NCBI RefSeq assembly: GCF_030811555.1
Contig: NZ_JAUSQZ010000001.1
Span: forward strand, 1,488,001 to 1,552,000
Direction of reading: 5' to 3'
DNA: 64,000 nt
Origin: Kineosporia succinea
GTDB lineage: Bacteria > Actinomycetota > Actinomycetes > Actinomycetales > Kineosporiaceae
Numbering within the stretch: the first letter of the stretch is position 1; every line of letters begins with the position of its first letter. Positions 1-64,000 of this stretch are shown one piece after another. The notes beneath the pieces are model-generated. The model made no database searches, had not been told where the DNA came from, and saw only the letters and a list, made by a program, of their open reading frames with translations. Both the position numbers and the translations under genes were made by a program.

Positions 1-1376
1 CGGGTGCCCGGGGTGTCGTCCTCCTCCGCGATCTCGGCCCGGACCTCGACCCGGGCCGACTCCTTCTTCCCCGTGTACTTGATGGCGTTGTCCAGCAGGT
101 TCATCCACACCTGCTGGATCAGGCGGCGGTCCCCGTAGGCCGGCGGGAGCTTGGCGAGCACGAACTCGATCACCCGGTCCTCGCGGGCCGGTTCGAGCGC
201 GTTCCAGCAGTCCTGCGCCAGCGACGTCATGTCGATCGGCTGCGACTGCATCTGCTGGCGCTGCATCCGGGAGAAGGCCAGCAGCGCGTCGATGAGATTG
301 CCCATGTGCTCGGCGTTCTCGGTGATCTTGCGCAGGTACTGGGTGGCGTCCGGCGGCATCTCCCCGGCGTAGTCCTCGGCCATGATCCGGGCGAACCCGC
401 TCATCGCCCGCAGCGGTGCCCGCAGGTCGTGGGACACGCTGTACGAGAACGCCTCGAGCTCGGAGTTGACCGCGGCCAGGTCGGCGTTCTTCTGTTCCAG
501 CTGCACGGTGCGTTCGGCCACCCGCTCCTCGAGCAGCTCGGTGAGTTCCTGGCTGGCCTGCTGCAGGGCCCGCTGCTCGGACACGTCGTGCGTGACCTTC
601 ACGTAACCCTGGAGGCGCCCCTGCTCGTCCCGCATCGCCGAGATCGACGCGTGGGCCCAGAAGACCGACCCGTCGCGCCGCACCCGCTTGCCCTCGACGT
701 TGATCTTGCCCAGCGCCGCGGCGTCGGCCAGGATCTTCGCCGGTACCCCGGCGGCCTGGTCGGCGGCGTCGAAGAAGGCGGCGTAGGGCAGGCCGATGAC
801 GTCTTTCGAGGCGTAGCCCTGCATCCGCTCGGCGGCCGCGCTCCAGCTGTGCACGCGGCCGGAGGCGTCGAGCATGATGATCGCGTAGTCCGACGCCCCC
901 TCGAGAAGGCTCGCCAGCCGGTCCAGTTCGCTGCGGCTGCGCTCGGCGAACTGCCAGCTGTCGGTGATGTCGTTCCAGATCATCAACGCGCCGGACGTGC
1001 CGTCGTCGAGCTCGATCGGCTGCCCCGACATCATCATCCGGCGCGGTCCGCCACCGGCGTCGAAGCTCACGCTGATCAGCTCGCGTGAGATCGTCTCGCC
1101 GGCGAGAACCTTGGCCAGCGGGTCGATCTCGGCCGGGCTGCCGGCGCCGGTGACCCGCCGGGCGAGCCGTTCCATCCGGTCGCCGACGGTCACGCCGAGC
1201 ACCTCCAACAGCGAGGCCGCCGCCGGGTTCGCGTGCCGCAGCACGCGATCGGCGTCGACCACCGCCATGGAGGCCTCGGAGTTGCGCCAGAGCAGGTCGA
1301 TCAGCGAGTGCCCGCCGCTGATCGGCGGGACGAACGCCGCGGGTGGGGCTATCGGCGGGAAGGTACTGCTGGTCAC
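1..1376 (-). CDS. PAS-domain sensor histidine kinase (C-terminus cut by window edge)
   Basis: Sensor kinase of a two-component system; 458 residues are visible and the C-terminus lies outside the window. Reading from a GTG at 1376: a first PAS-like region (about residues 35-135), a second PAS with its PAC segment ending in GYVKVTHDVSEQR (about 155-268), a short coiled coil, then a HisKA domain with the H-box SYSVSHDLRAPLRAM (phosphoacceptor H315). The ATPase domain has begun: the N-box NLLDNAIKYT is present, while the G boxes fall beyond the edge. There is no membrane segment, so it should be cytoplasmic. It starts 46 bases after the response regulator stop, so the two are probably cotranscribed partners. 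GGGGGTG just upstream can serve as ribosome binding site. The signal sensed is unknown. The H-box closely resembles that of the phytochrome kinase at 15.1 kb. Confidence 0.9.
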   Translation of the reverse strand, partial: MTSSTFPPIAPPAAFVPPISGGHSLIDLLWRNSEASMAVVDADRVLRHANPAAASLLEVLGVTVGDRMERLARRVTGAGSPAEIDPLAKVLAGETISRELISVSFDAGGGPRRMMMSGQPIELDDGTSGALMIWNDITDSWQFAERSRSELDRLASLLEGASDYAIIMLDASGRVHSWSAAAERMQGYASKDVIGLPYAAFFDAADQAAGVPAKILADAAALGKINVEGKRVRRDGSVFWAHASISAMRDEQGRLQGYVKVTHDVSEQRALQQASQELTELLEERVAERTVQLEQKNADLAAVNSELEAFSYSVSHDLRAPLRAMSGFARIMAEDYAGEMPPDATQYLRKITENAEHMGNLIDALLAFSRMQRQQMQSQPIDMTSLAQDCWNALEPAREDRVIEFVLAKLPPAYGDRRLIQQVWMNLLDNAIKYTGKKESARVEVRAEIAEEDDTPGT

Positions 1377-1422
1377 GCCGCCACCCCCGGCCTTCTCAGT
1401 CGTTCTCACCAACGGATCGGGA

Positions 1423-1815
1423 TCACCACGCGTGCTCGGTCACGGACGGTATGGGCCGTCCGGTGATGGCCTCGTCGACGGCGTCCAGCAGGGCATGGGC
1501 GGCGAACGGCTTGGTCAGGTAGGCAGCGCCGAGCTCGTGGCCCCGCAGGATGTCGCGTTCCCGCGCGGAGGCCGAGACGAAGATGGCCGGGATGTCCTCG
1601 TGCCCGTGCCGCAGCCGGGTGAGCAGGTCGAACCCGTCCATGCCGGGCAGGCCCACGTCGAGCACGTAGGCGTCCGGGGCCCCGAACTGGTCGACCGAGT
1701 CGAGGGCCAGGTCGGCGTCCGGCATCGCGATGACACGGTGGCCCACCATGACCAGTCGCATCGAGATCAGATCACGGACGTCCGGGTCGTCCTCGACCAC
1801 CAGCAGTCGGGCCAC
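1423..1815 (-). CDS. single-domain (CheY-like) response regulator
   Basis: Stand-alone receiver domain of 130 residues with no output domain. The acidic pocket is E8/D9/D10, the phosphoacceptor D53 (in VLDVGLPGMDG), the switch Ser is S81 and the conserved Lys is K102 (YLTKPF). It begins with GTG behind a strong GAGGAGG site and is followed after 46 bases by the PAS kinase, its likely phosphodonor. As with other single-domain regulators, output would come from protein-protein contact or phosphorelay; the partner cannot be told from the sequence. Confidence 0.92.
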   Translation of the reverse strand: MARLLVVEDDPDVRDLISMRLVMVGHRVIAMPDADLALDSVDQFGAPDAYVLDVGLPGMDGFDLLTRLRHGHEDIPAIFVSASARERDILRGHELGAAYLTKPFAAHALLDAVDEAITGRPIPSVTEHAW

Positions 1816-2059
1816 GGTGCCTCCTCGTTCGCGGGATGTTCCGGGGAAGTCGCTTGCCCTGACCCATCGACACGAGGGAGGTGATTCCTTCAGTACCGGG
1901 CGGCCGTGACACCCGTCCGGCCCGTTGTGGGGACAGCCGCCTGACGCAGTGTCAGCAGCCGTTTCACCTGCTACGACGAGTGGCAGCCCACCGAACGGAG
2001 GCGACCGGACAGCCCGTTACGGTGCCCGGCCGCCTCCACCCGTTCGGCGTAGCGCGACG

Positions 2060-3418
2060 TCAGCCGGCGTAGACCTGCAGGAGGTCCAGACGGGTGAGCA
2101 CCCCGACCGGCTTGCCGTCGGCGACCACCATCACGGCATCGACCTGCTCGAGCGACTTCCTGACCACCTCGACCGGTTCGCCCGCGCCGACCAGCGGGAG
2201 CGCGTCCGACATGTGCTGCTCGACCGGGTCGGCGAGGTTCGCCCGGCCGGTGAACACGGCCTCGAGCAGGGCCCGCTCGCTCACCGAACCGGCCACCTCA
2301 CCGGCCATCACGGGCGGCTCGGCCTTGACCACGGGCATCTGCGAGACCCCGTACTCGCGCAGGATCCCGATCGCGTCGCGCACCGTCTCGGTGGGGTGGG
2401 TGTGCACCAGGTCGGGCAGGTCACCGACCTTCGCGCGGAGCACGTCGCCGACGGTGAGACCGCCGTCCTCGTTCAGGAAGCCGTACGACTTCATCCACTG
2501 GTCGTTGAAGATCTTGCCCAGGTAGCCGCGTCCGCCGTCGGGCAGGAGAACGACGACCACGTCGTCCTTCGTCAGCTTCTCGGCCGCCCGCAACGCCGCG
2601 ACCACGGCCATGCCGCAGGAGCCACCGACGAGCAGGCCCTCCTCCTTGGCCAGGCGGCGCGTCATCAGGAACGACTCGGTGTCGGAGACCGCGATGATCT
2701 CGTCGGGCACCGAGGGGTCGTAGGCCGACGGCCAGAAGTCCTCGCCGACGCCCTCGACCAGGTACGGACGGCCGGTACCGCCGGAGTAGACCGAGCCCTC
2801 CGGATCGGCGCCGATGACCTTCACCGGGCCCTGCTGCTTGAGGTAGCGGCCGGTGCCGGTGATGGTGCCCCCGGTGCCGACGCCGGTGACGAAGTGCGTC
2901 ACCCGGCCCTCGGTGTCGTTCCAGATCTCCGGACCGGTGGTGGCGAAGTGGCTCGCCGGCCCCTCGGGATTGGCGTACTGGTTGGGTTTCCAGGCGCCGT
3001 CGATCTCCTTCACCAGGCGGTCGGAGACGCTGTAGTAGGAGTCGGGATGCTCGGGGGCGACGGCGGTCGGGCAGACCACGACCTCGGCGCCGTAAGCGGC
3101 CAGGACGTCACGCTTGTCCTTGCTCACCTTGTCCGGGCAGACGAAAACGCACTTGTAGCCCTTGCGCTGGGCGACGAGCGCCAGGCCGACCCCGGTGTTG
3201 CCGGAGGTCGGTTCGACGATCGTGCCGCCCGGCTTGAGCAGCCCTTCCTTCTCGGCTGCCTCGATCATCCGGAGGGCGATGCGGTCCTTCACGGAACCGC
3301 CGGGATTCAGGTACTCGACCTTGGCCAGCACGAGGGGTGCCACGTGCTCGGCCACCCGGCCCAGCTTGACCAGAGGGGTGTTACCCATGAGCTCAACGAT
3401 CGATTCGGCGTACTTCAC
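2060..3418 (-). CDS. cbs: cystathionine beta-synthase
   Basis: PLP enzyme that condenses serine and homocysteine to cystathionine in reverse transsulfuration. From the GTG at 3418 the protein has 452 residues, close to M. tuberculosis Rv1077, which it resembles along its whole length. The PLP-binding Lys lies in NPGGSVKDR, the substrate loop in TSGNTGVG and the phosphate-binding loop in GTGGTITG; YLVEGVGEDFWP is typical of CBS as against cysteine synthase. Two CBS (Bateman) motifs occupy the last 120 residues. A longer reading from a TTG at 3436 is possible, but homologues begin near VKYAESIVELMG and no Shine-Dalgarno sequence favours the TTG. The SGNH esterase downstream is the same neighbour as in mycobacteria. 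Confidence 0.95.
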   Translation of the reverse strand: MKYAESIVELMGNTPLVKLGRVAEHVAPLVLAKVEYLNPGGSVKDRIALRMIEAAEKEGLLKPGGTIVEPTSGNTGVGLALVAQRKGYKCVFVCPDKVSKDKRDVLAAYGAEVVVCPTAVAPEHPDSYYSVSDRLVKEIDGAWKPNQYANPEGPASHFATTGPEIWNDTEGRVTHFVTGVGTGGTITGTGRYLKQQGPVKVIGADPEGSVYSGGTGRPYLVEGVGEDFWPSAYDPSVPDEIIAVSDTESFLMTRRLAKEEGLLVGGSCGMAVVAALRAAEKLTKDDVVVVLLPDGGRGYLGKIFNDQWMKSYGFLNEDGGLTVGDVLRAKVGDLPDLVHTHPTETVRDAIGILREYGVSQMPVVKAEPPVMAGEVAGSVSERALLEAVFTGRANLADPVEQHMSDALPLVGAGEPVEVVRKSLEQVDAVMVVADGKPVGVLTRLDLLQVYAG

Positions 3419-3575
3419 GAGGCCATCAAACCCCAACGGGCCGCCCGGGGCACGTGTCCACGGGTTTTGTGATGGCCGACCGGTCCACGGTCACCCCGAA
3501 CGCGGGACGCGCGAACTCACCGGGACGTCTCGGCCCTCCTGAGCGCGGTGGCCCGCCCGGGCGAGCCGGGCCCCC

Positions 3576-3597
3576 GGGACGCCGGGCCCGGCGTCCC
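3576..3597 (-). terminator. perfect 22-bp palindrome after the SGNH esterase gene
   Basis: The bases form an uninterrupted palindrome with arms GGGACGCCGGG and CCCGGCGTCCC, starting 24 bases beyond the stop codon of the leftward esterase gene. No U-tract follows, as is common for actinobacterial terminators. It also lies in the region upstream of cbs. Confidence 0.55.
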
Positions 3598-3620
3598 CCG
3601 TGGGCACCGAAAGCTGTTGC

Positions 3621-4640
3621 CTAGGCTGCGGTGTCACCCGAGGCGGACGCCAGCTGCTCGGCATCCCGCGGCGCCCGGCGCCGCCGGAACGCGGCCCAGC
3701 GGCCCCGCGGACCCCGGTCGGAGCCGGAGACCTCGATCGCCGAGACCTCGGTGCCCGCGCTGTCGGCGGCCAGCACCGCGGCGTGCGCCACGTCGTCGAT
3801 GCCCTCACCGCGGTCGTGGTCGGGCACCCGGTCGCGCTCGGCGGGCAGGTACCCCAGGGCGGTGGCGACGCTGGGCAGGATCGCCTCGCCCACCCGCGCG
3901 TAACCGGTGGCCGAGGGATGGAACCGGTCGCTGGCGAACATGTCGACCCGGTGCTGCCGGAACTCGTCGGCCAGCAGGTCGGCCAGCGACACCGAGGCCC
4001 CGCCCGCCTCGACCACCGCGATGGTCTGCGCGGCCGCCAGCTGACGGCTCATGCGCTGGGCGACGAACCGCAGCGGGTGCGGGATCTCCTGGATCGTGCC
4101 GAGGTCGGGGCAGGTGCCGACGACGACCTCGACCCCGGCCTCCCGCAACTGCTGCACCGACGCCGCGAGCGCCTGCACCGCCACCTGCGGCTTGATCCGG
4201 TGGGTGACGTCGTTCGCGCCGACCATGATCACGGCCACGTCGGGCTTGGGGCTCTCGTCGAGAACCCGGGCGGTCTGGCCCTCGAGCTCCCAGGACTGGC
4301 CGCCGACCCGGCCGAACATCCGCAGCTGCACCCCACGCCCGGCGATCGACGCCAGACCGGCCGAGATCACCGCGCCCGGGGTCTGCGACCCGTGGTCGGC
4401 GCCGAGCCCGACCGAGGTCGAGTCGCCGAGCATGACCAGCTGGATCGGCTCACCGGGGAAGTCGCCGTAGAGGCCCTCACCACCGGGACCGGCGTTGCCG
4501 AACGGCTGCCCGATCACCTTGCGGGCGATCTGCACCTCGGTCAGGAGCACCCCGTAGGCCGCGGCGCCGATCGCGCCCAGGCCCCCACCTCCGAAGGCCG
4601 CCGCCGTCGCGATCCTCCGTGCCCTCTCGGCTCGACTCAC
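3621..4640 (-). CDS. SGNH/GDSL-family esterase (Rv1075c-like)
   Basis: Serine hydrolase of the SGNH fold, probably an envelope-associated esterase. The start chosen is the GTG at 4640, preceded by GAAGGGAGCGCACC; a longer frame exists but its N-terminus is Arg/Trp-rich and unlike the family. That gives 339 residues: a short hydrophobic N-terminal segment (about 10-32, anchor or uncleaved signal), block I LGDSTSVGLG with the nucleophile Ser, block III VGANDVTH with the oxyanion Asn, and block V DRFHPSATGY with the catalytic Asp and His. The last 60 residues are charged and low in complexity. It lies next to cbs exactly as in M. tuberculosis, where Rv1075c is an esterase. The substrate is unknown. 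Confidence 0.88.
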   Translation of the reverse strand: MSRAERARRIATAAAFGGGGLGAIGAAAYGVLLTEVQIARKVIGQPFGNAGPGGEGLYGDFPGEPIQLVMLGDSTSVGLGADHGSQTPGAVISAGLASIAGRGVQLRMFGRVGGQSWELEGQTARVLDESPKPDVAVIMVGANDVTHRIKPQVAVQALAASVQQLREAGVEVVVGTCPDLGTIQEIPHPLRFVAQRMSRQLAAAQTIAVVEAGGASVSLADLLADEFRQHRVDMFASDRFHPSATGYARVGEAILPSVATALGYLPAERDRVPDHDRGEGIDDVAHAAVLAADSAGTEVSAIEVSGSDRGPRGRWAAFRRRRAPRDAEQLASASGDTAA

Positions 4641-4844
4641 GGTGCGCTCCCTTCGCCAGTGGGTACGAGTACCCCATTCGCAGTTGAACAGCGCAGACGC
4701 GTTTCGGCAACACCGTAACCACGGCCTGTTCACCAGTTCTGGCTTCTTTTCCCACCTTCGTCGCCGGGAGCCCCATGAAGACGCGCTACGCCCAGCCAGT
4801 GCAGCGCCTCGGCTCCGGCCGTTCATTCCCGGTTGTGACGCGGT

Positions 4845-5171
4845 CTACACCAGGTCGTGCACCGCGATGATCGCCTCGACGGCGGTGACCCGGAACAGGT
4901 CGGTGCGATCGCCCCCGCGCAGCAGGTCGTGCCCGAGCACGAGCGCCTGGTCGGCCAGGGCGTGGGCGCCCAGTACCGGTACCTCACGGCGCGGTTCGCC
5001 GTCGGCCTCGGCGGTCAGGTCGGCGATGCGCTGCAACCCGGCGCGGATCCGGCCCAGCAGCTCGGCGGCCTCGTCGCTGCTGCGAGCCGCCATCCGCGGG
5101 CCGACCACGCGCAGCCGGTCGGCGAGCCGGTCGAGACGCTTGACCGCTTCTTCGTGGGTGGGGCTCAGCAC
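4845..5171 (-). CDS. small helical protein of unknown function
   Basis: A 108-residue, highly charged, probably all-helical protein; I do not recognise a family. Heptad-like Leu/Ala spacing runs through the first 55 residues (VKRLDRLADRLRVV, AAELLGRIRAGLQRIADL). There is no signal peptide, membrane segment or Cys. It starts 19 bases after the stop of the glutamine-synthetase-like gene on the same strand, so it is probably the third gene of the operon that begins with the APS-kinase-like gene. Coding composition matches its neighbours. The function may be tied to the GS-like protein, for example as a small partner subunit, but this is inference from position only. Confidence 0.6.
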   Translation of the reverse strand: MLSPTHEEAVKRLDRLADRLRVVGPRMAARSSDEAAELLGRIRAGLQRIADLTAEADGEPRREVPVLGAHALADQALVLGHDLLRGGDRTDLFRVTAVEAIIAVHDLV

Positions 5172-5190
5172 GGCCCGATCATCGCACCCT

Positions 5191-6513
5191 TCACTGCATC
5201 TCGAACCCGCGGCGCCGTTCCCAGTCGGTCACCACCCCGTCGAAGGCCTCCAGCTCGGCGTCCGCGGCGCGCAGCACCATCGCCACCACGTCCTCCCCGA
5301 AGGCGTTGCGGGCCAGGTCCGACCCGGCGAACGCCTGCCGGGCCGCGCTCAGCGAGGCCGGCACCCGGGCCAGCCCCGGCGCGCGGAGGTCTCCCACCAG
5401 CGGCTGCTCGAGCGGCAGCCCGGCGCGGATGCCGTACAGACCGCCCGCGAGCATGCCGGCCAGCGCCAGGTACGGGTTCACGTCCGAGCCCGGCACCCGG
5501 TTCTGCACCCGCAGCGACTCGCCCCGCCCGGCCACCCGCAGTGCACCGCCCGCACCGCCCTCGGCCCAGGTGATCGCGGCCGGGGCCCCGCCGCCGTCGC
5601 GAAAACGCTTGTACGAGTTGACCGTCGGGGCGTAGAGCAGGGTGAAGTCGCGCAGGGTGGCGAGCACCCCGGCGACGAAACTGCGGAACACCGCGCTGCG
5701 CCCGTCGCCGCTGGTGCCGGCCTCGGCGGGGTCGGCGAAGACGAAGCTCCCGTCCAGGCCGCGCAGGCTCATCGAGACCCGCGCGCCGTTGCCGGGCCGG
5801 TCGTCGTAGCGAGCCATGAAGGTCAGGGCCCGCTCGTGGCGCCCGGCCAGCTCGGTGGCCGCCGACCGGAAGGCGACGTGGTGGTCGGCCGTGCGCACCA
5901 GATCGTCGTGGCGGAAGGTCAGGTCGTACTGCCCGGGCACGCCGGTGCCGTGCGACGAGTGCACGGTCAGGCCCGAGTTGTAGGCGGTCTGGCGCAGGTC
6001 GCGCAGCAGGTCTTCGTCGGCGTTCGTGCCGCCCAGGCTACGACTGGCAGGTGCCAGGTCCAGACCGGTCCAGTGCTGTGACGCCGCCTGGGCGTAACCG
6101 GTGCCGAACACGGTGAACTGCAGCGCCACCGACGCGGCCGGCACCACCCCGAGATCGGCGGCCTCCCGCACCTGGGCCGCGAGCACCTGCCGGGGAGCGG
6201 TGCGCACCGGCAGGCCGTCGGCCCGGAAGAGATTGCCCTGCACCATGACCGAGCCCGCCATCCAGGGCGCTGGGCGCAGGGTCGCCGGGTCCGGCCGCAG
6301 CACCAGTGCGCCCGACGGCGCGACCAGGCTCACCGCGCTCGGGTCGGCGCGCACCGGCTCCACGTTCAGCCCGTTGGCCAGCACGGTCGAGGAGAAGTAC
6401 CGCGCGTGCACCCGTTCGCCCTGCAGGCGCCCCGCCGGATCGGTCCACACCACCAGCACGGTGTCGACGTGCCCGGAGTTGACGAGACGCTCGAACTCAT
6501 CCAGCTCCAGCAC
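5191..6513 (-). CDS. glutamine-synthetase-fold protein lacking canonical metal ligands
   Basis: Clear homologue of the GlnA3/GlnA4-type glutamine synthetase family over 440 residues (GTG start at 6513 behind AAAGGGA, 13 bases after the kinase stop). The N-terminal beta-grasp part (VDTVLVVWTDPAGRLQGER) and the C-terminal catalytic fold are present, with NSYKRF (299-304) and PGSDVNPYLALAGMLAGGLYGI (341-362) well kept. Judged by eye against family members, every canonical Mn/Mg ligand differs: the ELEF-type pair is A130/Q132, the GEWGPGQEE-type pair is T190/D197, the HIHMSL His is R245 (with S247), and the RVENR Glu is Q337. Standard glutamine synthesis or gamma-glutamylation therefore looks unlikely, and a structural, regulatory or altered role is inferred. 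The frame is intact and composition is normal, so this is not a decaying gene. Confidence 0.85.
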   Translation of the reverse strand: MLELDEFERLVNSGHVDTVLVVWTDPAGRLQGERVHARYFSSTVLANGLNVEPVRADPSAVSLVAPSGALVLRPDPATLRPAPWMAGSVMVQGNLFRADGLPVRTAPRQVLAAQVREAADLGVVPAASVALQFTVFGTGYAQAASQHWTGLDLAPASRSLGGTNADEDLLRDLRQTAYNSGLTVHSSHGTGVPGQYDLTFRHDDLVRTADHHVAFRSAATELAGRHERALTFMARYDDRPGNGARVSMSLRGLDGSFVFADPAEAGTSGDGRSAVFRSFVAGVLATLRDFTLLYAPTVNSYKRFRDGGGAPAAITWAEGGAGGALRVAGRGESLRVQNRVPGSDVNPYLALAGMLAGGLYGIRAGLPLEQPLVGDLRAPGLARVPASLSAARQAFAGSDLARNAFGEDVVAMVLRAADAELEAFDGVVTDWERRRGFEMQ

Positions 6514-6526
6514 CGCGATTCCCTTT

Positions 6527-8023
6527 CTAGGAGACGTAGCCCCGCTCGGTGAGCAGCGCCCAGACCTGGTCCACGGCCGCCTCGACGGTGATGCCCGTGG
6601 TGTCGATGCGCAGTTCCGGACGCTCCGGCACCTCGTACGGCGACGAGATCCCGGTGAAGTCCGCGATCTCCCCGCGCCGGGCCCGGGCGTACAGCCCCTT
6701 GCGGTCGCGGCGTTCGCACTCCTCGAGCGGTGTGGAGATGTGCACGAGCACGAAGTCGCCCACCTCCTCGACCCCCGCCCGCACCTGGGCGCGCACGGTC
6801 TCGAACGGGGCGATCGGCGCGCACACGGCCAGCCCTCCGTGCCGGGTGACCTCGGCCGCCACGTAGCCGATGCGCCGGATGTTGAGGTCACGATCGGCCC
6901 GGCTGAAGGTCAGTCCCGCCGAGAGCATGCGCCGCACCTCGTCGCCGTCGAGGAGCGAGACCGTGCGGACGGTGTGGTCGAGCAGCCTCTCGGCCAGCGC
7001 CTTCGCCACGGTGGACTTGCCCGACCCGGACAGGCCGGTGAAGAACAGCGTCAGGCCGCGGCGGTGCGGGGGTGGCACGGCGCGCGCGTGCTCGCGGGCG
7101 AAGGCGGGGTGCAGGGCGCCGATGATGGACGCGGTGGTCACCTCGGAGCCGGCCGCCGCCCGCGGGCGGGGAGCCGGGGATTCGAACGGGGCCGTCGCGG
7201 GCACGCCGGTGACGGAGGTCGTGCTGGTCACCTCGGACGCGGTGGTCGCTTCGGACGCTGCGGTCACCTCGGACGCTGCGGTCACCTCGGACGCGGCGGG
7301 GCTGACGACGTCGGTGGCGCCGTGGCCGCGGGCCACGGCGGTGATGAGGGCGGTGTCGTCGGTGTGGGCGAGCCGGGGCACGGCGACCACGACGGCCTGG
7401 TCGGCGGGGCGGCCCTGGCCGTCGGAGTTGCCGGGGACGTCGGAGCTGCCGGGGACGTCAGAGCTGCCGGGGACGTCAGAGCTGCCGGGGACGACGGCCG
7501 CGACATCGCGCACCGCCCGCCAGAGACCGTCGGCGGGAAGGGGCAGCTGGCGACCGGCGCCGATCACCGCGATCCACAGCACCCGGGCCCCGGCCCGGGC
7601 GGCCCGGGTCCGCACCTCCTCGACCTGCGCCGAGGTGAGCAGGTCGAGAACCGGTACGGCCAGCACCACCTCATCGGCGGCGAGAGCCTCGCGGACCTGG
7701 GCCGGCGACCGCCGCGCCGCTCGCACCGGACCGTGCGTGAACGGCCGCAGCGGTGTGAACTCCGGCAGGGGCGGCGCACCGGCCTTGCGGGTCAGGGTGG
7801 CGACCGGGGTGCCCTCGGCGTCTTCGAGCGTGACGGCCTCACCGGCGGACAGGCGCTGCTCGACCGCGGCCGGCAGGTCCAGGGCAAGGTCCAGCGCGGG
7901 GTCCAGCCCGGCCGCGACCGGCAGTGCTCCGCTCAGCACCAGCTCGGCGATCTCGAGCAGGGGCTGGGGCGGGTGCCAGCTCAGGGGCGCGTCGGTCGTA
8001 GCGGCGTCATCACGTTCAGGCAC
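6527..8023 (-). CDS. cysC: adenylylsulfate kinase with degenerate sulfurylase-like N-terminal region
   Basis: The C-terminal 200 residues are an APS kinase, which phosphorylates APS to PAPS: Walker A GLSGSGKST, LLDGDEVRRML, the lid region SRADRDLNIRRIGYVA and the family motif YARARRGEIADFTGISSPYE. The N-terminal 190 residues resemble a PUA/ATP-sulfurylase-type domain but lack the HxxH and QxRN catalytic motifs. Between them is a low-complexity linker with tandem VPGSSD and ASEVTA hexapeptides. I prefer the GTG at 8023: it sits 7 bases after a TAGGCT -10 box, as in a leaderless transcript. An ATG at 8059 would add 12 residues but lies directly behind the hairpin of the upstream gene and has no Shine-Dalgarno. 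It heads an operon with the GS-like and small helical genes. CysND is encoded separately near 35 kb. Confidence 0.85.
   Translation of the reverse strand: MPERDDAATTDAPLSWHPPQPLLEIAELVLSGALPVAAGLDPALDLALDLPAAVEQRLSAGEAVTLEDAEGTPVATLTRKAGAPPLPEFTPLRPFTHGPVRAARRSPAQVREALAADEVVLAVPVLDLLTSAQVEEVRTRAARAGARVLWIAVIGAGRQLPLPADGLWRAVRDVAAVVPGSSDVPGSSDVPGSSDVPGNSDGQGRPADQAVVVAVPRLAHTDDTALITAVARGHGATDVVSPAASEVTAASEVTAASEATTASEVTSTTSVTGVPATAPFESPAPRPRAAAGSEVTTASIIGALHPAFAREHARAVPPPHRRGLTLFFTGLSGSGKSTVAKALAERLLDHTVRTVSLLDGDEVRRMLSAGLTFSRADRDLNIRRIGYVAAEVTRHGGLAVCAPIAPFETVRAQVRAGVEEVGDFVLVHISTPLEECERRDRKGLYARARRGEIADFTGISSPYEVPERPELRIDTTGITVEAAVDQVWALLTERGYVS
7139..7300 (+). repeat. 18-bp in-frame repeats encoding A/T-S-E-V-T hexapeptides
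   Basis: Imperfect 18-bp units, read on the minus strand as variants of ASEVTA, lie in the linker of the APS kinase gene. Because the unit is a multiple of three, copy number can vary without a frameshift. Confidence 0.7.
7423..7493 (+). repeat. 18-bp in-frame tandem repeats encoding VPGSSD
   Basis: About four nearly identical 18-bp units (core GAGCTGCCGGGGACGTC) encode VPGSSD or VPGNSD on the minus strand. With the neighbouring ASEVT repeats they make the flexible linker between the N-terminal region and the kinase. Confidence 0.8.
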
Positions 8024-8065
8024 GTCGATCAGCCTAAGTGCTGAAGCTGGGCGGGCCATGACAAA

Positions 8066-8102
8066 GATCGCCCCCGCCCGGAGGAGCCGGGCGGGGGCGA
8101 TC
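8066..8102 (-). terminator. 16-bp stem hairpin after the Bax inhibitor-1 gene
   Basis: Perfect inverted repeat, arms GATCGCCCCCGCCCGG and CCGGGCGGGGGCGATC, with loop AGGAG. It lies 21 bases after the stop of the leftward membrane protein gene and just before the cysC start region, so it should insulate the two units. Confidence 0.85.
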
Positions 8103-8123
8103 TGCTCGTGAGGGAGCGGGAGA

Positions 8124-8924
8124 TCAGTCGTCGCCGCGCAGGATCGCGAGGAGACGGAGGATCTCGATGTAGACCCAGACCAGCGTGACCACGAGGCCGA
8201 ACGCGGCGGTCCAGGCGTACTGCTGGGGCAGGCCGTTACGGATGCCCTGCTCGACGAAGTCGAAGTCGAGGATCAGGAAGAACGACGCCAGCACCACACC
8301 GACGGCGGCGATCGCCCAGCCGATCGGGCTGTTGTAGGCGCTGCTGCCGGTGACCAGCGAGACCACCAGGTTGATCAGGCCGAAGACCAGGTAGCCGGCA
8401 CCCGCGATCATCAGGGTGCGGGTGAACTTCGGCGTGGCGCGCACCACGTTGAACTTGTAGAGCGCCAGCATGGCCCCGAAGGCACCCAGGGTGCCCAGCA
8501 CGGCCTGGATCACGATGCCCGGGTAGACGGTCTCGAAGATCAGGCTGATGCCGCCGACGAACAGGCCCTCGGCCGCCGCGTAGGTGAGCATCAGGGCGGG
8601 GCGGATCTTCTTGCTGAACGAGATCACCAGGCTCAGCACCAGGCCGACGATGGCGCCACCGAAGGTGACCATCATCAGGGCCGGGTCGCCCGGCTTGAGC
8701 AGCGCGAAGACAGCCACGGCCGCGACGAGCAGCACACCGAAGAGCGACGCCGTACGGATCACGACGTCGTCGATCGTCATCCGGTCGGTGTTGCGCGACC
8801 GCGCCGCCGGGCTGTCGTACATACCCTGCAGGTCGTCGGCGGTCGGCGTGCGCGTGTCGAACGTCGCGTAACCCCCTCGGGCGAATTCCTCGCTGCGCCC
8901 GAAGACAGGGTTTCTGCTTTCCAT
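8124..8924 (-). CDS. Bax inhibitor-1/YccA family membrane protein
   Basis: A 266-residue integral membrane protein of the BI-1/YccA family (Bax1-I). A 55-residue polar N-terminus is followed by seven hydrophobic segments, from about residue 57 (TASLFGVLLVAAVAVFALL) to 242-260, and a short charged tail ending LRGDD. The DFDFVEQGI stretch and the acidic residue before the last helix fit the family's pH-sensitive Ca2+ leak model, although no actinobacterial role is settled. The start is firm: ATG with GGAGG five bases upstream. It is transcribed alone, with a 386-bp upstream gap shared with the GGDEF-EAL gene and a strong hairpin after its stop. Confidence 0.93.
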   Translation of the reverse strand: MESRNPVFGRSEEFARGGYATFDTRTPTADDLQGMYDSPAARSRNTDRMTIDDVVIRTASLFGVLLVAAVAVFALLKPGDPALMMVTFGGAIVGLVLSLVISFSKKIRPALMLTYAAAEGLFVGGISLIFETVYPGIVIQAVLGTLGAFGAMLALYKFNVVRATPKFTRTLMIAGAGYLVFGLINLVVSLVTGSSAYNSPIGWAIAAVGVVLASFFLILDFDFVEQGIRNGLPQQYAWTAAFGLVVTLVWVYIEILRLLAILRGDD

Positions 8925-9310
8925 CGGTCCTCCGACCGTTTGTTCGTGTGCTCCTTCTGCCCGTGGCGGCCACGTCGACCACCACGTCCGGGCACGGCCG
9001 ACTTCTGCGACCGTTGTGAATCTAATGTTCGTCCGCCCGAGGAAGTTCCCCGCCGCGAGATCTTTCTGCGAATCTTTACCAAGATCTTGCCGGACGCCCC
9101 CGGTCGCTGTCCGTTGCCGCCCGACCTGCCGGAATGCCGTCCGCCCCCACTCCCACCGGACCTCGACCGGCCTCCATGATCACGATGCGTTTCGCCCGTA
9201 TCACTCGCTGTTGACACCGATGCCAGTTGGGCCCCGGTTACACCTGTGATGGCTGTGTCCACACCGGCCTGTCCCCGATATCCTTCTGATCCAGGCGATT
9301 GCACCGCGGG
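8925..9310. promoter_or_regulatory. divergent intergenic region between BI-1 and GGDEF-EAL genes
   Basis: 386 bases without a convincing gene. It must hold promoters for both flanking genes. Visible elements are a consensus -35-like TTGACA near 9212 facing rightward and an AT-richer stretch around 9055-9090 with inverted AGATCTT/AAGATCT elements. No -10 with ideal spacing is obvious. Confidence 0.4.
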
Positions 9311-11905
9311 ATGTCGGCCGAAAGGCCCCTCCGGGACAGGCGCCCGGAGCAGCCAGGACCCATGAGGCAGGAGTCAGGACGAGATGAGCGGCGCCCGGAC
9401 GGGACGGCCCGACCGGCTGTCCCGGCACCGCGGAACCGACGGGCTCCGGTGCAAGCCTTCGTGCTGACCCGCGATCGGCAGGACCGGCGCGAGGAGACCG
9501 AACCGGCCGCGCGCGGCAACACGCCCTCGCCCGTCCTGCTCGGCGCCCTGGGTGTGCTCGTCCTCCTGATCGCGCTGCAGGCCCTGGTGCCGGGTGCCGC
9601 CGCCGACCTCCTCCACTCGCTCGTCGCCATCGGTGCCGTGCTGACCGGGCTGTTCGGCGTCCTCCATCACCGCCCCGCCCGCCGCCGCGGCTGGTACCTG
9701 ATGCTCGGGGGCGCCGCGCTCTGGGTCCTCGGCGACGTCGTCGCCGTCCTCGACGGCGGCCTTGACGTGTCGAGCAACCTCCCCGCCCTGTCCGACCTGC
9801 TCTCGCTGTGCGCCTTCCCGGTGCTGGCCGCCGCCACGCTCGACTTCTCCCGGGCCCGCGGCGGCAGCCGCGACGCCGGCGCCGTGATCGACGCGCTGGT
9901 GGTGACCACCAGCGTCGGCGTGGTGATCGGCGTGTTCCTGATCGCCCCGCTGGCCGAGACCTCGTCACTCACCCTGACCACCAAGGCCGTCGGCACCGCG
10001 TACCTGCTCGGCGACCTGTTCCTGCTCGGCGTGCTGGCCCGGATGTACTCGGTGCCCAGCGCCCACACGCTCTCGTACACGCTGCTCGCCAGTGGCCTGT
10101 TCCTGATGCTGGCGGCCGACACCGGTTATCAGGTCACCTCGCTGATCACCTCCAGCGCCGACTCCAACGGCCTGGTCGACGCCGGCTGGCTGTTCGGGTA
10201 CCTGCTGATCGGCGCCGCCGCCTGCACCCCGTCGATGCGCGAACTGGCCGACCCGGAGCCCACCCCGGCCGAGACCACGCTCAGCCTGCGTCGCCAGGCC
10301 GCCCTGGTGGTCGCGCTGATCCTTCCCGGCATGGTGCTGCTGGCCGACGGTTTCGGCAGCGCGGCCCGGCACTGGCCGATCATCGCCGCCGGCATGCTGC
10401 TGGTCTGCCTGCTCATCCTGGTGCGCATCCTCTGGCTGATCTCGACCGTGCAGGACCAGTCGGTGCGCCTCGAGGGCCTGGTGCGCACCGACGGCCTGAC
10501 CGGCGCCCCGAACCGGCGCACCTGGGACTACGAGCTCAAGCGGGCCACCGACATGGCCCGCGAACACGGGACCTCGCTGTGCATCGCGATGATCGACCTG
10601 GACAAGTTCAAGACCTTCAACGACACCAAGGGGCACCAGGCCGGCGACATGCTGCTGCGCGACTCGGTGGCCGCCTGGACCGCCCAGATCCGCCCGCCGG
10701 CCCTGCTCGCGCGCTACGGCGGCGAGGAGTTCGCCCTCCTGGCCCCCGGTTTCAGCCCGCTCCAGCTGGCCACCGTGCTGGAGCGGCTGCGGTCGGTGAC
10801 GCCGCACGGCCAGACCTTCTCGGCCGGGGTCGCGCAGTGGGACCCGCTGACCGACCCGGGCAAGGCCGTCGCGGCCGCCGACGAGGCGCTGTACGCGGCC
10901 AAGCGCGCCGGCCGCGACCGCGTCGTCATCGCCGGTGACGAGCCCCCGGCCGGACCGCCCACCGGCCCGATCTCGTTCACCTCGATCACCGTCAAGGCCG
11001 ACCCGATCCGCCCGGCCGACGAGTCCGGGCCGCCCCTGGCCTCGCGGCGTGGCCGCCGCCGGGTGCACCGGATGCCGAAGTTCGAGATGGTCACCCAGCC
11101 GATCGTCGACCTGCGGGTGCAGCAGGTCTGCGCGCACGAGGCCCTGGCCCGCTTCGACTTCCCCGGCACCTTCCCAGACACCAGCGAGGTGTTCCGCCAG
11201 GCCTACCGCGAGGGCTTCGGCGACCTGCTCGAACTGGCCGCGATCCGGGCCGCTCTCGACCTGCCCGACCGCCCGAAGGACCACGACCTCTACGTCAACG
11301 CCTCGGCCCGCGCACTGATGTCGGCCCGCATGCGCACCGGCCTGCCCGACGACCTGGCCGGCGTGACCATCGAGCTCAGCGAGGACCCGGGCGACGTCGA
11401 CATGAACGACCTGCTGCGCGTGGTCAACGACCTGCGCGACCGGGGCGCGGGTATCGCCCTGGACGACGTCGGCGCGGGCGCCCAGGAGTTCGCCCGGCTG
11501 GCCATGCTCCAGCCCGACATGGTCAAGATCGACCGCACCCTGGTGGTCGGCAGCGCCGGTGACCGGGGACGCACCGCCGTGGTGCGCGGCCTGGTGAACT
11601 ACGCCGAGTCGATGAACTCGCTGATCTGCGCCGAGGGCGCCGAGACGGCCCGCGACCTGGGCCACCTCGCCGCCCTCGGGGTCACCCACGCTCAGGGCAA
11701 CCTGCTGGCGGCGCCGAAACCGGGCTGGCAGAGCCTGAACCCGCCGACCGGCTTCACCCCGTTCGTGCCCGTCGAGCCCGCGCCCGAGCCGGAGACCGCC
11801 TGGACCTTCCGGCCGCCCGGCTACGACGACCTGAGCTACGACAACCCCGCCTTCGACCCGAACGCGACCAATCCCCTGGTGATCCGGCAGGACCCGGAGG
11901 ACTGA
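9311..11905 (+). CDS. membrane GGDEF-EAL c-di-GMP turnover protein
   Basis: Bifunctional-type cyclic-di-GMP protein of about 864 residues. A charged N-terminus is followed by about nine hydrophobic segments (roughly residues 70-375, an uncharacterised membrane sensor), then a GGDEF domain with DLDKFKTFND and active-site GGEEF, and an EAL domain. The diguanylate cyclase residues look intact, but the RxxD inhibitory I-site is degenerate (RPPA). In the EAL domain the Glu of EAL, Asn of YVNAS, Glu of IELSE, Asp pair of LDDVG, Lys of VKIDR, Glu of AEGAE and Gln of HAQGN are all present, so phosphodiesterase activity is plausible. The start may be the ATG at 9311 or 9362 (better AGGA spacing). It is monocistronic, with a hairpin directly after the stop. 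Confidence 0.92.
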   Translation: MSAERPLRDRRPEQPGPMRQESGRDERRPDGTARPAVPAPRNRRAPVQAFVLTRDRQDRREETEPAARGNTPSPVLLGALGVLVLLIALQALVPGAAADLLHSLVAIGAVLTGLFGVLHHRPARRRGWYLMLGGAALWVLGDVVAVLDGGLDVSSNLPALSDLLSLCAFPVLAAATLDFSRARGGSRDAGAVIDALVVTTSVGVVIGVFLIAPLAETSSLTLTTKAVGTAYLLGDLFLLGVLARMYSVPSAHTLSYTLLASGLFLMLAADTGYQVTSLITSSADSNGLVDAGWLFGYLLIGAAACTPSMRELADPEPTPAETTLSLRRQAALVVALILPGMVLLADGFGSAARHWPIIAAGMLLVCLLILVRILWLISTVQDQSVRLEGLVRTDGLTGAPNRRTWDYELKRATDMAREHGTSLCIAMIDLDKFKTFNDTKGHQAGDMLLRDSVAAWTAQIRPPALLARYGGEEFALLAPGFSPLQLATVLERLRSVTPHGQTFSAGVAQWDPLTDPGKAVAAADEALYAAKRAGRDRVVIAGDEPPAGPPTGPISFTSITVKADPIRPADESGPPLASRRGRRRVHRMPKFEMVTQPIVDLRVQQVCAHEALARFDFPGTFPDTSEVFRQAYREGFGDLLELAAIRAALDLPDRPKDHDLYVNASARALMSARMRTGLPDDLAGVTIELSEDPGDVDMNDLLRVVNDLRDRGAGIALDDVGAGAQEFARLAMLQPDMVKIDRTLVVGSAGDRGRTAVVRGLVNYAESMNSLICAEGAETARDLGHLAALGVTHAQGNLLAAPKPGWQSLNPPTGFTPFVPVEPAPEPETAWTFRPPGYDDLSYDNPAFDPNATNPLVIRQDPED

Positions 11906-11940
11906 GCGGTGGGCCGGACCCGCGGGGCCCGGCCCACCGC
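11906..11940. terminator. bidirectional hairpin between convergent genes
   Basis: A 12-bp stem (GCGGTGGGCCGG / CCGGCCCACCGC) with an 11-base loop fills the 41-base gap between the rightward GGDEF-EAL gene and the leftward GH31 gene, so it can serve both. Confidence 0.85.
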
Positions 11941-11946
11941 CACGAC

Positions 11947-14769
11947 TCAGCGCCCGCGCACGAACACCGGCATGGTGTCCAGCCCGGTGGTCACCTCCGC
12001 GGTCGTGCCACCCTTGTACTTCTTGCCGGTGAAGTAGTCCGTCCAGCTGCTGCCCGGCGGGAACCACACCGACGTGGTCGCGCTCGCGCCGCCCGTCGTC
12101 ACCGGGGCCACGAGATAGTCCGGACCGTAGAGATACTCGGCCCCGGCCGTGGCGTAGGCCTCCTGCTCGCCCGGGTAGGCCAGGTAGAGCGGACGCACGA
12201 TCGGGGTACCGGTGCGGGTCGCCTCCTTGGCGGCCCGGTAGGTGTACGGCCGCAGCTTCTCGCGCAGGCGCAGGAACTTCGCGGCCGACGCCTCCGCCTC
12301 GGCTCCGTACTGCCAGGGCAGCCGGTCGCTGTGGTTGGAGTGCAGCCGGTCGATCGGCTGGAACGTGCCGAGCTGCACCCAGCGCGCGTACAGGTCGTCG
12401 GGAAGCTTGGTGCTGCCCGGTTCGGTGCCCGGCTCCTGCAGCCCGCCGGTGTGCCCGCCGATGTCGTGACTGATCGACGCCAGACCGGTCGCCACCGACT
12501 CGCCGGGTGTGTAACCGACCAGCATCCGCAGGGTTTCCCAGGTCGAGATGGTGTCACCGGTGAAGTGGAGCGTGGTGCGCTTGTCGGCCCAGGGACCGGT
12601 CGAGACCGCCGTCGGGTTGCCGTAGCCGCCCGACTGGAGCGAGCCGTAGGCCCGGCTGAACGCGAAACCGTTGCGCTGCGCGTACTGCTGGTTGATCCAC
12701 GCGTCGCCGGTCACGCCCGGGAGCGTGGAACGGGAGGCGTCGCAGCACCAGTCGAGCCACCAGAAGTCCACGCCGGTCTTCTCGACGTCGTCGTGCAGGT
12801 CGAGATAGGCCTTCAGCTGGTCGGGATCGCCCCAGTCGAAGGTGTAGCAGTCGGCGCCGCCGTTGCAGCCCGTGCGCTGCAGCTTGCCCTTGGCCGTGGC
12901 CTGTGCGGCCGCGAACTTCTGGTCGCTGCCCAGGATGCTCGGGTGGATGTTCCAGGTGGTGTGCAGACCCTTCTGGTGCAGCCAGGCGTTGAAGGCCTTG
13001 GGGTCGGGGAACCGGGTCGGGTCGACCGACCAGCCGTTCCACTTGTCCGGGGCCTTGAAGTCGGTGTCGACCACGAGCACGTCGAGCGGCACCTTCTCCT
13101 TCTCGAAACGCTCGACGATGGCCCTGAACTCGGCGTCCGTGCGGTCGTAGTACTCGGCGTACCAGACGCCGTAGGCCCATTCGGGCAGCGTCAGGGTCGG
13201 CCCGGTGAGCTTGGAGAGGTCGCTCAGGGCCGTGGTGTAGTCCTGGCCGTAGCCGAAGACGTAACCGTCCTGATAGCCGCCGGTGTGCGAGACCCGTTGC
13301 GTCACCTTCTTCTTCGACGGGTCCCAGAGCGCCGAGGTGGTGTCGTCGAGCAGCGACCAGCCGTCGTGGTAGAGCAGGCCCGGGTTGGTCTTCGTGTCAC
13401 CGTTCACGCCGTCGAGCCCGCGCCGGTAGCCGCCCAGGGCCGCGTGCGGGGCGAGCACCGGTGACGCCGAGGTGGTCAGGGCCACCGTGTCGATGTTCAC
13501 GTGGCAGGAATCAGCCGCCGGGCAGGCGATCCTCACGGTGTTCGTGCCCTTGGCCAGGGTCACGGGGGCGGTGTCGGTGCGCCAGTAGTCCCAGCCGCTG
13601 GTGGGTTCCAGCTCCATGGTGGACGCGGCGGCCGAGCCGACCCGCACACTCACCGAACGCTTCTGCACGGCCTGGGAACCCGCCTTGCCGTTGGCGTACC
13701 GCAGCTGCAGGCGGTACCGGCCGGCCTTCGGCACCCCGGTCACGGTGATCATGTCGGAGGCGTTCGCGCTCTCCAGCCCGGCCACGAAACCGCTTCCGGA
13801 GAAGCCGTTGTGGTCGTCCGCGACCTTCGCCCCACCGGCCGGCGCGCCGGTCTCGGCCTCGCAGACCGTGCCGAAGACGCAGGGTTCCGGCTCCGGCGCA
13901 CTCGGCGCCGGGTAGGCCGCCCCGGCCGCGAGCACGGCCAGGCTGTCGACGTTCACCTGCCCCGACTCGGCCGGACCGCGCAGCACGGTGATCTCGTGCC
14001 GCCCCGCGGTCAGCGACAGCGGCACGGTGGCCACGGCCCAGGTGTCCCACGAACCGCTGGGAGGCAACGGGAACGACGTCCCCGCGTCCCCGTCCACCGA
14101 CACCCGCAACGTGCGGGCGGTGACCTGCCCGTCCGCACCGCGGTCGTTCGCGTAGCGCAGGGCGAGCTGCGAGGCGCCGGCGACCGGCGCGTCCACCATC
14201 AGCTTCAGAGCATTGCCCGTGCTCTCGAACCCGGCCACGAAACCGGCTCCGGTGTAACCACTGTGGTTGGTGGCCACACCGAGACCCTCCGAGGTGAGCC
14301 CCTCGGCCTCGCAGAGACTGCCGTAGTCGCAGCTCTTGACGCCCTTCCCGGCCCACGGCGAGGCCTCGACGTTCTGCCTGCCCGCCTTCAGGGCGATGCG
14401 CAGATTGTCGTCGCCGAAGGCGCCCGAGCCGGTCTTGTAGCGCAGCTCGAGCTCACCGGTGTCGATGGTGAGCCAGCCCTGGCTGGTGCGGCTGGTGAAC
14501 CGGGGCGGTGCGAAGGACTTTCGGCCGACCACGTTGAACGTGCCCGCGTCGACGAACTTCTCGTCACCGGCGTACTCGGTGCGGATCAGGGTGGGCGAGA
14601 GCACCTGGAAGCGGGCGGCGCCCGACCTCACCGTGGCACGACCGGCGATCCCCGCATCTGTCGCCGTCGCGGCCCGGGCCGGAACCACTGGCAGCAAGAG
14701 CATCAGAGCCGTACACACCAGCATCCACCGTCTTGATCTTCCTTGATCAACCATGACACCACTATGCAT
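11947..14769 (-). CDS. secreted GH31 alpha-glycosidase with two CBM35-like modules
   Basis: Glycoside hydrolase family 31 enzyme of 940 residues. A signal peptide (about 14-34, ending PARA-AT) directs export. The GH31 N-terminal beta-sandwich starts near 48 (ARFQVLSPTLIRTEYAG) and is interrupted by two CBM35-like modules (about 147-280 and 297-432, each opening with C..GT/S.CEAE and closing with VN(I/V)D), then resumes at LGGYRRGLDG. The barrel carries the nucleophile D673 (FWWLDW) and the acid/base D739 (HFTGDT). CBM35 modules bind uronic acids or galactans and mannans, so a plant or microbial polysaccharide is the likely target; activity could be alpha-glucosidase, alpha-xylosidase or alpha-galactosidase-like. 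Its start is ATG 14769 or 14754, and no transporter or regulator lies beside it. Confidence 0.92.
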   Translation of the reverse strand: MHSGVMVDQGRSRRWMLVCTALMLLLPVVPARAATATDAGIAGRATVRSGAARFQVLSPTLIRTEYAGDEKFVDAGTFNVVGRKSFAPPRFTSRTSQGWLTIDTGELELRYKTGSGAFGDDNLRIALKAGRQNVEASPWAGKGVKSCDYGSLCEAEGLTSEGLGVATNHSGYTGAGFVAGFESTGNALKLMVDAPVAGASQLALRYANDRGADGQVTARTLRVSVDGDAGTSFPLPPSGSWDTWAVATVPLSLTAGRHEITVLRGPAESGQVNVDSLAVLAAGAAYPAPSAPEPEPCVFGTVCEAETGAPAGGAKVADDHNGFSGSGFVAGLESANASDMITVTGVPKAGRYRLQLRYANGKAGSQAVQKRSVSVRVGSAAASTMELEPTSGWDYWRTDTAPVTLAKGTNTVRIACPAADSCHVNIDTVALTTSASPVLAPHAALGGYRRGLDGVNGDTKTNPGLLYHDGWSLLDDTTSALWDPSKKKVTQRVSHTGGYQDGYVFGYGQDYTTALSDLSKLTGPTLTLPEWAYGVWYAEYYDRTDAEFRAIVERFEKEKVPLDVLVVDTDFKAPDKWNGWSVDPTRFPDPKAFNAWLHQKGLHTTWNIHPSILGSDQKFAAAQATAKGKLQRTGCNGGADCYTFDWGDPDQLKAYLDLHDDVEKTGVDFWWLDWCCDASRSTLPGVTGDAWINQQYAQRNGFAFSRAYGSLQSGGYGNPTAVSTGPWADKRTTLHFTGDTISTWETLRMLVGYTPGESVATGLASISHDIGGHTGGLQEPGTEPGSTKLPDDLYARWVQLGTFQPIDRLHSNHSDRLPWQYGAEAEASAAKFLRLREKLRPYTYRAAKEATRTGTPIVRPLYLAYPGEQEAYATAGAEYLYGPDYLVAPVTTGGASATTSVWFPPGSSWTDYFTGKKYKGGTTAEVTTGLDTMPVFVRGR

Positions 14770-15029
14770 CGCAGATGACCCCGCATCGAGGTCATCGAGG
14801 GCAAAGAAGGCCGACGAAACAGACCCGTGCCGTCCATACCGACCGTCGATCCGAATTCGGTTCAGGACCTTGGACCCCGTTCTGATGAGATCTCTTTACG
14901 CACTTTATTTCTCGGGCCACTATGAGCGGGGTTTTCTCACCGGCTGCGACCGCGGCCACGTCCCACCTTGAACAGATCCGATCTTGCCGCCCACCGCGTA
15001 CGCCGATGTCTTCTTGAAGGAGGGCCGAA

Positions 15030-15143
15030 ATGGCCGGACCCCGAACGCCGCTCGACTGCGCCCCATCACCCTCCCGTCCAGGACCGGCCGGTCCCGGCGC
15101 ACGGCCCACCGCCCCCGGTCAGACCGGACCTGTGTGGCGATGA
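15030..15143 (+). CDS. candidate 37-residue leader ORF coupled to the phytochrome gene
   Basis: The ATG at 15030 has an ideal Shine-Dalgarno (GAAGGAGGG, 6-base spacing). The frame runs 37 codons, rich in Pro, Gly and Arg, and its TGA overlaps the phytochrome ATG as ATGA (15140-15143). The phytochrome ATG has no good site of its own, so translation of this ORF would deliver ribosomes to it. The peptide has no recognisable homology; codons for Pro and Arg runs could allow attenuation. This is inference from signals alone. Confidence 0.5.
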   Translation: MAGPRTPLDCAPSPSRPGPAGPGARPTAPGQTGPVWR

Positions 15144-17368
15144 CGACGTTCCCGGAACTGGAGCTGGAGCCGTGCTCACGTGAACCCATCCGGACACCTG
15201 GCTGCATTCAGCCGCACGGTGCCCTGATGGTCCTGGACCCACAAGGTTTCCAGATGATGCAGAGAAGTCAGAATCTCGAACTGGTCACCGGCAGCGATCT
15301 GCCCGTCGGCACCTGTCTGACGCACCCGGGGAACGACTGGCTCGAGCCCTTGACCACAGCCCTGGCCGAATGGCTGCCTCTGGGCCCGACCTCCCCTCTC
15401 GGCCTGCGCCTCGCCGCGCCGGCGAGGGACCTCAGCACCCTGGCCCATCTGACACAGCAGGGTGTCATTGTTGAGTTCGAACCCTGGCGCACCTCCCGGC
15501 CCGGTGACCCCCCGGAGGCGCTGGGAGACCTGTCGAGCCGTTTCGCGCGATTGCTGGCGACCGACCGGAGCCAGGACCTGGCAGCCCAGCTGGTTTCAGA
15601 ATTGCGGGTCCTCACCGGTTTTCACCGTGTCGTCGTCTACCAGTTCGCCGAGAACGGAGACTGCACTGTTCTGGCCGAGGAGAGCGCCGACGGCACCACC
15701 GCCTATCTGGGGCTCCGATTTCCCGCTCGGCACGTCCCGGCCCAAGCCCGCCGTCTCTACCTCCAGGTTCCCGTCCGGCAGGTCCCCGACGTCGACTACG
15801 TCCCGGTACCGCTGGAACCGGAGTTGAGCCCGGTCGACGGACAGCCTCTCGACCTCGGTGCCGTTCACCTTCGCAGCACCTCCGATCACCACCGCGAGTT
15901 CATGCGCCGCATGCGTACACCGGCCTCGATGTCGGTCTCCCTCGTCATCGACGGGGAACTCTGGGGAATGGTGTCGTGCCATCACGACCGCCCCCGTGCG
16001 ATCGACCGACGCACCCGGACCGTGTGCGCGCTGGTCGGCCAGATCGCCTCAGAACACTGGGGATCTCTGCTCCGGGCCGAACAGGAGAGGCGCCATGGCG
16101 AACGACGGCGCCTGGCCTCCGAACTGGCCGAAGTGCTGAGCACTGTGCCGGAGCCGGGGGCCTGCATCACGATCCGTCCCGACCTCTGGCTGAGTCTGAC
16201 CGAGGCCGACGGGGTGGCGCAGGTGACAGGCGACGCGGTCACCCGGGTGGGCCGGACCCCGTCTCCCGCCGAGTTGACCTCGCTGGCTCGTTTCCTGGAT
16301 CAGGACGACCACGGTGAGATCGCGGCGTACGAATCCTCGGCGCATCTTCCGGCACCGCTGCGGGACTCGGTCACAGGGCTGCTGGCCGTGTCCCTCCCGG
16401 GCGAACGTCCGCGGTACCTCTTGTGGTTTCGCTCTTCGGTCCGCCAGATCGTCTCGTGGGCCGGTGAACAGCGACCCCGTGCCGGCGAGCAGTTTCCCGC
16501 CTCGCTGCTGCCGGCCGACTTCTCGCCGTGGGACGAAGAGATCCACGACCGGTCACGTGCCTGGTCACCCATCGACAACGAGATGGCGGAGAAGATGCGC
16601 GACGTCGTCACCAGTCTGCTGCTGCGGCAGACCGTGCAAGTTCAGTCCAGGCTCAGCGTCCAGCTGAGCGACGCCAACCGCGAGTTGGAGAGTTTCACCT
16701 ATTCCGTGGCCCACGACCTGCGGGCACCTCTCCGGCACATCTCACAGTTCGCCGAGCGGATTCGCGAGGTCGTGGATACCGGTCCGGCGGTGCCCGACGG
16801 GCTGTCCGGCCTGGTGGACAGCCTGACCCGCTCGGCCGACTGGGGAGGTCGTCTCATCGACGACCTGCTGGCCTTCGCCCGTCTCGGGCGGACCTCGCTC
16901 CGCATCACCGATGTCGACCTGGACGCGTTGGCCAGATCTGTTTGCGACGCCTTCGCCCGGGACAATCCTGACCGCCCGGTGGAGTGGCAGATCGCCCGGC
17001 TCCCCGTGTGCCTCGGGGACGAGCAGCTCTTGATGCTGGCCCTGCACAATCTCGTCGACAACGCGATCAAGTACACGGCCGAGGTCCGGCCCAGCCGGAT
17101 CAGCATCGCCGGCGACATCGTGGACGGCCAGGTCGTCTGCACCGTCTCGGACAACGGAATCGGCTTCGACATGAACTACCAGCAGAAGGTGTTCGACGTC
17201 TTCGTACGACTGCACGAGGATCGTGCCGGCCTCGGCACGGGCATCGGCCTCGCCTCGGTCCGCCGCATCATCGAGCGCCACGGTGGAAAGGTCTTCGCCA
17301 ACAGCGAGCCCTCCGGCGGCGCCCGCATCGGGTTCACCCTGCCCCACACCCGCCCGGAGGCGTCGTGA
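15140..17368 (+). CDS. bacteriophytochrome sensor histidine kinase
   Basis: Red/far-red photoreceptor kinase of 742 residues: PAS (1-125), GAF (130-310), PHY (320-500), HisKA with H525 in YSVAHDLRAPL, and HATPase with NLVDNAIKYT, DNGIGF and GTGIGLA. The biliverdin-attaching Cys is C12, in the motif PCSREPIRTPGCIQPHG. Chromophore-pocket His residues are present in SDHHREF and SCHHDRP. The GAF motif usually PASDIP reads PARHVP here, putting His198 where the family has the key Asp; the PHY tongue motif PRxSF is also altered. The ATG at 15140 matches the family N-terminus and overlaps the stop of the leader ORF. The response regulator gene overlaps its stop (GTGA), making a light-sensing two-component operon. 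Confidence 0.93.
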   Translation: MTTFPELELEPCSREPIRTPGCIQPHGALMVLDPQGFQMMQRSQNLELVTGSDLPVGTCLTHPGNDWLEPLTTALAEWLPLGPTSPLGLRLAAPARDLSTLAHLTQQGVIVEFEPWRTSRPGDPPEALGDLSSRFARLLATDRSQDLAAQLVSELRVLTGFHRVVVYQFAENGDCTVLAEESADGTTAYLGLRFPARHVPAQARRLYLQVPVRQVPDVDYVPVPLEPELSPVDGQPLDLGAVHLRSTSDHHREFMRRMRTPASMSVSLVIDGELWGMVSCHHDRPRAIDRRTRTVCALVGQIASEHWGSLLRAEQERRHGERRRLASELAEVLSTVPEPGACITIRPDLWLSLTEADGVAQVTGDAVTRVGRTPSPAELTSLARFLDQDDHGEIAAYESSAHLPAPLRDSVTGLLAVSLPGERPRYLLWFRSSVRQIVSWAGEQRPRAGEQFPASLLPADFSPWDEEIHDRSRAWSPIDNEMAEKMRDVVTSLLLRQTVQVQSRLSVQLSDANRELESFTYSVAHDLRAPLRHISQFAERIREVVDTGPAVPDGLSGLVDSLTRSADWGGRLIDDLLAFARLGRTSLRITDVDLDALARSVCDAFARDNPDRPVEWQIARLPVCLGDEQLLMLALHNLVDNAIKYTAEVRPSRISIAGDIVDGQVVCTVSDNGIGFDMNYQQKVFDVFVRLHEDRAGLGTGIGLASVRRIIERHGGKVFANSEPSGGARIGFTLPHTRPEAS

Positions 17369-17853
17369 ACGTCCTGACCCAGGACCGTCTCCTGCTGGTC
17401 GACGACGATCCGACTGATCAGGAGATGATCACCCACGCTCTGGTCTCGGCCGGTTGGGCCGCCGACCGCATGGACTGCCTGAACGACGGGGCCGAGGCAC
17501 TCGACTACCTCCACCGACGTGAGGCCTTCACCGGTCGAGGCCGACACGATCCGCGGGTGGTGCTCTGCGATCTGAAGATGCCGAGGGTCGACGGGCTCGA
17601 ACTCCTGAGGGAGATCAAGAGTGACCCCTTGTTCCGTCACATACCGGTCGTCATGTTCACCGGGTCGGAGGGCGAGCGGGACATTCAGCAGTGTTATGAC
17701 AGGGGAGCCAACGGATTCCTCGTCAAGCCCATGCGGCCGGCCGAGTTTCGATCAATGCTGGCCGACTTCGCCACCTTTTGGCTCATCCACAACCGGAGTG
17801 TCTCGACTCCAACCCATGACGCCCGCCTAGGCCCACGGGACGACGGACGCTAG
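17365..17853 (+). CDS. phytochrome-linked response regulator (Rcp1-like)
   Basis: A 162-residue receiver-only protein, the likely phosphoacceptor of the bacteriophytochrome. It has the acidic LLVDDDPTD site, phosphoacceptor Asp in VVLCDLKMPRVDG, switch Thr in VVMFTGSEGERD and Lys in GFLVKPM. The extra loop between helix 2 and strand 3 (LHRREAFTGRGRHDPR) is typical of the Rcp1-type regulators paired with phytochromes. Its GTG overlaps the kinase stop by four bases, so the two are translationally coupled. A 25-residue polar tail follows the receiver. No DNA-binding domain is present, so output is through protein contacts or a further relay. Confidence 0.92.
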   Translation: MNVLTQDRLLLVDDDPTDQEMITHALVSAGWAADRMDCLNDGAEALDYLHRREAFTGRGRHDPRVVLCDLKMPRVDGLELLREIKSDPLFRHIPVVMFTGSEGERDIQQCYDRGANGFLVKPMRPAEFRSMLADFATFWLIHNRSVSTPTHDARLGPRDDGR

Positions 17854-17905
17854 TACCGACCAGACCGCGAGGGAACCGAACATGACCGCGCCGTGGCGGG
17901 TCCGG

Positions 17906-17978
17906 TGCCCCCGACGGGATTCGAACCCGTACTGAAGCGCTTTTAAGGCGCCTGCCTCTGCCGTTGGGCTACGAGGGC
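17906..17978 (-). tRNA. tRNA with UAA anticodon and short variable loop (leucine identity uncertain)
   Basis: On the minus strand the bases fold into a complete 73-nt class I cloverleaf: 7-bp acceptor (GCCCTCG/CGGGGGC, one G-U), a 3-bp D stem, anticodon arm GGCGC-CTTAAAA-GCGCT, 5-base variable loop, and T arm ACGGG-TTCGAAT-CCCGT, with A73 and no encoded CCA. The loop gives anticodon UAA, which reads the rare leucine codon UUA. Genuine tRNA-Leu is class II with a long variable arm, so either this is an atypical UAA tRNA or its charging differs. It lies between the phytochrome operon and fdhD. Confidence 0.8.
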
Positions 17979-18064
17979 GTGGATCACAGGTTATGCGGTC
18001 GCGCGGGCCCGGTGTGCGGAACCGGCGAGCGTCACAGAAAGCCGGGCAGGCTTAGGCTGATGAC

Positions 18065-18886
18065 ATGGGACATCTCGTGGACCGTCGCCGGGTCGTCCGC
18101 GTGCGTGGGGCAGGAAGCCCCGGGGCCGCGGCGACCACCCGCCCCGACTCACTCGCGGTGGAGGCACCGCTGACCATCAAGGCCGGTGAGACCACCATCG
18201 CCACCACCATGCGCACCCCGGGTCACGACCTGGAGCTGGCGCTCGGCTGGCTGGTGGCCGAGGGCGTGGCCCGCTCGTCCTCCGACCTGACCGAACTGAC
18301 CTCGTGCGACACCGACACCGTGCGCGTGGGTCTCGCCCCCGGCGTCCCGGTTCCGCAGCCGCGTCTGGGGGCCACGTCGTCGGCCTGTGGGGTGTGCGGG
18401 AGCGACACGATCGCCGAGGTGCTGAACCGGCGGCCCGACCGGCCGCTCGAGGTCGCGCCCCTGATCGACGCCGGGGTGCTGGTGTCGCTGCCCGACCGGC
18501 TGCGGGAGGCGCAGCGCGCGTTCGACCGCACCGGCGGCCTGCACGCGGCCGGGCTCTTCACGCCCGAGGGCGAGCTGCTCTGCGTGCGGGAGGACGTGGG
18601 CCGGCACAACGCGGTGGACAAGGTCGTGGGCTGGGCGCTCACCCACGGGCTGCTGCCCGCGTCGAACACCGTGCTGCAGGTCAGCGGGCGGGCCTCGTTC
18701 GAGCTGACGCAGAAGGCGACGATGGCCGGGATCCCGGTGCTGTCGGCGGTTTCCGCACCCTCGACGCTCGCGGTCGATCTGGCCGAGGAGGCCGGGCTGA
18801 CGCTGGCCGGGTTCGTGCGGGGCGACTCGATGAACCTCTACGCGCACGCCTCGCGGGTGCGCGTAGAGGTTCCCGTGACGGTTTAG
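18065..18886 (+). CDS. fdhD: formate dehydrogenase accessory sulfurtransferase FdhD
   Basis: FdhD passes sulfur from a cysteine desulfurase to the molybdenum cofactor of formate dehydrogenases. The 273-residue protein contains the CxxC motif SACGVCG (C108, C111), the FDRTGGLHAAGLF segment, REDVGRHNAVDK and the C-terminal SMNLYA motif. The ATG follows a TAGGCT -10 box by six bases (TAGGCT-GATGAC-ATG), so the transcript is probably leaderless. No formate dehydrogenase or Mo-cofactor gene is within the window. The gene is convergent with ppx, and the two stop codons overlap by four bases. Confidence 0.95.
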   Translation: MGHLVDRRRVVRVRGAGSPGAAATTRPDSLAVEAPLTIKAGETTIATTMRTPGHDLELALGWLVAEGVARSSSDLTELTSCDTDTVRVGLAPGVPVPQPRLGATSSACGVCGSDTIAEVLNRRPDRPLEVAPLIDAGVLVSLPDRLREAQRAFDRTGGLHAAGLFTPEGELLCVREDVGRHNAVDKVVGWALTHGLLPASNTVLQVSGRASFELTQKATMAGIPVLSAVSAPSTLAVDLAEEAGLTLAGFVRGDSMNLYAHASRVRVEVPVTV

Positions 18887-19815
18887 GCGAGTCCCCAGGC
18901 CATACCGTCGAGGATGTCGTGCTCGGAGGTGACCTGGGTGCTGATGCGCCCGGTCGCCCCCATGCGCTCCACGATGCGGCGCCACACCAGGGCCCCGGCG
19001 CCGATCACGTCGACCCGGCCGGGGTGCATGAACGGCAGCTCGGCCCGCTGCGCGCGCGGCATCTCGATCAGCTCGGTGCAGGCCCGCTCGACCTGGTCGA
19101 GAGTGAGCTCGGCGCCGTGGATGGCCTTCGGGTCGTACGACGACAGGCCCAGCGCGTGGGCGGTGACGGTGGTGATCGAGCCGGCCACCCCGACCAGGGT
19201 GCGGGCCTCCTCGAGCGGGACCTTCTCGGCCACCTGGGCCAGGGCCGCGTCGATGTCGGCCGTGGCGGCGGCGATCTCGGCGGGGGTCGGCGGGTCGCTG
19301 CGCAGGTGCCGCTCGGTGAGCCGGACACAGCCCACGTTCACCGAGATCGCGCTCTCCACGCGCTTCTCGCCGAGCACGAACTCGGTCGAGCCGCCGCCCA
19401 GGTCGACCACCAGGGAGGGCGCGGGGTGGGTGCCGGGCAGGCCCGCGGTGGCGCCGGTGAACGACAGCTCGGCCTCTTCGGCGCCCGGGATCACCTCGGG
19501 CTCCACGCCCAGCGCGTCACGGATGCCCGCCACGAAGATCTTGCGGTTGCGCGCGTCCCGGGTCGCCGACGTGGCGACGAACCGGATCGCGTGCACCTCG
19601 TGCCGGTGGCAGAGGTCGGCGTAGCGGCGCGCGGCCTCCAGGGTGCGTTCCATCGCCTCGGGATTGATCTCACCGGTCTGGTCCACCCCCTGGCCCAGCC
19701 GCACGATCTCCATCCGGCGCTCGACGTCGACGAGAGTGCCGCGGCTGCGGCTCATGTCGGCGATCAGCAGCCGTATCGAGTTGGTGCCGCAGTCGATCGC
19801 AGCAACCCTCGTCAT
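18883..19815 (-). CDS. ppx: Ppx/GppA family exopolyphosphatase
   Basis: Sugar-kinase/Hsp70-fold phosphatase acting on polyphosphate and perhaps pppGpp. The ATG at 19815 has a GGAGG site and overlaps the DUF501 stop as ATGA; it gives 310 residues. Motifs are phosphate-1 AAIDCGTNSIRLLI, ATSATRDARN, the catalytic-region Glu in PEVIPGAEEAELSF, phosphate-2 LVVDLGGGSTEF, and GVAGSITT. The length fits the short actinobacterial Ppx1 type without the C-terminal HD extension. It is the last gene of the eno-ftsB-DUF501-ppx operon, conserved in M. tuberculosis as Rv1023-Rv1026. Confidence 0.94.
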   Translation of the reverse strand: MTRVAAIDCGTNSIRLLIADMSRSRGTLVDVERRMEIVRLGQGVDQTGEINPEAMERTLEAARRYADLCHRHEVHAIRFVATSATRDARNRKIFVAGIRDALGVEPEVIPGAEEAELSFTGATAGLPGTHPAPSLVVDLGGGSTEFVLGEKRVESAISVNVGCVRLTERHLRSDPPTPAEIAAATADIDAALAQVAEKVPLEEARTLVGVAGSITTVTAHALGLSSYDPKAIHGAELTLDQVERACTELIEMPRAQRAELPFMHPGRVDVIGAGALVWRRIVERMGATGRISTQVTSEHDILDGMAWGLA

Positions 19816-20338
19816 CGTTCCTCCACTCCGCAGGGCCCTCTCTCCCACCAGCACGGCAGGGCGTCGAGAACCTCGTCCCCCAGCGGATTCACCCCCCGGC
19901 CGGCCGCGAGCGCGTGCGCGGCGTAGACGTGGAGGCACTTCACCCGGTCAGGCATCCCACCGGCGCTGACGCCGGCGATCTCGGGCACCTGGGCGAGTTC
20001 GGCCCGCCGCTGGAGATAGTCCTCGTGCGCCCGACGCTGGGCGGCTGCCAGGTCCGGATCGTCGGCGATCCGGGCCGTCATCTCCTTCATCAGCCCGCCG
20101 GCCTCGAGGGTGCCGATCGCACCCGCGGCCTTGGGACAAGTCAGGTAGTACATGGTGGGGAACGGCGTTCCGTCGTCCAGCCTGGGGGCAGTCTGCACCA
20201 CATCCGGCTGACCGCAAGGGCAACGGGCCCCGACGGCGACGACATTGCGCATGGGACGGCCCAGCTGGCGGTGCATGATCTCGAGGTCTTCAGCGGTGGC
20301 CGGGCTGGGACCCGGATCGCGCTGGGCTTCGGCGGCGC

Positions 20339-20342
<4 letters not shown>
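19812..20342 (-). CDS. DUF501 family protein
   Basis: Conserved actinobacterial protein of unknown function (176 residues, GTG start). Family hallmarks are ARCPCGQPDVVQTAPRL, DGTPFPTMYYLTCP and MPDRVKCLHVYAAHALAAG; the conserved Cys residues (CPCG, TCP, KCLH) could bind metal or a cofactor. No signal peptide or membrane segment is seen. It overlaps ftsB upstream and ppx downstream by four bases each, so all are translated together. The neighbourhood suggests a role in cell-cycle or phosphate metabolism, but no function is established. Confidence 0.9.
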
Positions 20343-22521
<2,179 letters not shown>

Positions 22522-22576
22522 TCAGACCGAATAGCCGACCGTTACGACTGTGGAAGAACTGCGTTACCGACCTTAT

Positions 22577-22590
22577 CGTCAGGCCTGACG
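22577..22590. promoter_or_regulatory. 14-bp palindrome upstream of eno
   Basis: CGTCAGGCCTGACG is a perfect palindrome in the 139-base gap between the eno start and the stop of the DUF885 gene. It could be an operator for eno or part of a terminator for the gene upstream; sequence alone does not decide. Confidence 0.35.
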
Positions 22591-22642
22591 CCCTCCCCTC
22601 ACCTGGGGGCAGGTGTCCGGGGGCCAAAGGTCCTGCGAATGC

Positions 22643-24319
22643 TCACTCGAGGCCGAGCAGGGCACGCAGGTGACGCGGCGGCGGGGCCCCGTGGGCCAGC
22701 AGTTCGTCGTGCACCTGCCGTTTCGACCACTCCGGGTTCTCGGCGTGCACCCGCCCGGCCAGATCGCGGATCTCGCGGTGCCCGACGTAGTAGGTGGACA
22801 GCTGGGTCGAGGTGAGCAGCGCCCGGCGCCACTTGCCCGCGGCCTCGCCCTCTTCCTGGTGCCCCCGGGCCGTCATCAGCCGCATCGCCTCGTCGCGGGT
22901 CATCCCGTGGGCGTGCACCCGCACGTCCAGCACCGCGTTGATCGCACTGCGCAGGGCCATCTTCAGGGTCATCAGGCGCAGCCAGACATCGTCCTCGGCC
23001 CGGCCCGCGCCGAGCCCGAACGACGCCATCAGCTCCTCGGCGTACACCGCCCAGCCCTCGATGAACGTGCCGCTGCGGATCGCGCTGCGCACCGGCGTCG
23101 AGCCGCGGTAACGGTTGCCGTGCGCCAGCTGCAGCGCGTGCCCCGGAAACCCTTCGTGCACCGCGAGGTTGCGCAGCATGTGGCCGTTGTACTCACGGCG
23201 CAGGTCTTCGTCGCCGAGTTCCGTGGCCACCGCGAAGAAGGTGGGCAGGAGCCCCTGCGCGGCCCCCGGCTCGAGCGGGCCGGGCGGGTCGCAGTAGGCC
23301 ACCGAGATCCCGGCCCGCGACGGCGGCATCCCGATCACCCGCACCGGGGTGGGCGGAACGGTGACCAGGTCGAGTTCGCGCACCCGGTCGGCCAGCAGGA
23401 CCAGGGCCTCCTCGCAGAGCGGGCGCACGGTGGCATCGGTCACCGGGGCGGACGCGGCGGCCTCGTCGAGCACCTCGCGCACCAGGGTCTCCGACATCGG
23501 GCGGCCACTGATGCGCCCGGCCAGCTCGGCGATCTCCTCCTCGATCGCCTGCAGGTCGCTCTCGGCCCGGGTGAGCAGGGCGTCCGGGCTGGTCTCGGTG
23601 TCGAGCGTGTACCAGAGCCGGGCCGCGTAGTTGAGCTCGCCCAGGCGCGGGTCGCCGTCGCTGACCGGCAGCTGTGACTCCAGCCAGCGGGTGTGGTCCT
23701 CGAGCGCCTCGAGGGCCTCGTCACGCACCTTGCGCACCGCCACGGCCAGCGACTCGTCTTGCGCCAGCAGCGGTTCCAGGTCTTCGGTGAGCAGCGGGCG
23801 GGTGCCCCGGGCCTGGTCGACCGCGGTCTGCACACAGAGCCGGGGCATGTCGCGCAGCACCGAGCGGGCCTGCTCGAGCCGCTGCGGCACCTGCCCGAGC
23901 CGGGCCGCCAGGGCGCGCAGCCGCTCCGGCGCCGGGCCCTCCCGGGTGATCAGCGGGTAGAGCCCCTCGCCGGGCAGGTGCAGCAGCGGGTCGTTCTCGA
24001 ACCGGCGCAGCTCGGTCTGCTCCCAGAGCGTGCCGCTGACCCGGGTGCGCAGGATCTCCAGGTCGACCCGGTCGTCGGGGGTGAGCGCGGTGTCGTCCAC
24101 GTCGTCGAGCGCCGACATGGCGTCGACCAGCATCGACGCCCGGCGGATGGTCGCCTCGACGGTGAGCTCGGTGGTGAGCTCGTCGTAGCGGTGCTCGCCG
24201 AGCCGGGTGGCCTCCTCGGGTGCGGCCTCGAGGAGGGCGTCCAGCACCTTGGTCGCCGCGTCACGGAACCGGGCGGTCACGATCGGGTCGTCGTCCTGCT
24301 GCTCGCGCATGCACCCCAT
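22643..24319 (-). CDS. DUF885 family putative metallopeptidase
   Basis: Cytoplasmic protein of 558 residues belonging to the DUF885 family, which shares the thermolysin/M32-like helical fold. The zinc motif is visible as AVHEGFPGHALQ (HExxGH) followed downstream by the Glu of TFIEGWAVYAEELM. The remainder is largely helical. The first residues carry no signal peptide. No substrate is known for actinobacterial members; a carboxypeptidase-like role is likely. It lies between eno and purC on the same strand, with gaps that suggest its own promoter. Confidence 0.88.
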   Translation of the reverse strand: MGCMREQQDDDPIVTARFRDAATKVLDALLEAAPEEATRLGEHRYDELTTELTVEATIRRASMLVDAMSALDDVDDTALTPDDRVDLEILRTRVSGTLWEQTELRRFENDPLLHLPGEGLYPLITREGPAPERLRALAARLGQVPQRLEQARSVLRDMPRLCVQTAVDQARGTRPLLTEDLEPLLAQDESLAVAVRKVRDEALEALEDHTRWLESQLPVSDGDPRLGELNYAARLWYTLDTETSPDALLTRAESDLQAIEEEIAELAGRISGRPMSETLVREVLDEAAASAPVTDATVRPLCEEALVLLADRVRELDLVTVPPTPVRVIGMPPSRAGISVAYCDPPGPLEPGAAQGLLPTFFAVATELGDEDLRREYNGHMLRNLAVHEGFPGHALQLAHGNRYRGSTPVRSAIRSGTFIEGWAVYAEELMASFGLGAGRAEDDVWLRLMTLKMALRSAINAVLDVRVHAHGMTRDEAMRLMTARGHQEEGEAAGKWRRALLTSTQLSTYYVGHREIRDLAGRVHAENPEWSKRQVHDELLAHGAPPPRHLRALLGLE

Positions 24320-24364
24320 CGTGCCGCACGATGCCCGTTCGTGAACCGGTGCCGGAAGGCAGAA

Positions 24365-25198
24365 TTACCAGCGGTTGCCCGTGATGCGCTCGTAGACGTC
24401 CACGTAGAGCGCGCGCGTGGAGTCCACGATCTCCGGCGGGATCTCCGGACCGGGGTAGGTCTTGTCCCAGCCGCTCTTCAGCGACCAGTCGCGCACGAAC
24501 TGCTTGTCCCACGACTTCTGCGGGCCACCCGGCGTCCAGGTGTCGGCCGGCCAGAACCGCGACGAGTCGGGCGTGAGCACCTCGTCGCCCAGCACCAGCT
24601 CACCGGACGCGTCGATGCCGAACTCGAGCTTGGTGTCGGCGATGATGACGCCGCTGCGGGCGGCGATCTCGGCGCCCCGGGCGTACACGGCCAGGGTCAG
24701 CTCACGCAGCCGGTCGCTCAGGTCGGCGCCGTGCTCGGCCACCACCTCGTCGAAGGTGATGAACTCGTCGTGCCCCTCGGTGGCCTTGGTGGTCGGCGTG
24801 AAGATGGGCGACGGCAGCTTCGAGCCCTCGAGCAGGCCGTCGGGCAGGGACACCCCGGAGACGGCCCGGTCGCGGCGGTACTCCTCCAGGCCGAGGCCCG
24901 CCAGGTAGCCGCGGGCGATGCACTCCACCGGCACCATGCTGAGCTTCTTGACCCGTACGGCCCGGCCCTCCCACTCGGCGGGGACGTCGGTGGCCGACAC
25001 GATGTGGTGCGGCACCAGGTCTTTCAGCTGATCGAACCAGAACAGCGAGAGCTGCGTCAGGATCTTGCCCTTGTCCGGCACCGGGGTCGGCAGGATCACG
25101 TCGTAGACCGAGACCCGGTCGGAGGCGACCAGGATCAGGTCGTCACCGTCGGCGTAGACGTCGCGCACCTTGCCGGAGTGGAGCAGCTGCGGGCTCAT
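24365..25198 (-). CDS. purC: phosphoribosylaminoimidazole-succinocarboxamide synthase
   Basis: SAICAR synthetase of de novo purine synthesis, joining CAIR and aspartate with ATP. The ATG at 25198 (MSPQLLHSGKVRDVY) matches the family N-terminus, giving 277 residues; an upstream frame extension is unlikely. Signature motifs are LHSGKVRDVY, VASDRVSVYDV, PVECIARGYLAG, SPIFTPTTKA, IADTKLEFG and DEVLTPDSSRFWP. It is the longer actinobacterial type. No other pur gene is adjacent. Confidence 0.96.
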   Translation of the reverse strand: MSPQLLHSGKVRDVYADGDDLILVASDRVSVYDVILPTPVPDKGKILTQLSLFWFDQLKDLVPHHIVSATDVPAEWEGRAVRVKKLSMVPVECIARGYLAGLGLEEYRRDRAVSGVSLPDGLLEGSKLPSPIFTPTTKATEGHDEFITFDEVVAEHGADLSDRLRELTLAVYARGAEIAARSGVIIADTKLEFGIDASGELVLGDEVLTPDSSRFWPADTWTPGGPQKSWDKQFVRDWSLKSGWDKTYPGPEIPPEIVDSTRALYVDVYERITGNRW

Positions 25199-25237
25199 GG
25201 GTGAACTGCCTTTCGGGTTGTCGCAGAAGGGCACAAC

Positions 25238-26209
25238 CTACTGCTCCGGCGGTACGAGCCGTCCCAGCGCCGCCCGCAGCGAGGCCTCGGCGTCCGCCCC
25301 CGAGGCCCGCGCCAGCACGACGACCCGCAACAGTGCGGCGGCCAGCTCGTCCCCCTGGGAAGCCTTCTCGACCGCGACGTCCACATCGACCCCGGCCCGG
25401 GAGAGTCGCCCCAGCATCTTCTGCGCCCGGGCCAGGGCGGGCAGGGTCGCGGGGATCCCCTCGAACCCGGAGCGGCCGGCCTTCTCCGTCGCCTTCAGCA
25501 TCTCCCAGGTCTCCTCGACCTCGGCCGCACTCGAAGAGGACCCGGCCGCGGAGAAGACGTGCGGGTGCCGCCGGATCAGCTTGGCCACGATCCCCGCGGC
25601 CACCTCGTCGATCCCGAACCCGTACCCGTCCTGCGCCACCCGGGCGTGGAACACCACCTGCAGCAGCAGGTCTCCGAGTTCTTCCTCGAGGTGCGCGGCG
25701 TCGTCCGACTCCACCGCCTCGATCACCTCGTGCGCCTCCTCCAGGAGGTAGGGCAGCAGCGAGGTGTGGGTCTGCTCGGCGTCCCAGGGGCAGCCGCCGG
25801 GCGAGCGCAGCGTGTCCATCACCGCGACCAGGTCGAGCAGCCGGGCGCCGGGCATGTCGTACGAGCCGGTGAGCACCTCGACCTCGGGCGGCCGCGAGGC
25901 CACCGCCCGCCGGGAGAGGTGCTCGGCCAGCGCGTCGGTCAGCCCCGGGTCGCCGTCCTCACTCCCCCACCACACCAGTTCGCGACCGTCGGCGGCCTCC
26001 TCCACCAGCCGCCCGGCCCGGAGAGCCACCGGCACCCCGGAGACGTCTTCCAGCGACACGCCGGCCTGCGAAAAGGCCTCCTGCCAGGCCGGATCCGGGT
26101 CGGCGGCGAGCACCGCGTCGGCCGCCCGCAGCCGTTCCCAGGCCGGAAAGCTCAGCAGGCCGGGGGCGGTACGGGGGCTGGTCAGCAGAACCGTGACGCG
26201 AGCAGCCAC
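25238..26209 (-). CDS. mazG: nucleoside triphosphate pyrophosphohydrolase MazG
   Basis: House-cleaning enzyme hydrolysing (d)NTPs to monophosphates and pyrophosphate. The GTG at 26209 overlaps the upstream stop codon by one base; the product has 323 residues. The MazG domain contains MDTLRSPGGCPWDAEQTH, the metal-binding EExxE region YLLEEAHEVIEAVES and EELGDLLLQVVFHA, then RRHPHVF. The first 110 residues form an Rv1021-type N-terminal extension. Its position beside the SurA-like lipoprotein and mfd repeats the mycobacterial order. Confidence 0.95.
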   Translation of the reverse strand: MAARVTVLLTSPRTAPGLLSFPAWERLRAADAVLAADPDPAWQEAFSQAGVSLEDVSGVPVALRAGRLVEEAADGRELVWWGSEDGDPGLTDALAEHLSRRAVASRPPEVEVLTGSYDMPGARLLDLVAVMDTLRSPGGCPWDAEQTHTSLLPYLLEEAHEVIEAVESDDAAHLEEELGDLLLQVVFHARVAQDGYGFGIDEVAAGIVAKLIRRHPHVFSAAGSSSSAAEVEETWEMLKATEKAGRSGFEGIPATLPALARAQKMLGRLSRAGVDVDVAVEKASQGDELAAALLRVVVLARASGADAEASLRAALGRLVPPEQ

Positions 26210-26823
26210 TACGGCGTCGCCCCGTCGGCCGGGGCTTCTTCCACCGGAACCTCGGCGGCCGGGGTCTCGGCCCCACCCGCCAGCCAGTCCGGCTGCGACT
26301 GCGTGATGCTGAACGTCGAGTAGTCGATGCCGTCGCCGTACCGCGGGTTGATGTGCACGCCCGCCTTCTTCATCTCGGCCTCGATCGCCTTGTACGACGT
26401 GGTGATGTCGTCGGCGCTGCGGTCGGTCTGCAGGGCGGTGTTGGCCATGTTCGCCTTCCACACCTCGAGGCCGGCCTCGCTCACGTCCTCGGCCTTCACC
26501 ACGCCCGAGGCACCGATGTCGAGCTTCGCGTCGGCGTCCGAGACCCCGCGCCCCAGCGAGGCCGCGGCCTGGCTCAGGTACGGCTCGAGGATCAGCAGGT
26601 TCAGGATCTGGGCCTGGGTGATCTGGGCGTCCTGCCCGACCAGCGGCACCACGTCGCTGAATCCGTCTTGCACGTCGGAGACGGGGATCCGGCGGTCACC
26701 GATGACCGCGGCCGCCCCGGCCTGGCTGCTGCCGCAGCCCGCGAGCGTCAGAGCAAGAACACCAGCCACTAGAGCGCCCACCCGGCGCCGGGTCGCAATC
26801 ACGCTCGGGATGCTACCGCTCAC
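26209..26823 (-). CDS. SurA N-terminal-domain lipoprotein
   Basis: Secreted lipoprotein of 204 residues resembling the chaperone-like N-terminal region of SurA, without a PPIase domain. A lipoprotein signal peptide spans about residues 12-30, with lipobox LTLAGC and lipidated C30. After it come a predicted helical chaperone region and the NPRYGDGIDYSTF motif shared with actinobacterial homologues. The Glu/Pro-rich tail is low in complexity. Its position next to mazG and mfd corresponds to LpqU/Rv1022 in M. tuberculosis, although the proteins may not be orthologous. It probably assists folding of exported proteins at the membrane surface. Confidence 0.82.
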   Translation of the reverse strand: MSGSIPSVIATRRRVGALVAGVLALTLAGCGSSQAGAAAVIGDRRIPVSDVQDGFSDVVPLVGQDAQITQAQILNLLILEPYLSQAAASLGRGVSDADAKLDIGASGVVKAEDVSEAGLEVWKANMANTALQTDRSADDITTSYKAIEAEMKKAGVHINPRYGDGIDYSTFSITQSQPDWLAGGAETPAAEVPVEEAPADGATP

Positions 26824-26867
26824 GCACGAGCCACTGGAGGGTAAGGGTGACCTTCACAACAAAACCC

Positions 26868-26905
26868 GATGGCGGACGCGTCGGTGCCCCGACGCGTCCG
26901 CCATC
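26868..26905 (-). terminator. 17-bp stem hairpin after mfd
   Basis: Perfect inverted repeat with 17-base arms (GATGGCGGACGCGTCGG and its complement) and loop TGCC, 15 bases past the mfd stop. It separates mfd from the lipoprotein gene downstream. Confidence 0.88.
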
Positions 26906-26919
26906 AGTTGATCAGTGGT

Positions 26920-29900
26920 TCAGCGCTTGGTGCCCACCGTCGCCGCCGCCCTCACCGAGTTCAGCAGCACCGACTCGATGAACTCGCGCGCCCAGGTCAG
27001 CACCGCCACGTCACGCAGCGGCCGGCCACCGATGCGGGCCGTCGTCGGGCCCGGCACCAGCACCGTCTTGGTGGCGGGCTTGTCCTGCGTGCCCGGGTAG
27101 AGCCGGTGCAGCCGCATGCGGGCCGAGTCGGGCAGGTCGATCGGGCCGAACCGGATCGCCTTGCCCATCGTCGTGATCTCCGAGAGCCCCGCCTGCCGGG
27201 CCAGGATCCGCAGCCGGGCGACCTCGAGCAGGTTCGTGACCACGTCGGGCAGTGGGCCGTAACGGTCGACCAGCTCGGCCTTCACGGCGTCCAGCGCCTC
27301 GTCGGACGAGACCTCGGCCAGCTTGCGGTAGGCCTCCAGACGCAGCCGCTCGTCGGGCAGGTAGGCCGTGGGCAGGTGCGCGTCGACCGGGAGGTCGATC
27401 TTGACCTCCTGGTGCTCCTGCTCGTTCTCACCGCGGAACTCGGCCACGGCCTCGCCGACCAGCCGGATGTAGAGGTCGAACCCGACGCCCGCGATGTGCC
27501 CGGACTGCTCACCGCCGAGAAGGTTACCGGCGCCGCGGATCTCCAGGTCTTTCATCGCGACGCGCATACCGGCGCCCAGGTCGGTGTTCGCCGCGATGGT
27601 CTGCAGACGGTCGAGAGCCGTTTCGGTGAGGGGCTTCTCGCTCGGGTAGAGGAAGTAGGCGTAGGCCCGCTCCCGCCCTCGGCCGACCCGGCCGCGCAGC
27701 TGGTGCAGCTGCGAAAGGCCCATCATGTCGGCGCGTTCCAGGATCAGCGTGTTGGCGTTGGAGATGTCCAGGCCGGTCTCGATGATGGTCGTGCAGACCA
27801 GCACGTCGAAGCGCTTCTCCCAGAAGTCGACCATCACCTGCTCGAGCTGGTGCTCACCCATCTTGCCGTGGGCGGTGGCGATGCGGGCCTCGGGCACCAG
27901 CTCGTGCAGCCGCGCGGCGGTGCGGTCGATCGACTCCACCCGGTTGTGGATGAAGAAGACCTGCCCCTCACGCAGCAGCTCACGCCGGATGGCGGCCGAG
28001 ATCTGCCGCTCGTCGTAACCCCCCACGAAGGTCAGCACCGGGTGCCGCTCCTCGGGAGGCGTGGCCAGCGTGGACATCTCACGGATTCCGGTGACGGCCA
28101 GCTCGAGTGTGCGCGGGATCGGCGTGGCGCTCATCGCCAGCACGTCGACGTTGGTGCGCAGCTGCTTCAGGCGCTCCTTGTGCTCGACGCCGAAGCGCTG
28201 CTCCTCGTCGATCACCACCAGGCCCAGGTCCTTGAACGTGATCTCGCCGGTGAGCAGCCGGTGGGTACCGATGACCACGTCGACCGAGCCGTCGGTGATG
28301 CCCTCCTTGACCGCGCGGGCCTCGGCCTCGCTCGAGAACCGGGACAGGCCCTTCACGTTCACCGGGAAGTTCACGTACCGCTCGACGAAGGTGTCGAGGT
28401 GCTGCTGCACGAGCAGCGTGGTCGGCACCAGCACGGCCACCTGCTTGCCGTCCTGCACCGCCTTGAACGCCGCCCGCACCGCGATCTCGGTCTTGCCGTA
28501 GCCGACGTCACCACAGATCAGCCGGTCCATCGGGACCGTCTTCTCCATGTCCTGCTTGACCTCGTCGATGGTGACCAGCTGGTCGGGCGTCTCCACGTAG
28601 GCGAAGGCGTCTTCCAGCTCGCGCTGCCAGGGCGTGTCGGGCCCGAACGCGTGGCCGCTCGTGGCCATCCGCGCCGAGTAGAGCTGGATCAGCTCGCCGG
28701 CGATCTGCTTGACCGCCTTGCGGGCCCGGCCCTTGGTCTTGGCCCAGTCGGTGCCGCCGAGCTTGTTCAGCGTCGGCTGCTCGCCGCCCACGTAGCGGGT
28801 GACCTGGTCGAGCGCGTCGGTGGGCACGAACAGCCGGTCGCCCGGCTGGCCCCGCTTGCTCGGCGCGTACTCGATCACCAGGTACTCGCGGGTGGCCCCG
28901 CCGACCGTGCGCTGCACCAGCTCCACGAACTTGCCCACGCCGTGCTGCTCGTGCACCACGTTGTCGCCGGTGGTGAGCTGCATCGGGTCGACGACGTTCT
29001 TGCGCCGCGCGGGCATGCGGCGCATGTCCTTGGTGGTGGTGCCGGGCGCCGACCCACCGGTCAGGTCGGTCTCGGTGAGCACCGCGAACTGCTGCGCCGG
29101 GGCGATGAAACCCTGCCCCAGACGGCCGGTCCCGACCGCGGCGACCGAGGGCGCGGGAGGCTCGTCCAGCGATTCGACCGTCACCGCGGCCAGGTCGGCC
29201 TCGGTCAGCATCTCGACCACGCGCCGGGCCAGGCCGCCGCCCTCGGTGATCACGGCGACCCGCCAGCCGTCGTGCAGCCAGCGGCCGATGTCCGCGATGG
29301 CCCGCTCCCGGTCGCCGCGGTACGGCTCGGGGGCGTTGATCTCGGGCACCAGGACGACCGCGCCCTCGTCACCCTCGTCGTGCGCCGCCTGCCCGGTCTC
29401 GTCCAGGCCGAACGGCGAGATCGTCCACCAGGGCAGGCCCTGCTTGAGGGCGTGGGCGCGCACGTCGGCCAGCGTCCAGAACGAGCCGGTGCCCAGGACC
29501 GGCTCCAGGTCGACCGGCACCGCGCTGCCCGCGGCCGCGCTCAGCCAGCTCGCCTGCAGGAACTCCTCGCTGGTGGCGACCAGGTCGTGGGCCCGGGCCC
29601 GGATGCGCTCGGGGTCGGCCAGCACCACGTGGGTGCCCTCCGGCAGCACGTCGAGCACCGACTCCATCGCGTCGACCAGCACCGGGGTCAGCGACTCCAT
29701 GCCCTCGACGGCGACGCCGGCCGCGACCTTGCCGAGCAGGTCGGCCACGCCGGGCAGGCGCTCGGCGAGATCGGCCGCCTTCAGCTTCACCGAGTCGGTC
29801 AGCAGCAGTTCCCGGCACGGCGGGGCCCACAGCCCGCTCTCGGCGACCTGCAGCGAGCGCTGGTCGGCCACCGCGAAGTAACGGATCTCCTCGACCTCGT

Positions 29901-30528
29901 CGCCCCAGAACTCCACCCGCAGCGGATGCTCCTCGGTGGGCGGGAAGACGTCGAGGATGCCGCCGCGCACGGCGAACTCGCCGCGCCGCTCGACCAGGTC
30001 GGTGCGGCTGTAGGCCGCGGCGGCGAGGCGCTCCACGACGTCGGTGAGCTCGGCCTCCTGGCCCTGGTGCAGGGCCACCGGCTCGAGGTCGCCGAGACCG
30101 GCCACCACGGGCTGCAGCACCGCCCGCACCGGGGCGACGACGACCCGCACCGGGCCGTGCTCGTCGGTCTCCGGGTGGGCGAGGCGGCGCAGCACCGCGA
30201 TCCGGCGGCCCACGGTGTCGCTGCGCGGGCTCAGACGCTCGTGCGGCAGCGTCTCCCAGGCCCCGAACTCGGCCACGGTGTGCTCGGGCAGGAAACAGCG
30301 CAGGGCCGCGGCCAGGTCTTCGGCCTCCCGGCCGGTGGCGGTCACCGCCAGGACCGGGCGGGCGGCCCCCGCGGGCGCGTCGCCGGCCAGCGCGGCGACC
30401 AGGGGTGCGCGCAGGCCGGGCGGGCCGGTGAGGTCGAGCAGGGGCTCGCCGCCCTCCCGGGCGATCCGCAGAACATCGTTCACGGCGCGGTCGGCGGCGA
30501 GCAGGTCGAGGATTCCGGTGAGGCTCAT
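26920..30528 (-). CDS. mfd: transcription-repair coupling factor Mfd
   Basis: DNA translocase that releases RNA polymerase stalled at lesions and recruits UvrA. The ATG at 30528 with GGAG gives 1202 residues. Seen in order: the UvrB-like N-terminal region (GPPGLRAPLVAAL, GGILDVFPPTEEHPLRVEFWGDEVEEIR), the RNA polymerase interaction domain (GDNVVHEQHGVGKFVEL), the RecG-like helicase core with Walker A-like GDVGYGKTEIAVRAAF and DEEQRFGV box, the helicase C part (ERADMMGLSQLHQLRGRVGRGRERAYAYF), and the C-terminal TRCF domain. All key motifs are present. mazG follows in the conserved order after the lipoprotein gene. Confidence 0.98.
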   Translation of the reverse strand: MSLTGILDLLAADRAVNDVLRIAREGGEPLLDLTGPPGLRAPLVAALAGDAPAGAARPVLAVTATGREAEDLAAALRCFLPEHTVAEFGAWETLPHERLSPRSDTVGRRIAVLRRLAHPETDEHGPVRVVVAPVRAVLQPVVAGLGDLEPVALHQGQEAELTDVVERLAAAAYSRTDLVERRGEFAVRGGILDVFPPTEEHPLRVEFWGDEVEEIRYFAVADQRSLQVAESGLWAPPCRELLLTDSVKLKAADLAERLPGVADLLGKVAAGVAVEGMESLTPVLVDAMESVLDVLPEGTHVVLADPERIRARAHDLVATSEEFLQASWLSAAAGSAVPVDLEPVLGTGSFWTLADVRAHALKQGLPWWTISPFGLDETGQAAHDEGDEGAVVLVPEINAPEPYRGDRERAIADIGRWLHDGWRVAVITEGGGLARRVVEMLTEADLAAVTVESLDEPPAPSVAAVGTGRLGQGFIAPAQQFAVLTETDLTGGSAPGTTTKDMRRMPARRKNVVDPMQLTTGDNVVHEQHGVGKFVELVQRTVGGATREYLVIEYAPSKRGQPGDRLFVPTDALDQVTRYVGGEQPTLNKLGGTDWAKTKGRARKAVKQIAGELIQLYSARMATSGHAFGPDTPWQRELEDAFAYVETPDQLVTIDEVKQDMEKTVPMDRLICGDVGYGKTEIAVRAAFKAVQDGKQVAVLVPTTLLVQQHLDTFVERYVNFPVNVKGLSRFSSEAEARAVKEGITDGSVDVVIGTHRLLTGEITFKDLGLVVIDEEQRFGVEHKERLKQLRTNVDVLAMSATPIPRTLELAVTGIREMSTLATPPEERHPVLTFVGGYDERQISAAIRRELLREGQVFFIHNRVESIDRTAARLHELVPEARIATAHGKMGEHQLEQVMVDFWEKRFDVLVCTTIIETGLDISNANTLILERADMMGLSQLHQLRGRVGRGRERAYAYFLYPSEKPLTETALDRLQTIAANTDLGAGMRVAMKDLEIRGAGNLLGGEQSGHIAGVGFDLYIRLVGEAVAEFRGENEQEHQEVKIDLPVDAHLPTAYLPDERLRLEAYRKLAEVSSDEALDAVKAELVDRYGPLPDVVTNLLEVARLRILARQAGLSEITTMGKAIRFGPIDLPDSARMRLHRLYPGTQDKPATKTVLVPGPTTARIGGRPLRDVAVLTWAREFIESVLLNSVRAAATVGTKR

Positions 30529-30906
30529 GGCTCCGGGGCTACGGCGGGGATGTGGGGCGATTTTCGAACAGCACAACGCGCCGGACTGCACGAGCAGTCC
30601 GGGCCGTTGTCAGCTTACGGCGAATTCCGGTCGGGGGCGTGATGGGCGCCGAAGTGCCACCCGGGGTGATTTCCGCAGGCCATCAGCCCGAACGCGGATT
30701 TAGGCGACACCTGGAGGGCATAGATATGCGTTCGACACCGCACTGTGGTGGCAAGGAGAATTTCTGGGATCTGGCGCAAATCCGGCCGACTCATAAAATG
30801 ATCCGGATCCGGAAACGCACACCGGCACGGGGCCGGGATTCCGGCGGGTCGATTCCCGCGGGGTAACTCGCGGGAGAACGACGCTGGGCATCTGTGGAGG
30901 GGGCAC
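30529..30906. promoter_or_regulatory. divergent region between mfd and the transposase-like gene
   Basis: 378 bases of lower GC than the surroundings, especially 30750-30810. It must hold the mfd promoter and that of the rightward transposase-like gene. It contains the possible 46-codon ORF listed separately. I see no inverted repeats of the kind that would bound an insertion sequence. Confidence 0.4.
30726..30866 (+). CDS. possible 46-residue ORF (weak)
   Basis: An ATG preceded by CTGGAGGGCATAGAT (reasonable Shine-Dalgarno) opens a 46-codon frame ending 40 bases before the transposase-like gene. The product would be basic (KMIRIRKRTPARGRD) and has no recognised relatives. Codon bias is weak because the region is AT-richer. 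It could be a leader ORF or chance. Confidence 0.25.
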   Translation: MRSTPHCGGKENFWDLAQIRPTHKMIRIRKRTPARGRDSGGSIPAG

Positions 30907-32088
30907 GTGCACGATCCCGCGTACGAGAGATCACTGAAGGTCGTCTACGATCGGATCGCACACAATTTCAGTCGCGCCGAACCGCGCAAGCGCGCCTGGA
31001 ACTATCTCGTCGACCTTCCCAGAGCCCATTCGGCCGGTCTACGACGAGGCGAGACGGTCGGTCACTATTCCGGGGAAATCCGCGCGGACGGGGTGCAGCG
31101 CCTGCTCACCTCCGCCCGGTGGGACGAGTTCTCGGTGCGCGAAGAGCTGCGCGCCATCGCGATTCAGGCCGGGGGTCGCACCGGGGGCACCCTCTTCCTC
31201 ACCGAGATCGCCTTCCCCAAGAAGGGCCGCAACGCGGTAGCGGTCGAACGTCAGTACAGTCACGACACCCAGCGCGTCGAGAACTGCCAGATCGGGCTGC
31301 TGCTCTTCTATCTGACCGCCGACCGGCAGGCATTCCTGATCGACTCTGAGCTCTATCTGCCGCCGTCCTGGGTGAGCGACCCCAAACGTCGTGAGCAGGC
31401 GCAGATCCCGCCCGAAGTGGTTTACCGGAGCAAGTCCGCGATCGGGGCCGAGATGATTCGGCGGGCCTGGGAAAGCTCGATCCGGCCGGTCTGGGTGGCA
31501 TGCAATCTGGTGTGCACCGAGAAGGCCATCATTCACCGGCAGTTACGGCGTTACGGGGTTCAGCACCTGGTCGCGGGCAGTGCCGGCGAGATGCAGGCGG
31601 GCGGGGCGGGGCGGGTGCTCACCGACGAGTCGGCGCCGAACGGCTCGGCGAGCGGTACCGTCCCCGGCCACGAGATGCTCCAGCTGCGCAACACCGTGCT
31701 GCACCGCTTCTCCAGTCGGGGCAGCGATCCGGCCCGCATCGAGATGTCCTACCTGATGCTGTCCGGCACCAGCCGCAACGCCCGGGCGCGGTCGTACTAC
31801 ACGGCCTACCTCAGACCTCACGCCGGTCTCACCGAGGTGGTCCCGATCGTGCAGCTGATCGAGGGCGCGGCCGCGCACTGCCGGGCGGTCAAGCAGAAGA
31901 CCGGCCTGGGTCACTACGAGGTGCGCAGCTGGCGGGGGTGGTACCGGCACGTCACGCTCGCCTCGGCGGCGCAGATGGCGCTGGAGCTGGCCCGGCACGA
32001 CAACTCGGGCGATCTGCGCCCGCAGTACATCGAGCTGCGCGACGTCGCGTACTCGACGTCGGGCGCGAAGGGGCAGACCGCGGTTTAG
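30907..32088 (+). CDS. IS701-like transposase homologue with altered DDE residues
   Basis: Full-length relative of IS701-family (DDE_5) transposases, 393 residues, GTG start with GGAGG. Family landmarks are intact: RAEPRKRAWNYL near the N-terminus, FPKKGRNAVAVERQYS, RVENCQIGLLLFY, SELYLPPSWVSDPKRR and GHYEVRSWRGWYRHVTLA, which holds the catalytic Glu. The first catalytic Asp (normally VVDETGFxKKG) is Thr99 in FLTEIAFPKKG, and the second (normally WVxxDEVYG) is Asn200 in WVACNLVC. Transposition is therefore unlikely. No terminal inverted repeats, target duplication or frameshift is visible, so the gene looks retained as a host protein, perhaps DNA-binding. It contains a rare TTA leucine codon at 31543-31545. 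Confidence 0.85.
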   Translation: MHDPAYERSLKVVYDRIAHNFSRAEPRKRAWNYLVDLPRAHSAGLRRGETVGHYSGEIRADGVQRLLTSARWDEFSVREELRAIAIQAGGRTGGTLFLTEIAFPKKGRNAVAVERQYSHDTQRVENCQIGLLLFYLTADRQAFLIDSELYLPPSWVSDPKRREQAQIPPEVVYRSKSAIGAEMIRRAWESSIRPVWVACNLVCTEKAIIHRQLRRYGVQHLVAGSAGEMQAGGAGRVLTDESAPNGSASGTVPGHEMLQLRNTVLHRFSSRGSDPARIEMSYLMLSGTSRNARARSYYTAYLRPHAGLTEVVPIVQLIEGAAAHCRAVKQKTGLGHYEVRSWRGWYRHVTLASAAQMALELARHDNSGDLRPQYIELRDVAYSTSGAKGQTAV

Positions 32089-32101
32089 ATCAATGGTCGA
32101 C

Positions 32102-32137
32102 GCGTCGGTGACCTTCCGATCGGAAGGTCACCGACGC
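32102..32137. terminator. 36-bp perfect palindrome between convergent genes
   Basis: Arms GCGTCGGTGACCTTCCGA and its exact complement, effectively a 16-bp stem with a tiny loop, 13 bases past the transposase-like stop and 55 before the stop of the leftward gene. Likely a bidirectional terminator. Confidence 0.8.
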
Positions 32138-32192
32138 TGGCGGCACCTCCCCGGGCCGAAGGTCCAGGGGGACCACCATTTGAAAAGCCCGG

Positions 32193-33236
32193 CTAGCGCA
32201 GCGGCGTGTGCGCGGGATCGACCCGCTCACCCTCGCGCACCGGCCCGGGCGGCGTGCCGTCACCGAACGGACGGCCCCCGAGCTGCTCGCGGTGGTGCGG
32301 CGTGAGCCAGTTGTCGAGGTTCGGCCCGGCCGGGACGATCTGGGTCGGGTTGATGTCTTCGTGCACCACGTAGTAGTGCCGCTTGATGTGGTCGAAGTCG
32401 ACCGTGTCGCCGAAACCCGGGGTCTGGAACAGGTCGCGCGCGTAGCCCCACAGCGCCGGGAACTCGATCAGTTTCTGCCGGTTGGTCTTGAAGTGCCCGT
32501 GGTACACCGGGTCCCAGCGCACCAGCGTGGTGAACAGCCGCACGTCGGCCTCGGTGATCGTGTCCCCCACCAGGAACCGCTGGCCGGTCAGGCGCTCCTC
32601 GAGCCAGTCCATCGCGGTGAACAGGCGGTCGTAGGCCTTCTCGTAGGCCTCCTGGCTGCCTGCGAAACCGCAGCGGTAGACGCCGTTGTTGACCTCGGTG
32701 AACACCCGGCGGGCGACCGTGTCGATCTCGTCACGCAGGGGCTCGGGGTACAGCTGCGGGGCCCCCTCGCGGTGGTACTGCGCCCACTCGGTCGAGAAGT
32801 CGAGCGTGATCTGCGCGTAGTCGTTGGTGACGACCTGGCCCGTCGGCACGTCGACCACCGCGGGCACGGTGATGCCGCGCGGGTAGTCGGGGAACCGGGC
32901 GAAGTAGGCGTCCTGGATGCGCTCGATGCCCAGCACCGGGTCGACGCCGCCCGGGTCGAGGTCGAACGTCCAGCTGCGACGGTCGTGAGTGGGCCCGGTG
33001 ATGCCCATCGAGATCGCGTCCTCGAGGCCCAGGAGCCGGCGCACGATGATCGTGCGGTTGGCCCACGGGCAGGCGCGAGCAGCCACGAGCCGGTAGCGCC
33101 CCGCCTCCACCGGGTAACCGTCGGCACCGTCCCGCGTGATGCGGGTGGTGATGTAGTTGGTGTCCCGGGTGAATTCCTGGCCGCTGGTGATGTAGGCACC
33201 GGCCGTCGACGTCTCTGCGTTCTGATCGTTGCTCAC
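32193..33236 (-). CDS. glutathionyl-hydroquinone reductase-like GST (Xi class)
   Basis: Member of the ECM4/YqjG family of thiol transferases that reduce glutathionyl-hydroquinones. From the GTG at 33236 it has 347 residues. The thioredoxin-fold N-terminus carries the catalytic Cys in ARACPWANRTIIVRR (CPWA motif) and the cis-Pro ITVPAVVD; the helical C-terminal domain has GQRFLVGDTITEADVRLFTTLVRWDPVY and the YVVHEDINPT segment. Actinomycetes generally use mycothiol, so the natural thiol may differ. An in-frame ATG lies 15 bases upstream, but neither start has a well-spaced Shine-Dalgarno. It is divergent from the TauE/SafE permease with a 105-base gap. Confidence 0.9.
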   Translation of the reverse strand: MSNDQNAETSTAGAYITSGQEFTRDTNYITTRITRDGADGYPVEAGRYRLVAARACPWANRTIIVRRLLGLEDAISMGITGPTHDRRSWTFDLDPGGVDPVLGIERIQDAYFARFPDYPRGITVPAVVDVPTGQVVTNDYAQITLDFSTEWAQYHREGAPQLYPEPLRDEIDTVARRVFTEVNNGVYRCGFAGSQEAYEKAYDRLFTAMDWLEERLTGQRFLVGDTITEADVRLFTTLVRWDPVYHGHFKTNRQKLIEFPALWGYARDLFQTPGFGDTVDFDHIKRHYYVVHEDINPTQIVPAGPNLDNWLTPHHREQLGGRPFGDGTPPGPVREGERVDPAHTPLR

Positions 33237-33329
33237 GCAACTATTGTGCATCCCCCCTGGCCGGAGCGCGACCGGCGTGACTCTCGTAACCCTCCTTTCA
33301 CCGGACTGTGCAGGTTCTTCTCTAGCTTT

Positions 33330-33335
33330 TATAGT
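33330..33335 (+). promoter_or_regulatory. -10 box of a leaderless promoter for the TauE/SafE gene
   Basis: TATAGT stands six bases before the ATG (33342), so transcription should begin at or next to the start codon. No Shine-Dalgarno is present. A weak -35 (TGTGCA) lies 17 bases upstream. Confidence 0.65.
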
Positions 33336-33341
33336 CACCCG

Positions 33342-34277
33342 ATGGACTTTGATCCGTTGATGGCCCTCGCGGCCTTCGGCATCGGCATCGTGGTGGGCCT
33401 GACCGGCATGGGCGGCGGCGCCCTGATGACCCCCGTGCTCGTGCTGTTCTTCGGCGTCACGCCGATGGCCGCGATCTCCAGCGACCTGGTCGCGGCGGCG
33501 GTGATGAAGCCCGTCGGGTCGTGGGTGCACCTGCGGCGCGGCACCGTGAACCTCTCGCTCGTGGGCTGGCTCTGCCTGGGCTCGGTGCCGGCGGCGTTCG
33601 GCGGGGTGCTGGTGGCGCGGGCGTTCGGCAGCGGTGAGTCGGTGCAACACGGCATCAAGATCGCGCTCGGCGTGGCCCTGGTGATCGCGGCGGCCGGGCT
33701 CGGGATCCGGGCCTACCAGAAGCTGGTGGAACAGGCCGCGCAGCGCGACGGCGTGGTCCCGGTGATCGACGAGGAGACCCCGGTGACCGCCCGCCCGGTG
33801 CCCACCGTGCTGGTCGGCATCCTCGGCGGGCTGATCGTCGGCATCACCTCGGTGGGCTCCGGCTCGCTCATCATCATCGCGCTGATGGCCCTCTACCCCA
33901 CCCTGAAGGCCGCCCAGCTCGTCGGCACCGACCTGTTCCAGGCTGTGCCGCTGGTGTTCTCGGCCGCGATCGGGCACATCCTCTTCGGCGACTTCCACCT
34001 CGACCTCACGCTGGCCCTGATCGTCGGCAGCGTGCCCGGGGCCTGGCTCGGCGCCCAGCTGTCCACCCGCCTGCCCGGCGGGCTGGTGCAGCGGGCCCTG
34101 GCGTTCGTGCTGCTGGCCTCGGCGCTGAAGATGTTCGGCGTGGGCAATCTCGAGACCGCTCTCGCGCTGGGCGCTTTCCTGGTGGTGACGCCGGTGGTGT
34201 GGATGTACCTGGTGCGCCGGCACGCGGTTTCGGCGCCCCCGTCGGATCGTGAGCCGACCACGTCCGGCGCCCACTGA
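33342..34277 (+). CDS. TauE/SafE family sulfite/anion permease
   Basis: A 311-residue membrane protein of the TauE/SafE family, with two homologous halves each opening with a Gly-rich motif: GLTGMGGGALMTPVLVLFFG (about 19-38) and GITSVGSGSLIIIALMALY (about 166-184). Eight or so hydrophobic segments are visible, with a cytoplasmic-type polar loop near residues 120-150. The family exports sulfite, sulfoacetate or related organosulfur anions. It converges on the cysQDN operon, so involvement in sulfur traffic is plausible but not proven. The ATG sits six bases behind a TATAGT box, which implies a leaderless mRNA. Confidence 0.9.
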   Translation: MDFDPLMALAAFGIGIVVGLTGMGGGALMTPVLVLFFGVTPMAAISSDLVAAAVMKPVGSWVHLRRGTVNLSLVGWLCLGSVPAAFGGVLVARAFGSGESVQHGIKIALGVALVIAAAGLGIRAYQKLVEQAAQRDGVVPVIDEETPVTARPVPTVLVGILGGLIVGITSVGSGSLIIIALMALYPTLKAAQLVGTDLFQAVPLVFSAAIGHILFGDFHLDLTLALIVGSVPGAWLGAQLSTRLPGGLVQRALAFVLLASALKMFGVGNLETALALGAFLVVTPVVWMYLVRRHAVSAPPSDREPTTSGAH

Positions 34278-34296
34278 CGTCCCCCGTTGAGAACTG

Positions 34297-34328
34297 AGGG
34301 CCCGGCCGGAAAGATCCGGCCGGGCCCT
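34297..34328. terminator. bidirectional hairpin between permease and cysN
   Basis: A 14-bp stem (AGGGCCCGGCCGGA and its complement) with loop AAGA lies between the stop codons of the rightward permease and leftward cysN. Confidence 0.88.
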
Positions 34329-34343
34329 GCGTTCTCGTAGCCC

Positions 34344-35594
34344 TCAGTCGGCCGAGGTGATCATCCCGGCGCCGACCGTGCGGTTGGTGTTCTCGTCGAT
34401 CAGGATGAACCCACCGGTCTCGCGGTTGCGGCTGTACTCGTCGCACAGCAGCGGCTGCGTGGTGCGCAGGCGGATGCGGCCGATGTCGTTGAGGTTCAGC
34501 TCCGTCGCACCCAGGTCACGGTGCAGCGTGTTCACGTCGAGCCGGTACTCCAGGTCTTTCACCATGGCCCGGGCACTGCGCGTGGTGTGCTTGATGCCGA
34601 GCTTGCGCCCAGGCCGCAGTGCGTCTTCCGACATCCAGCAGATCATCGCGTCGATGTTCTGCGCCGCCTTGGGGGCGTTCTGCGGGCGGCAGATCATGTC
34701 GCCCCGCGAGATGTCGATCTCGTCGTTCAGCCGCACCGTGACCGCCATCGGCGGGAACGCCTCGGCCACCGGGCCGTCGGCGGTCTCCACCGAGGCCACC
34801 GTGCTGGTGAAACCCGAGGGCAGGACCATGATCTGGTCGCCGGCCTTGATCGTGCCGCTGGCCACCGTGCCCGCGTAACCCCGGTAGTCGGGGTACTGCG
34901 AGCTCTGCGGGCGGATCACGTACTGCACCGGGAACCGCACGTCGATCAGGTTGCGGTCGCTGGAGACGTGCACGTGCTCCAGGTGGTGCAGCAGCGAAGG
35001 CCCTTCGTACCACGGCATGTTCGCGGACCGGGTGACGATGTTGTCGCCCTTGAGCGCGGACAGCGGGATCGTGGTCAGGTCGGTGACGTTGAGTTTGTCG
35101 GCGAACCGGGCGAACTCGTCGTGGATCTCCTCGAAGACCTTCTGCGAGTAGTCGACCAGGTCCATCTTGTTCACCGCGAGCACCAGGTGCGGCACGCGTA
35201 GGAGACTGGCCAGGAACGCGTGCCGGCGGCTCTGCTCGACCAGGCCCTTACGGGCGTCGACCAGGATGATCGCCAGGTCGGCGGTGGAGGCACCGGTGAC
35301 CATGTTGCGCGTGTACTGGATGTGCCCGGGAGTGTCGGCGATGATGAATTTACGCCGGGGCGTGGCGAAGTAGCGGTAGGCCACGTCGATCGTGATGCCC
35401 TGCTCGCGCTCGGCCCGCAGGCCGTCGGTGAGCAGCGCCAGGTTCACGTAGTCGTCGCCCTTGGCCGTGCTGGCCGCCTCGACCGCACTCAGCTGGTCTT
35501 CGAAGATCGACTTCGAGTCGAACAGGAGCCGCCCGATGAGGGTGCTCTTGCCGTCGTCCACCGATCCGGCGGTGGCGAAACGCAACATGTCCAC
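34344..35594 (-). CDS. cysN: sulfate adenylyltransferase subunit 1 (GTPase)
   Basis: GTP-hydrolysing large subunit of ATP sulfurylase; with CysD it makes APS from sulfate and ATP. The 416-residue protein has the EF-Tu-like G motifs GSVDDGKST, DTPGH and NKMDL, the switch GITIDVAYRYF, and beta-barrel domains II and III ending in GFILIDENTNRTVGAGMI. It lacks the C-terminal CysC fusion found in M. tuberculosis CysNC, so PAPS would need a separate kinase such as the one at 6.5 kb. Two bases separate it from cysD. Confidence 0.97.
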   Translation of the reverse strand: MDMLRFATAGSVDDGKSTLIGRLLFDSKSIFEDQLSAVEAASTAKGDDYVNLALLTDGLRAEREQGITIDVAYRYFATPRRKFIIADTPGHIQYTRNMVTGASTADLAIILVDARKGLVEQSRRHAFLASLLRVPHLVLAVNKMDLVDYSQKVFEEIHDEFARFADKLNVTDLTTIPLSALKGDNIVTRSANMPWYEGPSLLHHLEHVHVSSDRNLIDVRFPVQYVIRPQSSQYPDYRGYAGTVASGTIKAGDQIMVLPSGFTSTVASVETADGPVAEAFPPMAVTVRLNDEIDISRGDMICRPQNAPKAAQNIDAMICWMSEDALRPGRKLGIKHTTRSARAMVKDLEYRLDVNTLHRDLGATELNLNDIGRIRLRTTQPLLCDEYSRNRETGGFILIDENTNRTVGAGMITSAD

Positions 35595-35596
35595 GA

Positions 35597-36505
35597 TCAG
35601 AAGTACCCTTCCCGCTTGCGGTCTTCCATCGCGGCCTCGCTGAACTTGTCGTCACCACGGGTGGCGCCGCGCTCGGTGATGCGGGTGGAAGCAACCTCGT
35701 CGATGATCTTGTCCAGGGTGTCGGCCTCGCTGCGCACGGCCGCCGTGAGGCTGGCGTCGCCCACGGTGCGGTAGCGGACGGTCTCGGTGAAGACCTCCTC
35801 ACCCGCCTTGGGCTTGCAGACCTCGTGCACGCCGTAGAGCATGCCGCCCCGGTCGAACACCTCGCGCCGGTGCGCGAAGTAGATCGACGGCAGGTCGATG
35901 CCCTCTTCCTTGACGTACTGCCAGATGTCGAGCTCGGTCCAGTTCGACAGCGGGAAGACCCGGATGTTCTCACCCGTCTGGATCCGGCCGTTGTAGATGT
36001 CCCAGAGCTCGGGACGCTGGTTCTTGGGGTCCCACTGGCCGAACTCGTCGCGGAACGAGAACACCCGCTCCTTGGCCCGGGCCTTGTCCTCGTCGCGCCG
36101 GGCACCGCCGAAAGCGGCCGTGAACCGGTACTTCTCGAGGGCGTCGAGCAGCACCGGGGTCTGGATCCGGTTGCGCGTGCCGTCGGGCGGCTCGGTGACC
36201 AGACCGCGCTCGAGCGCCTCGGGCACGCTGGCCACGATCAGCTGCACGCCCAGCTCGGCGACCCGCTGGTCACGGAAGTCCAGGACTTCCTGGAAGTTGT
36301 GGCCGGTGTCGACGTGCATCACCGGGAACGGGATGCGGGCCGGGAAGAAGGCCTTCTCGGCCAGCCGCAGCATGACGATCGAGTCCTTGCCGCCGCTGAA
36401 GAGCAGGACGGGACGCTCGAGCTCGGCCACCACCTCCCGGATGATGTGGATGGACTCGGCCTCCAGCGTCTGCAGCTGGGAGAGCCGGTACTCCGACGCG
36501 GTCAT
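35597..36505 (-). CDS. cysD: sulfate adenylyltransferase subunit 2
   Basis: Catalytic PP-loop ATPase subunit of ATP sulfurylase, 302 residues. Motifs are the PP-loop LLFSGGKDSIVMLRLA, PFPVMHVDTGHNFQEVLDFRD, AFGGARRDEDKARAKER and the C-terminal RERGATRGDDKFSEAAMEDRKREGYF. It overlaps the cysQ stop by four bases and is followed two bases later by cysN, giving a cysQ-cysD-cysN operon. No cysH or sulfite reductase gene lies in the window. Confidence 0.97.
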   Translation of the reverse strand: MTASEYRLSQLQTLEAESIHIIREVVAELERPVLLFSGGKDSIVMLRLAEKAFFPARIPFPVMHVDTGHNFQEVLDFRDQRVAELGVQLIVASVPEALERGLVTEPPDGTRNRIQTPVLLDALEKYRFTAAFGGARRDEDKARAKERVFSFRDEFGQWDPKNQRPELWDIYNGRIQTGENIRVFPLSNWTELDIWQYVKEEGIDLPSIYFAHRREVFDRGGMLYGVHEVCKPKAGEEVFTETVRYRTVGDASLTAAVRSEADTLDKIIDEVASTRITERGATRGDDKFSEAAMEDRKREGYF

Positions 36506-37272
36506 CGGGTGCTCACCTCAGAATTGTGACGGGCAACGGTCTTCAGGATCGTCTCAGCGAACTCTGTGCGGCACACAAGGAGATCGGGGAGTTTCGGGTC
36601 GGGCCGGTTGTAGACCAGCGGCGAGCCGTCGATGCGGCTCGTGTGCAGGCCCGCGGCCCGGGCCACGGCCACCGGGGCGGCGCTGTCCCACTCGAACTGG
36701 CCCCCGGCGTGCAGGTAGGCGTCGGCCTCACCGGTCCAGACGCTCGAGCACTTGACCCCGGCCGAGCCCATCGGCACCAGCTCGGCGCCGAGCTCCTCCG
36801 CCACCGCGGTGACGAAAGCGGGCGGGCGGGAGCGGCTCACGGCCAGCCGGATCGGGCCCTCGGCGCGCACCGGCAGCACCGGCGGCTCGTCGGTGCCGTA
36901 GGCGACGTCGCGCGCGGGCAGGGCGACGGCGCCGGCGGCGAGCTCGCCCTTCTCCCAGAACGCCACGTGCACGGCCCAGTCGCTGCGCGGGCGCTCGGAG
37001 AACTCCCGGGTGCCGTCGAGCGGGTCGATGATCCAGACCCGGTCGGCGCTCAGGCGGGCCGCCGAGTCGGCGGCCTCCTCGCTCAGGACCGCGTCACCGG
37101 GACAGCTCTCGGCCAGCAGGCCGGCGAGAACCGCCTGGGCCCGGGCGTCACCGGCGTCCTTGAGCTCCGTGCCCTCCGCCGAACCGGCTCGCACCTCAAG
37201 CAGGGCGAGGCCGGCCGCCTGAGCCAGAGTGCGGGCAAGACGGGCGTCGTCCCCACCGGGCTCGATCGTCAT
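36502..37272 (-). CDS. cysQ: 3'(2'),5'-bisphosphate nucleotidase CysQ
   Basis: Mg-dependent phosphatase of the inositol monophosphatase superfamily that removes the 3'-phosphate from PAP (and PAPS), controlling PAPS levels. The 256-residue protein has the metal sites SEEAAD and DPLDGTREF and the late motif EWDSAAPVAVARAAGL. It leads the operon and overlaps cysD by four bases. A homologue in M. tuberculosis is likewise tied to sulfate assimilation. Its presence with CysND and a separate APS kinase suggests that PAPS is made, not only APS. Confidence 0.93.
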   Translation of the reverse strand: MTIEPGGDDARLARTLAQAAGLALLEVRAGSAEGTELKDAGDARAQAVLAGLLAESCPGDAVLSEEAADSAARLSADRVWIIDPLDGTREFSERPRSDWAVHVAFWEKGELAAGAVALPARDVAYGTDEPPVLPVRAEGPIRLAVSRSRPPAFVTAVAEELGAELVPMGSAGVKCSSVWTGEADAYLHAGGQFEWDSAAPVAVARAAGLHTSRIDGSPLVYNRPDPKLPDLLVCRTEFAETILKTVARHNSEVSTR

Positions 37273-37308
37273 CGCAGTTCCCTTCGCAGCAGCCGAAGGG
37301 GCATTGTC

Positions 37309-38769
37309 TCAGTAAGCTCCGGCACCTCTCACCACTGCGCGCAGAGTACGCCACAGGATGGACAGATCGAGGGCCATCGACCAGTTGTCGAGGTAGCGCA
37401 GGCCGAGGCGCATCGACTCCTCGCGACTCGACTCGGCCGCCTGTGGCAGTCCGGTGAGGCCCGGTTTGAGCGGGGGTGCCCCCTGGCCCGGGGCCTCCGG
37501 ACGGGGCCCCACCAGCGACATCTCACCACGCACGACGTTGAGCAGCTGAGGCAGCCCGTCGAGGGACCAGCGGCGCAGCAGACGGCCGACCGGGGTGACG
37601 AGGGGGTCGCGGCTGAGCTTGAACAGCACGCCCCGGCCCCGGCTGGCGGCCAGCAGATCGGCGCGGCGACGCTCCGGATCGATCACCGTGCAGCGGAAAC
37701 TGACCACGGTGAACTCACAACCGGCGGCCCCGACCCGGCGCTGCCGGTGGAGCACGGGGCCGCGGCTGGTCAGCCGCACGGCGAGCGCCAGAGCCAGCAG
37801 CAGCGGCGAGAGCACCACGGTGAGGCCGATCGCGGTGACCCGGTCGAACACCTCCTTGCCGAGCAGGCGCGGCCCGTCGGCCTGGGGGCGGTGCAGGCGC
37901 AGCAGCCCCAGACCGGCCACCGGGTGCACCGAGACCAGGGGCCCGGCCACCTCGACGATGCCGGGTGAGACCACGAGCTGCACACCGCGCTCGTCGAGGG
38001 CCCAGGAGAGCTTGCGCAGCGCCTGGCCGGACAGGTCGGGGTGGGAGACGACGGCCACCACGTGCGCGCCGGTGTCCTCGACGGCCTCGAGCACCCGGCC
38101 CGGGTCGCCCACCACCGGCACGTCGTGCAGGTGCGACACCTCGACCCCGACGAACGGCACGCAGGCCCCGACCGGCACCAGGCCGTGCTCCGGCTCGCGG
38201 TCGAGCTCTTCGATGGCCGCCACCACGGCCCCGGACCGGCCGACCACCAGCACCCGCTGCAGCGCCTGCCCCTGCGCGCGCAGCCCGGCGATCCAGCAGC
38301 GCAGCCGCCAGCGCACGAGCACCCCGAGGCCGGTCATCACCGGCACCGCGAGGAAGACGTAGGGCCGGGCGGTCTCGCTGCGCAGGGCGAACGCCAGCAC
38401 CGCGGCTGCGCCGAACAGGAATACCCCGGCGGACAGGACGCGGCGGTACTCCTCCGGCCCGTTGCCCAGGAAGACGCGCTCGTAACCGCCCCGCACCGCG
38501 ACCACGGTGACCCAGGCCGGCGGCAGCGCGCAGGTGAGCACGAGCGACACGTCGTCGAGCGGAAGGGTGACGAGCAGGCAGGCCAGCACGGCGGCGAGCA
38601 GGTCGCCCGCGATCACCAGGCGCTGATAGCGCAGCAGGAACACCGCGGGCTCGGACCGGCCGCCCCGGCCGACGTGACGCGGCGTGCGGTGACCGGTGCC
38701 CTCTCCCCGGATGGCCTCGGTGAGCGGCAGCTCGTCGAGACCCGCGCCGCCTGGTTCCATACGCATCAT
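37309..38769 (-). CDS. polyprenyl-phosphate sugar phosphotransferase (WbaP/CpsE type)
   Basis: Membrane sugar-1-phosphate transferase that starts exopolysaccharide or glycan assembly on undecaprenyl phosphate; 486 residues from the ATG at 38769. Four or five N-terminal membrane segments (about 45-160) precede a Rossmann-like region (VLVVGRSGAVVAAIEEL), a further membrane hairpin (VFDRVTAIGLTVVLSPLLLALALAVRL) and the transferase domain with FKLSRDPLVTPVGRLLRRW and GEMSLVGPRPEAPG. Two usually conserved spots differ: SLDELPQ is SLDGLPQ, and the KFRSM-type motif is SFRCT. No glycosyltransferase cluster is adjacent, so it is an orphan here. Start choice is uncertain among three close ATGs. Confidence 0.87.
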   Translation of the reverse strand: MMRMEPGGAGLDELPLTEAIRGEGTGHRTPRHVGRGGRSEPAVFLLRYQRLVIAGDLLAAVLACLLVTLPLDDVSLVLTCALPPAWVTVVAVRGGYERVFLGNGPEEYRRVLSAGVFLFGAAAVLAFALRSETARPYVFLAVPVMTGLGVLVRWRLRCWIAGLRAQGQALQRVLVVGRSGAVVAAIEELDREPEHGLVPVGACVPFVGVEVSHLHDVPVVGDPGRVLEAVEDTGAHVVAVVSHPDLSGQALRKLSWALDERGVQLVVSPGIVEVAGPLVSVHPVAGLGLLRLHRPQADGPRLLGKEVFDRVTAIGLTVVLSPLLLALALAVRLTSRGPVLHRQRRVGAAGCEFTVVSFRCTVIDPERRRADLLAASRGRGVLFKLSRDPLVTPVGRLLRRWSLDGLPQLLNVVRGEMSLVGPRPEAPGQGAPPLKPGLTGLPQAAESSREESMRLGLRYLDNWSMALDLSILWRTLRAVVRGAGAY

Positions 38770-38813
38770 GATCGCGCCGATCCGGGACCCATGGGTACCC
38801 TTTGACCGGAAAG

Positions 38814-39422
38814 TCAGGTGCGTGTGTTGACCGTGCCCTGCACCCGGGCGAAGTCGGCGCGGGTCAGGTCCTCGAGCGCGTCCACGGCGTCGCCCACCAG
38901 CAGGGCCACCTCCTCGGACTGGGCACCCGGGAAGTCCCGCAGCACGAAGTCGGCCGGGTCCTGGCGGCCCGGCGGCCGGTCGATGCCCAGGCGCAGCCGG
39001 CCGTAGTCCTTGGTGCCGATCGCCTTGCTGATCGAGCGCAGCCCGTTGTGCCCGCCCTCGCCGCCGCCCCACTTCATCCGCAGCTGGCCGAACGGGATGT
39101 CGAGCTCGTCGTGCACCACCAGCAGGCGGTCGGCGGGCAGCTTGAAGAACTTCAGCAGGTTGGCCACCGGCCCGCCCGACTCGTTCATGTACGTAACGGG
39201 TTTCGCCACGATCATGCGCGGGCCGCCCGGTGTCCAGCGGCCCTCGCAGACCTGCGCGCGGGCCCGGTGGGTGCTGAAGCGGCCGCCCATCCGCCCGGCC
39301 ACCTCGTCGGCCACCCGGTAGCCGATGTTGTGCCGGTTGCGGGCGTACTTGTCACCCGGGTTGCCGAGACCGATGACCAGCCAGGGCAGGTCGCTGATCT
39401 CGGTGGGGGGCTCGGTGGGCAT
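38814..39422 (-). CDS. pth: peptidyl-tRNA hydrolase
   Basis: Frees tRNA from prematurely released peptidyl-tRNA. The ATG at 39422 has a CGGAGA site and gives 202 residues. Conserved features are LVIGLGNPGDKYARNRHNIGYRVAD with the catalytic His, the KPVTYMNESGGPV loop, HDELDIPFGQLRMKWGGGEGGHNGLRSI and RLRLGIDRPPG. In M. tuberculosis pth directly follows rplY; here the pair is kept but is separated by a repeat-filled gap of about 340 bases. Confidence 0.96.
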   Translation of the reverse strand: MPTEPPTEISDLPWLVIGLGNPGDKYARNRHNIGYRVADEVAGRMGGRFSTHRARAQVCEGRWTPGGPRMIVAKPVTYMNESGGPVANLLKFFKLPADRLLVVHDELDIPFGQLRMKWGGGEGGHNGLRSISKAIGTKDYGRLRLGIDRPPGRQDPADFVLRDFPGAQSEEVALLVGDAVDALEDLTRADFARVQGTVNTRT

Positions 39423-39464
39423 CGCGGTCTCCGGTGGGCAGGTGCGTTCGATGATGGACGCGGC

Positions 39465-39672
39465 GGGCTCGGGTCGCGGTCCGGGGTGCGGGCCCGGGTC
39501 GCGGGCTCGGGTTGCGGGCCCGGGTCGCGGGCTCGGGTTGCGGGCCCGGGTTGCGGGCCCGGGTCGCGGTCCGGGTGCGGTCCCGGATAGCGGGCCCGGG
39601 TCGCGGGCCCGGGTTGCGGGCCCGGTTGCGGTCCGGGGTTGCGGGCGGACGTTGCGGTCCGGGGCGCGGGCG
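39465..39672. repeat. 13-bp minisatellite between rplY and pth
   Basis: About sixteen adjoining copies of a degenerate 13-bp unit, consensus GGGCCCGGGTTGC with C/T variants. Units lie head to tail with no spacers, so this is not CRISPR. Thirteen is not a multiple of three, so it is not a coding repeat. It fills most of the gap upstream of pth. Confidence 0.9.
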
Positions 39673-39695
39673 GCCCCGCGGTGCGGCGGACACGC

Positions 39696-39733
39696 CTCAG
39701 GGCCGGTCCCCCGTGCGGGGAACCGGCCCTGAG
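39696..39733 (-). terminator. hairpin after rplY
   Basis: A 12-bp outer stem (CTCAGGGCCGGT and its complement) with an extra CCCC/GGGG inner stem, 32 bases past the rplY stop on the leftward strand. Confidence 0.8.
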
Positions 39734-39765
39734 AGCCAGTGTTACGGAGCCGGGTGCCGGAAGGC

Positions 39766-40356
39766 TCAGGCCTCGGTGGCCTCGGCCTCTTCGGCCGGGG
39801 CCTCTTCGGTGACCGAGCGGTTGACGTCGGAAACGACGAGCGCGATGGCGTCGGCGTCACCGGCGAGCGAGGCGCCCTTCGGCAGGGCGATGGAACCGGC
39901 GGTGACCTGAGCGCCGACCTCGAGGCCCTCGATGCTGAACTCCACACCGTCGGGGATCGCGGTGGCCTCGACCTCGAGGCTCAGCGAGGTGAGCTCGACC
40001 TGGGCCAGGCCACCGGGGGCGGGGTCGCCGGCGAAGTGCAGCGGGACGTCGACGGTGACCTTCTCGCCCTGGCGGACGATCAGCAGGTCGACGTGCTCGA
40101 TGGTGCCCTTGAGCGGGTGACGCTGGACATCCTTGGGCAGGGCGAGCTGGCTCTGGCCCTCGATGTCGATGGTGAGCAGAGCGTTGGCGTTGCCCTTGAG
40201 CGCGAGCATCGTCGCGTGCCCGGGCAGCGCGACGTGGACCGGGTCGGTGCCGTGGCCGTAGAGCACGGCCGGCACCTGGTGGTCGCGGCGCAGCCGACGC
40301 GCAGCGCCCTTGCCGAAGTCGTTACGCGGCGTGGCGCTGAGCTTTACCTCGGACAC
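39766..40356 (-). CDS. rplY: 50S ribosomal protein L25/general stress protein Ctc
   Basis: 5S rRNA-binding ribosomal protein of the long TL5/Ctc type. The GTG at 40356, with AGGAG seven bases upstream, gives 196 residues. The N-terminal L25 domain includes SEVKLSATPRNDFGKGAARRLRRDHQVPAVLYGHG and the KDVQRHPLKGTIEHVDLL segment; the C-terminal TL5 beta domain runs to about 180 and ends in an acidic EEAPAEEAEATEA tail. It corresponds to Rv1015c. The usual upstream partner prs is not here; a 408-base gap separates it from glmU. Confidence 0.96.
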   Translation of the reverse strand: MSEVKLSATPRNDFGKGAARRLRRDHQVPAVLYGHGTDPVHVALPGHATMLALKGNANALLTIDIEGQSQLALPKDVQRHPLKGTIEHVDLLIVRQGEKVTVDVPLHFAGDPAPGGLAQVELTSLSLEVEATAIPDGVEFSIEGLEVGAQVTAGSIALPKGASLAGDADAIALVVSDVNRSVTEEAPAEEAEATEA

Positions 40357-40764
40357 GGGAGATCTCCTCAATCACAGGGCGCGACCGAGGCCGCGCGCAG
40401 AATCAGCAGGCGAAACGTTCGTTATGTATGCGGCACACCCGGCGAAGTCACAGGCGCCAACATTCACGTAGTGATGTCCGCGTCGATCACGGTTGCTCGA
40501 GCTTGTCGCGCAACCCTCGCCGAGGTAACCGGACCACTGTACATGACCGGCCAGGGCCCAGATTCGCCCATACACCTGACCCGACCTCGTCTTTCTTCGT
40601 GATCTTGCGTGTGCCCCGAGTGAAAAGGGGCGAAGACGGCAGGATCACCGGCGAAACGGGGGACGCGGCGGTGCGGCCACCGATCCCGGGCGGCGGCTCG
40701 GAGCCGGTCAGCTCCGCCTGATCACGGTCAGGACCGGCGCGGCCCGCGAGCAGGCCGCCCGGTG
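40357..40764. promoter_or_regulatory. gap between glmU and rplY (usual site of prs)
   Basis: 408 bases with no convincing gene. It should contain the rplY promoter; the stretch 40430-40545 is AT-richer. A hairpin next to the glmU stop is listed separately. In many actinobacteria prs lies exactly here; no remnant of it is recognisable. Confidence 0.5.
40733..40763 (-). terminator. probable hairpin after glmU
   Basis: ACCGG(c)GCGGCC pairs with GGCCGCCCGGT through one bulged base, with an 8-base loop, beginning two bases past the glmU stop on the leftward strand. Confidence 0.55.
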
Positions 40765-42210
40765 CTACTCGGGGGCGGTGTCCCCCTCGGACAGTGCGGC
40801 CTCGGACGCCCGCGCCGACGGGGTGCCCTCGCGGCGCCGCAGCACCCAGCCCTCACTGTTGTGCTGACGGCTGCGGGCCACGGCCAGCGCACCGGCCGGC
40901 ACGTCACCGGTGACGGTGGAACCGGCCGCGGTGTAGGCGCCGTCGCCGAGCGTGACCGGGGCGACGAGCACGGTGTCGCTGCCGACCCGGGCGTGCGCGC
41001 CGACCACGGTGCGGTGCTTCTTCACGCCGTCGTAGTTGGCGAAGATCGTGGCGGCCCCGATGTTCGCGCCCTCCCCGATCGTGGCGTCACCGGCGTAGGT
41101 CAGGTGCGGCACCTTGGCCCCGGCGCCGATCGTGGTGTTCTTGGTCTCGACGAAGGCGCCGATCTTGCCGTCCGGGCCGAGCACGGTGCCCGGGCGCAGG
41201 TAGCTGAACGGGCCGACGCTGGCGCCGGTCTCGATCACCGCGCCGTTGCCGTGGGTGCGCACGACCGAGGCCCCCTCGCCGACCGAGCAGCCGGTGAGCG
41301 TGGTGTCGGGACCGACGGTGGCGCCGGTGGAGACGGTGGTGCCGGCGTGCAACTGGGTGCCGGGCAGCAGGGTGACGTCGGGGGCGAGCCGCACGTCGAC
41401 GTCGACCCAGGTGGTGGCCGGGTCGACCACGGTGACGCCGCCACGCATGTGGGCGACGAGCACGCGCCGGTTGAGCTCGGCGCCGAGCGTGGCGAGCTGC
41501 ACCCGGTCGTTGACGCCCTCGACCTGCCAGAGGTCGGTGGTGGCGACGGCCCGCACCCGGCGGCCGTCGGCGTGCGCGATGCCCAGCACGTCGGTCAGGT
41601 AGACCTCGCCCTGGTCGTTGTCGGCGCCGATGCGGCTCAGCGCGTCGGTGAGCACCTTGGCGTCGAAGGCGTAGATGCCGGAGTTGATCTCCCGGATCGC
41701 GGCCTGCGCGGGCGTGGCGTCGCGCTGCTCGACGATGCCGGTGACGGCGCCGGACGCGTCACGCAGCACCCGGCCGTAGCCGGTGGGGTCTCCGACCTCG
41801 GCGGTGAGCACGGTGACCGCGGCCTGCTCGGCCTCGTGCGCCGCGACCAGCGCGGAGAGCGTGTCGCCGGAGAGCAGGGGGACGTCGGCGTAGGTCACCA
41901 CGACGGTGCCGTCGATGCCGGACAGGGCGCGCAACCCGGCCGCCACCGCACTGCCGGTGCCGGGAACCTCGTCCTGGTCGGCGATCACCGCGGCCGGGGC
42001 GATCTCGGCGACGTGCCCGGCCACGAGCTCACGCTGGTGCCGGACGACGACCACGAGGTGCTGCGGCTCGAGACTCCAGGCCGCGGCCAGCGCATGCCCC
42101 ACGAGAGAGCGCCCACCGATGCGGTGCAGCACCTTGGGGGTGCGCGAGCGCATCCGCTTTCCCTCGCCGGCGGCCAGGACCACGACCGCTGCCGGCTGCT
42201 GTGTACTCAC
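40765..42210 (-). CDS. glmU: bifunctional GlcNAc-1-P uridyltransferase/GlcN-1-P acetyltransferase
   Basis: Makes UDP-GlcNAc for peptidoglycan. The GTG at 42210 follows GGAGGAATGG and gives 481 residues; an in-frame GTG seven codons earlier is the alternative. The N-terminal pyrophosphorylase domain has VVVLAAGEGKRMRSRTPKVLH, VTYADVPLL and the NSGIYAFD region; the C-terminal left-handed beta-helix shows hexapeptide repeats (AFVETKNTTIGAGAKVPHLTYAGDATIGEGANIGA) with acetyltransferase residues and KKHRTVVGAHARVGSDTVLVAPVTLG. The tail is charged. tRNA-Gln lies just upstream on the same strand. Confidence 0.97.
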   Translation of the reverse strand: MSTQQPAAVVVLAAGEGKRMRSRTPKVLHRIGGRSLVGHALAAAWSLEPQHLVVVVRHQRELVAGHVAEIAPAAVIADQDEVPGTGSAVAAGLRALSGIDGTVVVTYADVPLLSGDTLSALVAAHEAEQAAVTVLTAEVGDPTGYGRVLRDASGAVTGIVEQRDATPAQAAIREINSGIYAFDAKVLTDALSRIGADNDQGEVYLTDVLGIAHADGRRVRAVATTDLWQVEGVNDRVQLATLGAELNRRVLVAHMRGGVTVVDPATTWVDVDVRLAPDVTLLPGTQLHAGTTVSTGATVGPDTTLTGCSVGEGASVVRTHGNGAVIETGASVGPFSYLRPGTVLGPDGKIGAFVETKNTTIGAGAKVPHLTYAGDATIGEGANIGAATIFANYDGVKKHRTVVGAHARVGSDTVLVAPVTLGDGAYTAAGSTVTGDVPAGALAVARSRQHNSEGWVLRRREGTPSARASEAALSEGDTAPE

Positions 42211-42243
42211 GGACGACCATTCCTCCACCACGCGACGCCAACG

Positions 42244-42315
42244 CTCCCCCCACCTGATTCGAACAGGTACCTCAAGGCTCCAAAGGCCTGTGTGCTGCCG
42301 TTACACCAGGGGGGA
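42244..42315 (-). tRNA. tRNA-Gln (anticodon UUG)
   Basis: A 72-nt cloverleaf on the minus strand: acceptor TCCCCCC/GGGGGGA with G73 and the U1-A72 pair typical of tRNA-Gln, anticodon loop CTTTGGA giving UUG, T arm ACCTG-TTCGAAT-CAGGT. No CCA is encoded. It stands 34 bases upstream of the glmU start. Confidence 0.93.
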
Positions 42316-42637
42316 AGGCCGCTCGCAGACGTATCCGCCCGCCAGGACCAGGGGTCAGTCTGCCAAGTGTTGGGCGTCTTCGTCGCATCGGTGTCCCGGA
42401 CGCCCGGAGGAATTGCCCGAATCGTTGCCGAGGGCCACCCCGTCCCGCCTCCGGAGCCGCACCCGGACCGCTGCCCGGAACGCTTCCGGAACTTCACGTC
42501 GTGTCCTCTGCCACATCGTGATCCGCCGGGTTACGCTTTCGTAGGTTACGGACCGTAGGTTGCCCGTCGCAGGCAAGCAGAGCCCGCCGTGCAGCTGCCC
42601 GGAAGCATCCACCGGCATCGGCAGATGGGATCGCACC
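42316..42637. promoter_or_regulatory. region upstream of the desaturase with direct repeats
   Basis: 322 bases between tRNA-Gln and the rightward desaturase. GTAGGTT occurs at 42541-42547 and again at 42555-42561 (14-bp period), and GGTTACG occurs just before and within the first. Such phased repeats are typical of an operator; the TetR protein encoded downstream is a candidate binder. The rest shows nothing specific. Confidence 0.5.
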
Positions 42638-43612
42638 GTGAGCACACCGGCAGAAGCGTCACCCGAGGCGGGCCGACCGACCGCGGCGACCGCGGCGTCC
42701 CCCGCGACTCCCCAGCCCCACGTCGACCCGAACCCGAAACGCCGGGGCGAGCAGACCGCCCTGTTCCTCTTCATCGCCGTGCCGTTCGTGGCCCTGGTGG
42801 CCGCGGTGCCGATGGCCTGGGGCCGGGTGCTCAACTGGCACGACCTGGTGATCGCGTTCGTGCTCTACATGATTTCCGGACTCGGCATCACGGTCGGGTT
42901 CCACCGCTTCTTCACCCACGGCTCGTTCCGGGCCAACCGCCCGCTCACCATCGCGCTGGCCGTGGCCGGCTCGCTGGCCGTCGAGGGGCCGGTGCTGCGC
43001 TGGGTCTCCGACCACCGGCGGCACCACGCGTTCAGCGACCGCGAGGGCGACCCGCACTCCCCCTGGCGCTACGGCGAGACCGTGCCCGCCCTGATGAAGG
43101 GCCTCTTCTACGCGCACATGGGCTGGCTCTTCGACCCGGAGAACACCAACCCCCAGCGCTACGCCCCCGACCTGCTGCGCGACCGGGGCGTCATGTTCGT
43201 GTCCCGTGCGTTCGGCCCGCTGGTGATCGCGTCGATGGGGCTGCCCGCCCTGCTCGGCTTCCTCATCACCGGCACCTGGCAGGGTGCCGCCACCGCCTTC
43301 TTCTGGGGCTCGCTGGTGCGCGTGGGGCTGCTGCACCACGTCACCTGGTCGATCAACTCGATCTGCCACGCGATGGGCGAGCGGCCGTTCAAGAGCCGCG
43401 ACCGTTCCGGCAACGTGTGGTGGCTGGCCCTGCTCTCGTTCGGCGAGTCGTGGCACAACCTGCACCACGCCGACCCCACCTGCGCCCGGCACGGCGTGCT
43501 GCGCGGCCAGATCGACTCCAGCGCCCGGGTGATCTGGTTCTTCGAGAAGTTCGGATGGGCCACGAACGTGCGCTGGCCGGACACGACGCGCCTGGCCGCG
43601 CGGCGCGCGTAG
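42638..43612 (+). CDS. acyl-CoA (delta-9-type) fatty acid desaturase
   Basis: Membrane di-iron desaturase introducing a double bond into acyl chains. The GTG at 42638 (324 residues) is preferred to an upstream TTG. The three histidine boxes are HRFFTH, HRRHH and HNLHH; four membrane segments flank them (for example FLFIAVPFVALVAAVPMAW and LVIASMGLPALLGFLITGTW). WSINSICH and GERPFKSRDRSGN match stearoyl-CoA desaturase-like proteins. The first 35 residues are Ala/Pro-rich. Phased GTAGGTT repeats upstream and the nearby TetR gene suggest regulated membrane fluidity control. Confidence 0.94.
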   Translation: MSTPAEASPEAGRPTAATAASPATPQPHVDPNPKRRGEQTALFLFIAVPFVALVAAVPMAWGRVLNWHDLVIAFVLYMISGLGITVGFHRFFTHGSFRANRPLTIALAVAGSLAVEGPVLRWVSDHRRHHAFSDREGDPHSPWRYGETVPALMKGLFYAHMGWLFDPENTNPQRYAPDLLRDRGVMFVSRAFGPLVIASMGLPALLGFLITGTWQGAATAFFWGSLVRVGLLHHVTWSINSICHAMGERPFKSRDRSGNVWWLALLSFGESWHNLHHADPTCARHGVLRGQIDSSARVIWFFEKFGWATNVRWPDTTRLAARRA

Positions 43613-43683
43613 CAGTTGTTCAGCGAAGCCGACAGGGCCGGTCGACGTCCACGCCGATCTCGCGAGTTGGGCATGATAGCCCG

Positions 43684-44373
43684 GTGAGCACAGCCAACCA
43701 GTCCCCGACGCCCGACCGTCCGCGCGCGTCCAGGACCGGAGGCCGTGCCCGCATGACCGGGGCCCAGCGGCGGGAGCAGCTGCTCGCGATCGGCCGCCGG
43801 CTCTTCGCCGAGAAGGGGTTCGAGGGCACCAGCGTGGAAGAGATCGCCGCCACCGCCGGCGTCTCCAAACCCGTGGTGTACGAGCACTTCGGCGGCAAGG
43901 AGGGGCTCTACTCGGCGGTGGTCGAGCTCGAGACCGCCAAGCTGCTCGAGGCGATCACCGAGGCCCTCACCCAGCCCGCGCCGCCCCGTCAGGTGCTCGA
44001 GATCGCCGCGATGACCCTGCTCGACTACATCGAGACCGAGACCGACGGCTTCCGTATCCTGGTGCGCGACTCGCCGATCACCAAGCAGGACGGCGGGTTC
44101 GCCAGCCTGATGAGCGATGTCGCGGGGCACGTCGAGTACATCCTCGGCGAGCAGTTCGCGGCGCGCGGTTTCGACCCCGAGATGGCCCCGCTGTACGCCC
44201 AGATGCTGGTCGGCATGATCGCCATGACGGGTCAGTTCTGGCTCGACCACCGCAAGCCGGAGAAGGCCGTGGTGGCGGCCCATGTCGTGAACCTGGCCTG
44301 GAACGGCCTGACCGGCCTGGAGACCCGTCCCCGGCTGCGCTCGATCCCGAAGGGCGACGTCCGGCGTGGATGA
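43684..44373 (+). CDS. TetR family transcriptional regulator
   Basis: 229-residue TetR repressor: helix-turn-helix RREQLLAIGRRLFAEKGFEGTSVEEIAATAGVSKPVVYEHFGGKEGLYSAVVE at about 27-78, then a helical ligand domain. A homologue (Rv1019) sits between glmU and mfd in mycobacteria. The GTG start at 43684 has no Shine-Dalgarno; CATGAT stands six bases before it, suggesting a leaderless transcript. It follows the desaturase by 71 bases and overlaps the MarR gene by eight. A role in fatty-acid desaturation or membrane stress control is inferred from position. Confidence 0.9.
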   Translation: MSTANQSPTPDRPRASRTGGRARMTGAQRREQLLAIGRRLFAEKGFEGTSVEEIAATAGVSKPVVYEHFGGKEGLYSAVVELETAKLLEAITEALTQPAPPRQVLEIAAMTLLDYIETETDGFRILVRDSPITKQDGGFASLMSDVAGHVEYILGEQFAARGFDPEMAPLYAQMLVGMIAMTGQFWLDHRKPEKAVVAAHVVNLAWNGLTGLETRPRLRSIPKGDVRRG

Positions 44374-44854
44374 GGTCGACCGGATCGTCGAGGCCTGGAA
44401 CCGCGAACGTCCCGACCTGGATGTCGCTCCGCTGGAAGTGCTTTCGCGGGTGAGTCGGCTGTCCCGCCTGCTCGACAAGGCGCGTTCGGCCGCGTTCGCC
44501 CGACACGGCCTGGAGACATGGGAGTTCGACGTGCTCTCGGCCCTGCGCCGGGCGGGCGCGCCCTACCAGCTCTCCCCCGGCCAGCTGGTCGGCCTGACGA
44601 TGGTCACCAGCGGCACGATGACCAACCGCATCGACCGGCTGGCCGGGCGCGGCCTGGTGCGCCGCCTGCCCGACCCCGCCGACGGGCGGGGCGTGATGGT
44701 GCGTCTGGAAGACAGTGGCCGGGTCGTCACCGACGCCGCCCTCGCCGACCTCCTGGAGGTCGAGCGGTCGGTGCTGAAGGTGCTCCAGACGGGTGAGCAC
44801 GACCAGCTCTCCCACCTTCTGCGCGACCTGCTGACGGCGTTCGACCCGGCCTAG
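44366..44854 (+). CDS. MarR family transcriptional regulator
   Basis: 162-residue winged-helix regulator. Dimerisation helices flank the DNA-binding part: TWEFDVLSALRRAGAPYQLSPGQLVGLTMVTSGTMTNRIDRLAGRGLVRRLPDPADGRGVMVRLE, where the recognition helix (SGTMTNRIDRL) and wing (DPADGRG) are typical. The GTG at 44366 lies within the last codons of the TetR gene, so the two are probably translated together. The ligand is unknown. Confidence 0.92.
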   Translation: MDEVDRIVEAWNRERPDLDVAPLEVLSRVSRLSRLLDKARSAAFARHGLETWEFDVLSALRRAGAPYQLSPGQLVGLTMVTSGTMTNRIDRLAGRGLVRRLPDPADGRGVMVRLEDSGRVVTDAALADLLEVERSVLKVLQTGEHDQLSHLLRDLLTAFDPA

Positions 44855-44904
44855 CCCCCGGCCCGAGCGCTCTTCACCGAGCGCCGTTCTCGTCATCCCG
44901 TTGT

Positions 44905-44955
44905 GTCACGAAACGGACAATCGTGACCCGTTCGGGCGCCCGCACGTGTCCGTTT
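44905..44955. promoter_or_regulatory. nested inverted repeats upstream of the DeoR regulator
   Basis: Two inverted repeats overlap: GTCACGA (44905) with TCGTGAC (44921), 9-base spacer; and AAACGGACA (44911) with TGTCCGTTT (44947), 27-base spacer. A TAAGAT -10-like box follows at about 44958. This is a good candidate operator for the DeoR or MarR protein. Confidence 0.5.
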
Positions 44956-45069
44956 GGCCTAAGATGGTGCCCGCTTGGCTCTACCCCCTTGTGGAGACGC
45001 TGTGCCTGAGGTTTACATCACAGACACATGCACCGGGCCGGTTCGGTCCCGGACGGGCGGAGGCGGGCA

Positions 45070-45837
45070 ATGGAGCTCTATGCCTATGAACGACGGCGGT
45101 GGCTGGTCGATCAGGCAAGGCAGGCTGGACGGATCGATGTGGCGGAAGTTGCGCGTGAGCTCACGGTGGCCAAGGAGACGGTCCGGCGTGATCTGACGGC
45201 ACTCGAGGCCGAAGGGCTGCTGCGGCGGGTGCATGGCGGGGCGATTCCGGTGGAGCGCCTCGGATTCGAGGGAACGCTGGCTCTGCGCAACACTTCTCGC
45301 ACCGACGAGAAGGGCCGCATCGCCGACCACGCGATCGGCCTGGTCGGCACGGCGGAGTCCATCTACATCGACGAGGGTTCCACCACGCAGGCTTTCGCCG
45401 AGCGGCTGACCCCTCGCCGGCCGCTCACGGTCGTCACCAACTCGCTCCCGATCGCGCTGGCCATGACCCCGCGCGAGGCGGTGTCGGTGGTGCTGATCGG
45501 CGGCCGGGTGCGCGGCAAGACGCTGGGCACGATCGACCACTGGGCGCTTCGCATGCTCGAGGACTTCGTCTTCGACCTGAGCGTGCTCGGCACCAACGGC
45601 CTCACCCTCGAACGCGGCGCGACCTGCCCGGACGCCGCCGTGGCGGCGATCAAGGCGCGGGCCGTGAGCGCCAGCCGGCGCACCCTGCTGGTGACCGACT
45701 CGTCCAAACTCGGCTCCGACTCGTCCTACCGATTTGCGCAGGCGAGGGATTTCTCCACTATCGTCACCGACCGCTCGGCCAACGAGGGACAGATCCGGCG
45801 ACTGCGCGCCATCGGCGTGGAGGCGGTGATGGTCTGA
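45070..45837 (+). CDS. DeoR family sugar-operon repressor
   Basis: 255-residue regulator with the DeoR helix-turn-helix RIDVAEVARELTVAKETVRRDLTALEAEGLLRRVHGGA, followed by the sugar-phosphate sensor domain (IYIDEGSTTQAFAERL, VVTNSLPIAL, VVLIGGRVRGKTLGTIDHWA, TDSSKLG). The ATG at 45070 has GGAGG with a six-base spacer; a longer frame start is disfavoured. It precedes a binding-protein/permease operon for a sugar or polyol, which it probably represses in the absence of inducer. Confidence 0.94.
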   Translation: MELYAYERRRWLVDQARQAGRIDVAEVARELTVAKETVRRDLTALEAEGLLRRVHGGAIPVERLGFEGTLALRNTSRTDEKGRIADHAIGLVGTAESIYIDEGSTTQAFAERLTPRRPLTVVTNSLPIALAMTPREAVSVVLIGGRVRGKTLGTIDHWALRMLEDFVFDLSVLGTNGLTLERGATCPDAAVAAIKARAVSASRRTLLVTDSSKLGSDSSYRFAQARDFSTIVTDRSANEGQIRRLRAIGVEAVMV

Positions 45838-45953
45838 TCCCGCACTACCCAAGGACCGCACCAACCCTGTTCTGACAACCTTGTCATCACCATGAGTAGT
45901 TAATACGTAACATTCTGCGCTTTTCAAAGGTCCCGCACAGTCGAGGAGGATTC
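45838..45953 (+). promoter_or_regulatory. promoter region of the ABC importer operon
   Basis: 116 bases, noticeably AT-rich at 45870-45930. TTGTCA (near 45881) is a good -35. GTTAATACGTAAC is an imperfect palindrome centred on TACGTA, a candidate DeoR operator. GAGGAGGA precedes the GTG. Confidence 0.5.
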
Positions 45954-47327
45954 GTGACCCGGACGAATAGCAGCTGGAGGATCGGTGTGACGGCAGCAGC
46001 CGCCGCGTCGGTTCTGATCACCACCGCGTGTGCCGGTGCCGGAGGCGGTGGAGGGGACGCGGGCGACGGCAAGAGCGGCGGTTCCATCAACGTGCTGATG
46101 GTCGCCAACCCGCAGATGACCGACATCCAGGAACTCACCGCGGACACGTTCACCAAGGACACGGGCATCAAGGTGAACTTCACCGTGCTGCCCGAGAACG
46201 AGCTGCGCGACAAGGTCACCCAGGACGTCGCCAGCCAGGCCGGCCAGTACGACCTGGCCACGGTGGGCGCCTACGAGACCCAGCTCTGGCAGAAGAACGG
46301 CTGGCTGCACGAACTCAGCTCGTACACCGACGCCGACTCCGAGTACGACGCGGACGACCTGCTCAAGCCGGTCGCCGAGAGCCTGTCCGGCGAAGACGGA
46401 AAGCTCTACGCCCTGCCGTTCTACGGCGAGTCCTCGTTCCTGATGTACCGCAAGGACATCTTCGAGGAGAAGGGGCTCACCATGCCGGAGAAGCCCACCT
46501 GGGACGAGGTCGCCGACCTCGCCGCCAAGGCGGACGGCGCCGAGCCCGGCATGAAAGGCATCTGCCTGCGCGGCCTTCCGGGCTGGGGCGAGATGTTCGC
46601 GCCGCTGACCACGGTGGTCAACACGTTCGGCGGCACCTGGTTCACCAAGGACTGGCAGGCCCAGGTCAACTCCCCCGAGTTCACCGAGGCGGTCGAGTTC
46701 TACACCACGCTGGTCAAGGAGCACGGTGAGCCCGGTGCGGCCCAGGCCGGTTTCACCGAGTGCCTGAACGCCCTCAGCCAGGGCAAGGTCGCGATGTGGT
46801 ACGACGCCACCTCGGCCGCCGGTTCGCTCGAGGACGAGGCCAGCAGCAAGGTCGTGGGCAAGATCGGTTACGCCTACGCCCCGGTCAAGGAGACCGAGTA
46901 CAGCGGCTGGCTCTGGTCGTGGAACTGGGCCATGCCCAAGACCACCAAGAACGCCGACGCCGCGGCCAAGTTCGCGCTCTGGGCGACCAGCAAGAAGTAC
47001 GAGGAGACGGTCGGCGAGAAGCTCGGCTGGGCACGGGTTCCCAACGGCAAGCGGGCCAGCACCTACGAGATCCCGGAGTACAAAGAGGCTTCCGGTGACT
47101 TCGGGCAGCTGACGCTGGAGTCGATCGAGAACGCCGACCCGGTGAACCCGGGCACCCAGGAGCGTCCCACCGTGGGCATCCAGTACGTCACCATCCCCGA
47201 GTTCGCCGACCTGGGAACCAAGGTGTCGCAGTCGATCAGCGGGGTGTTCACCGGTAAGACGACGGTGAAGGAGGCCCTGGACGAGGGCCAGAAGGCGGCC
47301 GAGGAAGTGGCTGCGCAACAGAAGTGA
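45954..47327 (+). CDS. ABC transporter sugar/polyol-binding lipoprotein
   Basis: Extracellular solute-binding protein of the MalE-like family 1, 457 residues. The lipoprotein signal spans about 9-26 with lipidated Cys in VLITTACAG, followed by a Gly/Asp-rich linker. Binding-fold hallmarks are VNFTVLPENELRDKVTQDVASQAGQYDLATVGAYETQLW, YALPFYGESSFLMYRKDIFEEKG and the Trp-rich stretch YSGWLWSWNWAMPKTTKNADAAAKF, close to mannitol/sorbitol-type (SmoE/MtlE) receptors. GAGGAGGA precedes the GTG. It is the first gene of a three-gene importer operon downstream of a DeoR repressor. Confidence 0.92.
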   Translation: MTRTNSSWRIGVTAAAAASVLITTACAGAGGGGGDAGDGKSGGSINVLMVANPQMTDIQELTADTFTKDTGIKVNFTVLPENELRDKVTQDVASQAGQYDLATVGAYETQLWQKNGWLHELSSYTDADSEYDADDLLKPVAESLSGEDGKLYALPFYGESSFLMYRKDIFEEKGLTMPEKPTWDEVADLAAKADGAEPGMKGICLRGLPGWGEMFAPLTTVVNTFGGTWFTKDWQAQVNSPEFTEAVEFYTTLVKEHGEPGAAQAGFTECLNALSQGKVAMWYDATSAAGSLEDEASSKVVGKIGYAYAPVKETEYSGWLWSWNWAMPKTTKNADAAAKFALWATSKKYEETVGEKLGWARVPNGKRASTYEIPEYKEASGDFGQLTLESIENADPVNPGTQERPTVGIQYVTIPEFADLGTKVSQSISGVFTGKTTVKEALDEGQKAAEEVAAQQK

Positions 47328-47359
47328 CGCTCTTCCCGTTCCGACCCTGAGGAGTGGCC

Positions 47360-48355
47360 GTGGCCACCGTTGCAACGACGCATCAGGACGAGGACGCAGC
47401 TCCACCGGTTCGCCGCCCCACCGGGCCCTCCTCGAGGACCCGGTGGAAGCGGCGGGCACCGCTGCTGCCCGCACTCGTCTTCACCATCGTCGTCACCCAG
47501 ATCCCGTTCCTCGTCACCCTGGCGCTCTCGTCGGTCAGCTGGAGCGCACTGCGCCCCGGCGACCACAGCTTCCTGGGCCTGGGCAACTACAACGACTTCG
47601 TCGGCTTCGACAACTACGCAACCGTTTTCACCGACCCCCGACTGCGCAGCGCGGTCGTCAACACGATCACGCTGACCGTGTCGGTCGTGCTGATCAGCCT
47701 GCTTCTCGGGCTGGCCCTGGCCGTGCTGCTCGACCGTAAGTTCCCCGGCCGCGGCCTGGCCCGCACGCTGCTCATCGCACCGTTCCTGGTCATGCCGGTG
47801 GCCTCGGCCCTGCTGTGGAAGCACGCGCTCTACAACCCCACCTACGGCCTGTTCAACGGCGTCATCAACGGGATCTGGAAGCTGTTCGGCGCCGACCACG
47901 GGCCCACCGTGGACTTCGTCTCCAGCTACCCGATGCCCGCCGTGGTCGCCGCGCTGGTCTGGCAGTGGACGCCGTTCATGATGCTGATCCTGCTGGCCGG
48001 GCTGCAGGCCCAGCCGACGGACATCCTCGAGGCGGCCCGGGTGGACGGCGCGAACGGCCCGAAGATCTTCCGCCACATCACACTTCCGCACCTGCGGCAG
48101 TACATCGAGCTGTCGACGCTGCTCGGCGCGATCTACATCGTTCAGGCGTTCGACGCGATCTTCTCGATCACCCAGGGAGGTCCGGGCAGCGCGACCACCA
48201 ACCTGCCCTACGAGATCTACCTGACGACGTTCCGCAAGTTCGAGTACGGCGAGGCTGCGGCCGCGGGTGTGATCACCGTGATCGGCACGATCATCGTGGC
48301 CACGTTCGCGCTGCGGGTGGTCAGTTCGCTCTTCCGTCAGGAGCAGGCCCGATGA
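47360..48355 (+). CDS. sugar ABC transporter permease (MalF/SmoF type)
   Basis: 331-residue inner-membrane permease with six predicted membrane segments. The binding-protein-dependent transport motif EAARVDGANGPKIFRHITLPHLR (EAA loop) contacts the ATPase. The GTG at 47360 has GAGGAG at five-base spacing; a GTG two codons earlier is too close to that site. It overlaps the next permease by four bases (ATGA). Confidence 0.93.
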   Translation: MATVATTHQDEDAAPPVRRPTGPSSRTRWKRRAPLLPALVFTIVVTQIPFLVTLALSSVSWSALRPGDHSFLGLGNYNDFVGFDNYATVFTDPRLRSAVVNTITLTVSVVLISLLLGLALAVLLDRKFPGRGLARTLLIAPFLVMPVASALLWKHALYNPTYGLFNGVINGIWKLFGADHGPTVDFVSSYPMPAVVAALVWQWTPFMMLILLAGLQAQPTDILEAARVDGANGPKIFRHITLPHLRQYIELSTLLGAIYIVQAFDAIFSITQGGPGSATTNLPYEIYLTTFRKFEYGEAAAAGVITVIGTIIVATFALRVVSSLFRQEQAR

Positions 48356-49215
48356 CCACACTTCTGAAGCAGCGCAAGAAGACCGCCCGGGGAGAGGGCG
48401 ATCTCGCCGAGACCGGGGGCATCGCCTGGACCGCCACGGCGTGGATCATCACCCTGATCTTCTTCGCCCCGGTGGCCTGGATGCTGCTCACCTCGCTGCA
48501 CACCGAGGCCGACGCCGCCACCAACCCGCCGACCCTGTTCAGCGGCCTGACGTTCGAGAACTACTCGGCCCTGTTCGATCGTGGGGTCATGCCGTTCCTG
48601 ATCAACTCGGCCACCGCGAGCATCATCTCGACGCTGCTCGTGCTGGCCCTGTCGATCCCGGCGGCGTACGCCCTGGCGATCCGCCCGGTGGAGAAGTGGA
48701 CGGACGTCATGTTCTTCTTCCTCTCCACCAAGTTCCTGCCCGCGATCGCCGCCCTGCTGCCGATCTACCTGCTGGTCAAGCGGGTCGGCGGGCTGGACAA
48801 CATCTGGGTGCTGGTCATCCTCTACACCGCGATGAACCTGCCGATCGCGGTCTGGATGATGCAGTCGTTCCTGGCCGAGGTGCCCAAGGAGATCATGGAG
48901 GCCGCCGAGGTCGACGGGGCCGGCACGCTCCGGGTGATCTGGAGCGTCATCGTCCCGATCATCACCCCGGGCATCGCGGCGACCAGCCTGATCTGTTTCA
49001 TCTTCAGCTGGAACGAGTTCCTGTTCGCGGTGAACCTGACCGCCACCGTGTCGTCGACCTCCCCGGTGTTCCTGGTCGGCTTCATCACCAGCGAGGGCCT
49101 GTTCCTCGCGAAGCTCTGCGCGGCAGCCACTCTGGTGTCGCTGCCGGTGCTCATCGCCGGATTCGCGGCCCAGGACAAGCTGGTTCGCGGTCTGTCGCTG
49201 GGCGCGGTGAAGTAG
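48352..49215 (+). CDS. sugar ABC transporter permease (MalG/SmoG type)
   Basis: 287-residue permease, partner of the preceding gene, with six membrane segments and the EAA loop EIMEAAEVDGAGTLRVIWSVIVPIITPG. TKFLPAIAALLPIYLLVKRVGGLDN is typical of mannitol/sorbitol-type permeases. The operon ends here: no ATP-binding subunit, dehydrogenase or kinase follows. In many actinomycetes a shared MsiK-type ATPase encoded elsewhere serves such importers, which is the likely explanation. Confidence 0.93.
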   Translation: MTTLLKQRKKTARGEGDLAETGGIAWTATAWIITLIFFAPVAWMLLTSLHTEADAATNPPTLFSGLTFENYSALFDRGVMPFLINSATASIISTLLVLALSIPAAYALAIRPVEKWTDVMFFFLSTKFLPAIAALLPIYLLVKRVGGLDNIWVLVILYTAMNLPIAVWMMQSFLAEVPKEIMEAAEVDGAGTLRVIWSVIVPIITPGIAATSLICFIFSWNEFLFAVNLTATVSSTSPVFLVGFITSEGLFLAKLCAAATLVSLPVLIAGFAAQDKLVRGLSLGAVK

Positions 49216-49233
49216 AACCCGGCCGGCATGAGG

Positions 49234-49266
49234 GACGACGTGCGCACCATCGGTGCGCACGTCGTC
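49234..49266. terminator. bidirectional hairpin with T-run
   Basis: A 15-bp stem (GACGACGTGCGCACC and its complement) with loop ATC, followed by TTTC, lies between the importer operon and the convergent ABC-F gene. Confidence 0.9.
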
Positions 49267-49274
49267 TTTCATTG

Positions 49275-51107
49275 CTAGCCGGCGGTTTCGGCCGCCTCGA
49301 GCCAGGCCTCTTCGAGCGCTTCCTTCTCCGCGCTCACCTCACGCAGTTCGGCGTCGAGCTTGGCGACCGCCGCGTGGTCAGTGGCCTTCTCGGCCATCTG
49401 CGCGTGCAGTTTCTCTTCGCGGGAGCCGAGTTTCGCGATCTGCCGCTCCAGCCGGGCCATCTCCTTGCGAGCGGCGCGGGTGTCGGCGGCGCTCACCACC
49501 GGGCTGTCCGTGTTCTCGACGGGGGACGACGTGGTCGGGCCGGTCTGTTCCTGCGCCGCCCGGAGGCGGAGGTACTCCTCCACCCCTCCCGGGAGATCGC
49601 GGATCCGGCCGTCGCCGAGCAGGGCGACCTGCCGGTCGCACAGCCGTTCCAGCAGGTACCGGTCGTGCGAGACCACGATCATCGTGCCGGGCCACTCGTC
49701 GAGCGTGTCTTCGATGGCGGCCAGGGTGTCGGTGTCGAGGTCGTTGGTCGGCTCGTCGAGCAGCAGCACGTTGGGCTCGCTCATCAGCAGGCGCAGCAGC
49801 TGGAGACGGCGGCGCTCACCACCGGACAGGTCGCCGACCCGGGTCCAGATCTTGTCTTTCGTGAAACCCAGCCGTTCGAGCAGCTGGCCGGCCGTGACGT
49901 CCTTGTTGCCGATCCGCACGGTGCCGCGGACCTTCTCGACCGCCTCCTGCACCTTCTGGTCGGCGACGGCGTCGAGCTCGCGCACGTCCTGGCTGAGCGT
50001 CACCGCCTGGACGGTCTTGCCGCGCTTCACCCGGCCCGCGGTGGGCGCCGGGGCGTTCGGGCCGCCCAGCAGCATCCGCATGAGGGTGGTCTTGCCCGAG
50101 CCGTTGACGCCGACGATGCCGATCCGGTCGCCCGGGCCCAGACGCCAGGTCACGTGCTCGAAAAGGGTTTTCGCGGTGTCGCCGGACCCGACCGTGAGCG
50201 TCACGTCCTCGAGGTCGACCACGTCTTTGCCGAGCCGGGCCGTCGCCATCTTGGCCAGGTTCATCTGGTCACGCGGCGGCGGCTCGTTCGCGATCAGGCT
50301 CTCGGCCGCGTCGATGCGGAACTGGGGCTTGCTGGTGCGGGCCGGAGCACCGCGCTGCAGCCAGGCCAGCTCCTTGCGCAGGGTGTTCTGGCGGCGTTCC
50401 TCGGTGACCGCGGCCACCCGGGCGCGCTCGGCGCGGGTGAGCACGTAGGCGGCGTAACCGCCGTCGTAGTTGTCGACCACACCGTCGTGCACCTCCCAGA
50501 TGTGCCCGCAGACGGCATCCAGGAACCAGCGGTCGTGGGTGACGACGAGCAGGCCGCCGCGACCGGCGGGCCAGCGCTCGTTGAGGTGACGGGCCAGCCA
50601 GGCCACACCCTCCACGTCGAGATGGTTGGTGGGCTCGTCGAGCATGACCAGGTCGTGGTCGCCGATCAGCAGCGCGGCCAGGCCGACCCGGCGGCGCTGG
50701 CCCCCGGACAGCTGCCCGAACTTCGCGTCCAGACCGCCGACCGCGTCGGCCTCGAGCCCGCCGAGGATGCCGCCCAGAACGTCGCGCACGCGGGCGTCGC
50801 CGGCCCACTCGTGAGCCTCCAGGTCGCCCATGACTGCCTGCCGCACAGTCATTTCCGGGTCGAGCCGGTCTTCCTGCCAGAGCGCGCCCAGGCGAACCTG
50901 GCCGCCCTGGGTGACCCGGCCGCCGTCCGGCTCCTGGAGCCGGGCGAGCACCCGGAGCAGCGTGGACTTGCCCTCGCCGTTACGGCCGACCACACCGATC
51001 CGGTCGCCGTCGTCGAGACCGAGGGACACCGCGTCCAGAAGCGTTCTGGACCCGTGCACCACGGTGACGGACTCTGCATTGAGAAGGTGAGCCAAGGTTT
51101 TACCCAC
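49275..51107 (-). CDS. ABC-F family ATPase (ribosome-associated type)
   Basis: Soluble protein of 610 residues with two ABC ATPase domains and no membrane part. Domain 1 has VGRNGEGKSTLLRV, the signature LSGGQRRRVGLAALL and VMLDEPTNHLDVEG; domain 2 has VGVNGSGKTTLMRML, LSGGERRRLQLLRLL and LLLDEPTNDLDTDT. Both catalytic Glu residues are present. The linker (about 240-300) is charged, and the C-terminus is a coiled coil (KEMARLERQIAKLGSREEKLHAQM), as in Uup-like or EttA-like proteins that act at the ribosome; resistance members share this layout. The GTG at 51107 overlaps the end of ispE by eight bases, so the genes are coupled. Confidence 0.92.
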   Translation of the reverse strand: MGKTLAHLLNAESVTVVHGSRTLLDAVSLGLDDGDRIGVVGRNGEGKSTLLRVLARLQEPDGGRVTQGGQVRLGALWQEDRLDPEMTVRQAVMGDLEAHEWAGDARVRDVLGGILGGLEADAVGGLDAKFGQLSGGQRRRVGLAALLIGDHDLVMLDEPTNHLDVEGVAWLARHLNERWPAGRGGLLVVTHDRWFLDAVCGHIWEVHDGVVDNYDGGYAAYVLTRAERARVAAVTEERRQNTLRKELAWLQRGAPARTSKPQFRIDAAESLIANEPPPRDQMNLAKMATARLGKDVVDLEDVTLTVGSGDTAKTLFEHVTWRLGPGDRIGIVGVNGSGKTTLMRMLLGGPNAPAPTAGRVKRGKTVQAVTLSQDVRELDAVADQKVQEAVEKVRGTVRIGNKDVTAGQLLERLGFTKDKIWTRVGDLSGGERRRLQLLRLLMSEPNVLLLDEPTNDLDTDTLAAIEDTLDEWPGTMIVVSHDRYLLERLCDRQVALLGDGRIRDLPGGVEEYLRLRAAQEQTGPTTSSPVENTDSPVVSAADTRAARKEMARLERQIAKLGSREEKLHAQMAEKATDHAAVAKLDAELREVSAEKEALEEAWLEAAETAG

Positions 51108-52044
51108 GCACCGATTCGACGAGACGGGCCCCGGGAACGGGGCCGTGAGCACGGCGGACGTCGACGGCCGCCCCGGATGCGGTCAGCGCGACCGCGAGAT
51201 CGAGAGCGTGACTGGAGTCGCGCGCCAGGAACACCGTGGTCGGGCCGGAACCCGAGACGATGCCACCGAGCGCGCCGACCTTGCGGCCGATCTCCAGAGC
51301 GCGTTCGAGATGGGGAGCCAGCGCCAGGGCGGCCGGCTGCAGTTCGTTGTGCAGGCGGGAGCCGAGGGCCTCGGCGTCACCGGCCCGCAGGGCGGCCATC
51401 AGCGCGTCGTCGAGCTCCGGCACCGGCGTGGGCTGCGGCGCCTCGCCGGCCTCGCGCATCGCGTCGATCTGGCCGTAGACGGCCGGCGTGGACAGCCCGC
51501 CGTCGGCGAGCGCGACCACCCAGGTGTATTCGCCGCGGGCCAGCACCGGGGTGAGCAGCTCGCCCCGGCCGCTGCCGATCGCGGTGCCACCGAGCAGGCT
51601 GAACGGCACGTCGGAACCGAGCTGGGCCGCGAGCTGGAGCAGCTGCTCACGGTCGAGACCGGCGTGCCAGAGCGCGTCGCAGGCGACCAGGGCGGCCGCC
51701 GCGTCGGCCGAGCCCCCGGCCATGCCTCCCGCCACCGGGATGCCCTTGCGCAGCTCGAACGCCACGTCGGCGCTCTCCAGCCCGATGTGCGCGGCGAGCA
51801 GCTGGGCCGCCTTCACCGCCAGGTTGGAGTCGTCGGTGGGCACGGCGTCGGCCTGGATTCCGTCGACCGTGATCGACACTCCCGCCCCGGGCTCGGTGGC
51901 CCGGGCCGTGAGGTCGTCGAACAGCCCCACGGCGTGGAACACCGTGGCGAGCTCGTGATAGCCGTCGTCCCGGACCGGGCCCACCCGCAGCTCAAGATTG
52001 ATCTTGGCGGGCGCCCGCACGATCACTGCTTCCGTCGCCGCCAT
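51100..52044 (-). CDS. ispE: 4-diphosphocytidyl-2-C-methyl-D-erythritol kinase
   Basis: GHMP kinase of the MEP isoprenoid pathway, 314 residues. Seen are VRAPAKINLELRVGPVRDDGYHELATVFHAV, the ATP loop PVAGGMAGGSADAAAAL, and the late motif GALGGIVSGSGPTTVFLA. The ATG at 52044 stands six bases after TAGAGT, with no Shine-Dalgarno, so the mRNA is probably leaderless. In M. tuberculosis ispE directly follows ksgA; here a giant ABC exporter gene is inserted between them. Confidence 0.96.
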   Translation of the reverse strand: MAATEAVIVRAPAKINLELRVGPVRDDGYHELATVFHAVGLFDDLTARATEPGAGVSITVDGIQADAVPTDDSNLAVKAAQLLAAHIGLESADVAFELRKGIPVAGGMAGGSADAAAALVACDALWHAGLDREQLLQLAAQLGSDVPFSLLGGTAIGSGRGELLTPVLARGEYTWVVALADGGLSTPAVYGQIDAMREAGEAPQPTPVPELDDALMAALRAGDAEALGSRLHNELQPAALALAPHLERALEIGRKVGALGGIVSGSGPTTVFLARDSSHALDLAVALTASGAAVDVRRAHGPVPGARLVESVRG

Positions 52045-52091
52045 ACGGCCACTCTATTCAATGTCGCGGCCCGGACCGACCATGGGGCGGA

Positions 52092-55000
52092 TCAGCCGGC
52101 CAGGTGACTCCAGCGGCTGTCGAGCTCCGACCACCGGCCCTGCGCCACCGCGTGACCGCTGATCATCACCACCACGCGGTCGGCCCGTTCCAGCGCCGCC
52201 CGCTTCGAGGTCGAGCCCACCACCGTCACGCCGTGCTCGCGCAGGGCCTGCCAGAGGTCGAGCTCGGTGCCGACGTCGAGTGCGGACGACACGTCGTCGG
52301 CCACCAGCAGCTCGGTGCGCGGGGCGAGCGCCCGGGCCAGGGCCAGCCGCTGCAGTTGGCCGCCCGAGAGCCGGGTGCCCTTGTGCCCGATCATCAGCCC
52401 GAGCCCGGCCCCGGCCTCGCTCAGGTCGCGCTCGAGCTGGGCCGTGGCCACGGCCGTGTGCATGTCCACGTCGTGCCCGAGCGAGATGTTGTCGGCGACC
52501 GTGCCCGACAGCACCCGCGGCACCTGGCCCACGTAGCCCACCTGGTTGGGGCGCAGGAACCGTTCCGGCTCCGTCACCTCCGACCCGTTCCAGGCCAGCG
52601 ACCCGGTGTGGTGCACGATCCCGGCCAGCGCCCGCAGCAGCGACGACTTGCCCGCGCCGACCGGGCCGACCACCAGCACCAGCTCACCGCGGTGCACGGT
52701 CAGGTCGACGTCGCGGGCACCGACCACACCGTCTTCGTGCACGGCGGTGAAGCCGGACAGCGTCAGCTCGCGCAGCGGCTCCCGGCCGGGCAGCACCGGT
52801 GCCGGTGCGGTGCCCTCCGCCAGGTCGACCTCGGCCAGCGCGGCCGAGTAGTTCGCCTCACCGATCATCGCGTGGGTGCGACGGGTCCAGACCCGGGCCG
52901 ACGGCAGCTGGGACACGAACGACGCCGTGGTCCAGGCGAACCACCGGGCCGAGCCCAGCGTGGACACCACGATCAGCACGGCGGCCGAGGTCAGGCCCCC
53001 GTTCAGGTACAGCGCCCAGGCCCCGATCGGCAGCAGGCCGGTGGTCAGCGCCGGGGTGGAGCGCGACCAGACCTGGATCATGATCTCCTCGCGCTGCCGG
53101 TCGCTGCGCACCCGGTCGAGACCGGCCAGGTGGCCGAGCACCGGCCGGGTGGCCCCGCTCAGCTTCACCGTGCGGGCCGCCGACAGCGACGACACCAGGG
53201 CGGTCGCGAACGACGCCCGGGCCGTGACCGTGCGGGCCGCCGCCTTCTCGAGCCTCGGCCCGAACCCGGTGGCGACCAGGCCGGACAGGAGCATGGTGGC
53301 CCCGAAGAAGAGCGCCGGCACGATCGAGCCGGACACCACGGTCATCGAGACCATCACCAGCACGCCGATCATGTTGTCGACCATGTTGTCGGCCAGCTGC
53401 ACGACCCGCTCGGTGTCGCCGGACTGCGCGATCACCGCCGCCGGGGTGTGGTTACTGACGCGCCGGTCACCGGTCTGGCCGTGGGTCAGGCGCAGGTTGA
53501 TGCGCAGCATCTGGCGCACCCACCACTCCGGGAACCAGCGGTCGGTGAACCACGGCAGGGGCGCCGTGATCAGCAGGGCCGACACGATGCCGACGGCCGG
53601 CCAGAGCACACCGCCGGAGCCGTCGACCAGGTCGGCCCAGAGCCAGGGCAGGACCGAGCCGTCGAGGCCGAGCAGGAGCAGCACCAGGAACACGCCGATC
53701 GCGGACATGCCGTAGCGGGCGTCGTTGCGCAGGAGCCGGAAGATCTCCCTGACCGTCGAGCCGCGGACCTCGCCGTCGACCGGTGGCGGGTCGGTGCGGC
53801 CCGGGGCTTCGGTGATCACCGACTCGGGGGCCGTCGGCGCCGACGCGACCGACGCGTCCTCCAGCAGTTCGCCGGAGGCCGACCGCTGGGCCGGAAGGTG
53901 ACCGCCCCCGCCCGCCATCACGGGCGAGCGCAGCCGGCTGGACTCGGCGAGCCGCGCGAACCGCTCGGACTGCGCCAGCGGGCCGGACTCGACCACGTGG
54001 CCGCTCTCGAGCACCACCACCTCGTCGCAGTCGGCCACCGACGACAGCCGGTGCGCGATCACGATGCCGATACGGCCCGCGAGCAGCCGGGCGCTGGCCC
54101 GCTGCACCTGCGCCTCGGTGACCGGGTCCATGCGGGCGGTGGCCTCGTCGAGAATCACCAGGTGCGGTTCGCGCACCAGGATCCGGCCGAACGCGACCAG
54201 CTGCTCCTGACCGGCCGAGAGCACGTAACCGCCGTCGCCGAGCCGGGTGTCCAGCCCGTCGGGCAGACCGGCCACCCAGGGGCCGAGCCCGAGCTCGTCC
54301 ATCACCCGGCCGGCCGAGCCGACGAGCTCCGGGTCGAACAGGGCAATGTTCTCGGCCAGCGACCCGGCCAGGATCTCGGTGCGCTGCGGCACCACGGCCA
54401 CCCAGCGCCGCAGCTGCTCCAGGTCGATGGTGTTGAGATCGGTGCCGGCCAGGCGCACCGTGCCGTCGGGCACCTCGACCGACCGGGTGAGCACCTTGGC
54501 CAGCGTGGACTTGCCCGACCCGGTGCGGCCGATCAGCGCATACGAGCGGCCGGGCGTGAACGTGAGCGACACCCCGTGCAGCACGGCGCCCCGCTCGGAC
54601 TCCCCCGGATAGGTGAAAGTCAGGTCGCGGATGGTGAGTTCGCCGTCTTCCGGCTTCTCGCCACCCGTCGGCTCGACCTCCGAGGCGGCCAGCTGCACCA
54701 CCCGGCTCCACGCCCCGAGCCCCTGCTGCAGGTGCGGGACCATGCGGCAGATGTGGTCGACGGTGGCCCCGAAAGCCAGGGCCAGCAGCCAGATCGAGGT
54801 CAGCCGGGCGGCGTCGAGATGACCCGCCTGCAGCGCCCAGATCCCGCCGAGGACCACCACGGCGATCGCCCCGCGCACGATGAACGAGGCGGCGACCGCC
54901 AGTTGCGCGCTCAGCCGCCAGACTTCACGCCCCCGGCGCAGCACACGGCTCGAGCGGTCGGTGAAAAGCCTCAGGACGTAAGGACGGGCCAGGGTGGTGC

Positions 55001-55592
55001 GCACGTCGTCCTGCCCGTGGATCGACTCCTCCATCACCGCGGCGAGGTCGGACCAGGCCTCTTCCTCGCGCATGCGGGCAGGGTTGATGCGCCGCACCTG
55101 GGGCGCCAGGCCCTTCGCCGCGACCGCCACCACGACGATCATGCCGATACCGGCCGGCCACCACACGAACAGCGCGGTGAGGATGGAAAGCGCTGCCACC
55201 GCGACATATTGGAAGATCCGCAGGCCGCTGTTCCGCAGCTCGCTGGCGACCTGGTAGATGTCCTGGTCGATGCGGTCGAGCATTTCGCCGACCGGGGTGC
55301 CCTCGAGCGCCTGCAGCGGCTGCGAGAAGGCCACCGTGCACAGGCGCCCGCGCAGGTCGGCCGACCAGTCGGCGGTGAGCCGCGCGGCCACCATGTTGAC
55401 CGCGAGATCGCCCAGCACGTAGAGAACCAGGCCGATCGCGAGCACGGTGAACATCACACCGGAACGGTCGACCAGCACCGGCCCGGCCACGGCCGCCGCG
55501 GCGGCCTGGCCCGCACCCCCGAACACCACGAGAGCGACCACTAGGGCGCACTGTCGTGGGGAGGTCTGCCACAGGTCTCGGAGCAGGCGCAT
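52092..55592 (-). CDS. one-chain ABC exporter (TMD-NBD-TMD-NBD) with degenerate second site
   Basis: A 1166-residue ABC exporter in which two half-transporters are fused. Each half has about six membrane segments followed by a nucleotide-binding domain (roughly 315-550 and 935-1160), joined by an Ala/Pro-rich linker. NBD1: Walker A GRTGSGKST, signature LSAGQEQL, Walker B LVILDEAT with catalytic Glu, and switch His in IAHRLS. NBD2: Walker A GPVGAGKSS, signature LSGGQLQR, but Walker B reads LLVADDVS (Asp for Glu) and the switch His is replaced (VVGSTSKRA). This asymmetry is typical of heterodimeric exporters with one hydrolytic site. It lies between rsmA and ispE, which adjoin in relatives, and a 47-codon ORF precedes it on the same strand. 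Substrate unknown; a peptide or drug is possible. Confidence 0.9.
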   Translation of the reverse strand: MRLLRDLWQTSPRQCALVVALVVFGGAGQAAAAAVAGPVLVDRSGVMFTVLAIGLVLYVLGDLAVNMVAARLTADWSADLRGRLCTVAFSQPLQALEGTPVGEMLDRIDQDIYQVASELRNSGLRIFQYVAVAALSILTALFVWWPAGIGMIVVVAVAAKGLAPQVRRINPARMREEEAWSDLAAVMEESIHGQDDVRTTLARPYVLRLFTDRSSRVLRRGREVWRLSAQLAVAASFIVRGAIAVVVLGGIWALQAGHLDAARLTSIWLLALAFGATVDHICRMVPHLQQGLGAWSRVVQLAASEVEPTGGEKPEDGELTIRDLTFTYPGESERGAVLHGVSLTFTPGRSYALIGRTGSGKSTLAKVLTRSVEVPDGTVRLAGTDLNTIDLEQLRRWVAVVPQRTEILAGSLAENIALFDPELVGSAGRVMDELGLGPWVAGLPDGLDTRLGDGGYVLSAGQEQLVAFGRILVREPHLVILDEATARMDPVTEAQVQRASARLLAGRIGIVIAHRLSSVADCDEVVVLESGHVVESGPLAQSERFARLAESSRLRSPVMAGGGGHLPAQRSASGELLEDASVASAPTAPESVITEAPGRTDPPPVDGEVRGSTVREIFRLLRNDARYGMSAIGVFLVLLLLGLDGSVLPWLWADLVDGSGGVLWPAVGIVSALLITAPLPWFTDRWFPEWWVRQMLRINLRLTHGQTGDRRVSNHTPAAVIAQSGDTERVVQLADNMVDNMIGVLVMVSMTVVSGSIVPALFFGATMLLSGLVATGFGPRLEKAAARTVTARASFATALVSSLSAARTVKLSGATRPVLGHLAGLDRVRSDRQREEIMIQVWSRSTPALTTGLLPIGAWALYLNGGLTSAAVLIVVSTLGSARWFAWTTASFVSQLPSARVWTRRTHAMIGEANYSAALAEVDLAEGTAPAPVLPGREPLRELTLSGFTAVHEDGVVGARDVDLTVHRGELVLVVGPVGAGKSSLLRALAGIVHHTGSLAWNGSEVTEPERFLRPNQVGYVGQVPRVLSGTVADNISLGHDVDMHTAVATAQLERDLSEAGAGLGLMIGHKGTRLSGGQLQRLALARALAPRTELLVADDVSSALDVGTELDLWQALREHGVTVVGSTSKRAALERADRVVVMISGHAVAQGRWSELDSRWSHLAG

Positions 55593-55677
55593 GACAAGCA
55601 GATCCTTCGGCAGGCGGGGGCGGCCTACCTACATTGCCGTTATTTCGGCGCGGATCTCAATGCATTTTCCTGGCCGG

Positions 55678-55765
55678 GTCCCGGCGAGCTCAGGGCCGAG
55701 TCCCGGCGAGCTCAGGGCCGAGTCCCGGCGAGCTCAGGGCTGAGTCCCGGCTGGCTCAGGACTGA
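55678..55765. repeat. four 22-bp tandem repeats before the ABC exporter gene
   Basis: Four contiguous 22-bp units beginning GTCCCGGCGAGCTCAGG; the first three are nearly identical, the fourth diverged. The fourth overlaps the end of the 47-codon ORF, and the others lie in its gap to the exporter gene. Confidence 0.92.
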
Positions 55766-55899
55766 GCGGGCTCCAGCGGTGCAGCGCCCGGGCGCACCTG
55801 ACGCGGGAGCGTGGCGATGCGCTGCTCCAGGTCGATGCTGATGGCGCTCATCGTGGCGACGCTGATGGTCGGCGTGCCCACGCTTCCGTTCTCTGTCAT
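55756..55899 (-). CDS. candidate 47-residue peptide gene upstream of the ABC exporter
   Basis: A 47-codon frame from ATG 55899, same strand as the exporter and ending 163 bases before it. The start codon follows TAGGTT by seven bases, the leaderless pattern seen elsewhere in the window. The product has a Ser/Thr-rich N-terminal half (VGTPTISVATMSAISI), an amphipathic middle LEQRIATLPRQVR and a Pro/Ala-rich end; it has no Cys and no Sec signal peptide. It could be an exported or modified peptide precursor, or a leader peptide. No modification enzyme is adjacent. I do not recognise it. Confidence 0.45.
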   Translation of the reverse strand: MTENGSVGTPTISVATMSAISIDLEQRIATLPRQVRPGAAPLEPAQS

Positions 55900-56046
55900 G
55901 CGGGTGAACCTACGACCCCTGATCGGGCGACGCCTCCCGACGACACGGACATATCGACACCGCGACGTGAAAATCCGCTGTAAGGCCGTGCCCGGCCCGG
56001 CGAAACGGCCGAAGGAGATGTCGGACTCATCGCATATCCGAGCTTC

Positions 56047-56916
56047 TCAGCCTTTGTGAGCTGCCGCCACGTCTGCGAACTGCTGCACGGTGAGCCGTTC
56101 CCCGCGGGTCTTCGGGTCGATCCCGGCCTGGCGCAGCGCGGCCTCGGCGGCGTCGGGCGAGCCCGCCCAGCCCGCCAGCGCGGCCCGCAGCGTCTTGCGG
56201 CGCTGGGCGAAGGCGGCGTCGACGCAGGCGAACACCTCTTCACGGGTGGCCGTCGTCTCCGGCTGCGGGCGGCCGGTGAACTGCACCAGCCCGCTCTCCA
56301 CGTTCGGCACCGGCCAGAACACCTGCCGCCCGACCGCACCGGCCCGGCGCACGTCCGCGTACCAGGCGGCCTTCACCGACGGCACGCCGTAGACCTTGTC
56401 GCCGGGGCGGGCCGCGAGCCGGTCGGCCACCTCGGCCTGCACCATCACCAGGCCGGAGCGCAGGGTGTCGACCCGCTCGAGCAGGGTCAGCAGCACCGGC
56501 ACGGCCACGTTGTAGGGCAGGTTGGCCACCACCGCGGTCGGGGTGCGGCCGTCGACCTCGAGCTGCGGTGCGTGCACCAGCAGGGCGTCGGAGAGAACGA
56601 CACTGAAGCGTGAGGACGCGTCGGGCGCCTTGGCCGCGACGGTGGCCGGCAGTTCGGCCGCCAGTTTGGGATCGATCTCGACCGCGACCACGGTCGCGCC
56701 GGTCTCCAGCAGCGCCAGGGTCAGCGAGCCCAGGCCGGGCCCGATCTCGGTGACCAGGTCGCCCTCACCGATGCCGGCCAGCCGCGCGATGCGGCGCACG
56801 GTGTTCGCGTCGACCACGAAGTTCTGGCCGAGGGTCTTGGTCGGGCGGACGTCGAGCCGTTCGGCCAGCTGACGGACGTCGGCCGGGCCGAGGAGGGAGA
56901 TGGACGACGTGGACAC
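56047..56916 (-). CDS. rsmA: 16S rRNA (adenine1518/1519-N6)-dimethyltransferase
   Basis: KsgA/RsmA dimethylates two adjacent adenines near the 3' end of 16S rRNA. The 289-residue product has [19 protein letters not shown], the SAM loop [25 protein letters not shown] and the catalytic [11 protein letters not shown]; a helical C-terminal domain follows. It begins with GTG; TATCGT lies eight bases upstream, so the message may be leaderless. The order rpfB-rsmA is conserved with M. tuberculosis. Confidence 0.96.
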
Positions 56917-56991
56917 AACCGCCGACGATACAGGTGAGGTGACCGAAGGCTCTCACCCGACCGACGCGTCCATCATCGTCGCCCGACCGAA

Positions 56992-57027
56992 GAAGGGGCC
57001 CGACCGCGGTTGCGGACGAGCCCCTTC
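56992..57027 (-). terminator. possible hairpin after rpfB
   Basis: GAAGGGGC and GCCCCTTC pair as an 8-bp stem around a 20-base GC-rich loop, 14 bases past the rpfB stop. Confidence 0.45.
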
Positions 57028-57040
57028 CCAGGACGAGCGG

Positions 57041-58189
57041 TTACAGCTTCTTGCCGCAGACCGGCCACTGACCGGCGCCGGCCTTCTTGTAGAGGAGCTT
57101 GGCGCGGTAGGTCTGCTCGGAGGCGCTGGCGTCGGCCGGGTTGCCCGAGCCGCCCACCGCCGCCCACGTGCTGGTGCTGAACTGGTAGAGCCCGTAGTAG
57201 CCGGCCGGGTTGACCGCCTTCGGGTTGCCGCCCGACTCGCACTGGGCCAGGGCGGACCAGTTGAGCGAGTCGACGCCACCGCCGACGCTGCCACCCCCGC
57301 CCGAACCGGAGGAGCCGCCGCTCGAGCCGGAGGAAGCCGCGGGCTTCTCCTTGGTGCCGACCTGCACGACCTCGGTCACCGGCTTCGTGGAGACCGTGGT
57401 GCGGACCAGGGTGCGCTTGGTGATCTTCCCGTCGGTGCGGGTGATCCTCCAGACGGCCTTCTTCACGCCGTCCTTGCCCTCGGTGGCGACCTTGGTCTCG
57501 CCCTCGTAGAGCTTGCTGGTCTCGACCTTCCTGGTCGAGTGGTCGACGGCGCTGGTCTTGGTCACGTTCTTCTGCGTGACCCGCTGCACCTTGACCGTGA
57601 GGCCGTCGCGCAGCGTGGTGCTGGGCACCTGGGACAGCTTGTCGAGCGAACCGACCTTGACCTTCTCGTCGGTGAGCAGCTCGGACACCGTGGCCGCGGT
57701 GGTGGTGATCTTGTCCTGGTCGCCGTCGGCGATCAGGGTCACCGCCTTCGGCGTGCTCAGCGACATCGTCATCCCGGCCCGGTCGATACGGGCGGAACGC
57801 GATGCGGACAGCTCCGCCCCGTCGGTGCGCACACCGAGGGCCAGGAGCGCCTTGTCGACCGAGAGCTCGGTGGTCCAGTACGTGCGCTCCGTGCCGTCCA
57901 CCGTGAGGTTGAGGGGCCGCGCGTAGCGGACGACCACGGTGTCACCCTCGCCGACCGACGCGTCGGAGGCGGGAGCGACCAGGTCACGATCGCCGACCGA
58001 GATGTTCTGGTCGTCGAGGAGGTCCGAGACGCTGGAGGCGAAGGAGTGGACTTCGGTCGTACGACCGTCCACCGAGAGGGTGATGGTCTTGTTCGCCTGG
58101 CTGTACCAGACGCTACCGCCGACGGCTGCGGCGACGACTACTGCCTGCGCGATGTAGCGCGCCGGTCTGCTGTGGACGAGCGAGCGCAC
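57041..58189 (-). CDS. rpfB: resuscitation-promoting factor RpfB
   Basis: Secreted or membrane-anchored peptidoglycan-cleaving factor that stimulates growth of dormant cells. From the GTG at 58189 (GGAG four bases upstream) it has 382 residues: an N-terminal membrane segment (IAQAVVVAAAVGGSVWYS), three DUF348 repeats (VTLSVDGRTTEVHSF type), a G5 domain (about 215-295), a Gly/Ser linker, and the transglycosylase-like domain opening LNWSALAQCESGGNP with the catalytic Glu and closing with Cys in WPVCGKKL. A GTG ten codons upstream is an alternative start. Gene order tatD-rpfB-rsmA matches mycobacteria. Confidence 0.94.
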   Translation of the reverse strand: MRSLVHSRPARYIAQAVVVAAAVGGSVWYSQANKTITLSVDGRTTEVHSFASSVSDLLDDQNISVGDRDLVAPASDASVGEGDTVVVRYARPLNLTVDGTERTYWTTELSVDKALLALGVRTDGAELSASRSARIDRAGMTMSLSTPKAVTLIADGDQDKITTTAATVSELLTDEKVKVGSLDKLSQVPSTTLRDGLTVKVQRVTQKNVTKTSAVDHSTRKVETSKLYEGETKVATEGKDGVKKAVWRITRTDGKITKRTLVRTTVSTKPVTEVVQVGTKEKPAASSGSSGGSSGSGGGGSVGGGVDSLNWSALAQCESGGNPKAVNPAGYYGLYQFSTSTWAAVGGSGNPADASASEQTYRAKLLYKKAGAGQWPVCGKKL

Positions 58190-58640
58190 GATGCTCCAAG
58201 CCTCGTACTCTCCGGGCACGGCTGGCGGAGACGATCCGGAGGGTGATCGTTTCGTCCTCGAACCACCTGCTCGGCGGCTTCCGGACCTCCGCCGGGAGGG
58301 TCCGATCCCGGCTGTCGACCGCACACCGTAATCGAAACGAGACCGGATCCCAAGCCGGAGCACCCGTTCGCGATCTTCGGACAGTTCCGGTCAGACCTGA
58401 TCGATGCAGGTCGGGACGGCCGCCATGACCTGCGTCACGGTGCGAAAAATAGTGCCGTTCAAGCCTTTCGGGACCCCCCAAAATAGTGACACGGCGAAGA
58501 GTCAGAAACTGGGCCGTAAGACGTCACGGGTGGGGTAGCGGACCACGAGAACGGGGCTGCACCGAGGGTCACGGAGGGCCTTGACGGCCGCTCCGTCCCT
58601 TTCGTGATCATCGTTGGGCTTTCGGCCGTTCGGGAGCCAT
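58190..58640. promoter_or_regulatory. long upstream region of rpfB
   Basis: 451 bases between rpfB and tatD. On the minus strand CACTATTTT occurs twice, 34 bases apart (near 58445 and 58480), followed by about 260 bases before the gene, which would be a long leader if transcription starts there. I looked for the c-di-AMP riboswitch often found before rpf genes and did not see its conserved blocks. Confidence 0.4.
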
Positions 58641-59498
58641 TTACCAGGGACCGTAGACGCTCTCGGTGGTGCTGTTGAGGATGGTGCAGACCTCGTCCAG
58701 ATCGCGCCCCAGCTCCGCGGCCATCGCCCGCACCGTGAGCGGCACCAGGTAGCTCGCGTTGACCCGGCCCCGGTGAGGCACGGGAGTCAGGTAGGGAGCG
58801 TCGGTCTCGACCATGACCCGCTCGAGCGGCACGGCCTTCAGGGCCTCGCGCAGGTCGGCGGCGTTCTTGAAGGTCACCGTGCCGGCGAACGACAGGTACC
58901 AGCCGCGGTCGGCCGCCAGCCGGGCCATCGCGGCGTCGCCCGAGAAGCAGTGGAACACCGTCTTCTCCGGCGTTCCCTCCTCGTCGAGAACCCGGATCAC
59001 GTCGTCGTGAGCGTCGCGGTCGTGGATCTGCAGCGCCTTGCCCAGCCGCTTGGCCAGGTCGATGTGACGCCGGAAGGAGTCTTCCTGTGCGGCTTTTCCG
59101 TCGTCGTCGGTGACCCAGTAGTGGTCGAGGCCGGTCTCGCCGATGACCCGCACCCGGGGATGCCGCGCGAGCTGCTCGATCTCGGCGAAGGCCGCATTGA
59201 GTTCTTTCGAGGCAGCGTGTTTCGTGGCCTCGGTGGGGTGCAGGGCGACACCGCCGAGCAGTTCGGGAAAGCGGTCGACGGCCTCGACGGTCCAGCGGGC
59301 GGCCGGGAGGTCGCAACCGATCTGGACCATGCGGGTGACGTTGACCGAGACCGCTTTCCCAATCAGGTCTTTGACGTGCTGTTCGGCCTGCGTGCTGCCG
59401 ACCTCGGTTCCCCGCACGTGGTCGAGGTGGGTGTGGTTGTCCACGACCGGCGAAGGCAGGGCCTCCGGCAGCGGGACCGGTTCGTCGTTCTTCTTCAT
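58641..59498 (-). CDS. tatD: TatD family metal-dependent hydrolase/DNase
   Basis: TIM-barrel metallohydrolase of 285 residues. Metal ligands are visible in VVDNHTHLDHV (HxH), the Glu of VIGETGLDHYW, the His residues of ALQIHDRDAHDD and TVFHCFSG, and the Asp of VMVETDAPYL. The family acts as 3'-5' exonuclease on damaged DNA or RNA. It follows metG after a hairpin and precedes rpfB, as in M. tuberculosis (Rv1008). A weak AGG site precedes the ATG. Confidence 0.95.
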   Translation of the reverse strand: MKKNDEPVPLPEALPSPVVDNHTHLDHVRGTEVGSTQAEQHVKDLIGKAVSVNVTRMVQIGCDLPAARWTVEAVDRFPELLGGVALHPTEATKHAASKELNAAFAEIEQLARHPRVRVIGETGLDHYWVTDDDGKAAQEDSFRRHIDLAKRLGKALQIHDRDAHDDVIRVLDEEGTPEKTVFHCFSGDAAMARLAADRGWYLSFAGTVTFKNAADLREALKAVPLERVMVETDAPYLTPVPHRGRVNASYLVPLTVRAMAAELGRDLDEVCTILNSTTESVYGPW

Positions 59499-59508
59499 CG
59501 CAAACCTG

Positions 59509-59545
59509 ATGAGGGACGCCCGTGGTCACCACGGGCGTCCCTCAT
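59509..59545 (-). terminator. 17-bp hairpin between metG and tatD
   Basis: Perfect stem ATGAGGGACGCCCGTGG with loop TCA, ten bases past the metG stop and only ten before the tatD start. It should reduce readthrough from metG into tatD. Confidence 0.85.
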
Positions 59546-59555
59546 GCGCTCCTTC

Positions 59556-61355
59556 TTATTTGTCTTTGTCGGCGAGGCGGGCGAGCTCTTCCTCGACCAC
59601 CGAGTCGTCGAGCTTGGTGAAGATCGGCGTGGGCGCCGCGATCGGGGTGCCGGGCACGATCGCCACCGACTCCCAGGCCGCCACGGTCTCGCCGAGCGTG
59701 TAGTTGCCCATCAGGACCGGGTAGCCCGGGCCGCCGTCGAGGTCCTCGACCTCGCGGATCTCGGGCAGCGGGGCCACGGTGCCGACGCCGCCGAAGGTTT
59801 CGTACACCTTCTGCGAGCTGTGCGGCAGGAACGGGCTGAGCAGCACCCGGCAGTCGCTGATGGCCTGGGCAGCCACGTGCAGAACCGTCTTCATGCGCTC
59901 GAAGTCGGTCTTCTTCAGCTTCCAGGGCTCGGTGTCGGAGAGGTACTTGTTCGTCTCACCGACGATGCGCATGGCCTCGGCCAGCGCGGCCTTCTGCTTG
60001 TGCGCGGCGAGCAGGTCACCGACGCTCGTGAAACCCGCCTTCGTGGTCTCGAGAAGCTGGGTGTCGACCGGCTGCAGCTCACCGGCCGCCGGGATCTCAC
60101 CGAGGTTCTTGTTGATCAGCGAGGCCGTGCGGTTGACCAGGTTGCCCCAGCCGGCGACCAGTTCGTCGTTGGTGCGGCGCACGAACTCGGCCCAGGTGAA
60201 GTCGGTGTCCTGGTTCTCCGGGCCGGCGGCGCAGATGAAGTAGCGCAGTGCGTCGGGCTGGTAGCGGCTCAGGATGTCGCGCACGTAGATGACCACGCCG
60301 CGGCTGGAGGAGAACTGCTTGCCCTCCATCGTGAGGAACTCGCTGCTGACGACCTCGGTGGGCAGGTTCAGCTCGCCGTACTTACCGACCTCGCCCCCCT
60401 TCGCGCCCTTGCCCGCGTAGGCCAGGAGCTCGGCCGGCCAGATCTGCGAGTGGAAGGTGATGTTGTCCTTGCCCATGAAGTAGTTCGACACCGCCTCGGT
60501 GTCGTTCCACCACTTGCGCCACTGCTCCGGGTCGTCGGTGCGCCGGGCCCACTCGATCGAGGCCGACAGGTAGCCGACCACCGCGTCGAACCAGACGTAG
60601 AGCCGCTTGCTCTTGTTGTCTTCCCAGCCCTCGAGCGGAACCGGGATGCCCCAGTCGATGTCCCGCGTCATCGCGCGGGGCTTGAGGTCTTCCAGCAGGT
60701 TGAGCGAGAACTTGAGAACGTTCGGACGCCAGCCCGTGCGCGTCTTCAGCCACTCGCCCAGCGCCTCGGACAGCGCGGGCAGGTCGAGGAAGAAGTGCGT
60801 GGTCTCGACGAACTCCGGGGTCTCGCCGTTGACCTTGCTCTTCGGGTTGATCAGGTCGGCCGGGTCGAGCTGGTTGCCGCAGTTGTCGCACTGGTCGCCG
60901 CGGGCGTTGCCGTAGCCACAGATCGGGCAGGTGCCCTCGATGTAGCGGTCGGGCAGGGTACGGCCGGTGGACGGCGAGACCGCCCCGGTCGTGGTCTGCT
61001 CGATCATGTAGCCGTTGGCGTGGTCGGTGCGGAACAGCTCCTGCGCCACGGTGTAGTGGTTGACCGTGGTGGTGCGGGTGAACAGGTCGTAGGACAGGCC
61101 GAGGGCGTGCAGGTCTTCGACGATCATGCGGTTGTAGCGGTCGGCCAGCTCGCGCGGCGTCACGCCTTCCTGCTCGGCCTGCACCAGGATCGGCGTGCCG
61201 TGCTCGTCGGTGCCGCTCACCATGAGCACGTCATGACCGGCCATTCGCATGTAGCGGCTGTAGACGTCGGAGGGCACGCCGAAGCCGGCGACATGGCCGA
61301 TGTGACGAGGGCCGTTGGCGTAAGGCCAAGCGACCGCGGTGAGGATCCTGGTCAT
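59556..61355 (-). CDS. metG: methionyl-tRNA synthetase
   Basis: Class I aminoacyl-tRNA synthetase of 599 residues charging tRNA-Met. It has the signature [10 protein letters not shown] (HIGH), a zinc knuckle [18 protein letters not shown], the tRNA-binding [16 protein letters not shown] region and the KMSKS-type loop GKQFSSSRG. The helical anticodon domain follows ([26 protein letters not shown]). It lacks the C-terminal EMAP-like dimerisation domain. It starts 30 bases after the stop of the DUF6493-like gene on the same strand. Confidence 0.97.
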
Positions 61356-61385
61356 GTTCTGAATCTTTCCACGTCTGGCGAGCCG

Positions 61386-64000
61386 TTATGACGGACGGGG
61401 CCCGGGCAGCACCGCGAGGAGGCGACGGGCCTCGCTGCGGACCCGGCTCCCACTCCGGCGGGCGGCGACCTCGGTGAGTCTCTGGTGCAGGTCGGCACCG
61501 GTCGGCTCGGCGCCGGTCGGCTCGGCGCCGGTCGTGGGTGCTGTTGCCGCCTCACCCAGCTGGGCCACCTCACCCAGCTGGGCCACCTCACCCAACTGGG
61601 CCACCTCACCCGGCTGAGCCACCCCGCCCGACTGGGCCACCTCACCCAGCTGGGCCACCCCGCCCGACTGGGCGGCCTCGACCGCCAGGGCCAGCAGGTC
61701 GCCGAGCCGGTTGACCGGGTCGTCGTCACCCCGGGGCAGACAGGCCGGCAGCGCCGCGGCCAGGACCGGCCAGAGCTGCGCCCAGCCCCCGGCCTGCCCG
61801 ACACCCCGCAGCCCCTCGACCACCCGGTTCAGCTTCACCTGCCGATCGGCGACCAGCTCACCGAGCAGCGCCCCGAACCCGGACGGGTCGAGCTCGCCCC
61901 GGGCCAGCACCGCGATCAGGGCCTCGGTGGTGCCTGCCCGCTCGGTCGCGTCGGCCAGGTCGAGCCCGAAGCAGTACAGCAACTGCGTGGCCCGACCGGT
62001 CGGCCCGGCCACCTCGCCGTGGAACTGCAGCACGACCCCGGCGTCCCGATCCAGCTCGCGCACCTCGTGCACCAGGTGGGCGGCCACCACGTCGCGGTCG
62101 AAGGGGAGCATGGCCGTCCAGAAGTTCAGCCAGGTCTTGTCGCGGTAGGTGTGGGCGTGGGTCTGGGGAACCGGTAGATCCCAGAGTCGTTTCCACGGGT
62201 CGGGCAGCCGCGCCGCCGACTCGTTCGGGGTCAGGGTCGCGACCGGCGAGGTGATGTACGACGTGTCTTGAGGCCCGTAGAACCAGGTGTCGCTCTTGCG
62301 GGTCCAGGAGTCGAGGTCCACCCGGGCCTCGGCCGCGCCGAGCACGTCGAGCTGCTCGGCCCGCTCGGCCCCGGCGACCCGGCGCACCACCTCGAGCACC
62401 CCGGCCCGATCGGCCGGCCGCACCCGCAGCCAGGCCTGGCTCAGGTCGTGCGGCCAGGGAAGGCACCCGGCCGCCTCGATCAGCTGCAGCCGGCGGACCA
62501 GCTCGGCGGCCTCGACCGCGCCGTCGACGGTGCTCGGCGTGGCCAGCAGCACCGGCACCGGCGCCCACCAGATGCCGGCCAGAATCTCGCACAACCGGTG
62601 GAACAGCGGCACACTCGGATCGGGCGCCGACCAGGACACCCTCGGCAGCGCCAGGTCGGCGAGAGCGACCGCCTGGCGGTGCCGTTCCCCGGCCGGACGG
62701 TCGGCGCAGGCCAGCGCCGAGCTCACGCAGCCCTGCAGCGCGTCGCCGAGGTCCCGCACGGCGTGGGCGTTACCGAGCTTCTTCGAGTACTTCTGGGGCG
62801 GTACCTCCGCACTGAGCCACGTCCGCTGCTCGGCCACCGGGGCCAGCGCCGCGCGCAGCCCCTCCGGGTCGTGCCAGGAGAACCGCACCAGCGCGTCGAG
62901 AAAGCGCTCGATGCGCACCACGTCTTTCTGCCGCCACCAGTCGTCTCCGCGGAGGTACACCGCCAGCTCCTCGGCCAGCTCCTCCGGGTCGGTGATCGCC
63001 TCGAACGCCGGGGCGGGCTGCGGGACGGGCAGTTCCGGGCCGGCGATCGGCTCTTCGGCAACCGCACCGAGCAGCCCGGCCGCCCGCATCCGCAGGTCGG
63101 GCGCCAGGGCCTGTGCCGCGAGAACCAGTTCGGCGCGGGCCAATTCGAACAGCTCCCCCAGGTGCGGCGCGATCAGGTCGAGCACCCGCTTCTGCAGCGC
63201 CGGATCGGGATGGCCCAGCCCGGAGGCCGTCGCCAGAACCAGCGGCTCCCGCGGAGCACCGCGCAGAGCGGTGCGCAGCCAGGTGAGCTGCCCCTTGAAC
63301 AGCCCCTTGTCGGGCCGCACCATGATCGCCGAGGTGACCTCGGTGAGAATCGACGCGGGCAGCTCACCGGCCTCGTCGAGCCGGCGCAGCCGCTGCTGGG
63401 CCATCGTGGCCACGTTCGCGGGGGCGGCCGCGACCAGGCTGACGTACTGCCCGAGCCGGCTGCCGACCTCGGCCGCCGTCGGGTCGATCTGGCCGTGCAG
63501 CACCAGCAGACCGTGCAGGTCGACCTTGCGGTCGGTGGTCTGCAGCGCCCCGACACAGGCGTCGACCAGCTCGGACCGGGACAGCGCCCCCTCGGCGGCG
63601 AGCCGCACCAGGGCCTCGCCCCGCCCCTCCTCGTCGAACAGCTGACCGCCGTCACGCAGTGCCAGGGCCCGCATCACCAGCACCGACCAGGACGGCCGGG
63701 CCCGCACGTCGGCGACCACCCGCTGCACGTCACGCACCCAGTACAGCGAGAACGCCGGCGGCGTGGGCGGTTCACCGGGGGCGAGCCGGACCAGTTCGAG
63801 CGCCAGGCGGGGGAACCAGGCCTCGCTCCAGAGGTCGTCGGCCCGCACCCGCCCGGCCAGGTCGGCGGCGAGCTTCGGCTGCCCGGTGAGCCCCCGGACC
63901 TCGAGAACCCGCAGCAGACGGGCGGTCAGGGTGTCGACCCCCCGGGCGTCGTCCACCTCGATCCGGCGCAGCGCCACCACCAGTTTGGAGGCGGGCAGGG
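61386..64000 (-). CDS. large DUF6493-like protein (N-terminus beyond window)
   Basis: At least 871 residues; the frame is open to the right edge, so the start lies outside. The protein is mostly helical and rich in Leu, Ala and Arg, with WYGPQDTSY-like and KTWLNFWTAMLPFDRD stretches late in the chain. It resembles large actinobacterial proteins of the DUF6493 type, which often neighbour SWIM-zinc-finger and MoxR/VWA genes; the assignment is from memory of their look and is tentative. Near the C-terminus are tandem VAQLGE/VAQSGG hexapeptides, then TGAEP repeats. It runs in the direction of metG with a 30-base gap. Confidence 0.65.
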   Translation of the reverse strand, partial: LPASKLVVALRRIEVDDARGVDTLTARLLRVLEVRGLTGQPKLAADLAGRVRADDLWSEAWFPRLALELVRLAPGEPPTPPAFSLYWVRDVQRVVADVRARPSWSVLVMRALALRDGGQLFDEEGRGEALVRLAAEGALSRSELVDACVGALQTTDRKVDLHGLLVLHGQIDPTAAEVGSRLGQYVSLVAAAPANVATMAQQRLRRLDEAGELPASILTEVTSAIMVRPDKGLFKGQLTWLRTALRGAPREPLVLATASGLGHPDPALQKRVLDLIAPHLGELFELARAELVLAAQALAPDLRMRAAGLLGAVAEEPIAGPELPVPQPAPAFEAITDPEELAEELAVYLRGDDWWRQKDVVRIERFLDALVRFSWHDPEGLRAALAPVAEQRTWLSAEVPPQKYSKKLGNAHAVRDLGDALQGCVSSALACADRPAGERHRQAVALADLALPRVSWSAPDPSVPLFHRLCEILAGIWWAPVPVLLATPSTVDGAVEAAELVRRLQLIEAAGCLPWPHDLSQAWLRVRPADRAGVLEVVRRVAGAERAEQLDVLGAAEARVDLDSWTRKSDTWFYGPQDTSYITSPVATLTPNESAARLPDPWKRLWDLPVPQTHAHTYRDKTWLNFWTAMLPFDRDVVAAHLVHEVRELDRDAGVVLQFHGEVAGPTGRATQLLYCFGLDLADATERAGTTEALIAVLARGELDPSGFGALLGELVADRQVKLNRVVEGLRGVGQAGGWAQLWPVLAAALPACLPRGDDDPVNRLGDLLALAVEAAQSGGVAQLGEVAQSGGVAQPGEVAQLGEVAQLGEVAQLGEAATAPTTGAEPTGAEPTGADLHQRLTEVAARRSGSRVRSEARRLLAVLPGPRPS
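61500..61680 (+). repeat. 18-bp in-frame repeats encoding VAQ(L/S/P)G(E/G)
   Basis: At least seven adjoining 18-bp units (TCACCCAGCTGGGCCACC type), read on the minus strand as VAQLGE or VAQSGG, plus 15-bp units encoding TGAEP. All are multiples of three and lie near the 3' end of the DUF6493-like gene. Confidence 0.88.

Follow-up and report, generated by a model that had tools for sequence, protein, structure and literature searches.

A former GlnA4-type ligase probably retained as a glutamine-synthetase-fold pseudoenzyme in Kineosporia

What is a glutamine synthetase (GS) fold kept for once the residues that hold its metals have gone? The question is raised by a gene of Kineosporia succinea that lies in the window, the whole stretch of 64,000 nucleotides of DNA analysed here. 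A first-pass annotation, made from the letters of the window, had described its product as a GS-fold protein with every canonical metal ligand replaced, and as a retained pseudoenzyme or an enzyme with changed chemistry, not a decaying gene. Few enzyme folds are as old or as well studied as GS, and descriptions of dead members under selection are rare. We propose, as the probable reading, that the gene encodes a retired GlnA4-type gamma-glutamylethanolamide synthetase that is kept as a non-catalytic GS-fold protein. The features on which the argument draws are listed by window position.

6527-8059, minus strand: APS kinase whose N-terminal region is ATP-sulfurylase-like and shortened (Pfam, alignment, predicted fold of the K. 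rhizophila copy)
6520-6526, minus strand: AAAGGGA, likely ribosome-binding site of the GS-fold gene (read from the sequence)
5191-6513 including the stop, minus strand: putative GS-fold pseudoenzyme of 440 aa, probably a former GlnA4-type ligase (alignments, Pfam, PDB relatives)
6310-6393, minus strand: residues 41-68, variable loop, the counterpart of the GS D50 loop by alignment (alignment, pN/pS 0.53, pLDDT)
6118-6126, minus strand: A130-L131-Q132, where GS has the ligand pair E-x-E (alignments)
5923-5946, minus strand: T190 to D197 (T-G-V-P-G-Q-Y-D) in place of E...E (alignments)
5773-5781, minus strand: R245-V-S247 in place of H-x-H, the metal ligand and the ATP-contact histidine (alignments; roles as given in the relevant part of PMC6529630)
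5602-5703, minus strand: residues 271-304 with NSYKRF, the most constrained segment (pN/pS 0.02, six Kineosporia)
5542-5601, minus strand: residues 305-324, former E327-flap region, variable, with the conserved N-R lost (alignment, pN/pS 0.60)
5503-5505, minus strand: Q337, which replaces the final Glu ligand between the kept R335 and R339 (alignments)
4845-5171, minus strand: 108-aa protein without a Pfam family, a conserved downstream neighbour (Pfam, tblastn)

The gene begins with a GTG at 6511-6513 on the minus strand, and its frame is open throughout 5191-6513, as had been annotated without the strand. Its product matches Gln-synt_C (PF00120) with 219 bits against a cut-off of 24, over profile positions 3-343 of 344, and both this match and the GS fold place it in the glutamine synthetase superfamily. 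The structural model predicts a GS fold with confidence overall, with pLDDT dropping to 54-58 at residues 51-70; the best solved-structure relatives are 11zs and 5dm3, and the fold motifs NSYKRF and PGSDVNPYLA, reported at the outset, are both present. A plasmid search with the protein returned only relatives below 60% identity (43.8% in the top row).

When the protein is aligned with its relatives and with the GlnA1-like protein of its own genome, MAFFT and phmmer agree that the six metal positions read A130, Q132, T190, D197, R245 and Q337, exactly the residues first proposed. The two-metal site of an active GS-type ligase (E129, E131, E212, E220, H269 and E357 in Salmonella numbering) is therefore not found, and the histidine that contacts ATP and its phosphate (His271 of Salmonella GS) is replaced by S247 in all six Kineosporia; the roles of the metal and substrate residues of GS are taken from the relevant part of PMC6529630. 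The substitutions sit within ungapped motifs and therefore do not reflect an alignment slip. Ligands preserved at shifted positions, an outcome that had been named in advance as fatal to the reading, can be dismissed: the spacings 190-197 (7) and 197-245 (48) equal those in 14/14 non-Kineosporia GlnA4-like rows, and the two alignment methods agree. Position 197 carries a conservative change, Asp for Glu, and D197 could yet contact a metal; together with the neutral oxygens of Q132, T190 and Q337 it could in principle form a weak metal site. The arginines R303, R326, R335 and R339 are present in 33/33 aligned rows, and R335 is presumably the counterpart of GS R355. R303, R339 and R326 stand for R321, R359 and R344, the glutamate and ATP arginines of active ligases, which according to the relevant part of PMC6529630 contact glutamate or the ADP phosphate in GS.

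Where did such a protein come from? When 297 genomes of the order were searched with an intact family member, 66 sequences in 65 genomes turned up at E <= 1e-90; these are the distinct sequences left from 74 fetched loci after removal of duplicates, and one locus cut by a contig end (L032) was dropped from the tree and the ligand tally. Across the metal ligands and the ATP-contact histidine, 58 of the 66 read E-E-E-E-H-H-E, six carry the Kineosporia set, and the remaining two, from sister genera, are partly changed: S-E-E-E-H-Q-E (G006) and K-Q-H-E-H-H-E (G008). The eight changed sequences form one clade (99/99), as do the six Kineosporia (100/100), and the window protein nests inside the clade of intact GlnA4-like rows, which points to GlnA4 descent. 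The name GlnA4-like rests on gene cluster and ligand spacing, the tree having been built without S. coelicolor GlnA4: the spacing 61-7-48-85 of L021 and L022 is identical to the one that follows from the residue numbers published for GlnA4, and all 14 non-Kineosporia GlnA4-like rows share 61-7-48. The grouping of L020 with Kineosporia is weaker (98/67, SH-aLRT 67). The branches are long (0.84 for L020, 0.94 for the Kineosporia stem), and the tree tool warned of long branches meeting and also flagged the odd letter make-up of the window row. Control trees were thinned from 71 rows to 31 and 26: without L020, it is L017 that groups with Kineosporia (94/68), and without Kineosporia, L020 pairs with L017 (95/97). 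The eight degenerate sequences are thus likely to be one clade, and the order of ligand losses inside it is provisional because of the long branches, the flagged window row and the SH-aLRT of only 67.

None of the six GS-family genes of the window's genome is a second GlnA4 copy. Four of the others (L001-L004) keep all ligands, and L002 and L004 fall outside the GlnA4-like clade in the tree. A further gene (L006, G000:C1:4532763-4536290), located between GlnA2-like and GlnA1-like genes, at first suggested a second odd GS by its weak PF00120 score; by eye, from its motifs, we take it to be a GSII-type (eukaryote-like) glutamine synthetase. Elsewhere in the order, a second GlnA4-like copy (L105, G073:C15) has a very long branch (1.37), yet all its ligands are intact.

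The changed state is shared rather than peculiar to one genome. A search for orthologues with identical substitutions, suggested with the original claim, recovers (A/S)-Q-T-D-R-S-Q in 6/6 Kineosporia genomes, with A or S at 130 and the other positions identical; a sequencing error or chimera is ruled out by the same sharing. The six proteins have open frames and 78-82% identity, 303/440 residues are identical in all of them, and no stop interrupts the frame in any of the eight degenerate genomes. Among the 12 intact close relatives (a set without L024, a near copy of L023), 137 columns are invariant, of which 71 are kept in all six Kineosporia; of the seven catalytic columns none is kept, and six are fixed in a new state. 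The NG86 dN/dS of the gene has a median of about 0.20 over 15 Kineosporia pairs (L106, a copy of L015, excluded), which is probably an upper bound because synonymous sites look near saturation, differences reaching a plateau in these GC-rich genes. For neighbours, computed on five of the six Kineosporia genomes, dN/dS is 0.20 (GDSL), 0.21 (APS kinase), 0.25 (108-aa ORF) and 0.34 (Bax inhibitor), with the cystathionine-beta-synthase-like gene (0.10) and the response regulator (0.04) much more constrained. Among distinct intact GlnA4-like pairs, the 13 closest (dS <0.40) range from 0.03 to 0.23, and the position of the GS-fold value at their upper end allows for some relaxation. When all 1673 intact pairs are taken, duplicates among them, the median ratio is 0.45, a value set aside as unusable, since synonymous differences plateau. 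Along the protein, pN/pS among the six Kineosporia is 0.15-0.33 at residues 1-40, 69-137, 161-250 and 325-440. Residues 138-160 (0.73) and 251-270 (0.54) are as variable as the lids, and in two Kineosporia part of the lid loop 41-68 is deleted. It is the lids and two other stretches that vary freely; most of the pocket floor stays constant.

The surroundings of the gene have changed together with its active site. Of the 57 genomes whose GlnA4-like protein is intact, 11 had their neighbourhoods inspected (L044 and L048 being short contigs, and L041 beginning at a contig end), with genes called by a simple GC-position script and named by Pfam on ten proteins, the names being carried over by tblastn; Pfam on representatives confirms AA_permease, GntR/FCD, Aldedh, adh_short, Peptidase_C26 and TauE. 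An aldehyde dehydrogenase (ALDH) is present in 11/11 intact loci, a short-chain dehydrogenase (SDR) in 10/11, a C26 hydrolase in 9/11, a GntR/FCD regulator in 7/11 (plus one 44-aa piece) and, with the query used, a permease in 3/11, which is the same cluster as that described for Streptomyces glnA4 in the relevant part of PMC6529630. Beside the GS-fold gene, no ALDH, SDR or C26 was found in 8/8 degenerate loci; the absence of regulator and permease says little because they were found in only 7/11 and 3/11 intact loci. In all eight degenerate loci the gene is flanked by the APS kinase and the 108-aa ORF. The order in Kineosporia is Bax inhibitor, APS kinase, GS fold, 108-aa ORF, GDSL and cystathionine-beta-synthase-like gene, and in the intact G007 it is Bax inhibitor, APS kinase, TauE, GS, ALDH, C26 and 108-aa ORF homologue, with a GDSL gene farther on. 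The 108-aa ORF thus adjoins the GS-fold gene in each degenerate locus, and its homologue in G007 stands behind C26. A TauE-like gene at window 33351-34223, about 27 kb from the GS-fold gene, has 60% identity to the TauE adjoining GS in G007 and is possibly a relocated neighbour.

The loss extends beyond the locus. Genome-wide, the four intact genomes of the family all have ALDH matches of 82-100%, whereas the six Kineosporia have only relatives of 42-44%, and in G006 and G008 no ALDH match was found at E 1e-100. For C26, matches of 62-100% occur in 4/4 intact family genomes, and at E 1e-20 the eight degenerate genomes have none except one 41% relative in G004. EutB, an alternative enzyme for ethanolamine, is present in 6/6 Kineosporia and in 0/7 other genomes of the family; in the window's genome eutB (L107, G000:C1:466082-467392) has eutC adjoining. 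Across the order EutB occurs in 9/297 genomes and never together with an intact GlnA4-like protein (57 genomes), an exclusion that is suggestive only, since the genera involved are three and chance would predict about 1.7 overlaps. Both partly changed sister genomes lack EutB. Replacement by EutBC therefore fails to explain the whole clade, and the common factor is loss of the pathway, not gain of EutBC.

These observations allow the possible fates of the protein to be weighed. It might have become an enzyme with changed chemistry, in which Q132, T190, D197, R245, S247 and Q337 with the four arginines would catalyse, with one metal or none, a reaction of a glutamyl-like substrate. The fixation of six of the seven changed positions across 6/6 Kineosporia, the kept pocket arginines and purifying selection would all suit such an enzyme, and still we consider it unlikely: the loops that close the active site are partly deleted or change fast, the pathway enzymes are no longer beside the gene, and we know of no GS-fold enzyme that functions without the metals. 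A ligase that still makes gamma-glutamyl bonds, its metals held by D197 and by side-chain oxygens of Gln and Thr, would draw on the conservative D197 and the kept substrate arginines; with neither glutamate of E-x-E left, both histidines (metal and ATP-contact) replaced and the flap region deprived of its conserved N-R pair, and the downstream enzymes without a close match in the genome, we regard it as very improbable.

Slow decay, in which function went with the ethanolamine pathway and the gene is merely unbroken so far, would account for the lost partners, for the free variation of the lids and two further stretches, for the loss of some ligands before others and for a dN/dS near the top of the range of close intact pairs. 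Set against it are the uninterrupted frames in all eight degenerate genomes, a dN/dS close to that of two neighbours, and the residues shared by the six Kineosporia with a segment 271-304 that hardly varies, and we hold decay to be a quite improbable account. Of the two alternatives originally offered, the retained pseudoenzyme is thus supported over a decaying gene by the common substitutions, open frames, dN/dS and confident GS-fold model, and changed chemistry appears less likely because the lid loops vary or are deleted in part and the pathway partners are gone. With the fold kept, the catalytic residues lost and the gene apparently kept by selection, the protein would qualify as a GS-fold pseudoenzyme. 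That it is a former GlnA4, now without GS-type catalysis and maintained by selection, seems to us highly probable; that its role is binding or scaffolding rather than new chemistry is a reasonably likely but less secure step.

The sequences show three stages in the history of this putative pseudoenzyme. Its intact relatives stand in a GlnA4-type cluster, where GS is accompanied by the aldehyde dehydrogenase and in most cases by the short-chain dehydrogenase, the C26 hydrolase and a GntR/FCD regulator. Within a single clade that spans three genera, the companion genes have disappeared and the metal ligands are lost partly or wholly. In Kineosporia the ligand set is fixed in its new state under continuing purifying selection, with the APS kinase directly upstream; the ligase, its pathway gone, would have been kept for a job without catalysis. 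We infer that the protein is incapable of the ATP-driven gamma-glutamyl phosphate reaction, because the Mg/Mn sites and the ATP-contact histidine are lost and the lids altered. The emptied metal sites would be charge-neutralised (Glu to Ala/Ser, Gln or Thr; His to Arg), and R303, R326, R335 and R339 may form an anion pocket. Judged from sequence, the most likely role of the protein is that of a partner, either ligand-binding or structural (oligomeric), and not that of an enzyme.

The first candidates for a partner are the APS kinase and a GS paralogue. The APS kinase gene lies directly upstream and ends 13 bp before the GS-fold gene, and it is the only APS kinase of the genome. Its N-terminal region has no Pfam family and no match in a PDB sequence search; a model of the K. 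rhizophila copy is predicted to fold like a shortened ATP sulfurylase, and a fold search matches ATP sulfurylases. No PF01747 ATP sulfurylase was found in the genome. The APS kinase of Thiobacillus denitrificans (3cr8) differs from this neighbour, whose N-terminal part is shorter and without a PF01747 match. Inside the gene, two tandem arrays of 18-bp repeats (window 7226-7299 and 7420-7497) are in frame, encode Ser/Thr/Ala-rich and PGSSDV-like repeats and are absent from eight aligned relatives. The GS fold and the ATP-sulfurylase fold of these adjacent genes each look catalytically dead. That the APS kinase is the partner is a tentative and rather doubtful proposal, and a complex of a dead GS ring with the APS kinase and its shortened ATP-sulfurylase fold, in which a carboxylate (glutamate?) would be sensed through the four arginines and PAPS synthesis tuned, is speculative and improbable; if true, it would couple nitrogen to sulfur assimilation.

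What is already known comprises the GS family, GlnA4 and an inactive GS relative of the lens; in the open-access literature, among the matches listed, we came upon no account of a bacterial GS pseudoenzyme that has been kept, the animal protein lengsin being the one case. Here the intact relatives, the two intermediates and the six end-points all belong to a single bacterial family and come with their gene context, and such a series in living relatives makes the loss of catalysis, lids and partners, and the use of a metal-free GS fold, testable at the bench. The nearest characterised system is GlnA4, the gamma-glutamylethanolamide synthetase of S. coelicolor, which according to the relevant part of PMC6529630 keeps all six metal residues and H276, and whose cluster content and ligand spacing are shared by the intact close relatives; compared with it by published residue numbers, the window protein has all metal residues changed and the cluster lost. 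The GS-like Csal_0679 of Chromohalobacter salexigens (5dm3) and the Brucella melitensis GS (11zs) likewise have canonical ligands, unlike the window protein. Lengsin, the human lens GS-I-like protein, is presented in the relevant part of PMC10222646 as a GS relative without GS activity, probably structural, and a "pseudo-glutamine synthetase"; the likeness is one of description, and lengsin is an animal lens protein. In mycobacteria, reductive evolution of glnA3 and glnA4 has left disrupted copies in some species, as reported in the relevant part of PMC2667176. Those relics are broken genes, whereas the GS-fold gene of Kineosporia is intact.
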